From Candidatus Dichloromethanomonas elyunquensis (lineage in GTDB: Bacteria > Bacillota > Desulfitobacteriia > Desulfitobacteriales > Syntrophobotulaceae), in contig LNDB01000001.1 of assembly GCA_001515265.1 (NCBI GenBank), positions 143,044-207,043 on the forward strand: a stretch of 64,000 nt of DNA, written 5' to 3'. The notes under the pieces were generated by a model. That model saw nothing but the letters and a program-made list of their open reading frames with translations. It was not told the DNA's origin and made no database searches. Positions 1-64,000 of the stretch are shown piece by piece. How positions within the stretch are numbered: position 1 is the stretch's first letter; every line of letters begins with the position of its first letter. Position numbers and translations under genes: made by a program.

Positions 1-366
1 ATACTGTCCGTCCAGATGGGGAGAATCCGCTGCCATAATAAAGAACTGGGACCCTGCCGAATCGGGAATCCTGGAACGGGCCATAGACATTACTCCGCGC
101 GTATGTTTCAAATCATTTGCAAAACCGTTATCTGCAAATTCTCCTTTAACGGCATAACCCGGACCGCCAACTCCAATTCCTTCAGGGCATCCGCCCTGAA
201 TCATAAAGCCCGGAATTACCCTGTGGAAGATCAAACCGTCATAAAAACCTTTTTGGACAAGGGAAATAAAATTATTAACTGTATTGGGTGCAATTTCAGG
301 ATAGAGTTCGGCCTGGATTATATCTCCGTTTTCCATTTCAATGGTGACAATTGGTTTTTCCATCAT
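1..366 (-). CDS. peptidyl-prolyl cis-trans isomerase, cyclophilin type (C-terminus runs off the window)
   Basis: Manual minus-strand translation MMEKPIVTIEMENGDIIQAELYPEIAPNTVNNFISLVQKGFYDGLIFHRVIPGFMIQGGCPEGIGVGGPGYAVKGEF...SMARSRIPDSAGSQFFIMAADSPHLDGQY; classic cyclophilin motifs. Not in the ORF track because it is open at the window edge. Confidence 0.93.
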   Translation of the reverse strand, partial: MMEKPIVTIEMENGDIIQAELYPEIAPNTVNNFISLVQKGFYDGLIFHRVIPGFMIQGGCPEGIGVGGPGYAVKGEFADNGFANDLKHTRGVMSMARSRIPDSAGSQFFIMAADSPHLDGQY

Positions 367-440
367 AAGACTCCTTTTCTGTCATTTGATATACAATCTA
401 ACATAAATTTTCATGATTGTACAATATCGGATATTTTAAG

Positions 441-2861
441 TCATTCAAACTCTCTTTCATCCCGATACCTTCCCGGAATAATTTGAAACCCCTCATGATT
501 AATTTTCAATTCGATCGTGCCCTGTATATCCGTCCGGAATATCTTTATATTTCTCTCCTGCCAATAAGCAAGGACTTCAGGAGAGGGGTGTCCAAAACTA
601 TTTTTGCCAACGGAAATAAAGACCGCCTGAGGGTCTGTTTCATCAAACCAGGATGTATCCAACGCGCCTTTTGCCCCATGGTGCGGGATCTTGATAAAAT
701 TAGCCGACCACTTGACCCCCCTGTCGGAAATTTGCTGCATTTCTTCTTTTTCCATATCACCTGTCAGCAGAATCCTGCTCCCAAGATAATCAAGAAGCAA
801 AACCAAAGAATTATTGTTCGCGTCCGAAGCTGTCCCGCCGATAGTTGAAACCGGAGCCAATACTTCAATTTTCAGGCCTGAAGAAAACGCCAAGGTATCC
901 CCGGCCAGAAGCCTGACAAGCTGATCCCTCTTGTGAAGAAATTCCAAGGGGATTGCTTCCTGCCATTCCGGATTTTCCAACCGGTCACCGACTTCAGGTA
1001 CTCCTAATGCTTTTACGGGAATATTGGCCAGCAGGTACTTGGCTCCGCCGCAATGGTCGTGATCTTCATGGGTAATAAAAACCATATCCAGCTGTTTAAT
1101 TTGCTTCTCCATCAGATAAGGTACAAGGACGCGCTCTCCCGCATCATAATTCTCTTTTCTGGGTCCGGTATCGACAATGAGATTTTCCTCAGCGGTTTGA
1201 ATAAGCATGCAATCTCCCTGTCCTACATCCAAAAAGGTAATTGTAAGCATGTCGCTTTGCAGCCAAGGAAAATTTAACAAGAAAATAAAGACCGCAAGGA
1301 ATAGGCATTTAACACAAAAAAGTAAATTTTTATCTTGCATCCGGTTTTTGAAGGGTCTAGGGAGTCTCCGGCATTGTACGCGGAATATAAACCAGACTTT
1401 CTCCCTGCCGGCAAGCCATATGCCTAATGCAGCATACCATGCCATCCAAAATATTTTACCCGGATTTAACACCCAAAAATAAGCAAAAGGTAATGAAGCC
1501 GCCCAATGCAGGATAGAATCGCTAAACCGGAGCAGCCAAAATCCTGTTTGAAAAAATATCTTGGAAAGGGACGGGAATAAAACAAGAGCAGTTCCCAATA
1601 AACCGAATTGTAAAACCGCTCCTAAGATAAAAAGCGCGACTATGTTTGTCAAGAAACCTGCCAAGGAAATTGTGTGAAAGGCATTAATCAGGATAGGAAG
1701 AGCCGCGATCTGGGTGCTTAGGAAAACGGCCGCCAAAGTTCTGAGCGGACCGGGAAATTTTTGAAGCCACAAGTTTTTTTCCAGCCGCGGGGTCAATACA
1801 ATCATTCCCCAGGTCGCTGCAAAGGACAGCTGAAAACTAATATCCTTCAGATAGAGGGGTTTAGAAATGAACATCATAAGACCGGCGAACATCAGCCAAC
1901 GGAGGGAAGACATTTTTCCTTTTCCCATCCTCCCCGTCAGAACAGCTATGCCAAGGATGGCCGCCCGCAGGATAGGGGGATTGTACTGGCATAAGGCGGT
2001 ATAAAGAACCACAGCTCCAATTGTCCAAATAATTCTCACTTTTCGCGGCAGGAAAAAGAAGATTCCCCAGATCAGAGCGATCACAAAAGCAATATTTGAC
2101 CCCGAAGCCGCAAGAATATGCATTACGCCTGCAGCTTTATACATATTAAGGGTCTCCGCGGGTATCCGGCTGGAATCCCCGAACAGTATCCCATCCATGA
2201 TACCGCTCTGTTCCGGCCAGTTTATTTTTATCATATGGTTGACCTTCTCCCTTATCTTCCATGGGATGCCAGGTACTCCCTTATTCAAAAGTATTGCGTT
2301 GCCCTTAGCCGTAATTGACCCGCTCAATCCCCTGACTGCATTGTATAAGGGCAGATTAAATTGACCTTCTGTTCCCGGCTCTTGAGGTTGTTCCAATCTC
2401 CCTGCAAATCTTATCCTGTCCCCTTGTTCAACAATGTCCCATCCTTGATGAAACTGACCTTTGCTGTCCGCAAAAACATAAATAGCATATTTTTGACCAA
2501 GCCCTTCAGCATATTGCGGGGTATTTTCCAAAAGAATTACACCCTCAGCCTCAGCTTGGTCCATTTTCCACTGCTCAAGTTTTCCCTCCAACTCTATTTC
2601 CTGAATCAGAAGAGGAGGAGCGATAATCCTCTCTGCAGTCATTCCATATATAAATCCAATCAGAATTCCGGCTGCAAGGAAAGATATCTCAGGCTTGTAC
2701 ATTTTTCCCCAGAAATCCGAAGGTTTCCATAAAAACCATAACCGGATAAAAAGCAACACCAAAAAAGCCAGAATCCAAATCCTGACTTCCTGTTTAGGCT
2801 GAACTGCAATAAACCCGCCGCATACTACAGCTGCGGCTCTCCGCAATAATGGATCTTTCAT
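441..2861 (-). CDS. comEC: DNA internalization-related competence protein ComEC/Rec2
   Basis: 806 aa; competence membrane core plus C-terminal metallo-beta-lactamase-like domain (FLDVGQGDCMLIQT, THEDHDHCGG, IPHHGAKGA). Confidence 0.93.
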   Translation of the reverse strand: MKDPLLRRAAAVVCGGFIAVQPKQEVRIWILAFLVLLFIRLWFLWKPSDFWGKMYKPEISFLAAGILIGFIYGMTAERIIAPPLLIQEIELEGKLEQWKMDQAEAEGVILLENTPQYAEGLGQKYAIYVFADSKGQFHQGWDIVEQGDRIRFAGRLEQPQEPGTEGQFNLPLYNAVRGLSGSITAKGNAILLNKGVPGIPWKIREKVNHMIKINWPEQSGIMDGILFGDSSRIPAETLNMYKAAGVMHILAASGSNIAFVIALIWGIFFFLPRKVRIIWTIGAVVLYTALCQYNPPILRAAILGIAVLTGRMGKGKMSSLRWLMFAGLMMFISKPLYLKDISFQLSFAATWGMIVLTPRLEKNLWLQKFPGPLRTLAAVFLSTQIAALPILINAFHTISLAGFLTNIVALFILGAVLQFGLLGTALVLFPSLSKIFFQTGFWLLRFSDSILHWAASLPFAYFWVLNPGKIFWMAWYAALGIWLAGREKVWFIFRVQCRRLPRPFKNRMQDKNLLFCVKCLFLAVFIFLLNFPWLQSDMLTITFLDVGQGDCMLIQTAEENLIVDTGPRKENYDAGERVLVPYLMEKQIKQLDMVFITHEDHDHCGGAKYLLANIPVKALGVPEVGDRLENPEWQEAIPLEFLHKRDQLVRLLAGDTLAFSSGLKIEVLAPVSTIGGTASDANNNSLVLLLDYLGSRILLTGDMEKEEMQQISDRGVKWSANFIKIPHHGAKGALDTSWFDETDPQAVFISVGKNSFGHPSPEVLAYWQERNIKIFRTDIQGTIELKINHEGFQIIPGRYRDEREFE

Positions 2862-2890
2862 GATCGACCCCTGTCTTACGTCTAAAATGA

Positions 2891-3457
2891 TTATGGACCA
2901 ATCGTTACATAAGGTGCCATTTTCTCGTAGGTTTTCGGTCCTATTCCCGATACTTTTTGAATTTCTTCGGGACTGGAGAATAACCCGTTCTGCGTACGAT
3001 AGTCAATAATCCTTTGGGCGATTGCGGGCCCAATTCCCGGTATGGAGTCTAATTCCCCCACTCCGGCTTTATTAATATTAATCTTCACAGTCAACCCCGC
3101 GGAAGGGCTTTTTACAGCTGCATCCAAACTCCCCGTCTGTCCCGATTCTATAGGCAGTTTCGAAGGAACAACAATCTTCTGCCCATCTTTCAGTTTCTGA
3201 GCGGGATTAAGGACTTCAGTATCCGCGTCCGCCTGCAATCCTGCTTTTACGAGAGCATCCTCCAGCCTGGAATCAATCGGTAAATGGATTAGACCGGAAT
3301 GATTAACCGCACCGCCAATATAAACTGCAATCTCCCTGGAACTTTGGGATTCTTCTATTTTGACCGGAGTTTTTACGGGAAGAAAGAACTTTACCGCAGC
3401 CGCCAGTAAAAGGACTCCTAATACTCCCCACCAAAGGTACTTTAATCTTTTGTCCAT
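2891..3457 (-). CDS. comEA: ComEA-like helix-hairpin-helix DNA-binding protein with SLBB-type domain
   Basis: VNININKAGVGELDSIPGIGPAIAQRIIDYR...KVSGIGPKTYEKMAPYVTI; N-terminal TM; start at MDKRLKYLWW preferred over the longer ORF start. Confidence 0.9.
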   Translation of the reverse strand: MDKRLKYLWWGVLGVLLLAAAVKFFLPVKTPVKIEESQSSREIAVYIGGAVNHSGLIHLPIDSRLEDALVKAGLQADADTEVLNPAQKLKDGQKIVVPSKLPIESGQTGSLDAAVKSPSAGLTVKININKAGVGELDSIPGIGPAIAQRIIDYRTQNGLFSSPEEIQKVSGIGPKTYEKMAPYVTIGP

Positions 3458-3658
3458 GTTTCCATCCCTCAAATAACAAACCCGCAACTAATTTACATAT
3501 TTTGTTATTATTCTCCATTTAATTCCAAACTCCTTTTATTATTTATCTTTTTCACCAACGTCCTTACAAAAAAAAGATTACCTTTTTATTCCAGGCGCAT
3601 ACATTATATTAGCCTTATTGTTAATGGCAATATTGTAAGAAGGAGGTAATTTAGGTTC

Positions 3659-3949
3659 ATGACATTATTTAAAAATACCCAGATAAATTACGCTATGTTA
3701 GCGCCCCATGTCGGAAAACGGGCTACCGTCAGTCTCTACGGCGGCAAAACCTATCACGGTGAAATTGTCGCTGTCCGTCAGGATGGTATCCTATTTCACT
3801 CCGACAATCCGGGATTCCTCTTCCTTCCCTTTCTAGCGGTAGCTGCGTTAGCGCTTACGGTTCCTCTCGCCTTCGGTGTCGGATACGGAGCCGGCAGACG
3901 CGCTTACGGTCCTTATCCTTATCCCTACCCCTCCCCCTATTACTACTAA
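3659..3949 (+). CDS. small hypothetical membrane protein with YP-rich C-terminal tail
   Basis: 96 aa with aaggaggtaat RBS-like sequence upstream; one hydrophobic segment, then GVGYGAGRRAYGPYPYPYPSPYYY. Confidence 0.7.
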   Translation: MTLFKNTQINYAMLAPHVGKRATVSLYGGKTYHGEIVAVRQDGILFHSDNPGFLFLPFLAVAALALTVPLAFGVGYGAGRRAYGPYPYPYPSPYYY

Positions 3950-4132
3950 ATACCGATCTTTAATTTCTTATGTTATCAATCTGACCGGAATCAATAAAAC
4001 GGGGAAGTAATCTTCTGTATGCTTCCCTGTTTTTTTCTCCGCAAACACCTTTCTTTACGCCTATCATACATTAGAAGTAACTTCTTGCAGTTTAAGAACC
4101 TATTTAGAATAAAAAACACGGAGGATAAAAAA

Positions 4133-4987
4133 ATGTTTGAAAATTTAGTTCCCTTAGCCAAAGGGAATAAAAAACAAAGCCCGCCCCTCCCAGCCTCCAT
4201 GATGGATATGACCTTCAAAGAAATTGAGCAGGCGGCAACAGGAGGGGGCACTGTGCTGCTGCCAATTTCTGCAATAGAAGAATATGGTCCCCATCTCCCT
4301 GTTGCTGCCAATACTTATCTAACCAACCGAATATGTTTGAAACTGAGAGAAAAACTTTGGGAACAGAAAAAAAACTGTGTGATCGGTCCTCCTCTTTTTT
4401 GGGGGAGGAACTATTCTACAGGTTCTTTTCCCGGTTCATTCAACCTGAAATCACAGACACTGGTCAATCTTTTACTCGATATTCTTTCGGATTTTACGCG
4501 CTGGGGTTTCGGCACTATCATCCTTGTCAACATTCATGGGGATCCGCACCATAATACCGCAATCATTCAGGCCGTTAAACTTGCTAGAAATGAAAAAAGC
4601 AACGTATTTTTTCTTGTGCCCCAGCAAAGCTTGCCTCAGTACAATTTAACTGAAGCGGAAAACTTCGCCATTGTTTATAACATGCCTGCTTTTACATCCC
4701 CTTCTCTATATGTTGACCTTCATGCCGGTACTTTTGAAACGAGCTGGATGACAGCGGCTTTTCCGGATCTTGTCAACACAAAGCTGGCAAAGCATCTTCA
4801 GTCCACCAAGACAACCCTTGATGAAGCGGCTGTATGGTCCAAAGGATGGGATGAAGTTAAGAGAGCCTTCCCATTAGGGTACTGCGGCAACCCCTCCAGG
4901 ACTGAAGTCAAAAACGCCAAGGAATTTGAATCTAACATTGTGGAACAGATGGCAAGCGCCATACTCCTGAAAGGCTGTTTACAGTAA
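4133..4987 (+). CDS. creatininase-family (creatinine amidohydrolase-like) protein
   Basis: GGGTVLLPISAIEEYGPHLPVAANT, NIHGDPHHN, DLHAGTFETSWM are creatininase-family metal-site style motifs; start MFENLVPL. Confidence 0.85.
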   Translation: MFENLVPLAKGNKKQSPPLPASMMDMTFKEIEQAATGGGTVLLPISAIEEYGPHLPVAANTYLTNRICLKLREKLWEQKKNCVIGPPLFWGRNYSTGSFPGSFNLKSQTLVNLLLDILSDFTRWGFGTIILVNIHGDPHHNTAIIQAVKLARNEKSNVFFLVPQQSLPQYNLTEAENFAIVYNMPAFTSPSLYVDLHAGTFETSWMTAAFPDLVNTKLAKHLQSTKTTLDEAAVWSKGWDEVKRAFPLGYCGNPSRTEVKNAKEFESNIVEQMASAILLKGCLQ

Positions 4988-5000
4988 ATCCATTAAGTAT

Positions 5001-5029
5001 TTGACAGTCCCGGAAAGAGACACTATACT
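5001..5029 (+). promoter_or_regulatory. sigma-A type promoter of the Phd-Uma2 gene
   Basis: TTGACA (5001-5006), 17-nt spacer, TATACT (5024-5029). Confidence 0.7.
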
Positions 5030-5031
5030 CT

Positions 5032-5077
5032 AATTAGCTAAATATTTTAATTAGCTAATTTAGCAATATGGCTAATT
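5032..5077 (+). promoter_or_regulatory. three operator-like repeats phased at 17 bp
   Basis: AATTAGCTAAAT (5032), perfect palindrome AATTAGCTAATT (5049), ATATGGCTAATT (5066). Confidence 0.6.
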
Positions 5078-5090
5078 GGAGGCGGGTCAA

Positions 5091-5810
5091 ATGGAAGTTT
5101 CATCAACTGACGCGCAGAATAATTTTGGCCGTTACATGAAACTGGCTTGGTTCGAAGATGTTGTGGTCACAAAAAACGGGAAAAAGGCAGTCGTCATTAA
5201 ACGCTACGAAGAATCGGGAAAGAATTCTTCCGTCATAGCCGAAAAGACCGAACCCTATACCTGGGATAAAGAAATAATCACCTATGAGGACTTTCTAAAG
5301 CTCAGCGAGGCAAGCGAAAACCGTTATGAGTATATTGACGGGGAAGTTTACCTGTTAGCTTCTCCTACCTATGATCACCAAAATATTATCGTGGAAATCA
5401 TTACTGTAATGCATACTTATTTCAAAGGAAAAACATGCCGCCCCCTTACATCCCCCTTTGATGTCACTTTGACTGTTGATGACAAAAAGAATGTCGTCCA
5501 ACCCGATATTGTGGTGATCTGCGATACGGAAAATATTAATGAAAAAGGCAGGTATACAGGCACACCCACCTTGGTATTAGAAGTATTGTCCGAATCAACC
5601 CAAAAAAAAGATCTGCTGAAAAAGCTGAATCTTTATCTGCATGCCGGTATCAGAGAATACTGGATTGTCAACCCGCTGCGCAAAGAAGTCTATTTATACC
5701 GCTTCGGACAACAGGACATTGAGGAATACCGCGTATACCAAGGCAGCGAGACGGCACATTCCTCCGCTTTTAACGGCTTGGCCATTCCCCTGGAACAGTT
5801 GTTTGTTTGA
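5091..5810 (+). CDS. Phd/YefM antitoxin-like N-terminal domain fused to Uma2-family (DUF820) PD-(D/E)xK-type nuclease domain
   Basis: N-term MEVSSTDAQNNFGRYMKLAWFEDVVVTKNGKKAVVIKRYEE (Phd-like); C-term YEDFLKLSEASENRYEYIDGEVYLLASPTYDHQNI...VQPDIVVICD...PTLVLEVLSESTQKKDLLKKLNLYLHAGIREYWIVNP (Uma2). Confidence 0.88.
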   Translation: MEVSSTDAQNNFGRYMKLAWFEDVVVTKNGKKAVVIKRYEESGKNSSVIAEKTEPYTWDKEIITYEDFLKLSEASENRYEYIDGEVYLLASPTYDHQNIIVEIITVMHTYFKGKTCRPLTSPFDVTLTVDDKKNVVQPDIVVICDTENINEKGRYTGTPTLVLEVLSESTQKKDLLKKLNLYLHAGIREYWIVNPLRKEVYLYRFGQQDIEEYRVYQGSETAHSSAFNGLAIPLEQLFV

Positions 5811-5843
5811 TAAAGCATGCCTTTGGATATCCGGAAAAATAGT

Positions 5844-8327
5844 TTATTTTACAACAATATTGACCAGTTTGCCTGGTACTGTAATCACTTTGACTACGGT
5901 TTTCCCATCGAGGTACTGTTTGACCCTGTCTGATGCCAAAATTAATTTTTCCAGTTCTTCACCGGGCATTCCGGCAGGAACCTGAACCTTATCCCGCACC
6001 TTCCCGTTTACCTGGAGAATAATTGTAATTTCTTCTTCTACCAGAGCGTTTTCATCTATGGAAGGCCAGGCTTGTTTATGGATACTCCCGGTATATCCGA
6101 TCTGACTCCAAAGTTCTTCGGCAATATGGGGGGCAAACGGCGCCAATAATGTAAGAACCGCTTCAATCCCCTCCCTGGCCACAGCAATATTGACATCTTG
6201 TTGTTCTTTATAAAGATAAAGGGCATTAACAAGTTCCATAATGGAACTGATAGCCGTATTGAAATTAAACCTTACCCCGACATCATTGGTTACCCGTTTG
6301 ATCGCCGTGTGGATATCAAATCTCATTTTTTTGGCATTTATGTCAAGATTCTGCGGAGATAGTTCCTGACCCTGCTGCGCTTTGAGAGATTCCCCGTATT
6401 GCAAAACCAAACGCCAGACCCGGTTCAGGAAACGGTAACAACCCTCCACTCCCTGGTCGCTCCACTCCAGGTCCCGCTCAGGGGGAGCGGCGAAGAGGAT
6501 GAACATCCTGGCTGTATCTGCGCCGTATTTTCCAATGATCTCCTCGGGACTGACAACGTTCCCTTTGGATTTGGACATCTTGGACCCATCCATGCAAACC
6601 ATCCCCTGCGTTAAAAGGTTGGCAAAGGGTTCATCCACTTCCAGATACCCGAAATCCCGCAGTGCCTTCGTAAAGAAACGGGAATAAAGCAGATGGAGGA
6701 TGGCATGTTCTACTCCCCCGACATATTGGTCCACATTCATCCATTTGGCTGCGGCTTTTTCATCAAAGGCTTTTGCGGTATTCCTCGGGTCGCAATAGCG
6801 CAAATAATACCAGGATGAACACATAAAGGTATCCATGGTATCTGTCTCCCGGCGTGCTTGCCTTCCGCACTTGGGACAGGTTGTGTTCACAAACGCGGAA
6901 GAAGTGGTAAGGGGATTTTCTCCGGCTTTAAATATGACATCCCCCGGTAGCTGCACAGGCAGCTGATCATCCGGAACCGGAACCGTTCCGCAGGAATCAC
7001 AGTAAACCATGGGGATCGGAGCCCCCCAATACCGCTGCCTGGATATCAGCCAATCTCTGAGCCGATAGTTCACTTTGCGTTCTCCCAATTGGAATTTTTC
7101 AAGTTTGCCTGCCATCCGGTCCCAGGCGGTATCGTTATCCAACCCGTCAAAATCTGCGGAATTGACCATGGTCCCTTCTCCGGTATAAGCGGCAGACATG
7201 GGAAGATCTTTGTCTTCCACGGATAGTGCAGGATCAAGAATTACCCTTGCAATTGGAAGATTATACTTCTTAGCGAATTCAAAATCCCTTTCATCGTGTC
7301 CCGGTACCCCCATGACGGCCCCAGTTCCATACTCGAGCAAAACGTAATTGGCAATCCAAATGGGAACGAGTTCCCCGCTTAAGGGATTAATACAGTGATG
7401 ACCGATGAACATTCCCTCTTTTTCTGCCTCGGTTGAAGTTCGGGCAATTTCATTCAGCCCTTTCATCTTCTCAATGAAAGCATTCACATCCTGCTCGTAT
7501 TCCGTTCCTTGCACCAATTCGGTGACCAGGGGATGCTCCGGTGCTAGGACAACGCAACTGGCTCCGAATAGGGTATCTACCCGGGTGGTAAATACGGTAA
7601 TCATATCGGTCCTGCCGACTGCTTTGAATTTAGCCTCAACCCCTTCCGAGCGGCCAATCCAGTTACGCTGCATGGTCTTCACTTTTTCCGGCCATCCGGT
7701 AAGTTTTTCTAAATCATTGAGAAGCTGCTCGGAATAATCGGTTATTTTGAAAAACCACTGTTCTAAGTCTTTCTTGGTAACAGGAGTATCACATCGTTCA
7801 CAAGCCCCGTCTACGACCTGTTCATTGGCCAAAACAGTGGCGCAGGAAGGACACCAATTAACAGCGGCCTTTTTTTTGTAAACAAGCCCATGCTTATAAA
7901 ATTGAAGGAAAATCCACTGTGTCCAGCGATAGTAATCAGGATGGCAGGTGGCAACTTCCCTGTCCCAATCATAGGAAATTCCCATTTCCTGAAGCTGCCT
8001 TTTCATATTCGCTATATTTTTCCATGTCCATTCGGCCGGAGGGGTCTGATTTTTGATGGCGGCGTTTTCCGCCGGAAGACCGAATGCGTCCCAGCCGATC
8101 GGATGAAGAACATTATATCCCTGCATCCTTTTGAATCTGGCAATTACGTCAACGATGGAATAATTGCGGACATGACCCATATGTAAATTTCCGGAAGGAT
8201 AAGGAAACATAGCCAAAGCATAAAACTTTTCCTTGGCGGGATCATCATCCGTCTTACCGGCCTTATGTTCAAACCAATTTTTTTGCCACTTGGACTCAAT
8301 CTCATTAAAAAAGTATTTTTCCTGCAT
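5844..8327 (-). CDS. leuS: leucyl-tRNA synthetase
   Basis: 827 aa; [29 protein letters not shown] (HIGH), [11 protein letters not shown] (KMSKS). Confidence 0.98.
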
Positions 8328-8372
8328 TTATCCAACCTCCCATTTCTATTCTTTCCCAATTTGAGTATACAT

Positions 8373-8402
8373 AAAAAACTCCCATCCCAAAGGGACGAGA
8401 GT
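8373..8402 (-). terminator. leader terminator upstream of leuS (T-box-style attenuator hairpin)
   Basis: Minus strand ACTCTCGTCCCTTTGGGATGGGAGTTTTTT between rsfS and leuS. Confidence 0.75.
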
Positions 8403-8491
8403 CTTCTTTCCTTCAGGGCCTTATTTTATATAGAAACCTTAGTTTAAGTCAAGGGTCTGTCAAAGACTTAAGCTTTAGGCGCACATATGCT

Positions 8492-8833
8492 CTATAATAC
8501 GACTTCCCGCGCATCTCCCCACAAACGCTCCAAACTATAGAATTCCCGCGTATCCGGTGTCATAATATGGATTACGAGATCCCCGCAATCAATTAAGACC
8601 CAGTTTGCTTCCGGCAAGCCTTCTTTTCTGAGTATGGGTATACCCAATTCAGGTAATTTTTCCAGCAAGTGATCCGTGATGGCTTTGGTTTGTGTTGTCG
8701 TATTCCCGGTTGCGATAATAAAATAATCAGCAATAATTGAAATTCCTTTGAGTTCTAAAACAGTGATTTTACCGCCTCTTTTATCATCGATAAAATCAAT
8801 GACTTTACTCAACTGGTTATTCCCAAGTACCAA
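8492..8833 (-). CDS. rsfS: ribosome silencing factor RsfS
   Basis: VIDFIDDKRGGKITVLELKGISIIADYFIIATGNTTTQTKAITDHL; RsfS/Iojap family. Confidence 0.94.
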   Translation of the reverse strand: MVLGNNQLSKVIDFIDDKRGGKITVLELKGISIIADYFIIATGNTTTQTKAITDHLLEKLPELGIPILRKEGLPEANWVLIDCGDLVIHIMTPDTREFYSLERLWGDAREVVL

Positions 8834-8847
8834 ATTGGAGCCTCCTT

Positions 8848-9423
8848 TTAATCATTTCCATTGTTCTTCAAACTCTCATAGGTTAACCATGTGAGTTGAT
8901 GAATGATTTTCCCACTATCTCTGAGGTAGTTCAATGTATGCTCTACACAAGCTAAGGTTCCCTCTTTAAGGTCATGATACAACTTCTTTCTGAGCTTGTC
9001 TACTCCGTGAAAACTTCGTGAAGGTTCAGTCAGATCCGCGCTGTAAATCAGCATTTCCAAATTGGACATCCCAGGTCTGCCCAAAGTATGATTTGCCACG
9101 GCATTAAGAATATCCTCATCATGGATTCCATGTTCATTTCGCAGCATATAGGCGGCAATCCTTCCATGAAGGACCTGAGGGCATTGCAGGTCATCGGGAT
9201 ATTGAATAAGTCCCCATTCGTTTGCTTTCCGCATTTGATCCTGAAGGGAATACATTTTTGCCATATCGTGGGTGAGGGCGGCCAAAGCCGCAGCTTCAGG
9301 ATCTATCTGATATTTTCCCGCAAGATCACAAGCGAGCACTTCGACTCCGATAGTATGCCGGAATCTCTCAAACTCCAAATTTCTAGCAGCCAGGAGACGG
9401 AACTGTCCAAGCGGGTAGCCCAT
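8848..9423 (-). CDS. yqeK: YqeK-family HD-domain hydrolase (Ap4A hydrolase-like)
   Basis: RFRHTIGVEVLACDLAGKY...AALTHDMAK...VLHGRIAAYMLRNEHGIHDEDILNAVANHTLGRPGMS. Confidence 0.92.
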   Translation of the reverse strand: MGYPLGQFRLLAARNLEFERFRHTIGVEVLACDLAGKYQIDPEAAALAALTHDMAKMYSLQDQMRKANEWGLIQYPDDLQCPQVLHGRIAAYMLRNEHGIHDEDILNAVANHTLGRPGMSNLEMLIYSADLTEPSRSFHGVDKLRKKLYHDLKEGTLACVEHTLNYLRDSGKIIHQLTWLTYESLKNNGND

Positions 9424-9582
9424 GACGACAACCTCTCTTTAGAATAGTAATAATAATAAGAAGAATACGGTACAATATACCGTATTCACCGGGGTCCAGG
9501 ATATTTAAGATAAACCAGAATACTCAAAAAGGTATGATAATATTTAATAATTTATCTTAAGAGAAACCCCTGACCAAATCGC

Positions 9583-9837
9583 TTAGACAGTTTGGCGAGG
9601 TCTAGCTTCGTTAACTGTCAGTGAACGGCCGTTAAAATCACTGCCGTTAAGTTCTTCTGCAAGGTGCTCGGCATCGTCTGCAGCAACTTCAACAAAACCA
9701 AAGCCTCTTGAACGTCCTGTTTCTCTATCGGTTATAATTCTGCTGCCTACCACATTACCGTAGCGAGAAAAGAACTCAGTCAGCTCCTCGGAAGAAGTAC
9801 TCCAGGGAAGGTTGCCCACATACAGGGTTTTTGTCAT
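9583..9837 (-). CDS. RRM-domain RNA-binding protein
   Basis: MTKTLYVGNLPWSTSSEELTEFFSRYGNVVGSRIITDRETGRSRGFGFVEV; RNP1/RNP2 motifs. Confidence 0.94.
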   Translation of the reverse strand: MTKTLYVGNLPWSTSSEELTEFFSRYGNVVGSRIITDRETGRSRGFGFVEVAADDAEHLAEELNGSDFNGRSLTVNEARPRQTV

Positions 9838-9916
9838 CAGATTCACCTCTAAAATCATTTTGATAATAGTATAAGCAACTTATACTATAGTATACAAAGC
9901 TGTCGGAAGTCAATTT

Positions 9917-10558
9917 TTATTTGCTTTGGTAGAGATGGTTTGTTTTAATAAAAAGCCTTACTTCCTCCGGCAAGAGGTACCGGATAGATTTTTGATTAAA
10001 GACCCTGGACCGAATGTCAGTAGAAGATATTGCCAAGGCCGGAACTTCCAGCTGATATATCCGTTCCTTGGTAAACGGATATTTTTTGAATATTTTACTA
10101 AGCACATTACGCGAATCATATCCCGGTCTGGAAACGCCAACAATTTTTGACAGCTTGATAATTTCTTCGGGTTCCCTCCAGGTTAGCATTTCCTTCAAAG
10201 CGTCCGTTCCGGTAATGAAATAGAGCTCCTGATCTGAAAAGGTTTTCTTTAAAATACGTAAGGTGTCAATGGTATAGGTCGGTCCTGTACGTTCAATCTC
10301 CATACGGGAAACCTTAAAGTTATTATTACTCCGTATTGACATCTCTACCATTTCAAAACGCAGATTGGCATCGGTTATGATACGATCTATTTTATGAGGG
10401 GGATTTCCCGCAGGGATAAAAAGGACATTGTCCAGTTCGAGCTCAATCCTGGCTGTCTCTGCTGCCACGAGATGCCCGTAATGAATAGGATCGAAGGTTC
10501 CTCCCATAATCCCCAGCCGTAATCCGCCGGTCATTGAATCTCGAACGTTGGCTTCCAT
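9917..10558 (-). CDS. nadD: nicotinate-nucleotide adenylyltransferase
   Basis: LGIMGGTFDPIHYGHLVAAE...FIPAGNPPHK...ISSTDIRSRV. Confidence 0.96.
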   Translation of the reverse strand: MEANVRDSMTGGLRLGIMGGTFDPIHYGHLVAAETARIELELDNVLFIPAGNPPHKIDRIITDANLRFEMVEMSIRSNNNFKVSRMEIERTGPTYTIDTLRILKKTFSDQELYFITGTDALKEMLTWREPEEIIKLSKIVGVSRPGYDSRNVLSKIFKKYPFTKERIYQLEVPALAISSTDIRSRVFNQKSIRYLLPEEVRLFIKTNHLYQSK

Positions 10559-10630
10559 CTTAATCTCCCCGGTTTAAATCTGTTATTCATGTATTCTCTA
10601 GTAATTTGGCTGTTTTCCTTGCAGGAATAT

Positions 10631-10924
10631 TCAATCCGGCAAAATGATCTTTACTTTATCACCGGACGTTCGGTAAAGGAGAAAGTTACGTCCAATCACC
10701 TGAACAAGTTCGGCCTTGACCTTATCCGCCAATTGCAGGGCAATGCTTTCGGGAACATCTGCGCAATTCTGTAAAACCCTGCCTTTGATTAACTCTCTCG
10801 CTTCCAGTGCATCGTCTGCTTGTTTCATCACATTTTCAGTGACTTCTTCTTTGCCGATAAAAAGTATCGGTTCCATTTCATTGCCCAGAGACCTTAAAAA
10901 TCTTTTTTGTTTACCGGTGAGCAT
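10631..10924 (-). CDS. yhbY: YhbY-family CRM-domain RNA-binding protein
   Basis: MLTGKQKRFLRSLGNEMEPILFIGKEEVTENVMKQADDALEARELIKGRVLQNC. Confidence 0.94.
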   Translation of the reverse strand: MLTGKQKRFLRSLGNEMEPILFIGKEEVTENVMKQADDALEARELIKGRVLQNCADVPESIALQLADKVKAELVQVIGRNFLLYRTSGDKVKIILPD

Positions 10925-10929
10925 CTAGA

Positions 10930-12204
10930 TCACCCTCCTTCAGACCATTCCAATTCCAGATTACCAATCATCACTTTATCGCCAACTTTAATTCCTTCCT
11001 CCCGAAGGGCATCATCCACTCCCATGACTTTAAGGATATTTTGAAAGCGCATGATTCCGTCATCCGTATCGAGATAGGCCATCGCTGCATGTCTTTCAAT
11101 TTCTTTTCCGCTTATAACAAACATTATGCCCTGACGCTCGATCCGGAACCGGTCTTCGTTTTGGGCCTGGATGATCCGATGCTGATCGGGATTCGCGGAA
11201 AATTCGATAGGGGGAACTTGAGGCAGAACCTGTGTTACCCTATGGAGAAGTTCTTCAATTCCTTCCCCGGTTACCGCAGAAACCGGAAAGATTTCATATT
11301 GATCCCGCAAAAACTCTTTGAGCTTTCGCAGGTTCTCGACCGCACCGCTAACATCCATTTTGTTGGGCACAACGATCATAGGTCTTTCCGCTAAAGCCGG
11401 ACTATATTCCTTCAGTTCCCTGTTGATAATTTGGAAATCTTGAATCGGATCCCGTTCCTCAGATCCGGCTATATCCAAAATATGGAGCAATAATCTGGTT
11501 CGTTCAATGTGCCGCAAGAACTCGTGCCCCAATCCGGCTCCGGCATGGGCCCCCTCGATAATTCCGGGAATATCCGCCATCACAAAGCTCTCGTCTTCCA
11601 CTTTAACCACCCCAAGATTAGGAACCAGTGTCGTAAAGTGATAATCGGCAATTTTGGGACGCGCCGCCGATACTCTGGATATGAGCGTAGATTTGCCGAC
11701 ATTGGGAAACCCGACTAATCCGACATCGGCCAGCAGTTTGAGTTCTAATAAAAGCCAGCGCTCTTCTCCCGGCTCTCCTCTTTCCGCCACGGTGGGAGCT
11801 TTATTGGTATTGCTCATAAACCTGGCATTTCCGCGGCCCCCGCGGCCGCCTTTGACGATAATAACCTGCTGTCCATGTCTTGTTACATCTGCAAGGATCT
11901 CTCCCGACGCTTCATCTTTAATGATTGTACCGGACGGAATCCGCAGAATCAAATCGGAGGCACTTTTTCCATGCATGTCTTTACCTTCTCCATGCTCCCC
12001 GCGGTCGGCTTTATAGTGCCTTCTATATCGAAAATCTACCAGGGTTCTTAGACCTTCATCGGCTTCAAAGATAATGTTTCCCCCGCGGCCGCCGTCCCCT
12101 CCGTTGGGTCCCCCCATCGGAACATATTTTTCCCTGCGGAAAGATACGGCGCCTGCTCCGCCATCACCGGCTTTGACATAGATTTTTGTCCGGTCATAAA
12201 ACAT
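10930..12204 (-). CDS. obgE: GTPase ObgE/CgtA
   Basis: MFYDRTKIYVKAGDGGAGAVSFRREKYVPMGGPNGGDGGRGG; VGFPNVGKSTL; C-terminal OCT domain. Confidence 0.98.
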   Translation of the reverse strand: MFYDRTKIYVKAGDGGAGAVSFRREKYVPMGGPNGGDGGRGGNIIFEADEGLRTLVDFRYRRHYKADRGEHGEGKDMHGKSASDLILRIPSGTIIKDEASGEILADVTRHGQQVIIVKGGRGGRGNARFMSNTNKAPTVAERGEPGEERWLLLELKLLADVGLVGFPNVGKSTLISRVSAARPKIADYHFTTLVPNLGVVKVEDESFVMADIPGIIEGAHAGAGLGHEFLRHIERTRLLLHILDIAGSEERDPIQDFQIINRELKEYSPALAERPMIVVPNKMDVSGAVENLRKLKEFLRDQYEIFPVSAVTGEGIEELLHRVTQVLPQVPPIEFSANPDQHRIIQAQNEDRFRIERQGIMFVISGKEIERHAAMAYLDTDDGIMRFQNILKVMGVDDALREEGIKVGDKVMIGNLELEWSEGG

Positions 12205-12228
12205 AGTTAATCCCTCTGCTTCATCGAC

Positions 12229-12726
12229 TCATTTTGCTTCAAAGTTTTTCTCCAGACAGATTTGTCCTTGATTCAGCAGCTTAAATTCACTGCCGAAACC
12301 TCGGGGTAAAGGAAACAAACGAATTCTAACCCATAAATTTCCAGGATCTTCATCTTCCGGTATTAAGTCAAGACATTCTTTAGTGTATCCATAAAATAAG
12401 AAAGCATTATCTTCTCCCAGCCTTTCCCGCCAGAACTCTTCACTTTTCATTTCCAGGGGAAAATCAATGGCCATTTCGACACCTTTTAACCTTAACCCAA
12501 AATGCCACCCCATTAGAACAGCGACTATGTTTTTTTCACCGATCGTATAAATTTCCTGTTGAAGCGATAATCCTTCGACTGTTTCATCGATATAGGACAA
12601 TGCTTTTTGAGGCATATTCAATTGCAAATAGCCTCGGATAACCTGAAAATTATTCAGAAAATCATGGCGCTGAATTTGAAAGTTTTCCAATTGTTCAAAC
12701 AACAGGGTTTTATCTAACTGAGACAT
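12229..12726 (-). CDS. Spo0B-like (SpoOB_a histidine phosphotransfer-type) protein
   Basis: H-box-like RHDFLNNFQVIRGYLQLNMPQKALSYID; lies between obgE and rpmA, the Bacillus spo0B position. Confidence 0.8.
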   Translation of the reverse strand: MSQLDKTLLFEQLENFQIQRHDFLNNFQVIRGYLQLNMPQKALSYIDETVEGLSLQQEIYTIGEKNIVAVLMGWHFGLRLKGVEMAIDFPLEMKSEEFWRERLGEDNAFLFYGYTKECLDLIPEDEDPGNLWVRIRLFPLPRGFGSEFKLLNQGQICLEKNFEAK

Positions 12727-12760
12727 ATTTCCTCCCTAAAAATCCTTCAAACAAAACAAA

Positions 12761-12780
12761 CCCCTGAGTTAACCCAGGGG
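12761..12780 (-). terminator. Rho-independent terminator after rpmA
   Basis: Minus CCCCTGGGTTAACTCAGGGG followed by TTTGTTTTGTTT. Confidence 0.7.
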
Positions 12781-12797
12781 TATGAAGCTTGCTTGAG

Positions 12798-13073
12798 TTA
12801 TTGGGCTTGAGCAACACCGTTTTGAGAATAAACACTTACTTGTTTACGGAATTTGTCTTTGCGTTCAAACTTGACATAACCGTCAATCAATGCAAATAAT
12901 GTATCATCGCTGCCAATACCGCAGTTATTACCCGGATGAATCTTGGTGCCGCGCTGGCGAACCAAAATATTTCCGGCTGCAACGAACTGCCCATCGGCCC
13001 GTTTGACTCCAAGTCTTTGCGCTTGACTATCCCTACCATTTCGGGTACTGCCTACACCTTTCTTATGAGCCAT
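12798..13073 (-). CDS. rpmA: 50S ribosomal protein L27 without the N-terminal extension
   Basis: [48 protein letters not shown]. Confidence 0.97.
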
Positions 13074-13125
13074 GAAAGTTCACCTCCTCAAATGGAAGAC
13101 ATGATAAATAAAGAAAGAAAGCCGT

Positions 13126-13437
13126 TTACGCTTGAATCGTTTCTACAGAAAGCTTAGTATAAGGCTGACGATGGCCTTTTTTTACACGGACATGCTTTTT
13201 GGATTTATAACGGAAAGCGATAACCTTATCGGCTTTTCCCTGTCCAATAACCTTTACAACTACGGAAGCTCCCTCTACTACCGGAGTCCCAACGGTTATC
13301 ATTCCATTTTTTTCCACAAGCAGCACTTCATTAATATTAAGGGTTTGACCTTCAATGACTGCAAGCTTTTCTACCTGAATGACATCGCCCTCTTGAACTC
13401 TGTATTGTTTGCCCCCGGTCTCGATAACTGCATACAT
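13126..13437 (-). CDS. rplU: 50S ribosomal protein L21
   Basis: [25 protein letters not shown]...[24 protein letters not shown]. Confidence 0.97.
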
Positions 13438-13545
13438 ATTATTTACACCTCCCATACCCAGACTCGCCAATTGAGGTCGGTTTTCAAAAAAACCTGTTTT
13501 GTACCTTGTACGTGCGGTTGTGGCAAGAAGTTACCACGTTTAAAT

Positions 13546-13574
13546 ATTTTAGCATTATTGGGTACTTTCGTCAA
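13546..13574 (-). promoter_or_regulatory. sigma-A type promoter upstream of rplU
   Basis: Minus strand TTGACG-17 nt-TAAAAT, followed by a ~100-nt leader. Confidence 0.6.
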
Positions 13575-13591
13575 CAACTGAAAATCACAGC

Positions 13592-14839
13592 CTATCTTTT
13601 GGCCAACCGGCCCCTTCCGGAACATTTAGGACAATCCGCCGTATAACGGGCGGCAAGAGTCTGTCCTTGCTTCTTGCGGGTCACTTCGACCAGTCCTAAT
13701 TTGGTTAAACCTATTACTTTACATTTTACCTTATCCCGTTCAAAAAATTTCTCCAAAGTAGTGATTAATTTTTCCCAGTCTTCCGTTCGTTCTAAATCAA
13801 TAAAATCAATAATGATAATTCCGCTTAAATTCCGTAGCCTGATTTGACGGGAAATTTCTTCCGCCGCTTCCAGGTTAAGACTCAGCAAGGTTTCCTCAAG
13901 GTTATTGTTGCCGGTATATTTCCCTGAATTGACATCAATAGCTGTCAGCGCCTCTGTTTGCTCTATCACCAGATACCCTCCCCTGGCAAGGGGTACTCTA
14001 GGGTGTAACGCATTACGAATTTCAACATCAATCCCGTAACGTTCGAAAAGAGACGCTTTCATATCCGTCCAAATTTTGCTTGCAGCCGGACATCCCAGTT
14101 CTCTTAACTTTTCCCGCAGCAATTCGGCCGTCTTTCCGTTGTCAATCATAATTTTATCCACTTCGTCATCAATTATTTCTCTTACAAGCCGGGAAAACGG
14201 ATCATTACTGCCGTAAAGAAGACCTTTTACAGTATGATCTTCAATTTTCTTGAAAATTTCTTGCTGCTCCGACTGAAGCCTTTGTACATCTTCAAAAAAC
14301 TCCTTAGCGGATACTCCCTCTGCCAGGGTGCGTATAATAAGTCCCGCTTCGGCCGGTTTCACTCTTTCCCCCAAGGATTGCAGACGCTGTCTTTCTTTTT
14401 CGTCTTTTATTTTTCGGGAAACTCCGATATACCCATGAACTCCCGGAAGCAAAACGACATAACGCCCTGCGAGGGAAAGATGGGTCGTTACCCTAGCCCC
14501 TTTGTTTCCAACAGGCTCTCTCACAATCTGAACAATAATTTCCTGTCCTTCTTTCAGGTAATTTTCTATGGACGGAAAAACTTTGGGGATTATTTTCTCG
14601 TTACCGGCAAATTCCTCCTCCAACACATCCCCAACGTAAAGGAACGCGTTTTTACCTAACCCGATATCGATGAAAGCAGCTTGTATTCCGGGAACGATAT
14701 TATTGACTTTCCCTTTATAAATGCTGCCTGCCAGACGCAATTCTTTTTCGGAATCGTCTAATACCTCGATCAGCTTTCCGCCGTCCAGGACGGCAGCCCT
14801 TATGTGATTATCTTTCAAGGTAATGATGATCTCTTTCAA
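13592..14839 (-). CDS. rng: ribonuclease G/E family protein
   Basis: MKEIIITLKDNHIRAAVLDGGKLIEVLDD...LAGSIYKGKVNNIVPGIQAAFIDIG; C-terminal CPKCSGRG zinc link. Confidence 0.95.
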   Translation of the reverse strand: MKEIIITLKDNHIRAAVLDGGKLIEVLDDSEKELRLAGSIYKGKVNNIVPGIQAAFIDIGLGKNAFLYVGDVLEEEFAGNEKIIPKVFPSIENYLKEGQEIIVQIVREPVGNKGARVTTHLSLAGRYVVLLPGVHGYIGVSRKIKDEKERQRLQSLGERVKPAEAGLIIRTLAEGVSAKEFFEDVQRLQSEQQEIFKKIEDHTVKGLLYGSNDPFSRLVREIIDDEVDKIMIDNGKTAELLREKLRELGCPAASKIWTDMKASLFERYGIDVEIRNALHPRVPLARGGYLVIEQTEALTAIDVNSGKYTGNNNLEETLLSLNLEAAEEISRQIRLRNLSGIIIIDFIDLERTEDWEKLITTLEKFFERDKVKCKVIGLTKLGLVEVTRKKQGQTLAARYTADCPKCSGRGRLAKR

Positions 14840-15597
14840 ACCGCTTCCCCGCTTTCGGCTAAAAGATTGAGTATCTCAATCGGATCCAAAAGCCTTCCGT
14901 CAGGCTGTTCAATGAAGAGTCCTTCACGAACTGTATAGACTCCGGAAAGATCCACGGGTAGACCTGCGAGGTCCCGAAGGCTCTCCAATACTTCAATGGG
15001 ACGGACAGACCCGGAATTACCGGTAACTATATCAAACTGCATACTGATCGCATTATTGCCGGCTTGATCTGCCTGTGCCGCTTCTTGAGCTAAGACAGTG
15101 ATCCGCTTAACAAACGGACGGATATTCCTCTCCACTTTCTTTCCTTTCTGAAAACGTACTCCTATCACTTCTTCTCTGGCAAGCCATTTTTGGCAGAATT
15201 CCAGAATCCGGTCAACTTCTGCAAATCCAGCCAATAGTCCCTCCGTTCTGTAGCGGGCTAAATTAATCACCGCCGTTAAAGCTTTATCAGCCTGCGACCG
15301 GACTGCATAATCTATTAACTCAATCCCTCCGGGAAGCTGGCTCTGTAGTTTATTTACAGTTTCCTCCAAAAAATACTTTTCAGGAATATCCGGCAGTGTA
15401 CTTAACTCCATATCCACAAATTCCCGCTGTCCTTCGACCCCTACCGGCAGCGGAGGACCAAACGAGATTTTCGGGTGGGGATTAAATCCTTCCGTAAATA
15501 CCGCCTTGATTTTTGCCCTTCTCAGTGCTCTGTCAAATACTCTGGTAAGATCAAGATGAGCAATGTACCTTGCTTCATTTTTTTTGGTATAAGCCAT
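14836..15597 (-). CDS. TIGR03936/DUF2344 radical-SAM-linked protein
   Basis: MAYTKKNEARYIAHLDLTRVFDRALRRAKIKAVFTEGFNPHPKISFGPPLPVGVEG; exact start uncertain. Confidence 0.88.
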   Translation of the reverse strand: MAYTKKNEARYIAHLDLTRVFDRALRRAKIKAVFTEGFNPHPKISFGPPLPVGVEGQREFVDMELSTLPDIPEKYFLEETVNKLQSQLPGGIELIDYAVRSQADKALTAVINLARYRTEGLLAGFAEVDRILEFCQKWLAREEVIGVRFQKGKKVERNIRPFVKRITVLAQEAAQADQAGNNAISMQFDIVTGNSGSVRPIEVLESLRDLAGLPVDLSGVYTVREGLFIEQPDGRLLDPIEILNLLAESGEAV

Positions 15598-15770
15598 TCT
15601 TGTCTTCAGAAACAAACGCCTCTTTCTATAAACAAAATAATTCGGTCTTAATCCATTAACGGGACAAGCATGATTCTTTCTGCCGTGAATAAACATCTTG
15701 TAGATGAAGGAGCGAAAATTAATTTTATATTCTTCAAGGATATTGTCAAAATTGCTGGGAGGAATACTTT

Positions 15771-16196
15771 ATGCAGTTTTCCTATGGTGAGCAAATGCCT
15801 CTTAGGCTTTTGGATGAGGCAACCTTTTGGAAACACCAAGAAAGTGAGCATACCGTTGTAATTAGGGAAATCACACCTAATCTAGAAAGAAAATTTGTCG
15901 AAGAACTCAAACAGTGGGAGTCGGCCTTAGTCAAAACTCATAGTCTGGCAGTCCAACTAACCGAAACTGTTGTACGGTCAGGAAATACCGTACCGCCGGT
16001 TATTGCCGAGGAAGTCTTGCGGCTGATGAGTTTTAGCCTGGAACAAAGCGGCCGCTTCGTCAAATTTCTCTTTGGAATCCTAGATATGAGTCCGTCTGTC
16101 AAAAGGAATTCGATTGCTCAGACTGTTGTCAAACATATCATCCGAGAGTCAGAATACTTTATCGGTATCGCTCAGGCTATCTGCGGAAATGGATAA
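15771..16196 (+). CDS. DUF2935-like small helical protein
   Basis: LLDEATFWKHQESEHTVVIREITPNLERKFVEELKQWESALVKTH...HIIRESEYFIGIA; RBS gggagg before ATG. Confidence 0.6.
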   Translation: MQFSYGEQMPLRLLDEATFWKHQESEHTVVIREITPNLERKFVEELKQWESALVKTHSLAVQLTETVVRSGNTVPPVIAEEVLRLMSFSLEQSGRFVKFLFGILDMSPSVKRNSIAQTVVKHIIRESEYFIGIAQAICGNG

Positions 16197-16201
16197 TTGC
16201 T

Positions 16202-18073
16202 TTAATCTATCTGCCTGTACCTGACCGGTTTGGCGGTTTCGGGGCACACTCCGCATTCACCGCATCTTCCGCGGCAGTCAGGGGTTGTTTCTTCTGACAG
16301 GGCCTTTTCATATTCACCCCAAAGATATGACTTTTTTACTCCGGTACTAAGATGATCCCAAGGAAGAATCTCATCCTGATCAAATTTCCGGTTGGCATAA
16401 AAAGAAGGCTCAATTCCGGTTTCAGTCATTCCCCGCTGCCAAAGCTCCAGATGAAAGTATTCGGTCCATCCATCAAATTTGCAACCTGCATTGACGACCC
16501 ATTCCAAGAGGCTGGCCAATCTGCGGTCTCCTTTGGCAAGGACCGCTTCGATAAAACTTGTCCCGGCATCATGATAAATAAACTTAATGCGTTGATCCCT
16601 TAATCTTTTCTTCAGATATTCTTGTTTTTGTTTTAGAAGTTCCATGGAATCCTGGCCTTCCCATTGGAAAGGGGTATGCGGTTTAGGAACAAATGAGCTT
16701 GCCGAAACCGTGACTTTTGCCCCTCTTCTTCCGGCTTTGCGGGATATTTCCAGTACTTTTCGTGCTTGGTCGATGATTCCGTCCAGATCTTCATAGGTCT
16801 CTGCAGGCAGCCCAATCATATAATAAAGTTTGATGCTGCTCCAGCCGGCTCGAAACGCTGCCTCAGTAGTTCTGAGAAGATCCTCTTCCGTGACGCCTTT
16901 GTTGATCACATCCCGCAGCCGCTGGGTTCCGGCCTCAGGGGCGAAAGTCAACCCTGATTTTCTGACCTTTTGAACCTGTTCTGCGATCTTCACTTCAAAA
17001 GAATCCAACCGCAGGGAAGGGAGCGATACGCTGACACCTTTTTCCTGCATTTTGGCCATTAACTCTTCGAGTACCCTGTTTACACAGGTGTAATCACTGG
17101 TTGATAAAGATACCAGTGATATTTCCTCGTAGCCCGTAGCTTCTATAGATCTCTGACCCTGTTCAATCAAAGCCTCCGGGGACCTTTCCCTTAGGGGTCT
17201 GTAGATCATCCCCGCCTGACAAAAGCGGCAGCCTCTGGTACAGCCCCGCATCACTTCCAGCATTACCCGGTCATGGACGGCTTCAGTATAGGGAACAATT
17301 ACCTTTTCCGGGAAATAAGCCGCACTGAAATCTTGCATCACCGTCTTCTTAATGAGCCGGGGAGCGCCCTCTTCAACTTTAAATTCTTGGATGGTTCCAT
17401 CCTGATTATAGGCAAAATCATAGAACATGGGAACATAAATTCCCTGTAATTTGGTTAATTCCTTAAGAATCTCAATCTTAGACTTTCCCTTATTTTTATT
17501 TTCTTGAATGACATGAAGAGCGGCAGGGAATTGTTCCTCCCCTTCCCCAATCAGGAAAAAATCCACAAATGGGGCAATGGGTTCCGGATTATAGGCACAG
17601 GGACCTCCGGCGATAACAAAAGGAAATTCATGACGGTCTGTTTTTATCCTGTCGCTGGATCTTAAGGGTATTTCACTCAGCTTTAACATATTTAAAATAT
17701 TTGTATAGCTTAATTCGTACTGGAGTGTAAAAGCGACCACATCAAAATCCTTTAGGGGATGAAAAGATTCTAAAGCGTAAAGAGGAATACCTTCCTCTTT
17801 CATTTTTTCTTCCATGTCCGGCCAGGGAGCAAAAGCCCGCTCACACAAAAACTCATCATAAGAATTGATGAGACCATAAAGAATCCGTAAAGCCAGATTA
17901 GACATTCCTACTTCATAAACATCCGGAAAAATAAAAGCCGCCTTTACATCCGTTTTGTCCCAATCTTTATGAATGATATTCCATTCTCCGCCCACATAGC
18001 GGCCTGGTTTCATGACTTTAAGAAGAATACGGTCAAGCCGGCTGCGGATCCGCTCATTATCCTTGTTGTGCAT
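16202..18073 (-). CDS. TIGR03960-family B12-binding-domain/radical SAM protein
   Basis: GCTRGCRFCQAG radical SAM CxxxCxxC motif; GGPCAYNPEPIAPFVDFFLIGEGE; C-terminal CRGRCGECGVC. Confidence 0.92.
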   Translation of the reverse strand: MHNKDNERIRSRLDRILLKVMKPGRYVGGEWNIIHKDWDKTDVKAAFIFPDVYEVGMSNLALRILYGLINSYDEFLCERAFAPWPDMEEKMKEEGIPLYALESFHPLKDFDVVAFTLQYELSYTNILNMLKLSEIPLRSSDRIKTDRHEFPFVIAGGPCAYNPEPIAPFVDFFLIGEGEEQFPAALHVIQENKNKGKSKIEILKELTKLQGIYVPMFYDFAYNQDGTIQEFKVEEGAPRLIKKTVMQDFSAAYFPEKVIVPYTEAVHDRVMLEVMRGCTRGCRFCQAGMIYRPLRERSPEALIEQGQRSIEATGYEEISLVSLSTSDYTCVNRVLEELMAKMQEKGVSVSLPSLRLDSFEVKIAEQVQKVRKSGLTFAPEAGTQRLRDVINKGVTEEDLLRTTEAAFRAGWSSIKLYYMIGLPAETYEDLDGIIDQARKVLEISRKAGRRGAKVTVSASSFVPKPHTPFQWEGQDSMELLKQKQEYLKKRLRDQRIKFIYHDAGTSFIEAVLAKGDRRLASLLEWVVNAGCKFDGWTEYFHLELWQRGMTETGIEPSFYANRKFDQDEILPWDHLSTGVKKSYLWGEYEKALSEETTPDCRGRCGECGVCPETAKPVRYRQID

Positions 18074-18235
18074 TTTTGTTTTCTCCTTGGAAACTTTGGT
18101 AAATAATTATAGCATGTTGTCTTGCTCAGGGCAAAAATTATACACACTATAATTTAAAACGGCTTCACACTAACAGTGACCAACTGGTAACCCCTGCAAT
18201 ATAATACAATAACTTCAAACCAAGGGGGGATAAGT

Positions 18236-18784
18236 GTGTTTAAGTTTGCCAGCGGATTATTGTATCCGGTTGAGGTAAGCTGTCCGGACCCCGCTTTCGC
18301 GCAGATTATGTTTGAGCATTACGGGGGAAAAGACAGCGAGTTTTCGGCAGCAACCCAATATCTGAACCACCGTTCCAACATGTCTAATCCATACGTCAAG
18401 GAGTTATTGGGTATGATCGCCGCAGAAGAACACAGCCATATGGAAATGGTCGCTGTTTCCATCCGTAAACTGGGAGGGCCTCCGCTTTGTTATGTGAATT
18501 CGGAGGGAATGCCATGGAATCTCAGCTATATTGATCAGAGCCTTGATCCTATTGCTATGCTGCAAGCTGATACCGAAGCAGAAATCCGGGCGCGTCAGTT
18601 ATATGATCAGCATTTTGTCATGACTCAAGATCCGGCATTAAAACAAATGATCCGTTTTCTGGGCAGCCGGGAAGATGTCCATAAGTACTTATTTGAAAAA
18701 TCCCGGATGCTCATTCTTCAGGGAGCAGGACCGGAACAATTCAAGAAATTAATTACCGAGTATAGGATGAGTTTTCCGACATAA
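18236..18784 (+). CDS. manganese-catalase-like spore coat protein (CotJC family)
   Basis: QIMFEHYGGKDSEFSAATQYLNHRSNMSNPYVKELLGMIAAEEHSHMEMVA...; GTG start after ggggg RBS. Confidence 0.85.
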   Translation: MFKFASGLLYPVEVSCPDPAFAQIMFEHYGGKDSEFSAATQYLNHRSNMSNPYVKELLGMIAAEEHSHMEMVAVSIRKLGGPPLCYVNSEGMPWNLSYIDQSLDPIAMLQADTEAEIRARQLYDQHFVMTQDPALKQMIRFLGSREDVHKYLFEKSRMLILQGAGPEQFKKLITEYRMSFPT

Positions 18785-18868
18785 CTGCATTTGCTTATTT
18801 GCACAATATAAAACTAGGCAATCCCGGAGGAATTCCCCGGGGTTACCTTTTTCTTACCGGGAGAAAAA

Positions 18869-19738
18869 TTAAACCAGATCCCCCACTTTGCATTCCAATC
18901 CCCGGTCCATCATACCCTGCACAATTTCGGTCTCACTGAAAGTCTTTTCTATTTTATCCTTTCTCCCTAAAACATTGATGAGGCTGTAGCGGTCAGAGGC
19001 AAGTTCGTCCATAATCCGGCGGAGCGGAGTATCCCTGGGGACCGTAAACGAATTGCTCCGCATCAGCCCTTTATTGAGAAGCTGCTCTTTCTTACGGCAT
19101 AGTTGTTTGAGAAAAACAATCTTTGCCTTTGCGATTTCTTTTTCGCTGCCTATCCAGAAAAATACACCAAGCACAATAAAAAGGGGAGGTTCGTAGAGAT
19201 AATAGCCAAAACCCTGCAAGGCAAATCCCAAAAGAACAAAAATTCCGCCGACCCATTTGCCGCCGGCCGCTAAAAACTTCGTGGTTTTAACAAATCCAAA
19301 AGTCCCGGAAAAAAACGCTCTTGCAATCCTCCCTCCGTCCAAGGGCATTACAGGGATAAGGTTAAAACATGCCAGCCAAAAGTTGATTTTGACAACTTCC
19401 AGAACCCATTCGCCGTTGAGAATCCCCTCCCACCGCAAAAACTGCAAAAGAAGGAACAAAGCAAAATTAAAGGCCGGTCCTGCGAAAGCGATGACCGTCT
19501 CTTCCTTCCTTTTTCCTTCAAAAGTATCTTCCAGAACAGCGGTTCCCCCGTAAGGGTACAGTTCAATACTTTTCACTTTTATACCATATCCCCTTGCTGC
19601 CAGAACATGAAACAGCTCATGCAGTATGACAATTCCAAAAACAATAATAGCTCTTACGGCCAAGCCGCCAAGAGCGCATATCAGTAAAAGTCCTACAAAC
19701 GTAGGATGAATTCTAATCGTTATTCCTCTCAACTGCAT
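18869..19738 (-). CDS. spoIVFB: site-2-protease family M50 metalloprotease, SpoIVFB-like
   Basis: VILHELFHVLAARGYGIKVKSIELYPYGG; NLIPVMPLDGGRI. Confidence 0.9.
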   Translation of the reverse strand: MQLRGITIRIHPTFVGLLLICALGGLAVRAIIVFGIVILHELFHVLAARGYGIKVKSIELYPYGGTAVLEDTFEGKRKEETVIAFAGPAFNFALFLLLQFLRWEGILNGEWVLEVVKINFWLACFNLIPVMPLDGGRIARAFFSGTFGFVKTTKFLAAGGKWVGGIFVLLGFALQGFGYYLYEPPLFIVLGVFFWIGSEKEIAKAKIVFLKQLCRKKEQLLNKGLMRSNSFTVPRDTPLRRIMDELASDRYSLINVLGRKDKIEKTFSETEIVQGMMDRGLECKVGDLV

Positions 19739-19761
19739 TTCTATCCCGCCTAAACTTGGGC

Positions 19762-20505
19762 TTATTTACTTTGAATCAGATATGGAATAGGATTAACCGG
19801 TTTGCCGTTTTTAGACAGTTCCAAATAGAGCCAAGGTTTTTGTCTTGATCCATTAATCCCAACAGTCCCAATCCTCAGACCCATAGAAACCGGGTCGCCC
19901 TTCTTGATGGATACTTCTCCGAGATTTCCGATGACACCTTCCCACCCGTTTCCAAAATTGATTTTAATATATTTGCCAAACATGTTATTCTGGCTTGATT
20001 CCAGAACGATACCTTCATTGGGACAAAACACCGGCGTTCCGAGTGAACTCTCGATCTCAATTCCCTGACTAAGCGCTCCCTCGAAGTTCTTTCCCTGAAA
20101 CCCCACCTTTACCGGGCCCGCAACCGGCGGATAGAATATTCCCTGAATTTGATTATTCACGGGTGTACTTTCCTGATTCGGAACCCCCATAGCCTCTTTG
20201 GCCATTGAATTTAGGGACGTATATAAATTTCCGCTGTCCATGCTGTTTTTATAAACTGAGTGTACGCTTTGAGATAGAAAGTCTTCTCCTTTCGTGCTAA
20301 AAACAACGGTTAGAAAGAAAAGAGCGGATAAGATCACTCTTTTCTGACTTCCGTTTAACTGTTCTAGAATGTTTTTTGGCGTACTTTGATTGAAATAATA
20401 CCTCTTACCCCTTGGATAATCCCTATTGTTCTCGGAGTGGTCCCTGCCTATCGCCTGTGCCGCTTTTTCCCACTCCCAATCGTCCCAACGTTCGAAAGGA
20501 TTCAT
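19762..20505 (-). CDS. spoIVFA: M23/LytM-domain protein, SpoIVFA-like
   Basis: SLGTPVFCPNEGIVLESSQNNMFGKYIKINFGNGWEGVIGNLGEVSIKKGDPVSMGLRIGTVG; N-terminal TM; next to spoIVFB. Confidence 0.8.
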   Translation of the reverse strand: MNPFERWDDWEWEKAAQAIGRDHSENNRDYPRGKRYYFNQSTPKNILEQLNGSQKRVILSALFFLTVVFSTKGEDFLSQSVHSVYKNSMDSGNLYTSLNSMAKEAMGVPNQESTPVNNQIQGIFYPPVAGPVKVGFQGKNFEGALSQGIEIESSLGTPVFCPNEGIVLESSQNNMFGKYIKINFGNGWEGVIGNLGEVSIKKGDPVSMGLRIGTVGINGSRQKPWLYLELSKNGKPVNPIPYLIQSK

Positions 20506-20615
20506 TTACCCACCACCTTTTAGGGGTTTTTTTGTAGACAACCCTGTTAGAAGATATGTCCGGGCAAAGAAAAAAAGAACTTTACAAAAAGTTCTTTTCA
20601 CACCTTGTATTCTTT

Positions 20616-20678
20616 GATATTTGAGTATTCGTAAGCGAACCGCTTCGGCGCGTGGTGAGCGGGTAATACTCAAATATC
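20616..20678. repeat. 14-bp perfect inverted repeat, 35-nt loop
   Basis: GATATTTGAGTATT (20616-20629) / AATACTCAAATATC (20665-20678). Confidence 0.75.
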
Positions 20679-20679
20679 T

Positions 20680-21870
20680 TTAAAACATTGGCCGCTCTCC
20701 CCTTAACCCAACACTCATCACTAAACCCACAGCCAGCATATTAGCCCACATCGAACTGCCTCCGGATGAGATAAAAGGGAGGGGGATACCGGTTACAGGC
20801 ATAATACCTGAAGTCATTCCAATATTAATAAAGATATGAAAGGCCATCATCGAAACCACTCCTGAAGCGATAAGCGTTCCGAAATTATCCCTGGATTTCA
20901 TGGCGATATTAATCAGTCTTAATAAAAAAATACAGAAAATAAAAAGCAGAATAGCTGTTCCGATGAAACCGAACTCTTCGCCAACGACTGAAAATATAAA
21001 ATCAGTATGATGCTCGGGGAGAAAATTAAGTTGTCCCTGCGTCCCCATCCGGTAACCTTTACCCCATAAACCGCCTGATCCAATTGCCCAAACGGATTGT
21101 ATGACATGATAACCGTCTCCGGAGGTGTCGCGCGAGGGATCAATAAATACAATTAACCGGTTTAGCTGGTAATCCTTTAAGGGAAGGGGAAGCCCTTGCA
21201 GATATTTAAGCGGCCAAGGCAGGTTGGAAGCAAAATGCAAGTAGACTGCCGTTACCGTTGCAGCTATAGTGCCAATAATAATACCCCCAAATTTTAAGGG
21301 ATTTGCTCCGGCAACAAACATCATCCCGACAAAGATGGCCCCAAACACCAATGCGGTCCCCAAATCAGGCTGGAGAAAAACGAAAACCGTGGGAGGCATC
21401 ACAAATAAAAGGGGAAGAACAAAATCTTTCACATCATTCAGTTTACCTTTTCTGTCAGCGAGAAAATTGGCAAAAGTAACAATTAACAAAACCTTGGCAA
21501 ATTCCGAAGGCTGAATACTCTGAGTAGAAGTGATTTGAATCCAGCGTTGGGCACCTTTAGCAGAAGATCCAACAAAGAAAACCAGGATTAACAGCAAAAT
21601 ATTGAATCCATAGATCCACCAATTGATTTTCCGCCAGTGCTCGTAATCCAACGCAGCAATAACGGCAGCCATGGCCAGCCCTGTAACAATCCAGACAGCT
21701 TGCGTTTTCACATAGTGATAGGGATCAGACGGAATAACATTAATCGATGCTGTACTTAGGATAAGGAGGCTGGCCCCCAATAATAACGCTAGGGTCAAAA
21801 GCATACCCGAATCAAATCCCTGTAGAAATTTCCTGTCAGATTTCTTCGCCATCTGCATTTTCCTTATCAT
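20680..21870 (-). CDS. rodA: rod shape-determining protein RodA (SEDS family)
   Basis: QPSEFAKVLLIVTFANFLADR...QPDLGTALVFGAIFVGMMFVAG...GMTSGIMPVTGIPLPFISSGGSS. Confidence 0.94.
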   Translation of the reverse strand: MIRKMQMAKKSDRKFLQGFDSGMLLTLALLLGASLLILSTASINVIPSDPYHYVKTQAVWIVTGLAMAAVIAALDYEHWRKINWWIYGFNILLLILVFFVGSSAKGAQRWIQITSTQSIQPSEFAKVLLIVTFANFLADRKGKLNDVKDFVLPLLFVMPPTVFVFLQPDLGTALVFGAIFVGMMFVAGANPLKFGGIIIGTIAATVTAVYLHFASNLPWPLKYLQGLPLPLKDYQLNRLIVFIDPSRDTSGDGYHVIQSVWAIGSGGLWGKGYRMGTQGQLNFLPEHHTDFIFSVVGEEFGFIGTAILLFIFCIFLLRLINIAMKSRDNFGTLIASGVVSMMAFHIFINIGMTSGIMPVTGIPLPFISSGGSSMWANMLAVGLVMSVGLRGERPMF

Positions 21871-21969
21871 TTAAATTAAATTCTATAAAAAATTATATCA
21901 TACCAAACTCCTTTACAGAAGGTGTCAACATCCAAACTGATCCAATACCGGACAGCAAAAATTCTAACT

Positions 21970-22281
21970 CTAAGATGTCTGGCCCCGTTCCATATAGTCA
22001 CGCCTAATCTTTTTAACAGGAATGCTCGCGACCAATGCGACTTCCTGCTCATCCTGATCCAAATGCACCTCCATACCTTCTTCATCAATAATCATATAAT
22101 CGGATATTACACGTAAAAGATCTTCTTTCAGCCTGTTCATAAGATAGGGTGAGATACTGGCCCGGTCATGAACCAGGACCAGACGCAAACGTTCTTTTGC
22201 ATAAATACGGCTATTAGGTGTGTGTTTGCCCAGCACACGAAACAAAAGCTCCCACAAGATTATTACCTCCCCTCTGTGCAA
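21970..22281 (-). CDS. minE: cell division topological specificity factor MinE
   Basis: AKERLRLVLVHDRASISPYLMNRLKEDLLRVISDYMIID. Confidence 0.93.
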   Translation of the reverse strand: MHRGEVIILWELLFRVLGKHTPNSRIYAKERLRLVLVHDRASISPYLMNRLKEDLLRVISDYMIIDEEGMEVHLDQDEQEVALVASIPVKKIRRDYMERGQTS

Positions 22282-22284
22282 GGC

Positions 22285-23079
22285 CTAGCGCATGCCGACT
22301 AATCTTTTGAGCTTACCCATAATACTATTGGATACATCAAGGTTCATTAAAGAAACCTCTTCACCCCTTATTCTTTGAGCAATCCTGCGATATGCTTCAC
22401 CGGCTTGGGAAATAACATCCATGACTGCGGGTTCGCCCTTATTCGTGGAAACAATGATTTTTTCATCCTCCGGCACTACGCCGAGAAGATCAATCGCCAG
22501 GATATCGACGATATCTTCAATATCCATCATGTCTCCCTGTTTCACCATTCGGGGACGGATCCGGTTGATGATGAGTTTGGGGTTGCGCAAATCCGCGCTT
22601 TCCAATAAGCCTATGATTCTGTCAGCATCTCGGACAGCACTGACTTCCGGAGTAGTCACTACAACGGCTTTATCCGCTCCTGCGATTGCATTATAAAAGC
22701 CTTGTTCGATTCCTGCAGGACAATCGATTAGCGTATAATCAAACTCATCCTGCAATTCTTCACACAGAATTTCCATCTCGTCCGGACTTACCGCCGTTTT
22801 ATCCTTGGTCTGGGCAGCCGGAAGCAAGTATAAGCTATTAAAGCGTTTGTCCTTGATCAGAGCCTGTTTTAAGCGGCAATTCCCACTGGTGACATCTACG
22901 ATGTCATAGACGATTCTATTCTCTAATCCCATTACAACATCAAGATTGCGGAGGCCGATATCCGTATCCACCAATACTACTTTATACCCCGCGAAGGCCA
23001 GTGCCGTACCTAGGTTAGCGGTTGTAGTAGTTTTCCCCACGCCACCTTTCCCTGATGTTATGACAATTGTTTCACCCAT
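22285..23079 (-). CDS. minD: septum site-determining protein MinD
   Basis: MGETIVITSGKGGVGKTTTTANLGTALA...VLVDTDIGLRNLDVVMGLENRIVYD; C-terminal amphipathic tail. Confidence 0.97.
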   Translation of the reverse strand: MGETIVITSGKGGVGKTTTTANLGTALAFAGYKVVLVDTDIGLRNLDVVMGLENRIVYDIVDVTSGNCRLKQALIKDKRFNSLYLLPAAQTKDKTAVSPDEMEILCEELQDEFDYTLIDCPAGIEQGFYNAIAGADKAVVVTTPEVSAVRDADRIIGLLESADLRNPKLIINRIRPRMVKQGDMMDIEDIVDILAIDLLGVVPEDEKIIVSTNKGEPAVMDVISQAGEAYRRIAQRIRGEEVSLMNLDVSNSIMGKLKRLVGMR

Positions 23080-23267
23080 TATCCAAGCCTACCTTTCATC
23101 TAATATGCAATTTTCCCATAAGCATCCATTCCAGGTAATATATTACATGAGGCGATGAAAAAAAATAATTCCTATTCTACCTGGAAATCCCCTGAAGATT
23201 TAAAAAATCTTTAGATTTTTCATGGAAAATGATTCTACAATCAACCTTCCTTTTCCTTTAGAAAAAA

Positions 23268-23300
23268 GAAAAAACCGAGGTTCAAATTCCCCGGTTTTTC
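23268..23300 (-). terminator. Rho-independent terminator after mrdA
   Basis: Minus AAAACCGGGGAATTTGAACCTCGGTTTTTTCTTTTTTC. Confidence 0.75.
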
Positions 23301-23312
23301 TGATAATTACGT

Positions 23313-25376
23313 CTATTTCCAACCGAAATACTTGATAAACGCCGCTTTGGCGACAAGACCCGATGTATCTCCACCATGTCCGCCATATTCGACAACTCCC
23401 GCAAAAGCAATCTGAGGGTCATCGTATGGGGCGAAAGCAACAAACATTCCGTTATAGCTTTCCTCCTGCGCTGTTCCTTTAGAGCCGATCTGGGCCGTCC
23501 CTGTCTTGCCTCCTCCTGTGAACTGAGGAACATCGGCAAAAAGCCAGTTTGCCGTCCCTTGCCCACTTGTAACCTCAGACATCGCCTTTTTAACGATCTC
23601 CAAATTCTCTTGAGACACAGATACTTGATTCAGCAGCTGGGGTTGATTCTCTTTGACGACTTCTCCTGTGACCGGGTTAATGATTTGATCGACAAGATAA
23701 GGTTTAAAATGCTTGCCTCCGTTGACAATTGTCGCAACGTAATTGGCCATCTGGATCAATGAATAGGAATTATATCCCTGACCAATTGAATTATTATAAC
23801 TGTCAAAAAGCCGCCAGTCCACATAGAACTGTACTTTTTCCTTATAATCGGTTTCCACAAGGGCTATTTCATTTTGTTTCTGCTTTTCGAGATTCTTTTT
23901 TTGCTTGTCATCGGAGGCGTTGGTAAGAAGACCGGCGTATTTATCATCAATGGCCCTGAGCTGATCTTCCCTTTTTTTATCATAAGCAGGCTTAAAATAC
24001 TCTTTTTTCCACTCGGGTGACGGGGCAATTCCGATTCCTTCACCTGGAATATCTATACCCGTACCAACCCCCAACCCAAACTCGTTCGCAATCTGCTTAA
24101 TAAGCTCAGGTTGTCTATCAAAGACCCTCCGCCCAACAATTTGGAAATAAATATTTGAAGAATGGGCCAGCCCGCTATAGAGGTTGACCATGCCAAAGTT
24201 ATTTCCCCCCCATTCAGCTATCCCTTGGGGACCGAGTGAAGAAAGAGAATCCGCAAAAGAATCCTCGGGGGTAATTACCTCAGATTGCAGAGCCGCCATC
24301 GCCGTGATCATTTTAAATGTTGAACCGGGCGGGTACAACCCTGTTAAAGCACGGTTAAACGAAGCGGCATCTTTACTGCTGAAGTATTTTTGGGCAGTTT
24401 CATCCGAAATAACGCCGATTAAATCATTGGGGTTCATAAATGGTCTTGAGGCCATGGCCAAAATCTTCCCTGTCTTGACATCAATGACAACTGCTGCACC
24501 CGCTTGGGCATCGGGGTGAACCGTTTCGATACTTTTGACGACCTCATCCAGTTTTTGTTCTACCACTTTTTGCAATTCGCTGTCAATTGTCATTTTGATG
24601 GTATATCCAGGCTGGGCTTCCTGGACCGTTACCCGGTCAACCGGCCTGGCATTGCTATCGATACCAACGCTGTCAATACCATGGTTTCCTCTCAACCAGA
24701 CATCATAGCTTTTTTCCACGCCCATCTTTCCGACAAGGTCACCTTGGCCATAGCGGTAAGTATCGCCCTTGGCCTCAGCCTGCTGGTTGAATTGGTCCAG
24801 CTCACTTTGACTGATTTCACGCACATAGCCTAAGACCTGTCCTAATGTCGTGTTTTGAGTATAGACCCTTACAGGGATGGGTTCGATACTTACCCCGGGA
24901 AGCTCATTGCTGTGTTCGGCTATGACGGCCTGCAGCTGAGAGGGAACATCTTCCAAAATGATAACCGGCCGGTAACTTTCCCACTGTTGATTACGGATCA
25001 TCACATAAATATCTTCTGTAATTAACTCCACCGACTGATTGGCATTGGGCCAATAAGGCTTAACATACCCCGCTAATTTACTGACAACGTTTTTCCAGTC
25101 CTGATTTACTTTCTGAAGGTCTGTCCAATCCAAGACAAGGGCGAACTTTGGAACGCTTCTGGCCAATACAGCGTTATTGCGGTCAACGATCTCCCCTCTG
25201 ACCGCCGGGGTAGTGATATTCTTCATGACATTGCCGGCAGCCAGCCCCGCATAATACGATGCTTTGGCAATCTGCAGCCTCCAAAGGTTAAAACCGAGAA
25301 GCAAAAAAATAAGGACAACCGCAACACTAAGCCCCGTTAGCCTTTTGTGATAAGGTCGACGCTCTTTCCTTTCCAT
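23313..25376 (-). CDS. mrdA: penicillin-binding protein 2
   Basis: TTPAVRGEIVDRNNAVLARS; YPPGSTFKMITA (SxxK); GGGKTGTAQ (KTG). Confidence 0.95.
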   Translation of the reverse strand: MERKERRPYHKRLTGLSVAVVLIFLLLGFNLWRLQIAKASYYAGLAAGNVMKNITTPAVRGEIVDRNNAVLARSVPKFALVLDWTDLQKVNQDWKNVVSKLAGYVKPYWPNANQSVELITEDIYVMIRNQQWESYRPVIILEDVPSQLQAVIAEHSNELPGVSIEPIPVRVYTQNTTLGQVLGYVREISQSELDQFNQQAEAKGDTYRYGQGDLVGKMGVEKSYDVWLRGNHGIDSVGIDSNARPVDRVTVQEAQPGYTIKMTIDSELQKVVEQKLDEVVKSIETVHPDAQAGAAVVIDVKTGKILAMASRPFMNPNDLIGVISDETAQKYFSSKDAASFNRALTGLYPPGSTFKMITAMAALQSEVITPEDSFADSLSSLGPQGIAEWGGNNFGMVNLYSGLAHSSNIYFQIVGRRVFDRQPELIKQIANEFGLGVGTGIDIPGEGIGIAPSPEWKKEYFKPAYDKKREDQLRAIDDKYAGLLTNASDDKQKKNLEKQKQNEIALVETDYKEKVQFYVDWRLFDSYNNSIGQGYNSYSLIQMANYVATIVNGGKHFKPYLVDQIINPVTGEVVKENQPQLLNQVSVSQENLEIVKKAMSEVTSGQGTANWLFADVPQFTGGGKTGTAQIGSKGTAQEESYNGMFVAFAPYDDPQIAFAGVVEYGGHGGDTSGLVAKAAFIKYFGWK

Positions 25377-25397
25377 CTTCTCTCACTCCTGTCTAAG

Positions 25398-25910
25398 TCA
25401 CCGATGTTCATACTTTGGCTTTTGGAATAAAAAGCCGCTGGTAAAGGACCTGTGAATGAATGGATAAGTCAAAGGGACCAGGAGGCAATTGTAAAAGGAT
25501 ATCCCCAAAATAATATTTAAGGCATCACCGAAAAACCAGTTCAGGCCGGAGGTAGCAGCAAACAGCATAATCAAGGTTTGTCCTAATATGGAGACGATTA
25601 ACACGAGCACCATCGTGAGGGGGATGTTCTCCCGATACCATCTCTGTTGGAGAAAACCTATCAGTAAGGCTGCTGCGGCTAAACTAATTGCATTTAAACC
25701 AATATATCTGCCTAGATAAAAATCTTCAATCAGCCCAAAACTGAAACCGTAGGCAATTGCCCGGACCGGACGGTGGTGAAGTGCGATATATATGACCCAC
25801 AGCATGACTAAATCGGGTTTTATACCCCCCCATGACCAATATTGGAATAAAGTCCCCGGAAGGGTCAGACAGAGCATAAAGATGATCAACATGATAACAT
25901 AGCGTTTCAT
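25398..25910 (-). CDS. mreD: rod shape-determining protein MreD
   Basis: 170-aa polytopic membrane protein between mreC and mrdA; KPDLVMLWVIYIALHHRPVRAIAYGFSFGLIEDFYLGRYIGLNA. Confidence 0.9.
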   Translation of the reverse strand: MKRYVIMLIIFMLCLTLPGTLFQYWSWGGIKPDLVMLWVIYIALHHRPVRAIAYGFSFGLIEDFYLGRYIGLNAISLAAAALLIGFLQQRWYRENIPLTMVLVLIVSILGQTLIMLFAATSGLNWFFGDALNIILGISFYNCLLVPLTYPFIHRSFTSGFLFQKPKYEHR

Positions 25911-26776
25911 CTGCTCCCTCCCGGAACATCCAGGATATAGACTTCCTCCAGGGAATCAAAATTAACAATAGGTTCAATATTTGCCGTTTTTAACAGCCCG
26001 GTAGGGTCCACCCTTACTCCGGTAACCACACCAATAGGAATATCCTTGGGGAAAACCCCTCCGAAGCCGGAAGTGAACACCAAATCGCCAGAATTCACTT
26101 CGTCTTCTTGTTTGAACTCCATTTCTAAACTTCCGGTGGCATTTAGCCTTGAACCTTTCTTATATGTCCCTTTTAAAATCCCGAAAACCGCGTTTCCTAG
26201 ATTATCCCGGACCAGCGCACCAACCTGTCCTTCCCCGTCCAGGATCAGCAGAATATCGGAAGTTGCAGAAGAAGCAGCCACAACCTTGCCGACTAAACCG
26301 AGATTGGCGATTACCGGGTCATCCGCCTTGACTCCGTCCTTGCTTCCCTTATTAACGGTTATCGTTTGATACCAGGCAGTCGGATTACGGTTCACAATCG
26401 TTGCCCCTATCTTTTCATATTTTTCCAGCGTGGGGCTTTGAAAAACGTCTTTATCCAGTTCCTGATATCTTAAAGCGGCTAAAACCTGCTGCTTCAGCTG
26501 AAGATTATCTCCTTTAAGCTGTTCAACCTGTTTCCGCAATTCTTCGTTTTCCGCTTTTACCGTACGAAAACTAAAAATGGCCCGGACATTATCCTTGATT
26601 CCATCCCCAATAGACCAGATCGTTCTTTCTACCGGGGACAGAATTCTATCCAGAGCTTTCCCGACAGGGTTGGGAAAATCGCTGCCTAATCCTGTCAAAC
26701 GAATAGACGTAAGCGTAATCAGGATCACAGCGAATACCAGGACAGCAATCCCCATGGGATTGATCTTTTTCCCCAC
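25907..26776 (-). CDS. mreC: rod shape-determining protein MreC
   Basis: ATIVNRNPTAWYQTITVNKGSKDGVKADDPVIANLGLVGKV. Confidence 0.94.
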   Translation of the reverse strand: MGKKINPMGIAVLVFAVILITLTSIRLTGLGSDFPNPVGKALDRILSPVERTIWSIGDGIKDNVRAIFSFRTVKAENEELRKQVEQLKGDNLQLKQQVLAALRYQELDKDVFQSPTLEKYEKIGATIVNRNPTAWYQTITVNKGSKDGVKADDPVIANLGLVGKVVAASSATSDILLILDGEGQVGALVRDNLGNAVFGILKGTYKKGSRLNATGSLEMEFKQEDEVNSGDLVFTSGFGGVFPKDIPIGVVTGVRVDPTGLLKTANIEPIVNFDSLEEVYILDVPGGSR

Positions 26777-26795
26777 CTATTTCTCCTCCCGCTTC

Positions 26796-27812
26796 TTAAT
26801 TCTTCTGCAAAGAGGCAATCTTCCGTAATATCTCGTCATCCTCCAAAACTTTGCCGGTACCGAGAGCAACGCAGGACAGAGCGTCTTCAGCCAAATGAAC
26901 AGGAATACCGGTTTGATCAGAAATCAATCTATCCAAATTTCTTAAGAGGGATCCGCCTCCGGCCATAATGATACCCCGGTCCATTATATCTGCCGCCAGT
27001 TCAGGAGGAGTTTTTTCCAAACAAGTTTTGACAGCCTCGACAATCGCCGTTACCGGTTCACTGAGGGCATCGACAATTTCTTCGGAAGTAATCTCCACAT
27101 TCTTGGGCAGCCCCGTTAAAAGGTCTCTTCCTTTTATGACATAAACTTCACCTTTAGGAGGCAGATAAGCTGCGCCGATTTCCTTCTTGATGGTTTCGGC
27201 AGACTGATAACCTACAGATAAATTATAGGTTTTTTTGATATAAGCAATAATCGCTTCATCCATTTCATCCCCGGCTACCCGGATAGAACCAGCCGTAACG
27301 ATACCGCCCATGGAAATGACAGCTACTTCTGTCGTTCCTCCGCCGATATCGACAATCATATTTCCGGTCGGTTCGCCTACAGGAAGCCCGGCCCCGATAG
27401 CCGCAGCCATCGGTTCTTCCATAATGATAGGATCTTTGGCACCTGCAGCCAGGGCAGCTTCTTTTACCGCTCTTTCTTCTACGGCTGTTACACCTGAGGG
27501 AACACAGATAACCACTCTGGGACGTGCAAACTGAAACTTGGAACCCAAGGCCCTGTTGATAAAATATTTCAGCATTTTTTGCGTGACGTTGAAATCGGAA
27601 ATTACACCGTCTTTTAGAGGACGAATAGCTACGATATTCCCGGGGGTCCTGCCGATCATCTCTTTGGCCCTGTCCCCGACAGCCAAAGGCTCATTTCTTT
27701 CTATATCCATCGCGACCACCGAAGGTTCACGAACAATAATCCCTTTTCCCTTCATATGTACAAGCGTATTGGCTGTTCCCAAATCAATTCCTAAATCCTT
27801 GGAAAAAAACAT
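26796..27812 (-). CDS. mreB: rod shape-determining protein MreB
   Basis: [34 protein letters not shown]. Confidence 0.97.
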
Positions 27813-27922
27813 GGCAAAATTCTCCCTTCATCCTATCATATCCAAACTTTACTTAGTTTACCGCTTTAACCAATTTTCATGCTTTAAATGACCATTAATT
27901 TATATTTTTTACCAAACCTTGC

Positions 27923-28609
27923 TTAAATAACTCCTTGCTCCTTGAGACTTACAAACCTTTTATCCCCGATAATGACATGATCCAGAACATCAATACCCAG
28001 AATCTTTCCCCCTTCTGCCAGACGCCTCGTAATATCCACGTCTTCCTTGCTGGGAGCGGGGTCTCCGCTTGGGTGATTATGCAGAAGAATAATCGTGTTG
28101 GCATTTCGCCGGATTGCCTCTTTAAAGCACTCCCGGGGATGAACTACAGAAGAATTGAGTGACCCGATGGAAACAGGACTAATACCCAGGACGTTATTGC
28201 GGGTGCTTAAAAGCATAATTCTAAAATGCTCACGATCAAGACACCGCATTTCTTCCATCACCAAATCGGCAACATCCCCCGGAGAATTGATCACAGGTCT
28301 TGTAACCGGATCTGAACAGACACTCCGCTTCCCTAATTCCAAAGCGGCTTTTACTTGAGCGGCCTTGGCCGGACCTATCCCATGAATCTGTTCCAGTTCA
28401 TAAACAGAAAGTTTGGAAAGTCCTGTTAACCCTCCGGTATCTGCTAAAATCCTCTCCGCAAGTTCTAAAACGTTTTCTCCTTTAGACCCAATCCGGAGCA
28501 GAATGGCAAGAATTTCTTTGTTAGACAAAACCTCTGCCCCAAACTGGTGAAGACGCTCTCTCGGTTTCAGATCCTCAGAAAGATCTTTCAGCCGGCGGTA
28601 AACCATCAC
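27923..28609 (-). CDS. radC: RadC/JAB-domain DNA repair protein
   Basis: HNHPSGDPAPSKEDVDITRRLAEGGKILGIDVLDHVIIGD. Confidence 0.95.
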   Translation of the reverse strand: MMVYRRLKDLSEDLKPRERLHQFGAEVLSNKEILAILLRIGSKGENVLELAERILADTGGLTGLSKLSVYELEQIHGIGPAKAAQVKAALELGKRSVCSDPVTRPVINSPGDVADLVMEEMRCLDREHFRIMLLSTRNNVLGISPVSIGSLNSSVVHPRECFKEAIRRNANTIILLHNHPSGDPAPSKEDVDITRRLAEGGKILGIDVLDHVIIGDKRFVSLKEQGVI

Positions 28610-29230
28610 TTATCTCTCCTGCCGGAAATATTTATGGGTTGGGAAAATTCCTCTTTCTTTGAGCTTTGCTGATAAAAGTTCCATAGGCAAACCAATAACA
28701 TTTGTATATGAACCTTTAACCTCTGCGGCAAATTTTCCGGCCTCTCCCTGAATCCCATAAGCCGCCGCCTTATCCATAGGCTCCCCGGAAGCAATATAGT
28801 TGAGGATCTCCTGACTGTCTAAATTCCTGAACGATACGATAGTGACTTCCACATACGTCTTTACAGCTATACTTCGGCGATGATCCAGACCTGCCAAGGC
28901 GATCCCTGTCATGACCTTATGGGTCTTTCCGCTTAATCCCCGCAGCATCCGTTCTGCATCCGCATTATCGAATGGTTTGCCAAAAATTTGCTGATCCAAA
29001 ACAACGATAGTATCAGCGCTTAGAATCATGTCATAGATTGAACCGTCCTGATTCCGCCAGGCCTCGTATCCTGCAAATGCCTTGCGTCTGGCCAGTTCCT
29101 GAACTCCTGTCTCCGGAACAATTCCTTCTTCAAGTTCTTCGGACACCGGAGCATTGACCGAACCAAATTCGTAACCCCACTCCTGCAAAAGTTCTTTCCT
29201 GCGGGGAGAAGATGATGCCAAGACCAGCAT
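28610..29230 (-). CDS. maf: Maf-family nucleoside triphosphate pyrophosphatase
   Basis: MLVLASSSPRRKELLQEWG...ILSADTIVVLD...GKTHKVMTG. Confidence 0.95.
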   Translation of the reverse strand: MLVLASSSPRRKELLQEWGYEFGSVNAPVSEELEEGIVPETGVQELARRKAFAGYEAWRNQDGSIYDMILSADTIVVLDQQIFGKPFDNADAERMLRGLSGKTHKVMTGIALAGLDHRRSIAVKTYVEVTIVSFRNLDSQEILNYIASGEPMDKAAAYGIQGEAGKFAAEVKGSYTNVIGLPMELLSAKLKERGIFPTHKYFRQER

Positions 29231-29472
29231 ACCCTATCACTCCAGATGTTGCTTTAGTATCAAATTATAACAAGCCAGGGCTTTTATCCCCGGCTAGCGT
29301 AATCCTTGCTTCAGTTTAGCATCTTGGATTTTCTTTTGCAAGATACGATGAATACAGCACTCATCTCCTCAGCGAGTCTTGATTTTTTCTGCATTTCCCG
29401 TTAATCCCTGTCATTTCTTACAACGCATATTAGTTTCGACATAATTAATATGAATTCCTTTAGATAAATCAA

Positions 29473-31092
29473 TTATTTATTTAATTCTTTTGTTGTTAAT
29501 TTTCCCCGGTCACTGAGAATTACAAGATGCAATGCCTCTAAAAGAGCTTTGGCGCTGGCCCGGAGAATATTGCTGGAGACTCCTATCGTTCCCCATGTAT
29601 GAAGACCATGCCGGGTCTCGACAATAACCCGGACAAACGCGCCGGTTCCTCTTGATCCGTCTAATACCCTGACTTTGTAATCCACAAGCTCGCTCTCGTC
29701 AATCGCAGGAAAAAAAGCACTCAATGTCCGTCTCAATGCCCTGTCTAGGGCATGAACAGGCCCATCGCCCTCAGCTGCAAGATGTACGAATTTATCCCCG
29801 ACCTTAATCTTTATCACAGCTACCGAATCCAGTTCTTCCCTTAGCGGGTCACTCCAGACATGATAGTCCTCAAGGCTGAAAGGCGGTTCATATTCACCTA
29901 AAATATCCATAATGAGAAGATCAAGGCTCCCTTCGGCCGTTTCGTATTGCAAGCCTTCATTTTCTGCCTTTTTAATTCTATCCATAGCTTCTTCGACCAG
30001 GGGATCATCTTTTTTAATTTCCGGTCTAAAACGGCGCATCCGCTCACAGATGTTGGCTTTTCCCGATTGATCTGAGACAAGAATGCGTCGTTCGTTGCCG
30101 ACCAGGGACGGTTCGATATGCTCAAAAGTTTTATTATTTTTCAATACAGCATCGACATGCATGCCCGCTTTATGAGCAAAAGCACTCTTTCCGACAAACG
30201 GTTGTTTTTCGTCAAAAGGATAGTTGACAAGATCAGCAACGTAACGGCTTAAATGGGTTAGTTTTTGGAGAACACCCTGCGGAAGAAGATCGTACCCAAG
30301 TTTAATTTGCAGCCAAGGAATCAGTGTACTCAAATTAGCATTTCCGCAGCGTTCTCCAAACCCGTTCCAGCTTCCTTGTATCTGATTGGCTCCTGCTTCA
30401 ACAGCGGCAAGAGTATTGGCTACCGCAAGCCCACCGTCATTATGGGTGTGAATACCTAAGATTGGAGGCTTGAAATGTTTCGAAACCGCCTCCACACCCT
30501 TGGTTATTTCTTTGGGATATGCTCCCCCGTTGGTATCACAAAGAATAAGTCCTTTGGCTCCGCCTTCCAGAGCGGCTTTCAGACAGCTCAGGGCAAAATC
30601 CGGATTATCCAGCCAACCGTCAAAAAAATGCTCGGCGTCAAAGAATACCTCCCTACCCGCATTCACCAAAAAGCCGACTGATTCCCGGATAATTCTTAGG
30701 TTCTCACGCTTATCCGTACGCAAAACATCCCCGACATGCAATTCCCATGTCTTCCCGAAGATGGTTAAGGTATCGGCTCCTGAAGATAGAAGCCGGGCCA
30801 GGATCTCACTTTTCTCCGGAGACTCGTTCACCCGGCATGTACTGCCAAAAGCAGCAATGCGTGTTGTTAGGGAAATGTCCTTTTGATTTGAAGTCTTACT
30901 TAGAGAAACCTGGCGAAAAAACTCATCATCTTTGGGATTCGATCCGGGCCAACCTGCCTCAATATAATGAATACCCGTTTCTGTGATTTTTTGCAAATAA
31001 ACCAGTTTATCTTTTACAGAGAAATGAACCCCTTCTCCCTGTGCCCCATCTCTTAATGTCGTATCGTAGATGCTGATTTTCGAGTCTGCCAT
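29473..31092 (-). CDS. cimA: citramalate synthase
   Basis: ISIYDTTLRDGAQGEGVHFSVKDKL; LeuA-type C-terminal dimerisation domain (ALRRTLSAFFPAIDESELVDYKVRVLDG). Confidence 0.93.
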   Translation of the reverse strand: MADSKISIYDTTLRDGAQGEGVHFSVKDKLVYLQKITETGIHYIEAGWPGSNPKDDEFFRQVSLSKTSNQKDISLTTRIAAFGSTCRVNESPEKSEILARLLSSGADTLTIFGKTWELHVGDVLRTDKRENLRIIRESVGFLVNAGREVFFDAEHFFDGWLDNPDFALSCLKAALEGGAKGLILCDTNGGAYPKEITKGVEAVSKHFKPPILGIHTHNDGGLAVANTLAAVEAGANQIQGSWNGFGERCGNANLSTLIPWLQIKLGYDLLPQGVLQKLTHLSRYVADLVNYPFDEKQPFVGKSAFAHKAGMHVDAVLKNNKTFEHIEPSLVGNERRILVSDQSGKANICERMRRFRPEIKKDDPLVEEAMDRIKKAENEGLQYETAEGSLDLLIMDILGEYEPPFSLEDYHVWSDPLREELDSVAVIKIKVGDKFVHLAAEGDGPVHALDRALRRTLSAFFPAIDESELVDYKVRVLDGSRGTGAFVRVIVETRHGLHTWGTIGVSSNILRASAKALLEALHLVILSDRGKLTTKELNK

Positions 31093-31193
31093 TTTTACCC
31101 CTCCAATGATAAAACACGGTATTTAAAGAAGTTTGATTTTACTTATTTTATTTATTTTACAGATAATCGTTGCAGAAATAAAGCAAAAATTAA

Positions 31194-31217
31194 AACCACC
31201 CCAAAACGGTGGTTTCA
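31194..31217 (-). terminator. Rho-independent terminator after rex
   Basis: Minus AAACCACCGTTTTGGGGTGGTTTTAATTTTT. Confidence 0.7.
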
Positions 31218-31242
31218 TGGACCGTATAAAATTATCATCGGA

Positions 31243-31875
31243 TTAAGCCATTTTAGCGCCAAGATTAAAGGTAAGGACCTCCAGGTTAACGGAAAGGTCT
31301 ACATTTCTAAGTTCTACCTCAGGGGGAACATTAAGGACAACCGGTGCAAAATTCAATATCGCTTTAATGCCGCACCTGACTAACATATCTGCGATCACCT
31401 GAGCGGAGGCAGCAGGAACAGTTATCGCACCTATTTGCGTCTGCCTTTGGGAAACCACTTCCTCAATCTGATCTACAGACATCACTTCTACCCCGTCAAT
31501 CAACATGCCGATTTTCTGAGGGTCATTGTCGAAAATACTGGTAATGGCAAAACCCCTGTCTTTAAATCCCTTATAGGTACTTAGCGCTAAACCAAGGTTG
31601 CCTAATCCTACTAAGCACATGCTCCATTCATTGCTTAGTCCTAAGATTCTCAAGACGTTCCGATGAAGATCCTTTACATTGTATCCGACACCCCTTATGC
31701 CAAATTCCCCAAAATAAGCCAGGTCTTTCCGTACTTGAGCAGGACTGACTCCCACGCCTTCCGCAATATCCCCTGAGGAGATCGTTATGATTCCTTTACG
31801 ATCAATTTCCGTCAAATAACGGGAATAAACGGAAAGACGCATGATGGTTGCTTCAGGTATCTTTAAGGTTTTCAA
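31243..31875 (-). CDS. rex: redox-sensing transcriptional repressor Rex
   Basis: KIPEATIMRLSVYSRYLTEIDRKGIITISSGDIAEGVGVSPAQVRKDLAYFGEFGIRGVGYNV; probable TTG start at 31875 after a GGGGGGA RBS. Confidence 0.95.
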   Translation of the reverse strand: MKTLKIPEATIMRLSVYSRYLTEIDRKGIITISSGDIAEGVGVSPAQVRKDLAYFGEFGIRGVGYNVKDLHRNVLRILGLSNEWSMCLVGLGNLGLALSTYKGFKDRGFAITSIFDNDPQKIGMLIDGVEVMSVDQIEEVVSQRQTQIGAITVPAASAQVIADMLVRCGIKAILNFAPVVLNVPPEVELRNVDLSVNLEVLTFNLGAKMA

Positions 31876-32015
31876 ATAAATCCCCCCATTTCGCAAATGT
31901 TCAGTGATGTCGATTGATAGGTTAATTATATCACTACCGAAAGAATATGCAATTCTACACAAGAAAATACAGGATTTGAGGTACGATTGGCATGAATAAG
32001 CTTCCGGATCTGTTC

Positions 32016-32723
32016 TTATTTGCTAATATTAATATATTTTGTCGTAATTGATTTGTACTCGGCATATAATCCGAGTAAGTCCCGCCGATCAAGATTGTCG
32101 GATTCTTTATTTGGAAATTCTCTGAACAGAATTTCTTGAAGCATTGCCTTCAAATTTTGAAAATCTTGGGGACATTGACCTGCAAAATAAGATTGAACAT
32201 CACCAGCCTGTTCCTGTTTGACTTGATCTCTTTCCGCCCCATTAAGTATGGAATTTGCAATCATTAACAAGGATGTGATTTTTCCAATATTATTCCCGCT
32301 GACTTTATAATGCAAAGCCGGGAAAGTTTCCTCCTTTATCCAGGTTTGGATGCCCTCTTGAGCGAGAATATTTCCTTGTCTGACCGCTTCCTCTTTGTTG
32401 TTAAAGACGCCAAGAGCTACCGTATAAGGCTCTTCTTTAATTATTTCTGCCTTCCGGCCTTCAAGTTTCAGCGAGCTGACCAGAATATCCGCCTTTTTTT
32501 TGTCTTTATAAACCCCTATCTGGCATGTCCAGAAGTCAACCTTCGGCAAATTTAGGATGACACTGCCGCTTTGATCAGCTTTGGCCTTTGTTTCAGACGT
32601 TCCAGCAGAGACCATTCCCAAAAATATTTTACCGAGATTCCAAGTGAACCAAGAGATACAGCTTATTCCTAGTATTACCATGATAATAGTAATCAAAACT
32701 TTCAGTACTTTAAATTTTTTCAT
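32016..32723 (-). CDS. SPOR-domain membrane protein
   Basis: N-terminal TM; DFWTCQIGVYKDKKKADILVSSLKLEGRKAEIIKEEPYTVALGVFNNKEEA. Confidence 0.8.
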   Translation of the reverse strand: MKKFKVLKVLITIIMVILGISCISWFTWNLGKIFLGMVSAGTSETKAKADQSGSVILNLPKVDFWTCQIGVYKDKKKADILVSSLKLEGRKAEIIKEEPYTVALGVFNNKEEAVRQGNILAQEGIQTWIKEETFPALHYKVSGNNIGKITSLLMIANSILNGAERDQVKQEQAGDVQSYFAGQCPQDFQNLKAMLQEILFREFPNKESDNLDRRDLLGLYAEYKSITTKYINISK

Positions 32724-32775
32724 AAAAACCCCTTCTTCTGCCCTTATGATCAAGCATATGAGGGGTTGGAAAAAT

Positions 32776-34131
32776 TTAGTACTTTTGCTGCAAATACTTC
32801 CTTACCTCGGAAATCATATAAAGTGAACCGGTGACACAAAGCAAGTCATCCGTTTCCATCATTCTTATCCCTTCTTTAACGGCCTGTGCTGGGTCCTCAA
32901 TTACATGAATCTTGGAAGAGTCAAGATATTTCTCTGCAAGACCTGCAATTGCCTTCCAATCCCCGGCACGAGGTGAATCCGGCTTTGTGATAATTATCTC
33001 ATCCGCTAAGGGCGCGATAAGCTGAATTATTTTGCCGACCTCCTTATCCCGGAGGATCCCGATACAGAGTAAAAGCCGCTTCCGTTGAAAAGGACCTCCT
33101 GCATATTCTTGGAGCGCCCGGACAAGCGTTTTCATTCCGTCAACATTATGGGCCCCGTCAAGAAGGATTTTAGGCCTTTGGGAAATCATCTCCAATCTTC
33201 CGGGCCATTGAACAGTGATCAGCCCTTGACGGACGGCCTTCTCTTCTATGTTTATTTTAAAAAGTTCCGCCAGCATCTCACAAACGGCCAAAGCAGCTGA
33301 CGCATTGATAAATTGGTGGTCCCCGTATAGTGATAGTCTTAACCCGAAATAATGATATTTCAGCCCATGGTAGTGAAAAGAATTTTGCTTGCCTTCATCT
33401 TTCTCCCACCGGACCTCATTTCCAACCTGAATTAATGCAGACTTTTTTTTCTCTGTATGATGCTGAATGATTTGGAGGGACTCCGGGTTGTCTACAGAGG
33501 TTATAACAGGTACCCCTTCTTTAATAATACCCGCTTTCACTTCGGTGATCTCTGGCAAAGACTCTCCCAAATAATCCATGTGATCCATACTAATGCTCGT
33601 CAGAACCGAGATAACCGGGGTTACTACATTTGTGGAGTCAATCTCTCCACCCAGCCCCACTTCGAGCAAAACGAAATCGGGCTGTTTTTCGGCAAAATAC
33701 CAAAGAGCCAGCGCAGTACTCACCTCGAACTCCGTAGGATGCTCAATTCCTTCGGCAGCCATCTCTTCCAAGATAGGCCTCATCTTTGCTATTCCTCTTG
33801 TGATATCTTGACAAGAGATCAACTCATCATTGATCCGTATCCTTTCCCGGTAATCATGAAGATGCGGAGAAATAAACATCCCGGCGCGATAACCGGCTTG
33901 TTTGAGTACAGACTGAAGAATAGCTGTAGTAGATCCCTTGCCATTCGTTCCGCCAATATGAACTATTTTCAGACCTTGATGGGGATTACCCAGTCTCTGC
34001 AGTAAAGACCTGATCCTGTGAAGACCCAGGTTAATCCCGAATTTGGTAAGATTCTTGATGAAATCCATTGCCTCAAGATCAGCCATCTCAACCGGACCAA
34101 CCTGTCTTTTCTCCAAATCGTGGCCCTTCAT
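32776..34131 (-). CDS. folC: folylpolyglutamate synthase/dihydrofolate synthase
   Basis: IVHIGGTNGKGSTTAILQSVLKQAGYRAGMFISPHL; FEVSTALALWYF; LLDGAHNVDGM. Confidence 0.96.
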   Translation of the reverse strand: MKGHDLEKRQVGPVEMADLEAMDFIKNLTKFGINLGLHRIRSLLQRLGNPHQGLKIVHIGGTNGKGSTTAILQSVLKQAGYRAGMFISPHLHDYRERIRINDELISCQDITRGIAKMRPILEEMAAEGIEHPTEFEVSTALALWYFAEKQPDFVLLEVGLGGEIDSTNVVTPVISVLTSISMDHMDYLGESLPEITEVKAGIIKEGVPVITSVDNPESLQIIQHHTEKKKSALIQVGNEVRWEKDEGKQNSFHYHGLKYHYFGLRLSLYGDHQFINASAALAVCEMLAELFKINIEEKAVRQGLITVQWPGRLEMISQRPKILLDGAHNVDGMKTLVRALQEYAGGPFQRKRLLLCIGILRDKEVGKIIQLIAPLADEIIITKPDSPRAGDWKAIAGLAEKYLDSSKIHVIEDPAQAVKEGIRMMETDDLLCVTGSLYMISEVRKYLQQKY

Positions 34132-34153
34132 AAATTCCTCCTATTGTGGCCTT

Positions 34154-36808
34154 TTATTTTTCTAAGTCGTCAGCGACATCAGAGAGTCTGATTTTTAAAG
34201 ACCGCAGCCTGGTTTGGATCGTATCCAGTTTTTCTTTTTCCTTCGCGATAACTTCTTCCGGAGCCTTCCCGATAAATCCCGGATTACTCAGTTTCCCTTC
34301 CAGTCTCTTTTGCTCCGCAATGGCATTTTCAATTTCTTTACGGACCTTGGCAATCTCTTTATCCAGATCCAATAAACCCTTGAGCGGTAAGTAGACAGTA
34401 ACCCCATCCAGTACCGCACTAGCCGATTGAGGAAGATTATTTTCCAGTCTCTGTAAAATGGTGATCTTCTCTCCAACGGTTAATTTGCGAATATCTTCCC
34501 TCCCTCTGTCCAGCATTTCCCTGATTTCAGTCTCAGGGGCTACCAAGAGGATGTCCGCCCTGCGTCCGGGTGCCACATTCATTTCGGCCCTGATATTACG
34601 AACTGAGCGGATGACTTCCATCACGACAGACATTTCCTTTTCAGCCTGTTCATTTTTGTATCCGCTGGCTTCCGGCCAGGAACGCAGCATGACGGTCTCT
34701 CCTTCCGTAGGAAGGTGCTGCCAGATTTCCTCGGACAAGAAAGGCATAAACGGGTGGAGAAGTCTCATTGTACCTTCCAAGACCTCGAACAGGACACTTT
34801 GAGCAGTATTCCGCACCTCGGAATTTTCTTTGTCGTACAGTCTCTTTTTGGTGAGTTCAATATACCAGTCACAATATTCATTCCAGATAAATTCATAGAG
34901 TATTCTCCCGGCTTCTCCCAGGTCATACCGTTCCAAAGCATCGGTAATATTCCGGACCGTATCTTCATAACGGGAAAGAATCCATTGGTCGGCGAGTGCC
35001 AGTTCTCCCCGGGGTTTATTCTCGTAATCCTCAAGATTCATCAGTACAAAACGGGAGGCGTTCCAAATCTTATTGAGGAAGTTTCGGGCAGCTTCCAGTC
35101 TTTCGGAGTGGAACCGCAGGTCGTTGCCGGGCGTGTTCCCTGTTATCAGCATGAATCTCAAAGTATCGGCACCGTATTGGTTGATTACTTCAATGGGATC
35201 TACACCGTTACCCAGGGATTTACTCATCTTCCGGCCCTGCGAATCCAAGATCAGTCCATGGATCATGACCTTGTGGAACGGAACTTCTTGCTGAAATTCC
35301 AAGCCCATAAAAATCATTCTGGCCACCCAGAAAAAGATAATATCTCTTCCGGTCACAAGGACACTGGTGGGATAGAACTGTTTGAGTTCCGCAGTTTGAT
35401 CAGGCCAGCCTATTGTCGAGAACGGCCAAAGTCCCGAAGAAAACCAGGTGTCTAAAACATCAGGGTCCTGCTCGATGTTATTGCTGCCGCATTTGGGGCA
35501 ATGAACGGGGTCTTCTTTGACGCAAATCTCAGCCCCGCAATCCTGACAATACCAAACAGGGATACGGTGACCCCACCACAGCTGACGGGAAATGCACCAG
35601 TCCCGGATATTTTCCAGCCAACTGATATAGATCCTGGCAAAACGTTCCGGAACAAACTGCAGGTCCCCGTCCTGAACAACCTTAATTGCCGGTTCAGCCA
35701 GCGGTTTCATTTTAACGAACCATTGTTTGCTGACTCTTGGTTCAACCACTGTAGAACAACGGTAACATTCTCCTACCGCATGGCTATGCTGTTCAACTTT
35801 TACCAGGAGACCCAATTCTTCCAGGTCTTTGACAATCTGCCGCCGTGCTTCATACCGGTCCAGGCCCTGGTATTTTCCGCCGTTTTCGTTAATTGCGGCA
35901 TCGCTGTTCATAATATTGATTTGGGGCAGCTCATGCCTCAACCCCATCTCAAAATCATTGGGATCATGAGCGGGCGTAATTTTAACCGCCCCTGTCCCAA
36001 ACTCTTTATCCACATATTCATCGGCGATGATAGGAATTTCCCTGTCCGTCAAAGGAAGAATAACTGTTCTTCCAACCAGGCTGCTGTACCTCTCATCTTC
36101 GGGATGAACAGCTACCGCCGCATCTCCCAGCATAGTCTCAGGGCGGGTTGTGGCCACAATTACCCCTTCACCCCCGTCTTTTGCGGGATAACGGATATGC
36201 CATAAGTTTCCTTCTTTTTCTGTGTGCTCTACTTCGATATCTGAAATCGTGGTATGACATTTGGAACACCAGTTGACAATATAATTTCCCCTATAGATCA
36301 GCCCTTTTTTATAAAGCTTTACAAAGACTTCCCTAACAGCCCGGGAACACCCTTCATCCATCGTGAACCGTTCCCTGGACCAATCACAGGAAGCTCCCAA
36401 TTTCCGAAGCTGCCGGGTAATTGTTCCTCCGTATTGTTCTTTCCAGGCCCAGACTCTTTCCAAGAACTTTTCACGTCCCAGTTCATGCCGGTTGGTGCCT
36501 TCCCGGGCTAATTGTTCTTCCACTTTCGCTTGAGTGGCAATGCCCGCATGGTCTGTGCCCGGAAGCCATAGTGTATTATACCCCTGCATGCGCTTGAAGC
36601 GGGTTAGGATATCTTGGAGAGCATTGTCCATAGCGTGACCCAAGTGAAGAGAACCCGTGACATTGGGCGGGGGCATAACGATACTGAAAGGTTTCTTCTC
36701 AGTTTCAACCTTCGGCGTAAAGAATCCGTTTTCTTCCCAGTAACGATACCATTTTTCCTCTACCTGAACAGGGTCATAAACTTTGGCTAATTGTTGTTCT
36801 TCAGACAT
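34154..36808 (-). CDS. valS: valyl-tRNA synthetase
   Basis: MPPPNVTGSLHLGHAMDNALQDILTRFKRMQG; GRKMSKSLGNGVDPIEVI; start MSEEQQLAKVYDP preferred. Confidence 0.98.
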   Translation of the reverse strand: MSEEQQLAKVYDPVQVEEKWYRYWEENGFFTPKVETEKKPFSIVMPPPNVTGSLHLGHAMDNALQDILTRFKRMQGYNTLWLPGTDHAGIATQAKVEEQLAREGTNRHELGREKFLERVWAWKEQYGGTITRQLRKLGASCDWSRERFTMDEGCSRAVREVFVKLYKKGLIYRGNYIVNWCSKCHTTISDIEVEHTEKEGNLWHIRYPAKDGGEGVIVATTRPETMLGDAAVAVHPEDERYSSLVGRTVILPLTDREIPIIADEYVDKEFGTGAVKITPAHDPNDFEMGLRHELPQINIMNSDAAINENGGKYQGLDRYEARRQIVKDLEELGLLVKVEQHSHAVGECYRCSTVVEPRVSKQWFVKMKPLAEPAIKVVQDGDLQFVPERFARIYISWLENIRDWCISRQLWWGHRIPVWYCQDCGAEICVKEDPVHCPKCGSNNIEQDPDVLDTWFSSGLWPFSTIGWPDQTAELKQFYPTSVLVTGRDIIFFWVARMIFMGLEFQQEVPFHKVMIHGLILDSQGRKMSKSLGNGVDPIEVINQYGADTLRFMLITGNTPGNDLRFHSERLEAARNFLNKIWNASRFVLMNLEDYENKPRGELALADQWILSRYEDTVRNITDALERYDLGEAGRILYEFIWNEYCDWYIELTKKRLYDKENSEVRNTAQSVLFEVLEGTMRLLHPFMPFLSEEIWQHLPTEGETVMLRSWPEASGYKNEQAEKEMSVVMEVIRSVRNIRAEMNVAPGRRADILLVAPETEIREMLDRGREDIRKLTVGEKITILQRLENNLPQSASAVLDGVTVYLPLKGLLDLDKEIAKVRKEIENAIAEQKRLEGKLSNPGFIGKAPEEVIAKEKEKLDTIQTRLRSLKIRLSDVADDLEK

Positions 36809-36837
36809 TTTGAGGCTCCTTCCAAAAAGAAAGTAAA

Positions 36838-36961
36838 AATACAAAAAGTCTTTCTGATCCAAAGGACGAAAGACTCGCGGTACCACCTTTATTCCGGAAA
36901 TCTACCCCGAAAGACAGAAGACCGGCACTCTTCGGCAATAACGGGCTCCTCTCATTGATTC
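36838..36961 (-). promoter_or_regulatory. T-box-type leader of valS, apparently truncated
   Basis: Minus strand AAAGGTGGTACCGCG (T-box core 36876-36887), AAAGG/CCTTT antiterminator pairing, terminator AGTCTTTC...GAAAGACTTTTT. Confidence 0.85.
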
Positions 36962-36967
36962 ATAAAT

Positions 36968-36996
36968 ATTATACTGACCCTCCCTAAAATTGTCAA
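36968..36996 (-). promoter_or_regulatory. sigma-A promoter of valS
   Basis: Perfect TTGACA-17 nt-TATAAT on the minus strand. Confidence 0.8.
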
Positions 36997-37004
36997 AGGA
37001 ACTA

Positions 37005-37349
37005 TTATAGATTCAAAACGATTACGCCTAAGATTATCAGCCCGGTCCCCAGGAGTTTGGGAAGACTCATTGTCTCCCGTAAAAAGTAAAAAGACAGCAT
37101 CATAACAAAAATATATCCAAGACTTACCATAGGATAAGCTATGCTCAATTCCATCTTCCGCAGCACAAATATCCAAATCACCATGCTCGTTATAAAACAG
37201 GCCACCGCAAGTATCATTTTCAGATTCAGCATGGATAGTCCCAGTTTCCAAATACCGCTGCCCGTTTGCAGCGACCCGGAAGCTAATTTCAGTCCGAACT
37301 GTCCAACAGCCCCTAGGGCAATAGAAATAACTGCCGCGAGATAAATCAT
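37005..37349 (-). CDS. small EamA/SMR-type transporter (ArnE-like four-TM protein)
   Basis: MIYLAAVISIALGAVGQFGLKLASG...LRKMELSIAYPMVSLGYIFVMMLSFYFLRETMSLPKLLGTGLIILGVIVL. Confidence 0.82.
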   Translation of the reverse strand: MIYLAAVISIALGAVGQFGLKLASGSLQTGSGIWKLGLSMLNLKMILAVACFITSMVIWIFVLRKMELSIAYPMVSLGYIFVMMLSFYFLRETMSLPKLLGTGLIILGVIVLNL

Positions 37350-37352
37350 TTT

Positions 37353-38084
37353 TTACCTTACTTTAGCCAGCAAAGAGAAGTAGCCTTTTACGGTTTTGGC
37401 AACTTTCATCTTACTGGCCCCTTCCTTCAATCCATAATTTAATATGAGCGGTACTTCGCCCGCCTTGATCCCCATCCTGCTGAATCTGGCGGCTATTTCC
37501 GCCATGCAGTCAAATCCATTTGTCGTAATTAATTCTATCCATCTCTCTTGGGCCTGACGGATGATTCCCACCCGGTAAGCCCTAAATCCGGAGGAATAAT
37601 CGTTTAGATTTTTTATGGGGAAAAACAACTTAAAAAAACACATAGCTCCACGGCTGTATAGTTTGCGTATTGCTTTTAATCCCAACTCACAACCGCCATC
37701 TGTGAACCTTGAAGCCACCACCATATCCAGATCATGACTGATTAAACTTCCAATCATGCTTTCAATCAGGAGGGGACTATGGGTATTATCCGCATCCATG
37801 GTCACAAGAATATCTTCATTTTCCATATGTTCTATGGTATAGCGCAAGATTGTTTTGAGGGCCTCTCCCAAACCTTTATTTCCGTTATGCTCAATCATTT
37901 TTATATCAGCATACTTCCGGGTAAAGTTTCGGACAACCTGGGACGTTTGGTCAGTACTTCCGTCATTAACAAGCAAAACCTCAATGGAATACCTGCTGTA
38001 ATTTCGGAACCGGATAATACTTTCCAATACATTGGCAATGCCCGCTTCCTCGTTGTATGCAGGCAAAGCAATAAGTACGTTCAT
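37353..38084 (-). CDS. glycosyltransferase family 2 (dolichyl/undecaprenyl-phosphate sugar synthase-like)
   Basis: MNVLIALPAYNEEAGIANVLESI...VLLVNDGSTDQT...NKGLGEALKT...TMDADNTHSP. Confidence 0.93.
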   Translation of the reverse strand: MNVLIALPAYNEEAGIANVLESIIRFRNYSRYSIEVLLVNDGSTDQTSQVVRNFTRKYADIKMIEHNGNKGLGEALKTILRYTIEHMENEDILVTMDADNTHSPLLIESMIGSLISHDLDMVVASRFTDGGCELGLKAIRKLYSRGAMCFFKLFFPIKNLNDYSSGFRAYRVGIIRQAQERWIELITTNGFDCMAEIAARFSRMGIKAGEVPLILNYGLKEGASKMKVAKTVKGYFSLLAKVR

Positions 38085-38102
38085 ATTTGCGCCTCCTTCT
38101 TT

Positions 38103-39542
38103 CTAACGCAGTTGAAAAATAGGATATCCTTTTATGGGTTCTATCTTGGAAAATTGATTTTCGATTTTTTTTAGTAGTTCTCCGCTTTCATCCCCATATA
38201 TTTTTCCCTGAATCGGAACAAAATATTTTGCTCCCCTTTCAATATAATCTTTTAATTCCTTCTCCGGGTCAGCAGGCGTTGCCGCATAAATTCCAAGATT
38301 ATACCTCCAGCCCCTGCGGTCAGCCGAACTTAAAAGACAAGGGTCCAATGACCCAACCACAATCAGGTCATCTGTTTTTGTCAGATTCTGTACTACTTTT
38401 ACTTGATTCTGCAGAACCGTATTGAAAGCAAACATCGGCCTAACCAGGTGTAAACTCTCCAAAGCGATAACGGATACCAGTAATACGGCTAAAATCTTTC
38501 CCGTCGGTTCTGAACAAATCCTATATAAGAAATTCCCGATGAGAAGTGCACAGGGAACTGTAAAAAATATGAGATAATAAGCCGCTCTGACAGCGCTGAC
38601 AAAAAAAATAACTTCTAACAGCATGGCAATAAACCAAACCAAAATGACGGTTTGCCTTCTGCTGATAAAAAATATCCCAATGACAGCCAGCAGCAGGGCT
38701 ATAAGTCCCAGGCTCCTGGGAATATCCGTGGAATAAAATTGGCAGGCTGCGTGACTGTAAAAGATATTCCAAAAGTTATTACGGAAAATATACTGAGTAA
38801 TTCCGACGGTAAATTTAAACTCGGCAATCTTTGTACTATAGCAATAATAGATTGCAGGGACAGTCAAAATAACAAAGGCATATCCCCATAGTTCCGGAAA
38901 TCTCAGCCATCTCCGCTGAAAATACTGAAAACAGAGGTAGATCATGGGGATAGCAATCAATATAACCGGGGGCTTCGTCATAATGGCTAAAGCCGTCAAT
39001 ACCGAACTTAGCAGAAGATATCTGATACCGTTTTGGAGGTTCTTTTTCCTGGCAAGCCATTTATCGAAAAAATAGAATCCCCCGGTCCAAAACATTAAAG
39101 CGGCGGACTCCGGCATAATTGCCCTGGAGTAGTAAACATTTAAAGGTAAAATCCCGTAGATAAGCAAACTGATAAGCGCTGCACCTGTCTTCATGTAGTT
39201 TCTGGCAAACGCGTAAAGGAATACCCCCGATAAGATAAAAAACATCAGCGGAACGAGTCTTGCCAGAAAATACTGATGTCCAAATAAGCGGTATAGAAGA
39301 GAGATCAGATAAGTAGTAACCTGAATCTCCAGAGCGGGAATATTGGGCAGAGGCCCATCATAGTTGAGATTGGGATGGAAAGGGTTCGCATCATATTTGA
39401 CATAATTCCAAGCCATGGATTCTGTATCTGCCTGGCGCCAACTTTCCTCGATCTCTAAAGAGGGAAAATTTACATGGTATAGCCGGATTACAGCAAGGCC
39501 AAAAAGTAAAAAAAATAGCAAGAGTTTCTCCTGTTTTTTCAT
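38103..39542 (-). CDS. ArnT/PMT-like polytopic glycosyltransferase (GT39/GT83 type)
   Basis: PSLEIEESWRQADTESMAWNYVKYDANPFHPNLNYDGPLPNIPALEIQVTTYLISLLYRLFG; about ten hydrophobic segments. Confidence 0.8.
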   Translation of the reverse strand: MKKQEKLLLFFLLFGLAVIRLYHVNFPSLEIEESWRQADTESMAWNYVKYDANPFHPNLNYDGPLPNIPALEIQVTTYLISLLYRLFGHQYFLARLVPLMFFILSGVFLYAFARNYMKTGAALISLLIYGILPLNVYYSRAIMPESAALMFWTGGFYFFDKWLARKKNLQNGIRYLLLSSVLTALAIMTKPPVILIAIPMIYLCFQYFQRRWLRFPELWGYAFVILTVPAIYYCYSTKIAEFKFTVGITQYIFRNNFWNIFYSHAACQFYSTDIPRSLGLIALLLAVIGIFFISRRQTVILVWFIAMLLEVIFFVSAVRAAYYLIFFTVPCALLIGNFLYRICSEPTGKILAVLLVSVIALESLHLVRPMFAFNTVLQNQVKVVQNLTKTDDLIVVGSLDPCLLSSADRRGWRYNLGIYAATPADPEKELKDYIERGAKYFVPIQGKIYGDESGELLKKIENQFSKIEPIKGYPIFQLR

Positions 39543-39666
39543 AACTTCTCCCGGTCCTGTTTGATCATGCAATTGCTTTCTTTTTTTAGTATTTCCAAAA
39601 CATTCAAATCCATTAAAATAAAAGTAATCCCGCAAAAATATACGGGATTAACTTATATCTGCTCTT

Positions 39667-40260
39667 TTAGCGGCTCTTCAACTGTTTCTTTGATTCAACA
39701 CTCCACCAGTCGAAAGCGTCTTCCTCGTCCTTATCTGTCATGTCTATTTCCGGGTTGCAAATTTCATAGATCTTGGCTCTCTCTTCTTCGGAATGATTAT
39801 TGTAAGAGCTTGAATAACTAAACTCGTTATCTAATAATCGAAGACTGTTGTTTCTATCATAATAGTTCTCTTTGTTAGAAACACCCGTTTCCGGATAATC
39901 ATAAGGTTCCGGGGCCGAACTCAGTATTCCGGCTCCTAAAACACCTGCCAGAAACCCTAAACCGGTACCCTCAGAAATAATTTTGACAGCTCCGATGATA
40001 TTAATGGGAAAATATAAGGCTAACAGTAAAACCCCTACGATGGCATATCCTCCGGATGCAAGTCCGGCCGGAAGGATTCTCCCCGAATTCCTGCTGGCCC
40101 GGTATCCTGAAGCTAAGCAGCTTAGTAATAGACCGAAGTCCACAAGATAAGAAATCATGTTTTTGTCGATTCCGGTCAAAGTGGCTCCCAGAACAGCCAG
40201 AAGTGTCAATACCGTTACAAGCAGGCCGGTGGTGATCCCTTTCAAAATGCTTGTACCCAT
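39667..40260 (-). CDS. TIGR04086/YrzE-like membrane protein
   Basis: GITTGLLVTVLTLLAVLGATLTG...LLSCLASGYRASRNSGRILPAGLASGGYAIVGVLLLAL. Confidence 0.65.
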   Translation of the reverse strand: MGTSILKGITTGLLVTVLTLLAVLGATLTGIDKNMISYLVDFGLLLSCLASGYRASRNSGRILPAGLASGGYAIVGVLLLALYFPINIIGAVKIISEGTGLGFLAGVLGAGILSSAPEPYDYPETGVSNKENYYDRNNSLRLLDNEFSYSSSYNNHSEEERAKIYEICNPEIDMTDKDEEDAFDWWSVESKKQLKSR

Positions 40261-40360
40261 TTTAAAATCACCCCATTCCCGTTATTTTTATATATGTATA
40301 TTTAAGCGGGGATAGTTTAATTCATCCGATTTCTGTTTTATCCAATTTTTTTAAATAAGC

Positions 40361-41356
40361 TTAAACCATATTTCGAATAACAGAAATAATAAACAGCAGG
40401 TAGAACACTCCTCCCAAGAGAAGTCCTGCCGGGTAAAGGGTTCTCTTTCGCAATAGGAAAAAGTACTGCAAGGAAGCCGACCCCAAAACAAGGAGTGCGC
40501 TAATCAAAGCAAGGGGCTCTAAAACCCATGGCGTAAAAGCGATCCCCAGCGCCGGGATTACCGAACTCTGAAAGACCATCGCTCCGGTAATGTTCCCTAT
40601 GGCCAGCGTATCTTTACCCCTGCGGGCCCAAAGTACACTGTTAAACTTTTCAGGCAATTCCGTTGCCACAGGTGTAATAATCAGAGAAAGGACAAGAACA
40701 GGTATTCCCGCAGACGCAGCCACTTTCTGAACAGAACCGACGAAAAGCTCGGCGCCGGCTACAATAATGAGAACAGCAAAGACGATTTGGCTCAAAACAG
40801 TCATGATCCTGGGCTTTTTTGAACGTTTATCAAAATAGAGAGGAGGCAGTTCTTCATGGGTATCTACACCCCCATGACCGGATGTGATTGTTTTAATGAC
40901 ATAAGCAATATAAGATCCTAAAAGAACCGCCACAATCACAAGTCTTAAGGGGAATGCCGGGAGAAACGAAGCGATAATTGCCAAAGAATAAACTGCCAGG
41001 AAGAAATTAATATCCCTCAGCATTACCTGGTAGTTGATATACATCGCTCTGTTGGACCGGCGAAAGATAAAGACGGCGCATCCCACAACAAATAAAGCAA
41101 GCGTACCCAGCATGAACGGGGCACCCAAGATAGCCCCGATGCCTACGTCCTGTCCGGCCGCTCCGCTGTGCGACAAGATGGCGATAACCGGTATCATCGT
41201 TTCCGGTAAAGCTGTTCCTACCGCAGCTAAGACACTGCCGACAGCCCCATCGTCCAGATTAAGCCTTTTCCCGAGCCACTCCACCCCGTTTGTAAATACT
41301 TCTGCTCCCAAAAGAATGATACCTAAGCTTAAAACCAATAAGACAATGTCTTTCAA
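40361..41356 (-). CDS. CaCA-family sodium/calcium exchanger-like protein
   Basis: GAVGSVLAAVGTALPETMIPVIA and ITPVATELPEKFNSVLWARRGKDTLAIGNITGAMVFQS duplicated alpha-repeat motifs. Confidence 0.88.
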   Translation of the reverse strand: MKDIVLLVLSLGIILLGAEVFTNGVEWLGKRLNLDDGAVGSVLAAVGTALPETMIPVIAILSHSGAAGQDVGIGAILGAPFMLGTLALFVVGCAVFIFRRSNRAMYINYQVMLRDINFFLAVYSLAIIASFLPAFPLRLVIVAVLLGSYIAYVIKTITSGHGGVDTHEELPPLYFDKRSKKPRIMTVLSQIVFAVLIIVAGAELFVGSVQKVAASAGIPVLVLSLIITPVATELPEKFNSVLWARRGKDTLAIGNITGAMVFQSSVIPALGIAFTPWVLEPLALISALLVLGSASLQYFFLLRKRTLYPAGLLLGGVFYLLFIISVIRNMV

Positions 41357-41431
41357 TTCTTTTCTCCTTTACAGTTGGTTCATAATATTATAAGCTTAGG
41401 TTCATCCGATTAGTATTGATTTTATTTATGA

Positions 41432-42040
41432 TCAGACATTTTTTTCTTCATCCGTGTCTTGGATAATATGCTCAATTGCTTCATGAAGCTCTTTCAGGCC
41501 TGTTCCATCCATTGAAGAGAATGGAATAATCTCCTTCCACTCTTGCATGTCCAAAGCCTCAGCAATTGCTTTCAGATACTTGGGCCGCTGCCCCCTTGCA
41601 ACTTTATCCGCTTTGGTGGCAACAATCAAGACAGGGATTTCATTTTCCCAGAGCATATTCACCATCATCCGGTCATCGTCAGAAGGTTTGTGACGGATAT
41701 CCACCAATTGGATTACTCCCTTGAGGTTTTCCCGGCTCCGGAAATAGGTCTGCATCATTTTTCCCCACTGAGCCCTCATTTGCAGCGGAACTTTGGCATA
41801 GCCGTATCCGGGCAAATCCACCAAATACCATTCGTCATTCATATTAAAAAAATTGATGGTCTGGGTTTTACCGGGAGTATTGCCTACCTTGGCCAGATTT
41901 TTACGGTTAACAAATTTATTGATGAGGGTAGATTTCCCGACATTGGATCTGCCCGAGACCGCAAGTTCAGGACAATTTCCCTCCGGATACTGTTCCGGTT
42001 TGACTGCTGACGTCACAAATTCGGTCTTGCGTAAGATCAA
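41432..42040 (-). CDS. ysxC: ribosome biogenesis GTPase YsxC/EngB
   Basis: ELAVSGRSNVGKSTLINKFVNRKNLAKVGNTPGKTQTINFF. Confidence 0.96.
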   Translation of the reverse strand: MILRKTEFVTSAVKPEQYPEGNCPELAVSGRSNVGKSTLINKFVNRKNLAKVGNTPGKTQTINFFNMNDEWYLVDLPGYGYAKVPLQMRAQWGKMMQTYFRSRENLKGVIQLVDIRHKPSDDDRMMVNMLWENEIPVLIVATKADKVARGQRPKYLKAIAEALDMQEWKEIIPFSSMDGTGLKELHEAIEHIIQDTDEEKNV

Positions 42041-42108
42041 TCCTTGTCACCTTCCATTAAACAGCCATCATGCAATTCGCCGAGATTTTATTCCCGGCGA
42101 TTCAACTC

Positions 42109-44490
42109 TTATAAAGGTCTCGTATCGGTATGTTGAAATTCGGTATAGACAGGTACTCTTGGTAAAAACTTATCCGGTTCGGAAACAGGAAGAAGCGCAA
42201 TTTCAATGACTTCCTCCATCCTTTTGACAAACTGAAACTCCAGCTCTTTACGGATATCCAGCGGAATCTCCTCAAGATCTTTCCTGTTTTTTTCGGGTAG
42301 AATTACGGTTTTAATCCCGGCCCTATGCGCAGCCAGCACTTTTTCTTTGACGCCGCCGATGGGCAGAACATTTCCGCGCAAAGTAATTTCGCCCGTCATC
42401 GCCACATCTTGGCGGACACCTCTTGCCGCTAAAGCCGAAGCCATGGCTGTAGCCATGGTAATCCCGGCTGAAGGGCCGTCTTTGGGTACTGCTCCTTCAG
42501 GCACGTGGATATGCAGGTCAATTTGCTCGTGAAAGTCTTCCGGTATCCCCAGATCTGCGGCATGGGAACGGACAAAGGTTAATCCTGCCTGCGCCGATTC
42601 CTTCATGACATCTCCCAACTTTCCGGTTAGAGTCAGTCTTCCTTTTCCCGCTAAAGGAGTTACTTCGATGGTGAGAACATCCCCGCCCACCTCGGTATAG
42701 GCTAGGCCTACTGCGGCCCCTATCTCCGGGGTTACGCCCACTGTCTTGTAATAATAACGCGGAGCTCCCAAAAGCACCTCAACATCGTCAGACATTACGG
42801 TTTTAGGCTCCCACTCTCCTTTAACAATCCGCACGGCGACTTTCCGGAGAACATTGGCTATTTCCCTTTCCAAATTACGCACACCTGACTCACGGGTATA
42901 ACCACGGACAATTTTAAGGACGCCTTCTTTGTCCAGCTTAACCTTTTCTTCCGTTAAACCGTGAGCCTTCATCTGTTTGGGAACAAGATGCCTGACCGCG
43001 ATATTGACCTTTTCATCCTCTGTATAGCCGCTGAGATGGATAACTTCCATCCGGTCCAGAAGGGGTCTCGGTATATTTTCGTAATAGTTTGCTGTCATGA
43101 TGAACATTACCTTGGAGAGGTCAAACGGAATTTCCAGATAATGATCGGAAAAATTACAGTTTTGTTCAGGATCGAGAACTTCCAATAACGCTGAAGCAGG
43201 ATCTCCCCTAAAATCCGCCGACATCTTATCAATCTCGTCAAAGAGAAAAACAGGATTCTTGGTACCGGCCTTCCGTATTCCCTGGAGAACCCTACCGGGC
43301 AGAGCGCCGATGTAAGTTCTCCGGTGCCCCCTGATCTCTGCCTCATCCCTCACCCCGCCCAAAGACATCCTGACAAATTGACGGTCCATGGACCTGGCCA
43401 CCGATTTAGCGAGCGAGGTTTTCCCAACACCGGGGGGACCAATAAAACAAAGAATAGGGCTGCGCATACCGGATGCCAGTTTGTGGATGGAGAGAAATTC
43501 AATAATCCTCTCTTTGACCTTCTCCAAACCATAGTGGTCTTCTTCTAAGATCTTTTCCGCTTTGGGGATATCGATTTTATCTTTGCTGGCTTTCATCCAG
43601 GGAAGAGCCAATATCCAATCGAGGTAGGTTCTGACAACTGTTCCTTCGGCGGAAGCAGGAGGCATCTTATCCAGACGGTCGATCTCTTTTAGGGCCCTTT
43701 CTTTTGCTTCCTTGGTTAGTTTTGCTTTTTCAACCTTTTCTTTATATTCTTCTATTTCTGCCTGTTTTTCATCTTTATCGCCCAATTCTTTTTGGATTGC
43801 CTTCATCTGCTCACGGAGGTAATACTCCTTTTGTGCTTTTTCCATTTGTTTGCGGACCCGGAGTCCAATACGCCTTTCCAACTCCAGGATCTCAATCTCG
43901 CGCATAATTAATTCAGTGAGTTTTTCTAATCTCTCGCTCAGATCAATCGCATCCAGAATCGCTTGTTTATCTTCAACTTTGAGATTGAGGTGAGATGCAA
44001 CCAAGTCGGCCATTCTTCCGGGTTCCTTTACGGATAATACAGTCCCAATTGTCTCCGGCGATACTTTCTTTCCCAAACGTGCATATTCTTCAAATTGGTG
44101 GGAAAGACTCCGGGTCATATTTTCAAGTTCGGGTGTCATCCGTTCATTGCCCGAAATCTTTAGAACCCCAGCCTTAAAATAAGGCTCCTCGGTTAGAAAT
44201 TCCTGGACCTTGCCCCTGCAAATCCCCTCTACAAGAACCCTTAGGGTCCCTCCCGGCAGTCTAAGGAGTTGTTTAATTTCTGCTATCGTTCCAATAGTAT
44301 ACAAATCATCCGTAGTTGGACTATCGATTTCTGTTTCTTTTTGGGACAAAAGAAGAATCTGGCGATCCTTAAGCATTGTTTCCTCGATAGCTGCCATGGA
44401 CCGTTCCCTGCCTACGTCGAGGTGAATAACCATGTAGGGAAAGACAAGGATTCCTCTAAGCGGAAGGACCGGTATTTCTCGTTGATTCAT
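42109..44490 (-). CDS. lon: ATP-dependent protease Lon (LonA)
   Basis: [53 protein letters not shown]. Confidence 0.98.
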
Positions 44491-44531
44491 TTTCTTATAT
44501 CTCCCCTCAAAAGACTTGTCAGTGCTCTATT

Positions 44532-46268
44532 TTAACATGTTCTACCTTGCTCAGGCAAATTTGAGACCGGTAATTTTATCCTGTTTAAAACTTTATGCAA
44601 GGAAGTGCCCTTTTCTGTCAAATTCACTTCTACAGTTTCCATAAATACTTCAGGTTCCAATACAGAGCTTAAAACTTCCTCTAAGGTATCCACAGGGATA
44701 ATCTCCGCATCTTTTTCCATATGGGTAAAACGGACTTGCCAGTTTTCTTTAGGAATGAAGATTTTTTTACATCCCGCCTGGATCGCCGCCTCGACTTTTG
44801 CCGCTACTCCCCCTACAGGTTTAACCTTTCCCCGAATCGACAATTCGCCTGTCATGGCAACTGTATTGTCTACCCTGCGTTTTTTGATTGCCGAATATAC
44901 GGCTGTGGCCATGGCAACTCCTGCGGATGGTCCGTCTAAGGGAATCCCTCCCGGGAAGTTGACGTGAATATCGTAATGACGGGGTTCTATCTTCAGCTCC
45001 CGACGCAGGACGGTAAGTACATTTTCCAAAGAAGAACGGGCCATACTTTTCCGCCGCACTTTTTTCCCGCCATACCCGGACTCCTCTTCTTCTACAATTC
45101 CTGTCACATATAACTCCCCTTTTCGATGATGAGCAGGATAAGCAGTCACTTCCATTTCCAGAAGCATTCCCAGATTAGCACCGTAAACAGCCAATCCGTT
45201 TACGACTCCGACTTGAGGGACCGGAGGAATATTCTTCTCCGGTCTCGGCGCATATTCGCCCGTGGTTACTACCCACTCAATGATTTCCTCATCGATTTCG
45301 ACATGCCTTTCATTTTGAGCCGCTCCGGCTGCCAACTGGATAATATTCACGGTTTCCCGGCCATTGGTAGCATATTTTTTTATGACTTCCAAAGCGTTTT
45401 CAGTTATGTTCATATTGATTTTTTCAGTAGAATTCAACGCTATCTTCGCAATATCGTCCGGCTGCAGCGAACGGAAAAAGATCTCCATACAGCGGGAGCG
45501 GACGGCCGGCGGTATTTCATCCGGGCTTCTTGTAGTGGCTCCAATCATACGGAAATCTGCGGGTAAACCATTTTGGAAAATATCGTGAATATGCTCGGGA
45601 ATATTTGTGTCTTCCGAGCTATAATAAGCGCTTTCTAAAATCACCTTTCTATCTTCCAGTACTTTTAGGAGCTTATTAATCTGAATGGGATGCAGTTCTC
45701 CAATCTCATCAATAAATAATACTCCTCCATGCGCTTTGGTCACGGCCCCCATTTTAGGTTGAGGTATTCCTGCCATCCCCATGGCACCCGCCCCCTGATA
45801 GATGGGGTCATGGACAGAACCGATCAGAGGATCGGCAATACCCCGTTCATCAAACCTGGCTGTAGCTCCGTCGATTTCAATAAACTTGGAATCCGTTTTA
45901 AATGGGGATAAGGGATTTTTACATGCCTCATCCAGCACAAGCCTGGCCGCAGCGGTTTTTCCGATCCCCGGAGGTCCGTAAAGCAGTACATGCTGGGGGT
46001 TAGGTCCGCATAAAGCCGCCCGTAAAGCTTTAATTCCTTCTTTCTGGCCGACAATTTCAGTTAAATTTGCAGGTCTGGTCTTTTCCGAAAGCGGAATGGT
46101 TAACGATATTTTCCTCATTTTATCCAATTTTTCTTTTTGTTTCTGAGACTCCTTCTCCACAGCTGATTTTGTGGCATACTGCTGCCGGAGCATAGTCCAA
46201 AAATACATTCCGATAACAAAAGCAAACACGAGCTGTACAATTACCAGCAGCCCACCCAAGTTTTCCAT
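44532..46268 (-). CDS. lonB: ATP-dependent protease LonB
   Basis: EIVGQKEGIKALRAALCGPNPQHVLLYGPPGIGKTAAARL; LDGPSAGVAMATA. Confidence 0.94.
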   Translation of the reverse strand: MENLGGLLVIVQLVFAFVIGMYFWTMLRQQYATKSAVEKESQKQKEKLDKMRKISLTIPLSEKTRPANLTEIVGQKEGIKALRAALCGPNPQHVLLYGPPGIGKTAAARLVLDEACKNPLSPFKTDSKFIEIDGATARFDERGIADPLIGSVHDPIYQGAGAMGMAGIPQPKMGAVTKAHGGVLFIDEIGELHPIQINKLLKVLEDRKVILESAYYSSEDTNIPEHIHDIFQNGLPADFRMIGATTRSPDEIPPAVRSRCMEIFFRSLQPDDIAKIALNSTEKINMNITENALEVIKKYATNGRETVNIIQLAAGAAQNERHVEIDEEIIEWVVTTGEYAPRPEKNIPPVPQVGVVNGLAVYGANLGMLLEMEVTAYPAHHRKGELYVTGIVEEEESGYGGKKVRRKSMARSSLENVLTVLRRELKIEPRHYDIHVNFPGGIPLDGPSAGVAMATAVYSAIKKRRVDNTVAMTGELSIRGKVKPVGGVAAKVEAAIQAGCKKIFIPKENWQVRFTHMEKDAEIIPVDTLEEVLSSVLEPEVFMETVEVNLTEKGTSLHKVLNRIKLPVSNLPEQGRTC

Positions 46269-46487
46269 GATGAGTCCCTCCTGCAAAAAATTCTTTATCT
46301 AGTATTTACAATTATAGGAATTTCAAAACATTTTCTTTGCAGGACACCAATTATCTTTTAAACAAACATATGAAAATATGTTCATAGTTTATTTTTTACT
46401 AAATAGAAAGAACCTGCTTGTTTAGGCAGGCTCCTTATCCTTAAAAACAATATATCACTCTGGAAAGCGCGTGCTATGGTCAAGCAC

Positions 46488-47747
46488 TTACGCTGATTCT
46501 TCTTTCTTTACCTTCTGTTCCACTGTAACCAGTTCAGGCTCGATCCGCCTGAGTATGGCATCTTTGGTTACAATGCACTTGGTAACATCGGTTCTGGTAG
46601 GCAGATCATACATTACGTTCATCATGATCTCCTCCATGATCGCCCTTAGACCCCTGGCCCCGGTGTTCCTCCTGATAGCTTCTTCGGCAATAGCCTTAAG
46701 GGCATCTTCTTTGAATTCTAAAGCAACACCGTCCATCTCGAGCAATTTTTCATACTGTTTGACGAGTGCATTTTTCGGCTGGGTTAGAATGCTTACAAGC
46801 GCCTCGTGGTCTAAGGCATCTAAGGTCACAATGACAGGAAGTCTGCCAACGAATTCGGGAATAAGGCCAAACTTTAACAGATCGGTTGGGAGAATCTGCC
46901 TTAATATTTCGCCCACATTTTTCTCGTTCTTCTTTTGTATTTCCGCCCCGAAACCCATTACTTTTTTACCCATTCTGTTTTGAATTAATTTCTCAATTCC
47001 ATCAAATGCCCCGCCTACGATAAAAAGGATATTTGTGGTATCAAGCTGTATAAACTCCTGATGAGGATGTTTACGTCCGCCTTGGGGCGGGACACTGGCG
47101 ACAGTGCCTTCCAGAATTTTCAGCAGAGCCTGCTGGACCCCTTCTCCGGAAACATCTCTTGTGATAGAAGGGTTTTCCGATTTACGGGCAATTTTGTCAA
47201 TCTCATCAATATAGATAATGCCTCGTTCGGCTTTCTCAATATCATAATCTGCAGCCTGAATGAGTTTAAGGAGGATATTTTCGACATCTTCCCCCACGTA
47301 TCCAGCCTCTGTGAGAGAGGTTGCGTCCGCGATGGCAAATGGCACATTTAAAACTTTAGCAAGGGTGGAAGCAAGAAGGGTTTTGCCGGATCCTGTCGGC
47401 CCAAGCATAATGACATTTGATTTCTGCAGCTCGACATCATCGATCTGTATACCTAAGCTAATACGTTTATAATGATTATAAACCGCAACTGATAAAGCTT
47501 TTTTTGCTTCATCTTGGCCGACAACATATTGGTCCAAAATACTCCTGATTTCCTTAGGCTTAGGGATCTCACCTATTTCTGTCCCTGCATCGTCTTGAAG
47601 TTCCTCTTCAATTATTTCATTACACAGTTCTATGCACTCATCACAGATATATACCCCGGGTCCTGCCACTAATTTTTTGACTTGTTCTTGAGTTTTACCG
47701 CAAAAAGAACATTTCAACTGGTTCTTATCATCATTGAATTTAGCCAT
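46488..47747 (-). CDS. clpX: ATP-dependent Clp protease ATP-binding subunit ClpX
   Basis: [46 protein letters not shown]. Confidence 0.98.
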
Positions 47748-47797
47748 ATTGCTCACCCCTTTACATGAAAATTTCATTCATTGCGGTGCTTCATCCT

Positions 47798-49138
47798 CTA
47801 TTCTTTTTTTCCTGCATCGGTATTCTCCGTCTCTTCCTCCGGTTCCTCCTTTTTGACGTCATTATTTTCAACCAGTAAATCAATTGTCCGGTCAGACACA
47901 ATACCGATTTTGAACCACTCCAACTCACCCTGTGCCGCCAAAATCTGTTTTAATTCTTCAGCCTTACGTCCGTATTGTTCGGATAGTTTAACCATTTCCT
48001 TTTCGACATCTTCGTCAGAAACAGCAATTCCTTCTTTTTGGGCTATGGCATCCAGAACCAGTTCTGTTTTCGTTCTTTCGACAGCCTGTGCCCTGTAATT
48101 TTCTCTCAGCTGTCCTTCGTTAGAATTAATATAACTATAATACTGCTCTAAACTAACTCCCTGATAAGAAAGATTATTTTGCAAATCTGCAATCATGGAA
48201 TCAATTTTACTCCGGATCATTCCTTCCGGAATCTCTACACTGGCATTATCAACAGCTTTTTTAACAATTTCCGCTCTGTATTCATTATTCAATCTCATTC
48301 CGGCCGCAGTGATCATCTTTTGTTTAACATCTTCCCTTAATTCAGACAAAGTTTCAAACTCACTGATGTCCTTAGCAAATTCATCATCCAGCGGAACCAA
48401 TTCTTTACGTTTTATACTATTAATCTGAACTTTAAAGAGAGCTTCCTTACCAGCAAGGTCCTTACTATGATATTCATCCGGGAAACGAACATTCACATCT
48501 ACCGCCTGATCCTTATGAGCACCTATTAACTGTTCTTCAAACCCGGGAATAAACGTATTGGATCCAATGGTCAATTCATGATTTTCCCCCTTGCCGCCGG
48601 CAAAAGGTACCCCATCAATAAATCCTTCAAAATCAATCACGGCAATATCGTTATCAATAATTTCCCCTTCATCTATTTGTATCAATTTGGCATGCAAGTC
48701 TTGACGGCGTTTCAATTCATCATCAACCTGCTGCTCCATTACTTGCGGGGATTTCTTTTCAACGCCCAGTCCCATATACTGTCCCAGTTCTACTTCGGGC
48801 TTGACTTCGACAACTGCTTTAAAAATCAAATCCTTGCCTTCCTCAACCTGAATGAGTTCAACTTCAGGTCTGGAAACCGGCCAAATCCCGCTTTCATCAA
48901 GCGCTTGAGCGTAGGCAGGACCTAATACCGGATCGACAGCTTCTTTTTGCAAGTATTCTTTCCCCACATACCTTTCTATTATATGCCGAGGGGCTTTTCC
49001 TTTGCGAAAACCCGGAATAATAATTTCCCCGGCAATTTTTTTGGCAGTACGGTCAATTGCCAGAGAAAATTCTTTAGCCGGTACGAGGATTTCCAATCCT
49101 ACTTTGTTCTTTTCTATCTGTTCGACTTTGACGGACAT
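47798..49138 (-). CDS. tig: trigger factor
   Basis: MSVKVEQIEKNKVGLEILVPAKEFSLAIDRTAKKIAGEIIIPGFRKGKAPRHIIERYVGKEYL. Confidence 0.97.
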   Translation of the reverse strand: MSVKVEQIEKNKVGLEILVPAKEFSLAIDRTAKKIAGEIIIPGFRKGKAPRHIIERYVGKEYLQKEAVDPVLGPAYAQALDESGIWPVSRPEVELIQVEEGKDLIFKAVVEVKPEVELGQYMGLGVEKKSPQVMEQQVDDELKRRQDLHAKLIQIDEGEIIDNDIAVIDFEGFIDGVPFAGGKGENHELTIGSNTFIPGFEEQLIGAHKDQAVDVNVRFPDEYHSKDLAGKEALFKVQINSIKRKELVPLDDEFAKDISEFETLSELREDVKQKMITAAGMRLNNEYRAEIVKKAVDNASVEIPEGMIRSKIDSMIADLQNNLSYQGVSLEQYYSYINSNEGQLRENYRAQAVERTKTELVLDAIAQKEGIAVSDEDVEKEMVKLSEQYGRKAEELKQILAAQGELEWFKIGIVSDRTIDLLVENNDVKKEEPEEETENTDAGKKE

Positions 49139-49422
49139 GTCTGCTCCTCCTTGTTTTAGCTTTACATTTTATATATTGATTTATTATTAGTATTTATTTC
49201 CAAAACCTATTCTAACCTTATTTTATGTTTGACAAACCTTCTGATAGAGAATAATGAACAGATCTTATATGCTATTCTATGTGATAAGGCTTATAAAAAA
49301 TCAATGAAAGTCAAGCAATTTCAGAAAGGGGAAACTTCCGCTTCCCCTTTTCTCAGCATCTCGAAGATTTGGCCAATTAATACTAACAGAACTTGTCTAA
49401 AGAATCAAGAAAAACCATCTAA

Positions 49423-50613
49423 TTAAATGATTGCCTGATTTCCGTATTTCTCCGATTTTTCCCGTTTTGCTAAGTCCAGAATAGACTCGGCGGTCAGTAA
49501 AGCAGTATTTGTTTGAAGTGCTGTTTTTGCTTTTATTTCCATTTGCTGGAGCTGATGTTGATGATGTATTAATTCTTTTACTGCGCTTTGAAGTTCTTTC
49601 AGAGAATCAACTTTGATGCCAGCTCCGATTTTTTCAACAAATTGCGCATTACCGTTTTCATGACCGGGGATCGGTTTATAGATGAGCAGCGGCAATCCTA
49701 CCGTCAAAGCTTCCGAAATTGTCAAAGCCCCTCCTTTCGTAATAAGAAGATCTGCTGCAGCCATAAAAACCTCAATATCTTTTTCGTAACGGTAAATATG
49801 TGTACTAAAGCCCCTTTTGTTAACTTCGTATCTCAAACCTTGGTATAAATCTTCATCATTTCCGCAGACCACTAGAAACTGCACCGAATGCTGATTCGTT
49901 ATATCCTCCAGCAGATCAACAATCCCCGAATTTTTGCCTGCTATCCCGCCGGTACCTCCCATAATCAAAACTGTTGTTCTATTCATATCCAGCTGCAGTC
50001 TCTGCCGGGCCTCATTCTTGGGGAGTAGCCGAGTAAAGCTTGGCCTGATAGGGATACCCGTAAGCATAATCCTTTCTGCGGGAATGCCCCCCTCCCTGAG
50101 TTTTTTGACAGCCTCCCCGCAGCCAGTCAGATAAAGGTCTATCCCGGAATGAATCCAAACGCCATGTACCAGATAATCCGTAACAACGGTAGCTAGAGAC
50201 GCCGTAATCAGGCCTCGTTTTTTATACTCTGCCAATAAGCCCGAAGAGATAAAATGTGTATTAACGATAATATCCGGCCTAAACTCCCTGATATGGTTAA
50301 GCATGTTCTTCGAATCAAGGCCATAGACAAACTTCCGGCAGCTCTCAGCAGTAAGAGCAGCGGTCTTCTCATAAATAAATTTCCAGATTTCAGGAGTCTT
50401 TGTGATAACATTGAAGTAAGCTTTTTTCATCAGATAATCTATTTTCTTATGAAAAAACGACCCAAAATCCAGATGGCTGACAACCGCTTGAGAAGGATAT
50501 TCTGACTTGAATACGGATGTCAGAGCTTCCCCCGCTTGGTAATGTCCTTCTCCAAACCTCAAAGACAGGATAAGAATCCTTGCATTTTGCACGCTGTTTC
50601 CTCCGCAAGTCAA
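49423..50613 (-). CDS. MGDG-synthase/UgtP-like GT28 glycosyltransferase
   Basis: ILSLRFGEGHYQAGEAL; YLVHGVWIHSGIDLYLTGCGEAVKKLREGGIPAERIMLTGIPI; LITKGGALTISEALTVGLPLLIYKPIPGHENGNA. Confidence 0.9.
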   Translation of the reverse strand: MTCGGNSVQNARILILSLRFGEGHYQAGEALTSVFKSEYPSQAVVSHLDFGSFFHKKIDYLMKKAYFNVITKTPEIWKFIYEKTAALTAESCRKFVYGLDSKNMLNHIREFRPDIIVNTHFISSGLLAEYKKRGLITASLATVVTDYLVHGVWIHSGIDLYLTGCGEAVKKLREGGIPAERIMLTGIPIRPSFTRLLPKNEARQRLQLDMNRTTVLIMGGTGGIAGKNSGIVDLLEDITNQHSVQFLVVCGNDEDLYQGLRYEVNKRGFSTHIYRYEKDIEVFMAAADLLITKGGALTISEALTVGLPLLIYKPIPGHENGNAQFVEKIGAGIKVDSLKELQSAVKELIHHQHQLQQMEIKAKTALQTNTALLTAESILDLAKREKSEKYGNQAII

Positions 50614-50708
50614 AGGATAACATGGTTTGCTAACAACACCTTGATGTTATTTTGCGCGTGTAATTTCAAAATTATCCCAAACTCAGAATTTTTTGAAAGA
50701 AAACAACA

Positions 50709-50731
50709 AACCCGCACGAATGGCGGGTTTT
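50709..50731 (-). terminator. terminator downstream of tRNA-Leu
   Basis: Minus AAAACCCGCCATTCGTGCGGGTTTGTTGTTTTC. Confidence 0.7.
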
Positions 50732-50742
50732 TAGACAAATTT

Positions 50743-50827
50743 TGGTGCGGAAGAAGGGACTTGAACCCCCACGGAGTTACCCGCTGGAACCTAAATCCAG
50801 TGCGTCTGCCAGTTCCGCCACTCCCGC
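50743..50827 (-). tRNA. tRNA-Leu(TAG), CCA encoded
   Basis: GCGGGAGTGGCGGAACTGGCAGACGCACTGGATTTAGGTTCCAGCGGGTAACTCCGTGGGGGTTCAAGTCCCTTCTTCCGCACCA. Confidence 0.95.
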
Positions 50828-51028
50828 ATGAAAAGCGACTTTGCGATAATAACCTCTATCCAGCTTTACTGGATTCCGAATTATTATATCACTGGATTAT
50901 ATTTTTATCAACCAGTCTTTTTTTGCTATTCGCAATGATTTGGAAGTAGAACTACTCCGCCTCATATCAAGATAAAAAATTAGATATGAACATTTTGTAA
51001 TGTAAAATAGTTAAGTAAAATTTAATAG

Positions 51029-51057
51029 TTGATTTACGATTGAGAATTATCTATAAT
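51029..51057 (+). promoter_or_regulatory. promoter of tRNA-Asn/tRNA-Met(Ile2)
   Basis: TTGATT-17 nt-TATAAT. Confidence 0.6.
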
Positions 51058-51071
51058 ACCTTCATAGATGT

Positions 51072-51146
51072 TCCTCGATAGCTCAACGGTAGAGCAACCG
51101 GCTGTTAACCGGTAGGTTGCTGGTTCGAATCCAGCTCGGGGAGCCA
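51072..51146 (+). tRNA. tRNA-Asn(GTT), CCA encoded
   Basis: TCCTCGATAGCTCAACGGTAGAGCAACCGGCTGTTAACCGGTAGGTTGCTGGTTCGAATCCAGCTCGGGGAGCCA. Confidence 0.95.
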
Positions 51147-51154
51147 TTTGCTTT

Positions 51155-51229
51155 GGGCCTATAGCTCAGCGGTAGAGCGGCCGGCTCATAACCGGTTGGT
51201 CCCTGGTTCGATCCCAGGTGGGCCCACCA
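51155..51229 (+). tRNA. CAT-anticodon tRNA: elongator Met or lysidine-type Ile2
   Basis: GGGCCTATAGCTCAGCGGTAGAGCGGCCGGCTCATAACCGGTTGGTCCCTGGTTCGATCCCAGGTGGGCCCACCA. Confidence 0.93.
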
Positions 51230-51250
51230 AAATTGATAATTATTTATAAA

Positions 51251-51278
51251 AATAGTTCTTATTTAAGGACTATTTTTT
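51251..51278 (+). terminator. terminator after the tRNA pair
   Basis: AATAGTTCTT ATTT AAGGACTATT then TTTT. Confidence 0.7.
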
Positions 51279-51876
51279 ATTCTAGATAATTAGATATGAG
51301 TTCACACAGTTTGGGGATTGAGGATATCTTTCCAGCATTAGAATACTCGATACGTTTTGTTATGCTATTCCATTTCATAACGCCCAAATTATGTTCATGT
51401 AAGTCTAGCTCCTCTTTTGCTTTTCCCTGATGAACACCCACTATTCTAGTAATATTAGTAATGTCTGGGTTGTTATGCAAAATAGTTGTTAAACGAGGGC
51501 TAATTTGACCATCAACGTTAATCAATAAACCCAACTTAGAATCTGAAATTAAACAGTAGCCGATTAACTGGGACAGTTCTTTTAAGCCAACTGCCTTTAA
51601 GTCTTTAATCTCGCATATAAGGATTTCAAATAGGCCTTTAGCATTCATAATAACAATAAAAATATCTAAATCGAGAGGAGCAACTGCATCAGCAAAAACA
51701 GTTAAAAATAGACTAGGAAAAATTGACTTATCTTTTATAAGTTTATCAATACCTTTTTTCAACTCCCCTGTTGCACCAGTTATTAAGTATTTCTTTCCCA
51801 TAGCTTGAAAGTTACTATTCAACTGCAAAATTAAATAATCCAAAATCTCATTATAAAAAGTTTGCTCATTACTCAC
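51277..51876 (-). CDS. putative PD-(D/E)xK-type restriction nuclease subunit
   Basis: LDLDIFIVIMNAKGLFEILICEIKDLKAVGLKELSQLIGYCLIS: D...ExK core followed by QxxxY helix; operon with DNA methyltransferase. Confidence 0.55.
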   Translation of the reverse strand: MSNEQTFYNEILDYLILQLNSNFQAMGKKYLITGATGELKKGIDKLIKDKSIFPSLFLTVFADAVAPLDLDIFIVIMNAKGLFEILICEIKDLKAVGLKELSQLIGYCLISDSKLGLLINVDGQISPRLTTILHNNPDITNITRIVGVHQGKAKEELDLHEHNLGVMKWNSITKRIEYSNAGKISSIPKLCELISNYLE

Positions 51877-53270
51877 TCAAAATCCTCTTCTCTTATTGCT
51901 CTGACCTTATACCCAAATTCGCTGTCTTTTTCAATTAACTTTTTATAGACTCCAGGGTTTTCTGGTCCAACTAATGCTCCAAAATTAGTACCCAATATTT
52001 TAATCGGAGTAAGTTTATCAGGCATATAAATATTGATATGTTTAATTGTATCATTACTAATTGCATCTTCGATACTCCTTATAAAGTTACCTGATGTCCT
52101 CTTACCCCTTGAAGTCCTGCTTTCCATTGAAAGTACAGCTGCTAAGGCTTGTAATACCTTATTTACTGGATAACCGCTTTTATCTTTAGAATTTCCCCAT
52201 ATCAGAGTATTGGGGTCTCTTTTATATATCTCAATAAGTTTCTCAACTTTAACTTCATATTTTGTATATGTGCGATTCTTTAAAACTTCTTCAGATTCTA
52301 GAATCTTGTTTATTTGATCTACCCTTGCCTTTGTAATAACCGTGAAAGGCGTAATATAACATTCTAGATTATCTAAAATAGGTTTTAACTGGTTTTTAGG
52401 CACATATGGACAGCCAAACATTGCACATAAATGTTTATGATGGACAAAATGATAACCTCTTAGGTTTTTGGGAATCCAAAAATTATCTTCATCGATATGA
52501 ACCGGTTTAATACCATTAACATTTATCCGCCTATCTAAGCAAGAATTAGCTTCATGTTCCTCTGTCTTTTCCTTTTCAATATTTTCTTTAGCAGCTTCAA
52601 GTTTAGCATTAAAAACAAAAGAACCTTTTTTTGTATATTGGTCTAAGAGAACACGAATCTTGAATCCCTTTTTCCAAGTGCCATAATAGTGACCATAGTA
52701 ACGGTCATTGCCACTATGCTGATTTGGATGATTCCAAAGAATTTGGTCAGCAAAACATTTAATTTCATTCAAAAGCTGACAAATTTCAAAAACTAATCGG
52801 AAATTATCTCCCGAAAACTCAAATGAAATTATCTGATAATCATCATTAAATCTTCTATGAGAATTTACCACGCTTCCAATAGAATCTGCAAGACCTGCAA
52901 TAAACTGTCTCTTTAAATTTTCATCACACAAATAAGGAATGAGATTTTCTATACCGGCATTTTTTCGTAACTCTCCACCGTTAACAATCCCAAACTTATG
53001 TAAATCATCTGTTAGTTTTTCTAAATTACCGGTACATACTATGCTCCATTCAGGTTCAGGATTAAATGTTACTGATATATCATATTCGTTTTCAAAGACT
53101 GGTTTCACTTTAAGAAGAATATCAGATGCAATTTTACCAGCCCTAATGGGATTACTGATTACTTTTCCCCATCTTTTATATGGTAGAACAATAATCAAAT
53201 TTGACTTTGTGGGATTAATAATACCGCCGCCGATAATTAGACCTAGCAGATACGCTTTATCATTATTCAT
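51873..53270 (-). CDS. protein with two degenerate LAGLIDADG-like motifs (R-M-linked, function unknown)
   Basis: P1-like AYLLGLIIGGGII, P2-like QFIAGLADSIGSVV plus ISFEFSGDNFRLVFEICQLLNEI; start MNNDKAYLL preferred; stop overlaps the next gene's start by 4 nt. Confidence 0.6.
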   Translation of the reverse strand: MNNDKAYLLGLIIGGGIINPTKSNLIIVLPYKRWGKVISNPIRAGKIASDILLKVKPVFENEYDISVTFNPEPEWSIVCTGNLEKLTDDLHKFGIVNGGELRKNAGIENLIPYLCDENLKRQFIAGLADSIGSVVNSHRRFNDDYQIISFEFSGDNFRLVFEICQLLNEIKCFADQILWNHPNQHSGNDRYYGHYYGTWKKGFKIRVLLDQYTKKGSFVFNAKLEAAKENIEKEKTEEHEANSCLDRRINVNGIKPVHIDEDNFWIPKNLRGYHFVHHKHLCAMFGCPYVPKNQLKPILDNLECYITPFTVITKARVDQINKILESEEVLKNRTYTKYEVKVEKLIEIYKRDPNTLIWGNSKDKSGYPVNKVLQALAAVLSMESRTSRGKRTSGNFIRSIEDAISNDTIKHINIYMPDKLTPIKILGTNFGALVGPENPGVYKKLIEKDSEFGYKVRAIREEDFE

Positions 53271-53289
53271 TTCTTTAACTTCCTTTGGT

Positions 53290-54294
53290 TTAGAAAACTT
53301 GCTTTTTGATTTCTTGAGCAAATACTTCCGCTAATTTTGGAGGTACTGCATTTCCTATTACCTTATACATTGAAGTTATATCCTTTAAAGAATTATCGAT
53401 AAATAAAAAATCATCAGGGAAAGTTTGTATTCTAGCAATTTCACGTATGTTATATCTTCTATTTTCCACCGGGTGAATTATGCCACAATTTTCTGGTTGT
53501 GCAGATGCTGTAATCGTTCCATTTATTTCTCTTCTTGAAAAACGTCTATAGAAATTTGGAGACCTATATTTTTGCATATTATCTCTTATCTTTTTTAATC
53601 TAGTTGGTAATAACTCATAAGGAATATCCTTCCAAGACCCGCCCTCTGGAATATGTTCAATAAGATTCCTCGCTTGTGGTGATAGCTTCCAATCTATTTG
53701 ATTAGGGATATTACCAGAAATATTCAGAAGATTCCCTACTTCAAGCCCATCTTTTTTAAAAACAGCCGGAAATTCAAAGGTATGTTTTAAATCTTTTCTA
53801 ATCCCTATCATGATGACTCTATAACGATTCTGCGGTACTTTATAATCACTTGCATTAACCAGCTTATAAACAACATTATATCCTTGTCCGATATTCTCCA
53901 GGGTTTCTTTTATTGTACATATTAGTTTATTTCCATTTTCGTCTTTTGTAGAAAGAATACCCCTAACATTTTCGAAAATGACTACTTTAGGATGTTTTTT
54001 TTCAATAATCCTAAAACATTCTTTATATAAAACACCACGTTTATCAAAAACGCCTTTTCTGTTACCTGCATTGGAAAAAGGTTGACAAGGAAATCCTGCA
54101 ATGAGTACATAACATTCAGGAATTTCAGAAGCACTTACATCTCTAATATCTCTTTCATCAATATTTCCCAGATTTAACTTATATATCTTCTGTGCATCTT
54201 TATCAATATCATCAGCGTATACTATTTCATATCCTGCATTTAAAAAACCTAAATCCATCCCACCGCAACCTGAAAATAAGGAAACAATTTTCAT
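53290..54294 (-). CDS. DNA (cytosine-5-)-methyltransferase
   Basis: MKIVSLFSGCGGMDLGFLNAG; GFPCQPFSNAG (PCQ); FENVRG (ENV); QNRYRVIMIG; YKVIGNAVPPKLAE. Confidence 0.95.
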   Translation of the reverse strand: MKIVSLFSGCGGMDLGFLNAGYEIVYADDIDKDAQKIYKLNLGNIDERDIRDVSASEIPECYVLIAGFPCQPFSNAGNRKGVFDKRGVLYKECFRIIEKKHPKVVIFENVRGILSTKDENGNKLICTIKETLENIGQGYNVVYKLVNASDYKVPQNRYRVIMIGIRKDLKHTFEFPAVFKKDGLEVGNLLNISGNIPNQIDWKLSPQARNLIEHIPEGGSWKDIPYELLPTRLKKIRDNMQKYRSPNFYRRFSRREINGTITASAQPENCGIIHPVENRRYNIREIARIQTFPDDFLFIDNSLKDITSMYKVIGNAVPPKLAEVFAQEIKKQVF

Positions 54295-54433
54295 CTTATT
54301 CAGCCCTTCCAAGCATAATATGGCTCATGCACACATTCTACTTGGGTAGCTAAAATTCCTGCTCATGTTAATGCTTATGAAATGATTAAGTCTCGAATTT
54401 GATACACTCTGCCATAATTTTCCTAAAAACAAC

Positions 54434-54470
54434 AAATAAGCGGATATGATTTAAACTAAAGTGAATCATA
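54434..54470 (-). terminator. hairpin plus T-tract downstream of tRNA-Gln
   Basis: GCGGATATGATT/AATCATAACCGC stem (one mismatch); minus strand continues TATTTGTTGTTTTT. Confidence 0.6.
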
Positions 54471-54569
54471 ACCGCCTCAAGTTAAAACATTTATTCTTTT
54501 TTTGCTAATATACAACCTTAGACAAACAGAACCAACAAAAAGGGCGGGAAACAGAATTTTAGCAATAAA

Positions 54570-54644
54570 TGGCTGGGGTAGATGGATTCGAACCACCGGA
54601 TGTCGGAGTCAGAGTCCGATGCCTTACCGCTTGGCGATACCCCA
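54570..54644 (-). tRNA. tRNA-Gln(CTG), CCA encoded
   Basis: TGGGGTATCGCCAAGCGGTAAGGCATCGGACTCTGACTCCGACATCCGGTGGTTCGAATCCATCTACCCCAGCCA. Confidence 0.95.
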
Positions 54645-54681
54645 GCGGCAAAATGTATTATACTGAAAAACTGTGATTGTG

Positions 54682-55566
54682 TCAAACAATTTCGACTCCG
54701 GTAAGCCTTTCTAATACTTTGACCACGGCGGACATGTCTTCTTGACCAAGTCCGGCATATGCCGCTTCCCGGCCGATTTGGTGAGCCAAAGATCCCAAAA
54801 GAAGCCTGACACCCTGATTTAAAGCCAATTCCTCGGCTAACGCCATATCCTTATTCAACATATCCAAAGTAAAGGCCGGACTGAAATCATTTTTCAATAC
54901 GAAATTCGGCAAATTACGTTTAAGGACGAAGCTGTCTCCTGAAGATTTTGTTAAAATATCGAGCGCCTGCTCCGCGTCCAGCCCGTTTTTGACTGCCAGG
55001 ATAAAAGCTTCGGCCAAGGCGGCATTGGTGATGCCAACTAGAAGGTTGTTCACCAATTTCATGGCATTGCCGCTTCCGCTGGAACCCAAATAGAAAATGC
55101 TTTTACCGATGATCCTGAGTAAGGGTTCAGCCAATATGTAATCATTGTAGTCTCCGCCGACCATAATACTTAAAGTGCCTTTTTCAGCACCGGTCACCCC
55201 GCCGCTGACGGGCGCGTCCAAGAATCCGACTCCTTTGTCTCTGCATGCTTCAGACATCCGTCGGGAATCGGCAGGACTAATCGTACTATGATCGATAATC
55301 AGCGTCCCCGCAGCGATTGAATCCAGAATTCCATCCGTTCCGGTTACGGCAGCCGCAACATCTTTCCCTGTCGGCAAACAAAGGAAAACAACCTCCACGT
55401 CCTTCCCCGCTTGGGCAGGGGAATCGGCTGCAATTGCCCCTGCCATGACCAGGTCATCGACAGCCTTTTTGCTCCGGTTGCATACGGTTAGTTCGTGACC
55501 GGCATTGCGTAAGTTAAAAGCCATAGGCTTGCCCATCTTACCCACACCGATAAACCCTAATTTCAT
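54682..55566 (-). CDS. NAD(P)-dependent beta-hydroxyacid dehydrogenase (tartronate-semialdehyde reductase/HIBADH family)
   Basis: MKLGFIGVGKMGKPMAFNLRNAGHELTVCNRS; FLDAPVSGGVTGAEKGTLSIMVGG; GSSGSGNAMKLVNNLL. Confidence 0.93.
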   Translation of the reverse strand: MKLGFIGVGKMGKPMAFNLRNAGHELTVCNRSKKAVDDLVMAGAIAADSPAQAGKDVEVVFLCLPTGKDVAAAVTGTDGILDSIAAGTLIIDHSTISPADSRRMSEACRDKGVGFLDAPVSGGVTGAEKGTLSIMVGGDYNDYILAEPLLRIIGKSIFYLGSSGSGNAMKLVNNLLVGITNAALAEAFILAVKNGLDAEQALDILTKSSGDSFVLKRNLPNFVLKNDFSPAFTLDMLNKDMALAEELALNQGVRLLLGSLAHQIGREAAYAGLGQEDMSAVVKVLERLTGVEIV

Positions 55567-55633
55567 AAAATCATCCCCATGGTTCATATTCGGAATTACC
55601 CAGTCCGCCTAGTCCATCCCAATGTATTCCATT

Positions 55634-56575
55634 CTACCGCCATGAATTTCTGCTCAGAACCTCTTTTACCGCTTCTTCAATTTTTTCAGCAGTAAGCCCA
55701 AGGACTTGATGGATTTCTTCGTAACTGCCGCAAACACCAAATCTGTCCTGAGAACCTACGATCTGCATAGGAACAGGATTGGCGCAGGACAAAAATTCAG
55801 CTACCGCTCCCCCTAATCCGCCAATTACAGAATGTTCTTCCGCTGTCACAACAGCCCCGGTCTTTTTCACCGATTTCAGTATCGCTTCTTTATCCAGGGG
55901 TTTAATCGTGTGCATATTGATTACTTCCGCACTGATTCCTTCTCTGGACAGGGCTTCAGCAGCGGCTAAAGCTTTGGAAACCATAACCCCGCAAGCAATA
56001 ATGGTCACATCGCTTCCCTGACGAAGAATATTGGCTTTGCCAATAATAAATTCATCCTCTTCTTTGGTCACAACCGGAATAGGCAGCCTTCCGACCCTCA
56101 TATAAGCAGGGCCTACATGCTGGGCTAAAGCTTTCACAGCTTTAATAATTTCAATTCCGTCCACAGGTTCAATAACGGTCATTCCTGGGAAAGCGCGGGT
56201 AAGAGCAATATCTTCCAGAGGCAAATGCGTGGGACCGTCCTTGCCGGAAGAAGCGCCGATATTATGTCCGATAATTTTTACATTTTTGTGGGCGTAGCAT
56301 ACTGAGATCCTGATTTGTTCCCAGCCGTTTCCCAGAAGAAAATTGGCATAAGCGTTGACAAATGGGATCTTCCCAGCTACTGCAAATCCGGAACCTGTTC
56401 CAATAATATCCGATTCCGCTATTCCTAAATCAAAGAACCGATCCGGAAATACTTCCTTAAATAATACCGTCATCGAAGCTTTGGCAACATCAGCGTCAAG
56501 AACGACAATATCCTTATTTTCTTTTCCTAATTCTACCAAAGCCTTTCCATAGGCTTCGCGCGGTGCAATCATCAT
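55634..56575 (-). CDS. transketolase C-terminal subunit
   Basis: DADVAKASMTVLFKEVFPDRFFDLGIAESDIIGTGSGFAVAGKIPFVNAYANFL. Confidence 0.94.
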   Translation of the reverse strand: MMIAPREAYGKALVELGKENKDIVVLDADVAKASMTVLFKEVFPDRFFDLGIAESDIIGTGSGFAVAGKIPFVNAYANFLLGNGWEQIRISVCYAHKNVKIIGHNIGASSGKDGPTHLPLEDIALTRAFPGMTVIEPVDGIEIIKAVKALAQHVGPAYMRVGRLPIPVVTKEEDEFIIGKANILRQGSDVTIIACGVMVSKALAAAEALSREGISAEVINMHTIKPLDKEAILKSVKKTGAVVTAEEHSVIGGLGGAVAEFLSCANPVPMQIVGSQDRFGVCGSYEEIHQVLGLTAEKIEEAVKEVLSRNSWR

Positions 56576-56576
56576 G

Positions 56577-57404
56577 TCAGCTCAACTCCTTCAAGGCAAT
56601 TTCTAATTGTTCGTCACTTGGCGCTGCTGCATGCCAGCCTACTTCATCTTCCATGAAGGAAACACCTTTTCCTTTAATCGTATGCGCAATAATCACTGTC
56701 GGACCATCTTTATAGGCAATAGCTTCAGCAAAAGCTTTATAAATTTGCTCAAAATCGTGACCGTCTATTTCGACAGTATGCCAACCGAATGAATCCCATT
56801 TTGCCCTCAAGTCTCCCAGGGTTTTAACCTCATCCAGGGAACCATCCAATTGCAGTTTATTATAATCAACGATAGCGCAGACATTATTTAATTTAAAATG
56901 AGCGGAGGTCATCATCGCTTCCCAAACTTGTCCCTCATGGAGTTCGCCGTCTCCAAGCATTACATAGGCCCTTTGGTCAGTCCCATTCAATTTTGCCGCC
57001 AAAGCAGTACCATTAGCGACTGAAAGGCCTTGCCCTAATGATCCGGACGCCATATCAATCCCCGGGGTGATTTCACAACTGGGATAAGCAGGAAGCCTTC
57101 CTTCAACTCCCCGAAAGTCCTTCATCTCTTCCCTATCCAAGAACCCCATTTCGATTAAAACCGCATACTGCGCCGGAACAGCATGACCTTTGGATAAAAA
57201 GAAATAATCTCTGCCGGACCATCTTGGATTCTTAGGGTCAACCTTCATATAACACTTGTACAGCACCGCTAAGATGTCTGTAGCCGATAGACAACCTCCA
57301 GGGTGACCTCCTTTGGCGCGATTCGTCATCACAAGAATGTTTTTACGCACGTTTTTAGCAACTGCTTTTGCTTCCTGCAGTGCTTGCTCCATACTTTGCG
57401 ACAT
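56577..57404 (-). CDS. transketolase N-terminal (TPP-binding) subunit
   Basis: KGGHPGGCLSATDILAVLY; MLGDGELHEGQVWEAMMTSAHFKLNNVCAIVDYNKLQLDG. Confidence 0.95.
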   Translation of the reverse strand: MSQSMEQALQEAKAVAKNVRKNILVMTNRAKGGHPGGCLSATDILAVLYKCYMKVDPKNPRWSGRDYFFLSKGHAVPAQYAVLIEMGFLDREEMKDFRGVEGRLPAYPSCEITPGIDMASGSLGQGLSVANGTALAAKLNGTDQRAYVMLGDGELHEGQVWEAMMTSAHFKLNNVCAIVDYNKLQLDGSLDEVKTLGDLRAKWDSFGWHTVEIDGHDFEQIYKAFAEAIAYKDGPTVIIAHTIKGKGVSFMEDEVGWHAAAPSDEQLEIALKELS

Positions 57405-57703
57405 GATTTTACCCCCTAACTTTAAGCTATACTAAATCTTACTCTTTTTCATGCCATAATTCCAGTTTTAGTATGTACATTGTCAAAGAATAGACTCTTC
57501 ATAAATAAAAGCATGTTTTTCACCTCATGCTTTAAAAATGTGATATAACAAAAATTGAGACCCGGCAAAAACACCTCCAAACTGCTTAGTAATCTTGCTT
57601 TATCTCCTCAAGTTACTAACCCCTCTGCATTCTCTCTATTTACAGCAGCCGGAAGTATCGGGATCTCTTTTTTTGTAAAACCTTGGTTCCACGATATGAA
57701 GCT

Positions 57704-58321
57704 TTATTTCATTGGGCATTGAAAATGTTTACAGAAACGGTTAAATCCAAAGATATAAGTAGCAGCCTTTTCCGGTCTCAGGGTCTCCCACTGCGTAATA
57801 TCAATTTTTTCACCAAAACGGTTTTCAGCAATACGGTCGTCACTAACCCAGCCAAATGGGCCCTGCTCACTTAAGTGAATTTCCCATTCCCCTTCTGTTT
57901 TTCCCGGAATGATCCGAAGACCACAGCGGGCATGAAAAATCTCGACCAGCTTCACAAAAACTGTAAACAGAAAATCAGTATTATGGGTAGGTTTATTCGA
58001 AGGAATACCAAGGTCCGAATAAAGTTCCTCTACTAAACCTGTTACGCCTTTTTCCGGAGAATAACGGTGATAAAAACGGGTTGTGAGCGTACCAAAATGA
58101 ATTGCACCGGCAGTAAATTCTATCATCAAAGAATTGGATAATCTTTTTAGATCAAGGATAATTGTATTCTGCGTGATTTTCCAGTTGCCTTCAAACCTTC
58201 TGAGGAAATGATCCGCAATTTGAAAAGAAAGGATGTAGGTGGAAATTTGTTTTTCATCTCTGATTTCACATCCCATGCACTCCCTAGCTTCATCATAAGT
58301 GATAGAAGCAATTCTCATCAT
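57704..58321 (-). CDS. hypothetical protein (205 aa)
   Basis: Coding-like ORF in the gap between transketolase and IclR genes; no family recognised. Confidence 0.6.
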   Translation of the reverse strand: MMRIASITYDEARECMGCEIRDEKQISTYILSFQIADHFLRRFEGNWKITQNTIILDLKRLSNSLMIEFTAGAIHFGTLTTRFYHRYSPEKGVTGLVEELYSDLGIPSNKPTHNTDFLFTVFVKLVEIFHARCGLRIIPGKTEGEWEIHLSEQGPFGWVSDDRIAENRFGEKIDITQWETLRPEKAATYIFGFNRFCKHFQCPMK

Positions 58322-58487
58322 TCTTCGCTCACCTCCACATCTGTTTTAATATTTGAAACAATGTTTCATTATTTAATTAACATCACAATATTTTATGCAG
58401 TCACTTCAAAAAATTCACTTCACTGCACTTATTATATTAGATATATTATCTACCTGTTTTTGTTTTGAGTCAAGTAGGTCTCTTCCG

Positions 58488-58550
58488 AAATAACAGCAGC
58501 GGCATTAGGGCATATAACCCCTGCCGCTCCTGCTGCCGCTGCTGTTATTT
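58488..58550. repeat. 17-bp perfect inverted repeat overlapping the iclR-type stop codon
   Basis: AAATAACAGCAGCGGCA (58488-58504) / TGCCGCTGCTGTTATTT (58534-58550). Confidence 0.8.
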
Positions 58551-59333
58551 TGATTCATTATTATCATGGTAATAAGCATAGCCTAACTTTGAGGACATTT
58601 CCAGACCGGCGCGCTTAATTTCTTCCCCGATTCTTTCCGTTCCTTTTTCCTTCATCCTGTTCACAGGACCGGAAACGCTGATTGCGCCAATAGCACGTCC
58701 TGAATAATCAAAAATCGGAGTCCCGAGACAAAGAATCCCAATCTCATTCTCTTCCGCTTCGAGCGCATATCCCAGCCGCTTAATCTCGCGCAGCTGTTCC
58801 ATTAAGCGGTCGGGGTCAGTAATAGTTGTGTATGTGAAGCCTGGCATTCCTTTCGTTTGCAAAATGTAACGCACTTCTTCCTCCGGCAAAGTAGATAAAA
58901 TTGCTTTGCCGACTGCAGTACAGTGCATCAGAGCCCTGCGTCCAACCTTTGAATGAAGGCCGACCAACTGTGAACTTTCCCTCTTGTCAATATATACGAC
59001 TTCCCCATCGTCCAGCAGAACCAAATGAACAACTTCATCAAAAGACTTAGCCAAAAGTCCAAGAAAACTAGCGGCTACTTTCCGAATTTCCAGGTCGTTA
59101 AAGAACCGGGTTCCCAGTTCGACAATTTTAATCCCCAAGTGGTACCGTTCCCGGTCTTTCTCTTTTTCTACATATCCCCGGTAACATAGAGTCTGAAGTA
59201 TCCTGTGGACTGTACTTTTATGCAAACCTATTCTGTTTCCGATTTCCGTAACTCCCAGATACTCCTCAGAGCGAGCGAGGACTTCTAATATATCTAAAGC
59301 TCTCTCCAAAGTCTGGACATATCTCTCTGTCAC
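58545..59333 (-). CDS. IclR-family transcriptional regulator
   Basis: LERALDILEVLARSEEYLGVTEIGNRIGLHKSTVHRILQTLCYRGYVEK; effector domain AVGKAILSTLPEEEV. Confidence 0.95.
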   Translation of the reverse strand: MTERYVQTLERALDILEVLARSEEYLGVTEIGNRIGLHKSTVHRILQTLCYRGYVEKEKDRERYHLGIKIVELGTRFFNDLEIRKVAASFLGLLAKSFDEVVHLVLLDDGEVVYIDKRESSQLVGLHSKVGRRALMHCTAVGKAILSTLPEEEVRYILQTKGMPGFTYTTITDPDRLMEQLREIKRLGYALEAEENEIGILCLGTPIFDYSGRAIGAISVSGPVNRMKEKGTERIGEEIKRAGLEMSSKLGYAYYHDNNESK

Positions 59334-59422
59334 AAAGAGGCCTCCAATCTATTATCTTTCCCCTCAAATAAGTATGCCTAACATTAAATATTTAGTCAAT
59401 ACTTGAACCTGCCAATTATTCA

Positions 59423-59559
59423 AAAAACAAAAACATCAGGAATCCACTCCTGATGCTTCATCAATTTTAAAAAGTACTTCATTGCCATGAAGCTCAATAT
59501 CATTATGGGGTGAATGATGGGACTTGAACCCACGAGTGCCGGAGCCACAATCCGGTGCG
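59423..59559 (-). repeat. tRNA-His 3' region, copy A (3' half of tRNA + trailer + terminator)
   Basis: By eye matches 61893-61996 (offset 2470) and 62078-62179 (offset 2620). Confidence 0.9.
59506..59559 (-). pseudogene. tRNA-His 3' fragment (anticodon arm to CCA; 5' half replaced)
   Basis: Identical to the intact tRNA-His from CCA to ...CGCACCGG, then diverges. Confidence 0.8.
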
Positions 59560-59719
59560 AACTCCACGATACCACGAAGTCAAGTACCATGCAGGTTTCA
59601 GGTATTATTTAGGTTGAAATCTTGTCCCAGCCGTGCCGGATTTTGATTTCTTAGCCTAACCGGATTGTATAATTCTGTTATAGGTTGCAAGCTCTATATG
59701 ATCATTATTGAACCTGCAA

Positions 59720-59764
59720 TAGAATGCAATTGGCAATCAATCATTAATTGCCAATTGCATTCTA
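59720..59764. repeat. 18-bp perfect inverted repeat, 9-nt loop
   Basis: TAGAATGCAATTGGCAAT CAATCATTA ATTGCCAATTGCATTCTA. Confidence 0.85.
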
Positions 59765-59811
59765 GCCTAAAAAAGTCAGTAAAACAAACTCTTGTTATTA
59801 CAAACCATAAC

Positions 59812-60252
59812 CTAGGATGCTAACTTCTTTGGGAAGTCAGTTACTTCAGATTTAATAGTTACACCCAAAGCATCTAATATTCTTTGTGCCTTCTCTAAAG
59901 TTATACCATGGTATTCATTTCGTTCATCTTTTGAAATTTGAGCTTCAGAAACATTTAATTTATCAGCTAATTCCTTTTGACTAAGACCAAGTGCAATTCT
60001 TAATCCAATTAATGTCCTTCCGAGATCTTCTAAATTCAATATGGCTTTGAATTCCCCTCTTTTTATCCTTTCATAATATTCAACTTCGTCTTTCAACTGT
60101 TGATAAAATGAAAGGGCTGGAGCCATCGCTCTTTCAATTTCTTCTTCTGTTAGATTCATTTCAGCTAATGAATCTCTTTGTAACCTTAAAAAGTTACGAT
60201 CATCTTCAAGACGATCTAACATTTCTTTATATTCTTTTTCACTTCTTATCAT
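59812..60252 (-). CDS. XRE-family helix-turn-helix protein (antitoxin-like)
   Basis: LGRTLIGLRIALGLSQKELADKLNVSEAQISKDERNEYHGITLEKAQRILDALGVTI. Confidence 0.88.
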   Translation of the reverse strand: MIRSEKEYKEMLDRLEDDRNFLRLQRDSLAEMNLTEEEIERAMAPALSFYQQLKDEVEYYERIKRGEFKAILNLEDLGRTLIGLRIALGLSQKELADKLNVSEAQISKDERNEYHGITLEKAQRILDALGVTIKSEVTDFPKKLAS

Positions 60253-60395
60253 TGTGGTACCTCCATCACTTTCTATCTCTCTTCTATCTATCTCTTTTCT
60301 CTTTTACCTTTTAAATTCTCTCTTTGCTATTCAATATTCTATCTTCGCTCTTCTATATTCTATCTCTGTTAATCTCTTTCAATTACTATTTCAGA

Positions 60396-60941
60396 TTACT
60401 TAACAATTTTAATTATCCCTTTTGGTCTTCTAGAATACCGCTCCTTTCTAAAAGCTGCCGGGAACTGCAATGGATTTCCATACTCGTCTAAAGCACCAAA
60501 AAATTGTCCGAATTCCGGATATAGTTCAACTCTATATTTATGCCACATTGGTAGTTGCCGTTTAGTTGAACCGCGGCAGGGTCTTAAGCTTTTTGGATCC
60601 CAAGTCCAAATCTTATGTGGATTGATTTTATTCAAATCACGTTCAATGTCTCCACTAGCAACTCTCATTACATCACAAACAAAATAACCATCAATATCGT
60701 TTGGGTGAGGTTTGTTTGTAACGAATGACCCGTCAATAAAAATTTCAGTAATTCCCACCTCCCATAATTCATTAACGAGTTTCTGTAAGTTATCAACTAG
60801 TTGCAATCTCCATTGTGAATCCCATTCTTCATCGCAATTCGAATTACCAAGTACTAATATTGATGTTCTTAACATTCCAAAGTTCATTAAATAATCACCC
60901 TGCGGTAAAAGCCCGTATTCATTAAAATCTAACATTAACAT
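60396..60941 (-). CDS. DUF6932-like putative nucleotidyltransferase-fold protein
   Basis: ITEIFIDGSFVTNKPHPNDIDGYF resembles the GS...DxD NTase signature. Confidence 0.6.
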   Translation of the reverse strand: MLMLDFNEYGLLPQGDYLMNFGMLRTSILVLGNSNCDEEWDSQWRLQLVDNLQKLVNELWEVGITEIFIDGSFVTNKPHPNDIDGYFVCDVMRVASGDIERDLNKINPHKIWTWDPKSLRPCRGSTKRQLPMWHKYRVELYPEFGQFFGALDEYGNPLQFPAAFRKERYSRRPKGIIKIVK

Positions 60942-61256
60942 CGATACTCTTCACCCCTAGTATATGCTGATTTTTTAAATACTATACTTATATATTAACC
61001 TTAACCTATATATTAATTCAAGTATTTTTATGTAAAATATTTATTATATTTTTTAGATCTAAAGTAGTAGTATACCGATGAAAGATAAATCTGAATGTTA
61101 CACAACTGCATTATGTTACATTCTTTAATCCATGGAACGCCCGGTACACCTGGCTTCCAGAGATTTTTATATATAAGCCTAGAAAATACGGTATTGGAAT
61201 CTGACATAGCTATTAACTTTGAAGCATTATGTCACATACAGAAAGGAGTTATCACA

Positions 61257-61448
61257 ATGGAATTTGTGCAGCCGATCCGGGATAAAAAGGCACTGGAAAC
61301 CATGAAAAAGCTCTTACGCTCATCAAACTTAAGAGATTATTGTCTCTTCGTTCTCGGTATCAATTCCGGATTGAGAATCAGCGACCTATTGACCCTTAAA
61401 GTTTCTGATGTCCTGGATGAGAAGGGAAAAATTAAGGATAGGATCAAT
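61257..61448 (+). pseudogene. N-terminal fragment of a phage-type tyrosine recombinase
   Basis: [63 protein letters not shown], then abrupt loss of homology. Confidence 0.75.
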
Positions 61449-61640
61449 AATAACAACCTTTACTGTCCCAGGCCCAGCATATAAGGGAAAGACTTTCACA
61501 CCTCCGACACCGGAAACTTCTTCTGCCCATTGCTCGTATTGATAGGCATTTCCCGAACTGCCGGCTGTATCGCATTCAGCCAATACTGAAACATAACCTT
61601 CATCTGGAATTACTTTTGTTTCTTTTATTGTGAATGGTAT
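61445..61640 (-). pseudogene. fragment of phage baseplate J-like protein
   Basis: ...[61 protein letters not shown]. Confidence 0.6.
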
Positions 61641-61759
61641 TCATAGTCTTTCTGAGTGCGCACAGAACGTCCCTGAGCTGCCTTCTCGTTTAAAAATTGT
61701 TTCAACATGTCCTGCCAACCTATTGACTGAATGATGTTCCCTAAACGTTTTCTCGTCAT
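61625..61759 (-). pseudogene. N-terminal fragment of a tyrosine recombinase/integrase (SAM-like domain)
   Basis: [44 protein letters not shown], truncated. Confidence 0.5.
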
Positions 61760-61892
61760 AAAAATACCTCCCATCGTTTTCTGGTTAAGAAACGCAAGGA
61801 GGATTTCAACCAAATAACACCTGATTTATTACCGTGCCGGACTAAGAATTTTCTACCATGCCGGACACCACCCAATTTTAAGCAATCATAAT

Positions 61893-61996
61893 AAAAACAA
61901 AAACATCAGGAATCCACTCCTGATGCTTCATCAATTTTAAAAAGTACTTCATTGCCATGAAGCTCAATATCATTATGGGGTGAATGATGGGACTTG
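61893..61996 (-). repeat. tRNA-His 3' region, copy B (trailer + terminator + last ~20 nt of the tRNA)
   Basis: Matches copy A at offset 2470, ending at GGGACTTG. Confidence 0.9.
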
Positions 61997-62077
61997 CTCC
62001 GCCCCTGCGGGGCTATCACGCCGGGGCGGGTAAATGCTCCCCTAGGTCGCATTTCCTTTTCCGCCCGTTCAAGTCCC
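61989..62077. other. 89-bp GC-rich insert bounded by inverted GGGACTTG/CAAGTCCC
   Basis: GGGACTTG-CTCCGCCCCTGCGGGGCTATCACGCCGGGGCGGGTAAATGCTCCCCTAGGTCGCATTTCCTTTTCCGCCCGTT-CAAGTCCC. Confidence 0.7.
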
Positions 62078-62125
62078 TCATCAATTTTAAAAAGTACTTC
62101 ATTGCCATGAAGCTCAATATCATTA

Positions 62126-62202
62126 TGGGGTGAATGATGGGACTTGAACCCACGAGTGCCGGAGCCACAATCCGGTGCGTTAACCACTTCGCCACATCCA
62201 CC
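62126..62202 (-). tRNA. tRNA-His(GTG), intact, CCA encoded
   Basis: GGTGGATGTGGCGAAGTGGTTAACGCACCGGATTGTGGCTCCGGCACTCGTGGGTTCAAGTCCCATCATTCACCCCA; G-1:C73 pair present. Confidence 0.95.
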
Positions 62203-62209
62203 AAGTAAA

Positions 62210-62286
62210 TGGCGCGCCTGGAGAGATTCGAACTCCCGACAACCTGCTTAGAAGGCAGATGCTCTATCCGACTGAGCTACAGGCGC
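62210..62286 (-). tRNA. tRNA-Arg(TCT), CCA encoded
   Basis: GCGCCTGTAGCTCAGTCGGATAGAGCATCTGCCTTCTAAGCAGGTTGTCGGGAGTTCGAATCTCTCCAGGCGCGCCA. Confidence 0.95.
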
Positions 62287-62610
62287 GTTACCAGGACTCT
62301 CCATATGGAGTACGGCCGGGACAGAGGAATTCAAAAGTTTATCCTGCTCCCTAAGGCCCTTGATATCACTAAGTTTAAAGATTTTTGATCAAATTTTTGC
62401 TGAAATTTTGACCGAATCACTAGCTTAGCTGATTTTTTGACCGAATTTTATAATGCCATGAATCTGATTGATTGTCAAGACTATTTGCTTCCGACACCGG
62501 AATAACAAACAGGATCACTATACTTTTTCCTTATATTAAATCCTTTCCTTATTAACATAAATAAATTAAGTGTCAAATAATAAAATTTCATTCATTTAAC
62601 AGCGAAAAAT

Positions 62611-62640
62611 TAGGCCTCCTGTCGTTTAGGAGACCTATTT
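62611..62640 (-). terminator. terminator after the tiny-protein cluster
   Basis: Minus AGGTCTCCTAAACGACAGGAGGCCTAATTTTTC. Confidence 0.7.
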
Positions 62641-62690
62641 TGTCATTTCATCCAAAGAAAATCATCTCTGAGAAAAATTAATTTACATCC

Positions 62691-62819
62691 TTAAAAGATT
62701 ACTCCAAGAGCGATTAAGATCAAGATGGCAATCGCAATTATTCCTACCCCATAATTGGGTGCGGCAACAACTACCGGTCTAGCCACAGGTCTGCAACAAC
62801 AACCGCCGCGTCCGTACAT
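62691..62819 (-). CDS. 42-aa YjcZ/tiny-TM-like protein
   Basis: Manual translation MYGRGGCCCRPVARPVVVAAPNYGVGIIAIAILILIALGVIF; RBS aaaggagg. Confidence 0.8.
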   Translation of the reverse strand: MYGRGGCCCRPVARPVVVAAPNYGVGIIAIAILILIALGVIF

Positions 62820-62864
62820 TTTTTTACCTCCTTTCGAGAAAAAACTCATCTTGGACTTATTGGA

Positions 62865-62981
62865 TTAAAATACGATTCCCATTGCGATTAACAAAAGAAT
62901 GATAACGACTACAATTCCAATCCCACAACCGCAGCCGCCACCGAAACTGCCAACGTAGCCTGCGCCTCCTTCAACAGCCAT
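62865..62981 (-). CDS. 38-aa YjcZ/tiny-TM-like protein
   Basis: Manual translation MAVEGGAGYVGSFGGGCGCGIGIVVVIILLLIAMGIVF; RBS aaggaggtg. Confidence 0.8.
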   Translation of the reverse strand: MAVEGGAGYVGSFGGGCGCGIGIVVVIILLLIAMGIVF

Positions 62982-63030
62982 TTTGTACACCTCCTTAAAA
63001 AATTCTTCGGACAATAATGAACGTATTATT

Positions 63031-63156
63031 TTAAAAAACGATTCCCATTGCGATTAACAAAAGAATAATAACAACAACGATACCTATGCCGCAAAAGCAC
63101 CCGCTACCGCCGCCACCGCCGAATGTTCCGCCAAAGGTTCCGGCTCCAACTGCCAT
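63031..63156 (-). CDS. 41-aa YjcZ/tiny-TM-like protein
   Basis: Manual translation MAVGAGTFGGTFGGGGGSGCFCGIGIVVVIILLLIAMGIVF; RBS ggaggtg. Confidence 0.8.
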   Translation of the reverse strand: MAVGAGTFGGTFGGGGGSGCFCGIGIVVVIILLLIAMGIVF

Positions 63157-63231
63157 TATATATTCACCTCCGTTTAGTTACTTAAAATGTGTCTATAGCT
63201 TCGTTTATAGATGAACCTTTAAGAGCTGTGT

Positions 63232-63369
63232 TTAAAAAATAACGCCAAGCGCGATAAGAATTAAAACTGCGATAGCAATAATTCCAGCCCCTGCACCAAT
63301 GCCTCCTCCGTACGCATTTCCGCCTGCGAAGGTTCCCGGATAGGCTGCTGCACCGTAAACTCCGTGCAT
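63232..63369 (-). CDS. 45-aa YjcZ/tiny-TM-like protein
   Basis: Manual translation MHGVYGAAAYPGTFAGGNAYGGGIGAGAGIIAIAVLILIALGVIF; RBS aaaggagg. Confidence 0.8.
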   Translation of the reverse strand: MHGVYGAAAYPGTFAGGNAYGGGIGAGAGIIAIAVLILIALGVIF

Positions 63370-63532
63370 GCTTTTTTCCTCCTTTTAATTATTGTCTTGG
63401 TTAGGACTACTTCACAATATAGTATTCTCCCAACATTTTTTTGGTACTATTTGGTAATCAACAATACCTGATTTTTCAATTATCTATCGACAGTCTCATG
63501 CTTGTCTTTATGAGGATGAGCAGCTAGAAAAG

Positions 63533-63745
63533 CTACCAGCCATAGCCGCCGTAACCGGCGCCAGGTGCGTATCCGCATCCCCAGCCGCCCCAGCCGCCCC
63601 ACGCCCACCAACCAAAGAAGATAAAGATGATGATGATGATCCACCACCACCAACCTCCTCCCCAGGCCCAACCGCCGCCATAAGGGCCATAGCCGCCGCC
63701 ATAAGAGCCTCCGTAAGTGATTCCGGTTCCACCGAGAAGAGACAT
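63533..63745 (-). CDS. 70-aa Gly/Trp/Tyr-rich hydrophobic protein
   Basis: MSLLGGTGITYGGSYGGGYGPYGGGWAWGGGWWWWIIIIIFIFFGWWAWGGWGGWGCGYAPGAGYGGYGW; RBS gaaggaggtt before ATG. Confidence 0.75.
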   Translation of the reverse strand: MSLLGGTGITYGGSYGGGYGPYGGGWAWGGGWWWWIIIIIFIFFGWWAWGGWGGWGCGYAPGAGYGGYGW

Positions 63746-63896
63746 AAAATAACCTCCTTCCCTTCGATAATACGTTTTTCTGTCCCTATTTTATGAATAT
63801 AATTGGTAAATGTTTCCTGATGCCTTGCTGTTTAACAGCGTTAAGACATGCCACCGGTTCACATGCAAAAAACCCAGAGGTTTGGCATGTAAAAGA

Positions 63897-63925
63897 AAAG
63901 ACGCCTCAATTAACGAGACGCCTTT
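63897..63925 (-). terminator. terminator of the gene entering from the right edge
   Basis: Minus AAAGGCGTCTC GTTAATT GAGGCGTCTTTTCTTTT (with G-T wobbles). Confidence 0.55.
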
Positions 63926-63930
63926 GTTGG

Positions 63931-64000
63931 CTATATAGATACGGCCCCATCTTTTTTTACTGCAGGCAAAGATCTTACCAAACTCGATTCTTTCCCCGGT
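63931..64000 (-). CDS. C-terminal end of an unidentified protein (runs off the window)
   Basis: Minus frame ...PGKESSLVRSLPAVKKDGAVSI* ending just before a terminator. Confidence 0.4.
   Translation of the reverse strand, partial: PGKESSLVRSLPAVKKDGAVSI

What the first reader, a model, noticed from the sequence alone, without database searches (positions are those of the whole stretch)
51873..53270. R-M-linked protein with two LAGLIDADG-like motifs that lack the catalytic acids
Seen: the 482-aa product between a C5-methyltransferase and a putative nuclease has LLGLIIGGG near its N-terminus and IAGLADSIG about 120 aa later, spaced like the P1/P2 helices of a single-chain LAGLIDADG protein. Established: in LAGLIDADG homing endonucleases the metal-binding acid is the penultimate residue of the motif. 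Here that residue is G (P1) and I (P2), so cleavage by this domain looks lost. Inference: the fold may have been co-opted as a DNA-recognition subunit for the neighbouring PD-(D/E)xK-like nuclease. The C-terminal ~240 aa match nothing I recognise.
Basis: partly seen in the sequence, partly recalled or inferred. Interest (0 to 1): 0.72.

Follow-up and report, generated by a model that had tools for sequence, protein, structure and literature searches.

The report
Restriction system guided by dead homing endonuclease
Between a DNA methyltransferase gene and a small DNA-cutting-enzyme gene sits a homing-endonuclease-shaped protein whose cutting residues are lost in every relative found; the trio recurs in bacteria, archaea, phages and plasmids, so the dead protein probably tells the small nuclease where to cut, a design not found in the literature searched.

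Summary
The protein (ATG 53270, 465 aa) has two LAGLIDADG helices; both metal-binding acids are missing (G15, I131). A predicted structure (pLDDT 87.6) hits only LAGLIDADG enzymes and WhiA in the PDB at E <= 0.001 (best 4.6e-6). Profile comparison with intein LAGLIDADG domains agrees (96% probability, 205 columns), placing G15 and I131 at the acids.

It is one of a family. I collected 27 distinct loci (Bacillota, Bacteroidota, Proteobacteria, archaea, two phages, two viral contigs, L. plantarum plasmids). None keeps an acid at either position where the motif could be read. All 27 lie beside a DNA methyltransferase, 26 beside the same small protein with an intact PD-(D/E)XK signature (D71, E89-x-K91, Q103). 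The methyltransferase varies (C5; EcoRI-type m6A plus C5; N4/N6) while the pair persists.

Best explanation: a Type II-like restriction system whose endonuclease has two subunits, a minimal PD-(D/E)XK nuclease and a catalytically dead LAGLIDADG protein that recognises the DNA. Fold, loss of acids, operon and partner swapping are shown; DNA recognition, complex formation and target site are inferred. I found no description in the papers searched. REBASE could not be queried, and nothing is biochemically tested.

The parts
53290..54312 (-). M: C5-cytosine DNA methyltransferase, 340 aa
   Evidence: PF00145 E 2e-80; PADLOC MTase_II E 4e-97; 56-68% identical in the M-L-R relatives
51873..53270 (-). 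L: LAGLIDADG-fold protein, 465 aa, proposed recognition subunit; residues 1-240 two LAGLIDADG repeats, 241-300 conserved H/R/G-rich tail shared with short relatives, 301-465 domain of unknown type
   Evidence: AF2 pLDDT 87.6; Foldseek PDB E 4.6e-6; hhalign to intein LAGLIDADG E 2e-9; 27 distinct loci
53223..53249 (-). P1 motif LLGLIIGGG (residues 8-16); acid position 8 is G15
   Evidence: sequence; alignment
52875..52901 (-). P2 motif IAGLADSIG (residues 124-132); acid position 8 is I131; D129 is invariant at motif position 6
   Evidence: sequence; alignment
51277..51876 (-). R: 199-aa minimal PD-(D/E)XK nuclease, translationally coupled to L (4-base overlap)
   Evidence: PDDEXK_3 E 0.0022, below cut-off; invariant D71, E89, K91, Q103, Y107; AF2 pLDDT 92.2; Foldseek best hit BsaWI
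51230..54569 (.). low-GC (about 32%) segment carrying the whole system, between tRNA-Met and tRNA-Gln genes; flanks 40-48% GC
   Evidence: L absent from 150 related genomes

Best explanation
This is a compact Type II-like restriction-modification system, M-L-R. M methylates cytosine in the host's copies of a target sequence. L is a single-chain LAGLIDADG protein that has lost both metal-binding acids, so it no longer cuts, but its beta-sheet saddle still binds and reads the target DNA. R is a small PD-(D/E)XK nuclease with little beyond its catalytic core; it is recruited by L and cuts unmethylated DNA at or near the site. L and R together form the restriction endonuclease. Shown: fold of L, loss of acids, nuclease signature of R, operon conservation, and pairing of the same L-R module with different methyltransferases. 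Inferred: DNA reading by L, the L-R complex, cleavage, and sensitivity to methylation.
For: LAGLIDADG fold of L: AF2, Foldseek PDB and BFVD, hhalign 96% with R as negative control below 1%. Acids lost family-wide, so the loss is old and kept under conservation rather than decay of one copy. M-L-R in the same order in 21 loci of Bacillota, Bacteroidota, Proteobacteria and archaea. L and R persist while the methyltransferase changes: C5 alone; EcoRI-type m6A + C5 fused (L. plantarum plasmids, two phages) or split (viral contig L039); N4/N6 (L024). R keeps all catalytic residues but is only 165-200 aa. In 399 genomes strong R hits occurred only beside L. The L C-terminal distances track R after removing M (partial r 0.63-0.87). 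The last part of M's target-recognition region is among its most conserved stretches, as expected if all C5-type members share one site.
Against: No biochemical data. The L beta strands are only slightly more conserved than its helices, so conservation does not by itself point to a DNA-reading face. R has no confident Pfam match and its Foldseek hits are weak (best E 2.4e-3). L003 has an L without R.
Confidence: 0.7

Rival explanations
1. L is a regulator of the operon, like WhiA or a controller (C) protein, and R alone is the restriction enzyme.
For: WhiA is a LAGLIDADG protein turned transcription factor and is a structural hit. The short-L tail (e.g. SWTDLAxxLGY) looks like it could form a small helix-turn-helix (inference).
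Against: L lies between M and R as a co-translated middle gene, not upstream of them as is usual for C proteins (general knowledge). R at 165-200 aa has little room for its own site recognition. Loci that keep R keep L. L has no match to the WhiA Pfam models.
Confidence: 0.12
2. L is the recognition subunit, but reads DNA with its C-terminal domain or tail; the LAGLIDADG part is only a scaffold or R-docking platform, as is possible for WhiA.
For: WhiA precedent. Long L has a well-folded extra 165-residue domain.
Against: Short-L systems lack that domain yet keep R and a methyltransferase. The LAGLIDADG part is the more conserved part and the C-terminal domain co-varies with R more than with M.
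Confidence: 0.1
3. L still nicks or cuts DNA using other acids, so the enzyme has two different catalytic sites as in Type IIT heterodimers.
For: D129 is invariant. In BspD6I a large recognising subunit also cuts one strand and the small subunit serves the other (PMC4081073).
Against: D129 is position 6 of the motif, not the metal-ligand position. No acid at position 8 of either motif in any member where it could be read.
Confidence: 0.05
4. R is a Vsr-type T:G mismatch repair enzyme of the C5 methyltransferase, and L is unrelated to restriction.
For: Vsr genes often accompany C5 methyltransferases (general knowledge).
Against: True Vsr genes (PF03852, E 1e-26 to 4e-32) lie near or directly downstream of R in L007, L017, L021 as a separate gene. 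R also occurs beside an N4/N6 methyltransferase.
Confidence: 0.02

Closest known systems
LAGLIDADG homing endonucleases (I-DmoI, I-Tsp061I, TliVMA and PI-SceI inteins)
   Same: Two pseudo-symmetric alpha-beta-beta-alpha-beta-beta-alpha repeats with LAGLIDADG helices; Foldseek E 4.6e-6 to 1e-3
   Different: Both metal-binding acids absent; not inside an intron or intein; linked to a methyltransferase and a PD-(D/E)XK nuclease; extra tail and C-terminal domain
WhiA / DUF199
   Same: LAGLIDADG fold with catalytic residues lost, kept for another job (PMC3781837); Foldseek hit
   Different: WhiA is a widespread regulator with a C-terminal HTH; L is a rare mobile gene inside a restriction operon and has no match to WhiA models
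Type IIT two-subunit restriction enzymes (BspD6I/BstNBI, BtsI, BsrDI)
   Same: Large recognising subunit plus small (186 aa in BspD6I) catalytic subunit without specificity (PMC4081073)
   Different: There the large subunit also has a catalytic site and is not known to have a LAGLIDADG fold; here L seems catalytically dead
Type I S subunits and other separate specificity subunits
   Same: Recognition and cleavage on separate polypeptides
   Different: No translocase and no TRD-type S fold; the methyltransferase has its own target-recognition region

Membership tests
LAGLIDADG superfamily (fold) | Two LAGLIDADG helices and the alpha-beta-beta-alpha-beta-beta-alpha repeat fold | tested here: met
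LAGLIDADG homing endonuclease (active enzyme) | Acidic residue at position 8 of each motif | tested here: not met
   G15 in 19/19 and I/V131 in 20/20 alignment rows; N/R/G and T/A/V in short relatives
LAGLIDADG homing endonuclease (mobile element) | Encoded in an intron or intein, or free-standing and homing into its own cut site | tested here: not met
   Located in M-L-R operons at unrelated loci
WhiA | Matches WhiA models with C-terminal HTH | tested here: not met
   No WhiA family match; the genome has a separate WhiA
PD-(D/E)XK nuclease (R) | D...(D/E)xK catalytic residues, here with the QxxxY motif | tested here: met
   Invariant D71, E89, K91, Q103, Y107; PDDEXK_3 sub-threshold
PD-(D/E)XK nuclease (R) | Restriction-endonuclease-like fold | tested here: inconclusive
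   Confident model but Foldseek best E 2.4e-3 to BsaWI, then PaqCI, EndoMS, RPB5
Type II restriction-modification system | Separate methyltransferase gene next to endonuclease gene(s) | tested here: met
Type II restriction-modification system | Endonuclease cuts unmodified DNA at a defined site; methylation protects | not testable with these tools
   needs expression and phage or DNA cleavage assays
Type IIT heterodimer | Two different catalytic sites, one per subunit | tested here: not met
   L has no recognisable catalytic site

The most novel reading that the evidence does not exclude
A new class of restriction enzymes, spread by phages and plasmids between bacteria and archaea, in which a catalytically dead LAGLIDADG protein is a dedicated DNA-recognition subunit for a minimal PD-(D/E)XK nuclease. 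Because single-chain LAGLIDADG proteins read asymmetric sites, members with m6A plus C5 methyltransferases may protect an asymmetric site by methylating a different base on each strand.
Probability: 0.6. Interest if true: 0.82.

Novelty: new variant of a known kind. Interest (0 to 1): 0.72.

Why it matters
Type II restriction enzymes are described as variations, for the most part, on three catalytic themes, PD-(D/E)XK, HNH and GIY-YIG (PMC4081073), and in the papers searched I found no LAGLIDADG protein described as part of one. If right, a selfish homing endonuclease was disarmed and turned into the aiming part of a defence system. This would be a second domestication of the fold besides WhiA, here with a testable DNA-reading role. 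It would also give a natural, mobile, two-part enzyme in which reading and cutting are separate, relevant to how restriction specificity evolves and to engineered nucleases.

Tried and rejected
Family libraries (Pfam, NCBIfam, PADLOC) and PDB sequence search for L: only sub-threshold hits. The ETV6 and MMS21 sequence hits are chance-level. The window protein L had no match in plasmids or phages by tblastn; only the short L proteins reached them. Viral scan with the L003 protein: nothing. Empty-site comparison: the tRNA-Asn/tRNA-Met pair is not syntenic in relatives, so insertion between tRNA genes is not proven. R as Vsr: rejected, because a true Vsr is a separate gene near R in some loci. A weak LAGLIDADG-like hit in G111 (L031, E 9e-4, 922-aa frame) was taken as an unrelated gene and not followed. 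M's target site could not be assigned: the nearest solved methyltransferases are M.HaeIII and M.HhaI, matched mainly over the catalytic region. The first co-variation result, that the L N-terminal part tracks M, did not survive removing outliers; only the C-terminal link with R did.

Full report
The window lies in an incomplete genome (G000, 82% complete). On the minus strand, between tRNA-Met (51155-51229) and tRNA-Gln (54570-54644), three genes form one same-direction block of about 32% GC in a 40-48% GC neighbourhood. They are M, a C5-cytosine methyltransferase (53290-54312); L, the protein of the finding (51873-53270); and R, a 199-aa protein (51277-51876). R's start overlaps L's stop by four bases. 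L starts at ATG 53270 behind an AAAGGAAG sequence, so its length is 465 aa; the 482-aa figure is the mechanical ORF.

Observation. L carries LLGLIIGGG (8-16) and IAGLADSIG (124-132). The position that holds the metal-binding acid in LAGLIDADG endonucleases is G15 and I131. Sequence libraries see almost nothing (Hom_end E 0.05). An AlphaFold2 model from an alignment of 20 homologues (pLDDT 87.6, pTM 0.84) shows helix 3-15, strands 16-19 and 24-28, helix 41-63, strands 66-70 and 76-80, helix 84-92, and then the same order again from helix 117-131. Foldseek against the PDB gave 30 matches at E <= 0.001, all LAGLIDADG endonucleases, inteins or WhiA (best 4.6e-6; I-Tsp061I TM-score 0.64 by target length). 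An independent sequence-only test, hhalign of the family N-terminal profile against intein LAGLIDADG domains fetched from archaeal genomes, gave 96% probability and E 2e-9 over 205 columns, with both motifs in register. R as a negative control stayed below 1%, and WhiA against the same domains, a positive control, reached 92%.

Family. A scan of 85,462 species genomes, viral contigs, plasmids, phages and sampled whole genomes gave 27 distinct L loci. Twenty-one are of the long type with M upstream and R downstream in the same order and direction: Bacillota such as Syntrophomonas palmitatica and Parablautia muri; Bacteroidota; alpha- and delta-proteobacterial assemblies; the archaea Methanocorpusculum and Methanimicrococcus; and a viral contig. 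Identities to the window proteins are about 56-68% (M), 37-44% (L) and 38-44% (R). One copy (L018) has about 4.4 kb of other sequence between M and L and a truncated L; one (L023) has a frameshifted L. The system is rare: besides the window's own genome, 2 of 398 phylum genomes, one of them only a short-L match; 1 of 248 and 2 of 243, each including the centre genome chosen because it has the system; and none of 150 relatives. Rare but scattered across domains points to horizontal transfer.

Short-L systems. Six more loci have an L of about 285-330 aa that ends after a conserved tail (H258, R271, G272 in window numbering). In two L. plantarum plasmids, which carry the same gene trio and are counted once, and two phages, the order is methyltransferase, L, R; the methyltransferase is an EcoRI-type m6A enzyme fused to a C5 enzyme (PF13651 E 6e-118 and PF00145 E 3e-72). 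In viral contig L039 the two methyltransferases are separate genes. In a Methanomassiliicoccales assembly (L024) L-R is convergent with an N4/N6 methyltransferase. L003 has an L ending at an in-frame TAG beside an N4/N6 methyltransferase and no R. None of the short L proteins has an acid at either catalytic position.

R. D71, E89, K91, Q103 and Y107 are invariant, even between the long and short systems. The model is confident (pLDDT 92.2), but Foldseek hits are modest: BsaWI (E 2.4e-3, probability 0.99), PaqCI, EndoMS and RPB5, all PD-(D/E)XK or derived folds (general knowledge). I call R a PD-(D/E)XK nuclease by signature and leave the fold test as inconclusive. It is not Vsr: true Vsr genes follow near R in three loci. 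In 399 genomes strong R matches were found only beside L.

Mechanism. The constant part of the system is L plus R; the methyltransferase type varies. That places L on the restriction side rather than as a helper of one methyltransferase. R is little more than a catalytic core. L has the fold of a sequence-reading endonuclease without its catalytic acids. The simplest account is that L reads and R cuts. Distances in the L C-terminal domain track R distances after removing M (partial r 0.63-0.87), which hints that this domain docks R; the effect is modest, both are fast-evolving, and short-L systems do without it. The presence of m6A + C5 methyltransferases in the short systems fits the rule that enzymes of asymmetric sites usually need one methyltransferase per strand (PMC4081073), and a single-chain LAGLIDADG protein reads asymmetric sites (general knowledge); this is inference. 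WhiA warns that a dead LAGLIDADG domain may leave DNA binding to another domain (PMC3781837).

Novelty. Text searches for LAGLIDADG with restriction-modification, specificity subunit and related terms found no description of such a system. The 2014 Type II review lists three main catalytic themes, and its passages retrieved here describe two-subunit enzymes but none with a LAGLIDADG subunit. The plasmid and phage annotations call L and R hypothetical. REBASE itself was not available. I rate it a new variant of a known kind: a Type II-like restriction system with a new sort of recognition subunit.

Noticed in passing
L037 3757-8755; L038 779-5062: The closest plasmid relatives of M (57-59% identity) sit beside an AAA ATPase and an unknown protein instead of L-R, so this methyltransferase type is shared between unlike restriction modules.
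   Followed up: partly
L018 1420-5816: About 4.4 kb with unrelated ORFs (one 947 aa) lies between M and L, M is frameshifted and L lacks about 65 N-terminal residues: a decaying copy or misassembly.
   Followed up: partly
L007 3907-4353; L017 8772-9218; L021 7989-8426: Vsr mismatch-repair genes lie at or near the 3' end of the M-L-R operon in some loci.
   Followed up: yes
L003 1516-2370 (G117): Solitary short L ending at an in-frame TAG beside an N4/N6 methyltransferase and near IS3-type transposase genes; R absent.
   Followed up: partly
L035 609-4110; L036 622-4165: Two human-gut phages (Ca. Heliusvirales) carry the m6A/C5-L-R module near a genome end, one next to an excisionase: likely phage-borne restriction cargo.
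   Followed up: partly
L039 6403-8991: An 862-aa PHP/SMC-like ATPase ORF follows R in the viral contig, possibly another defence gene.
   Followed up: no
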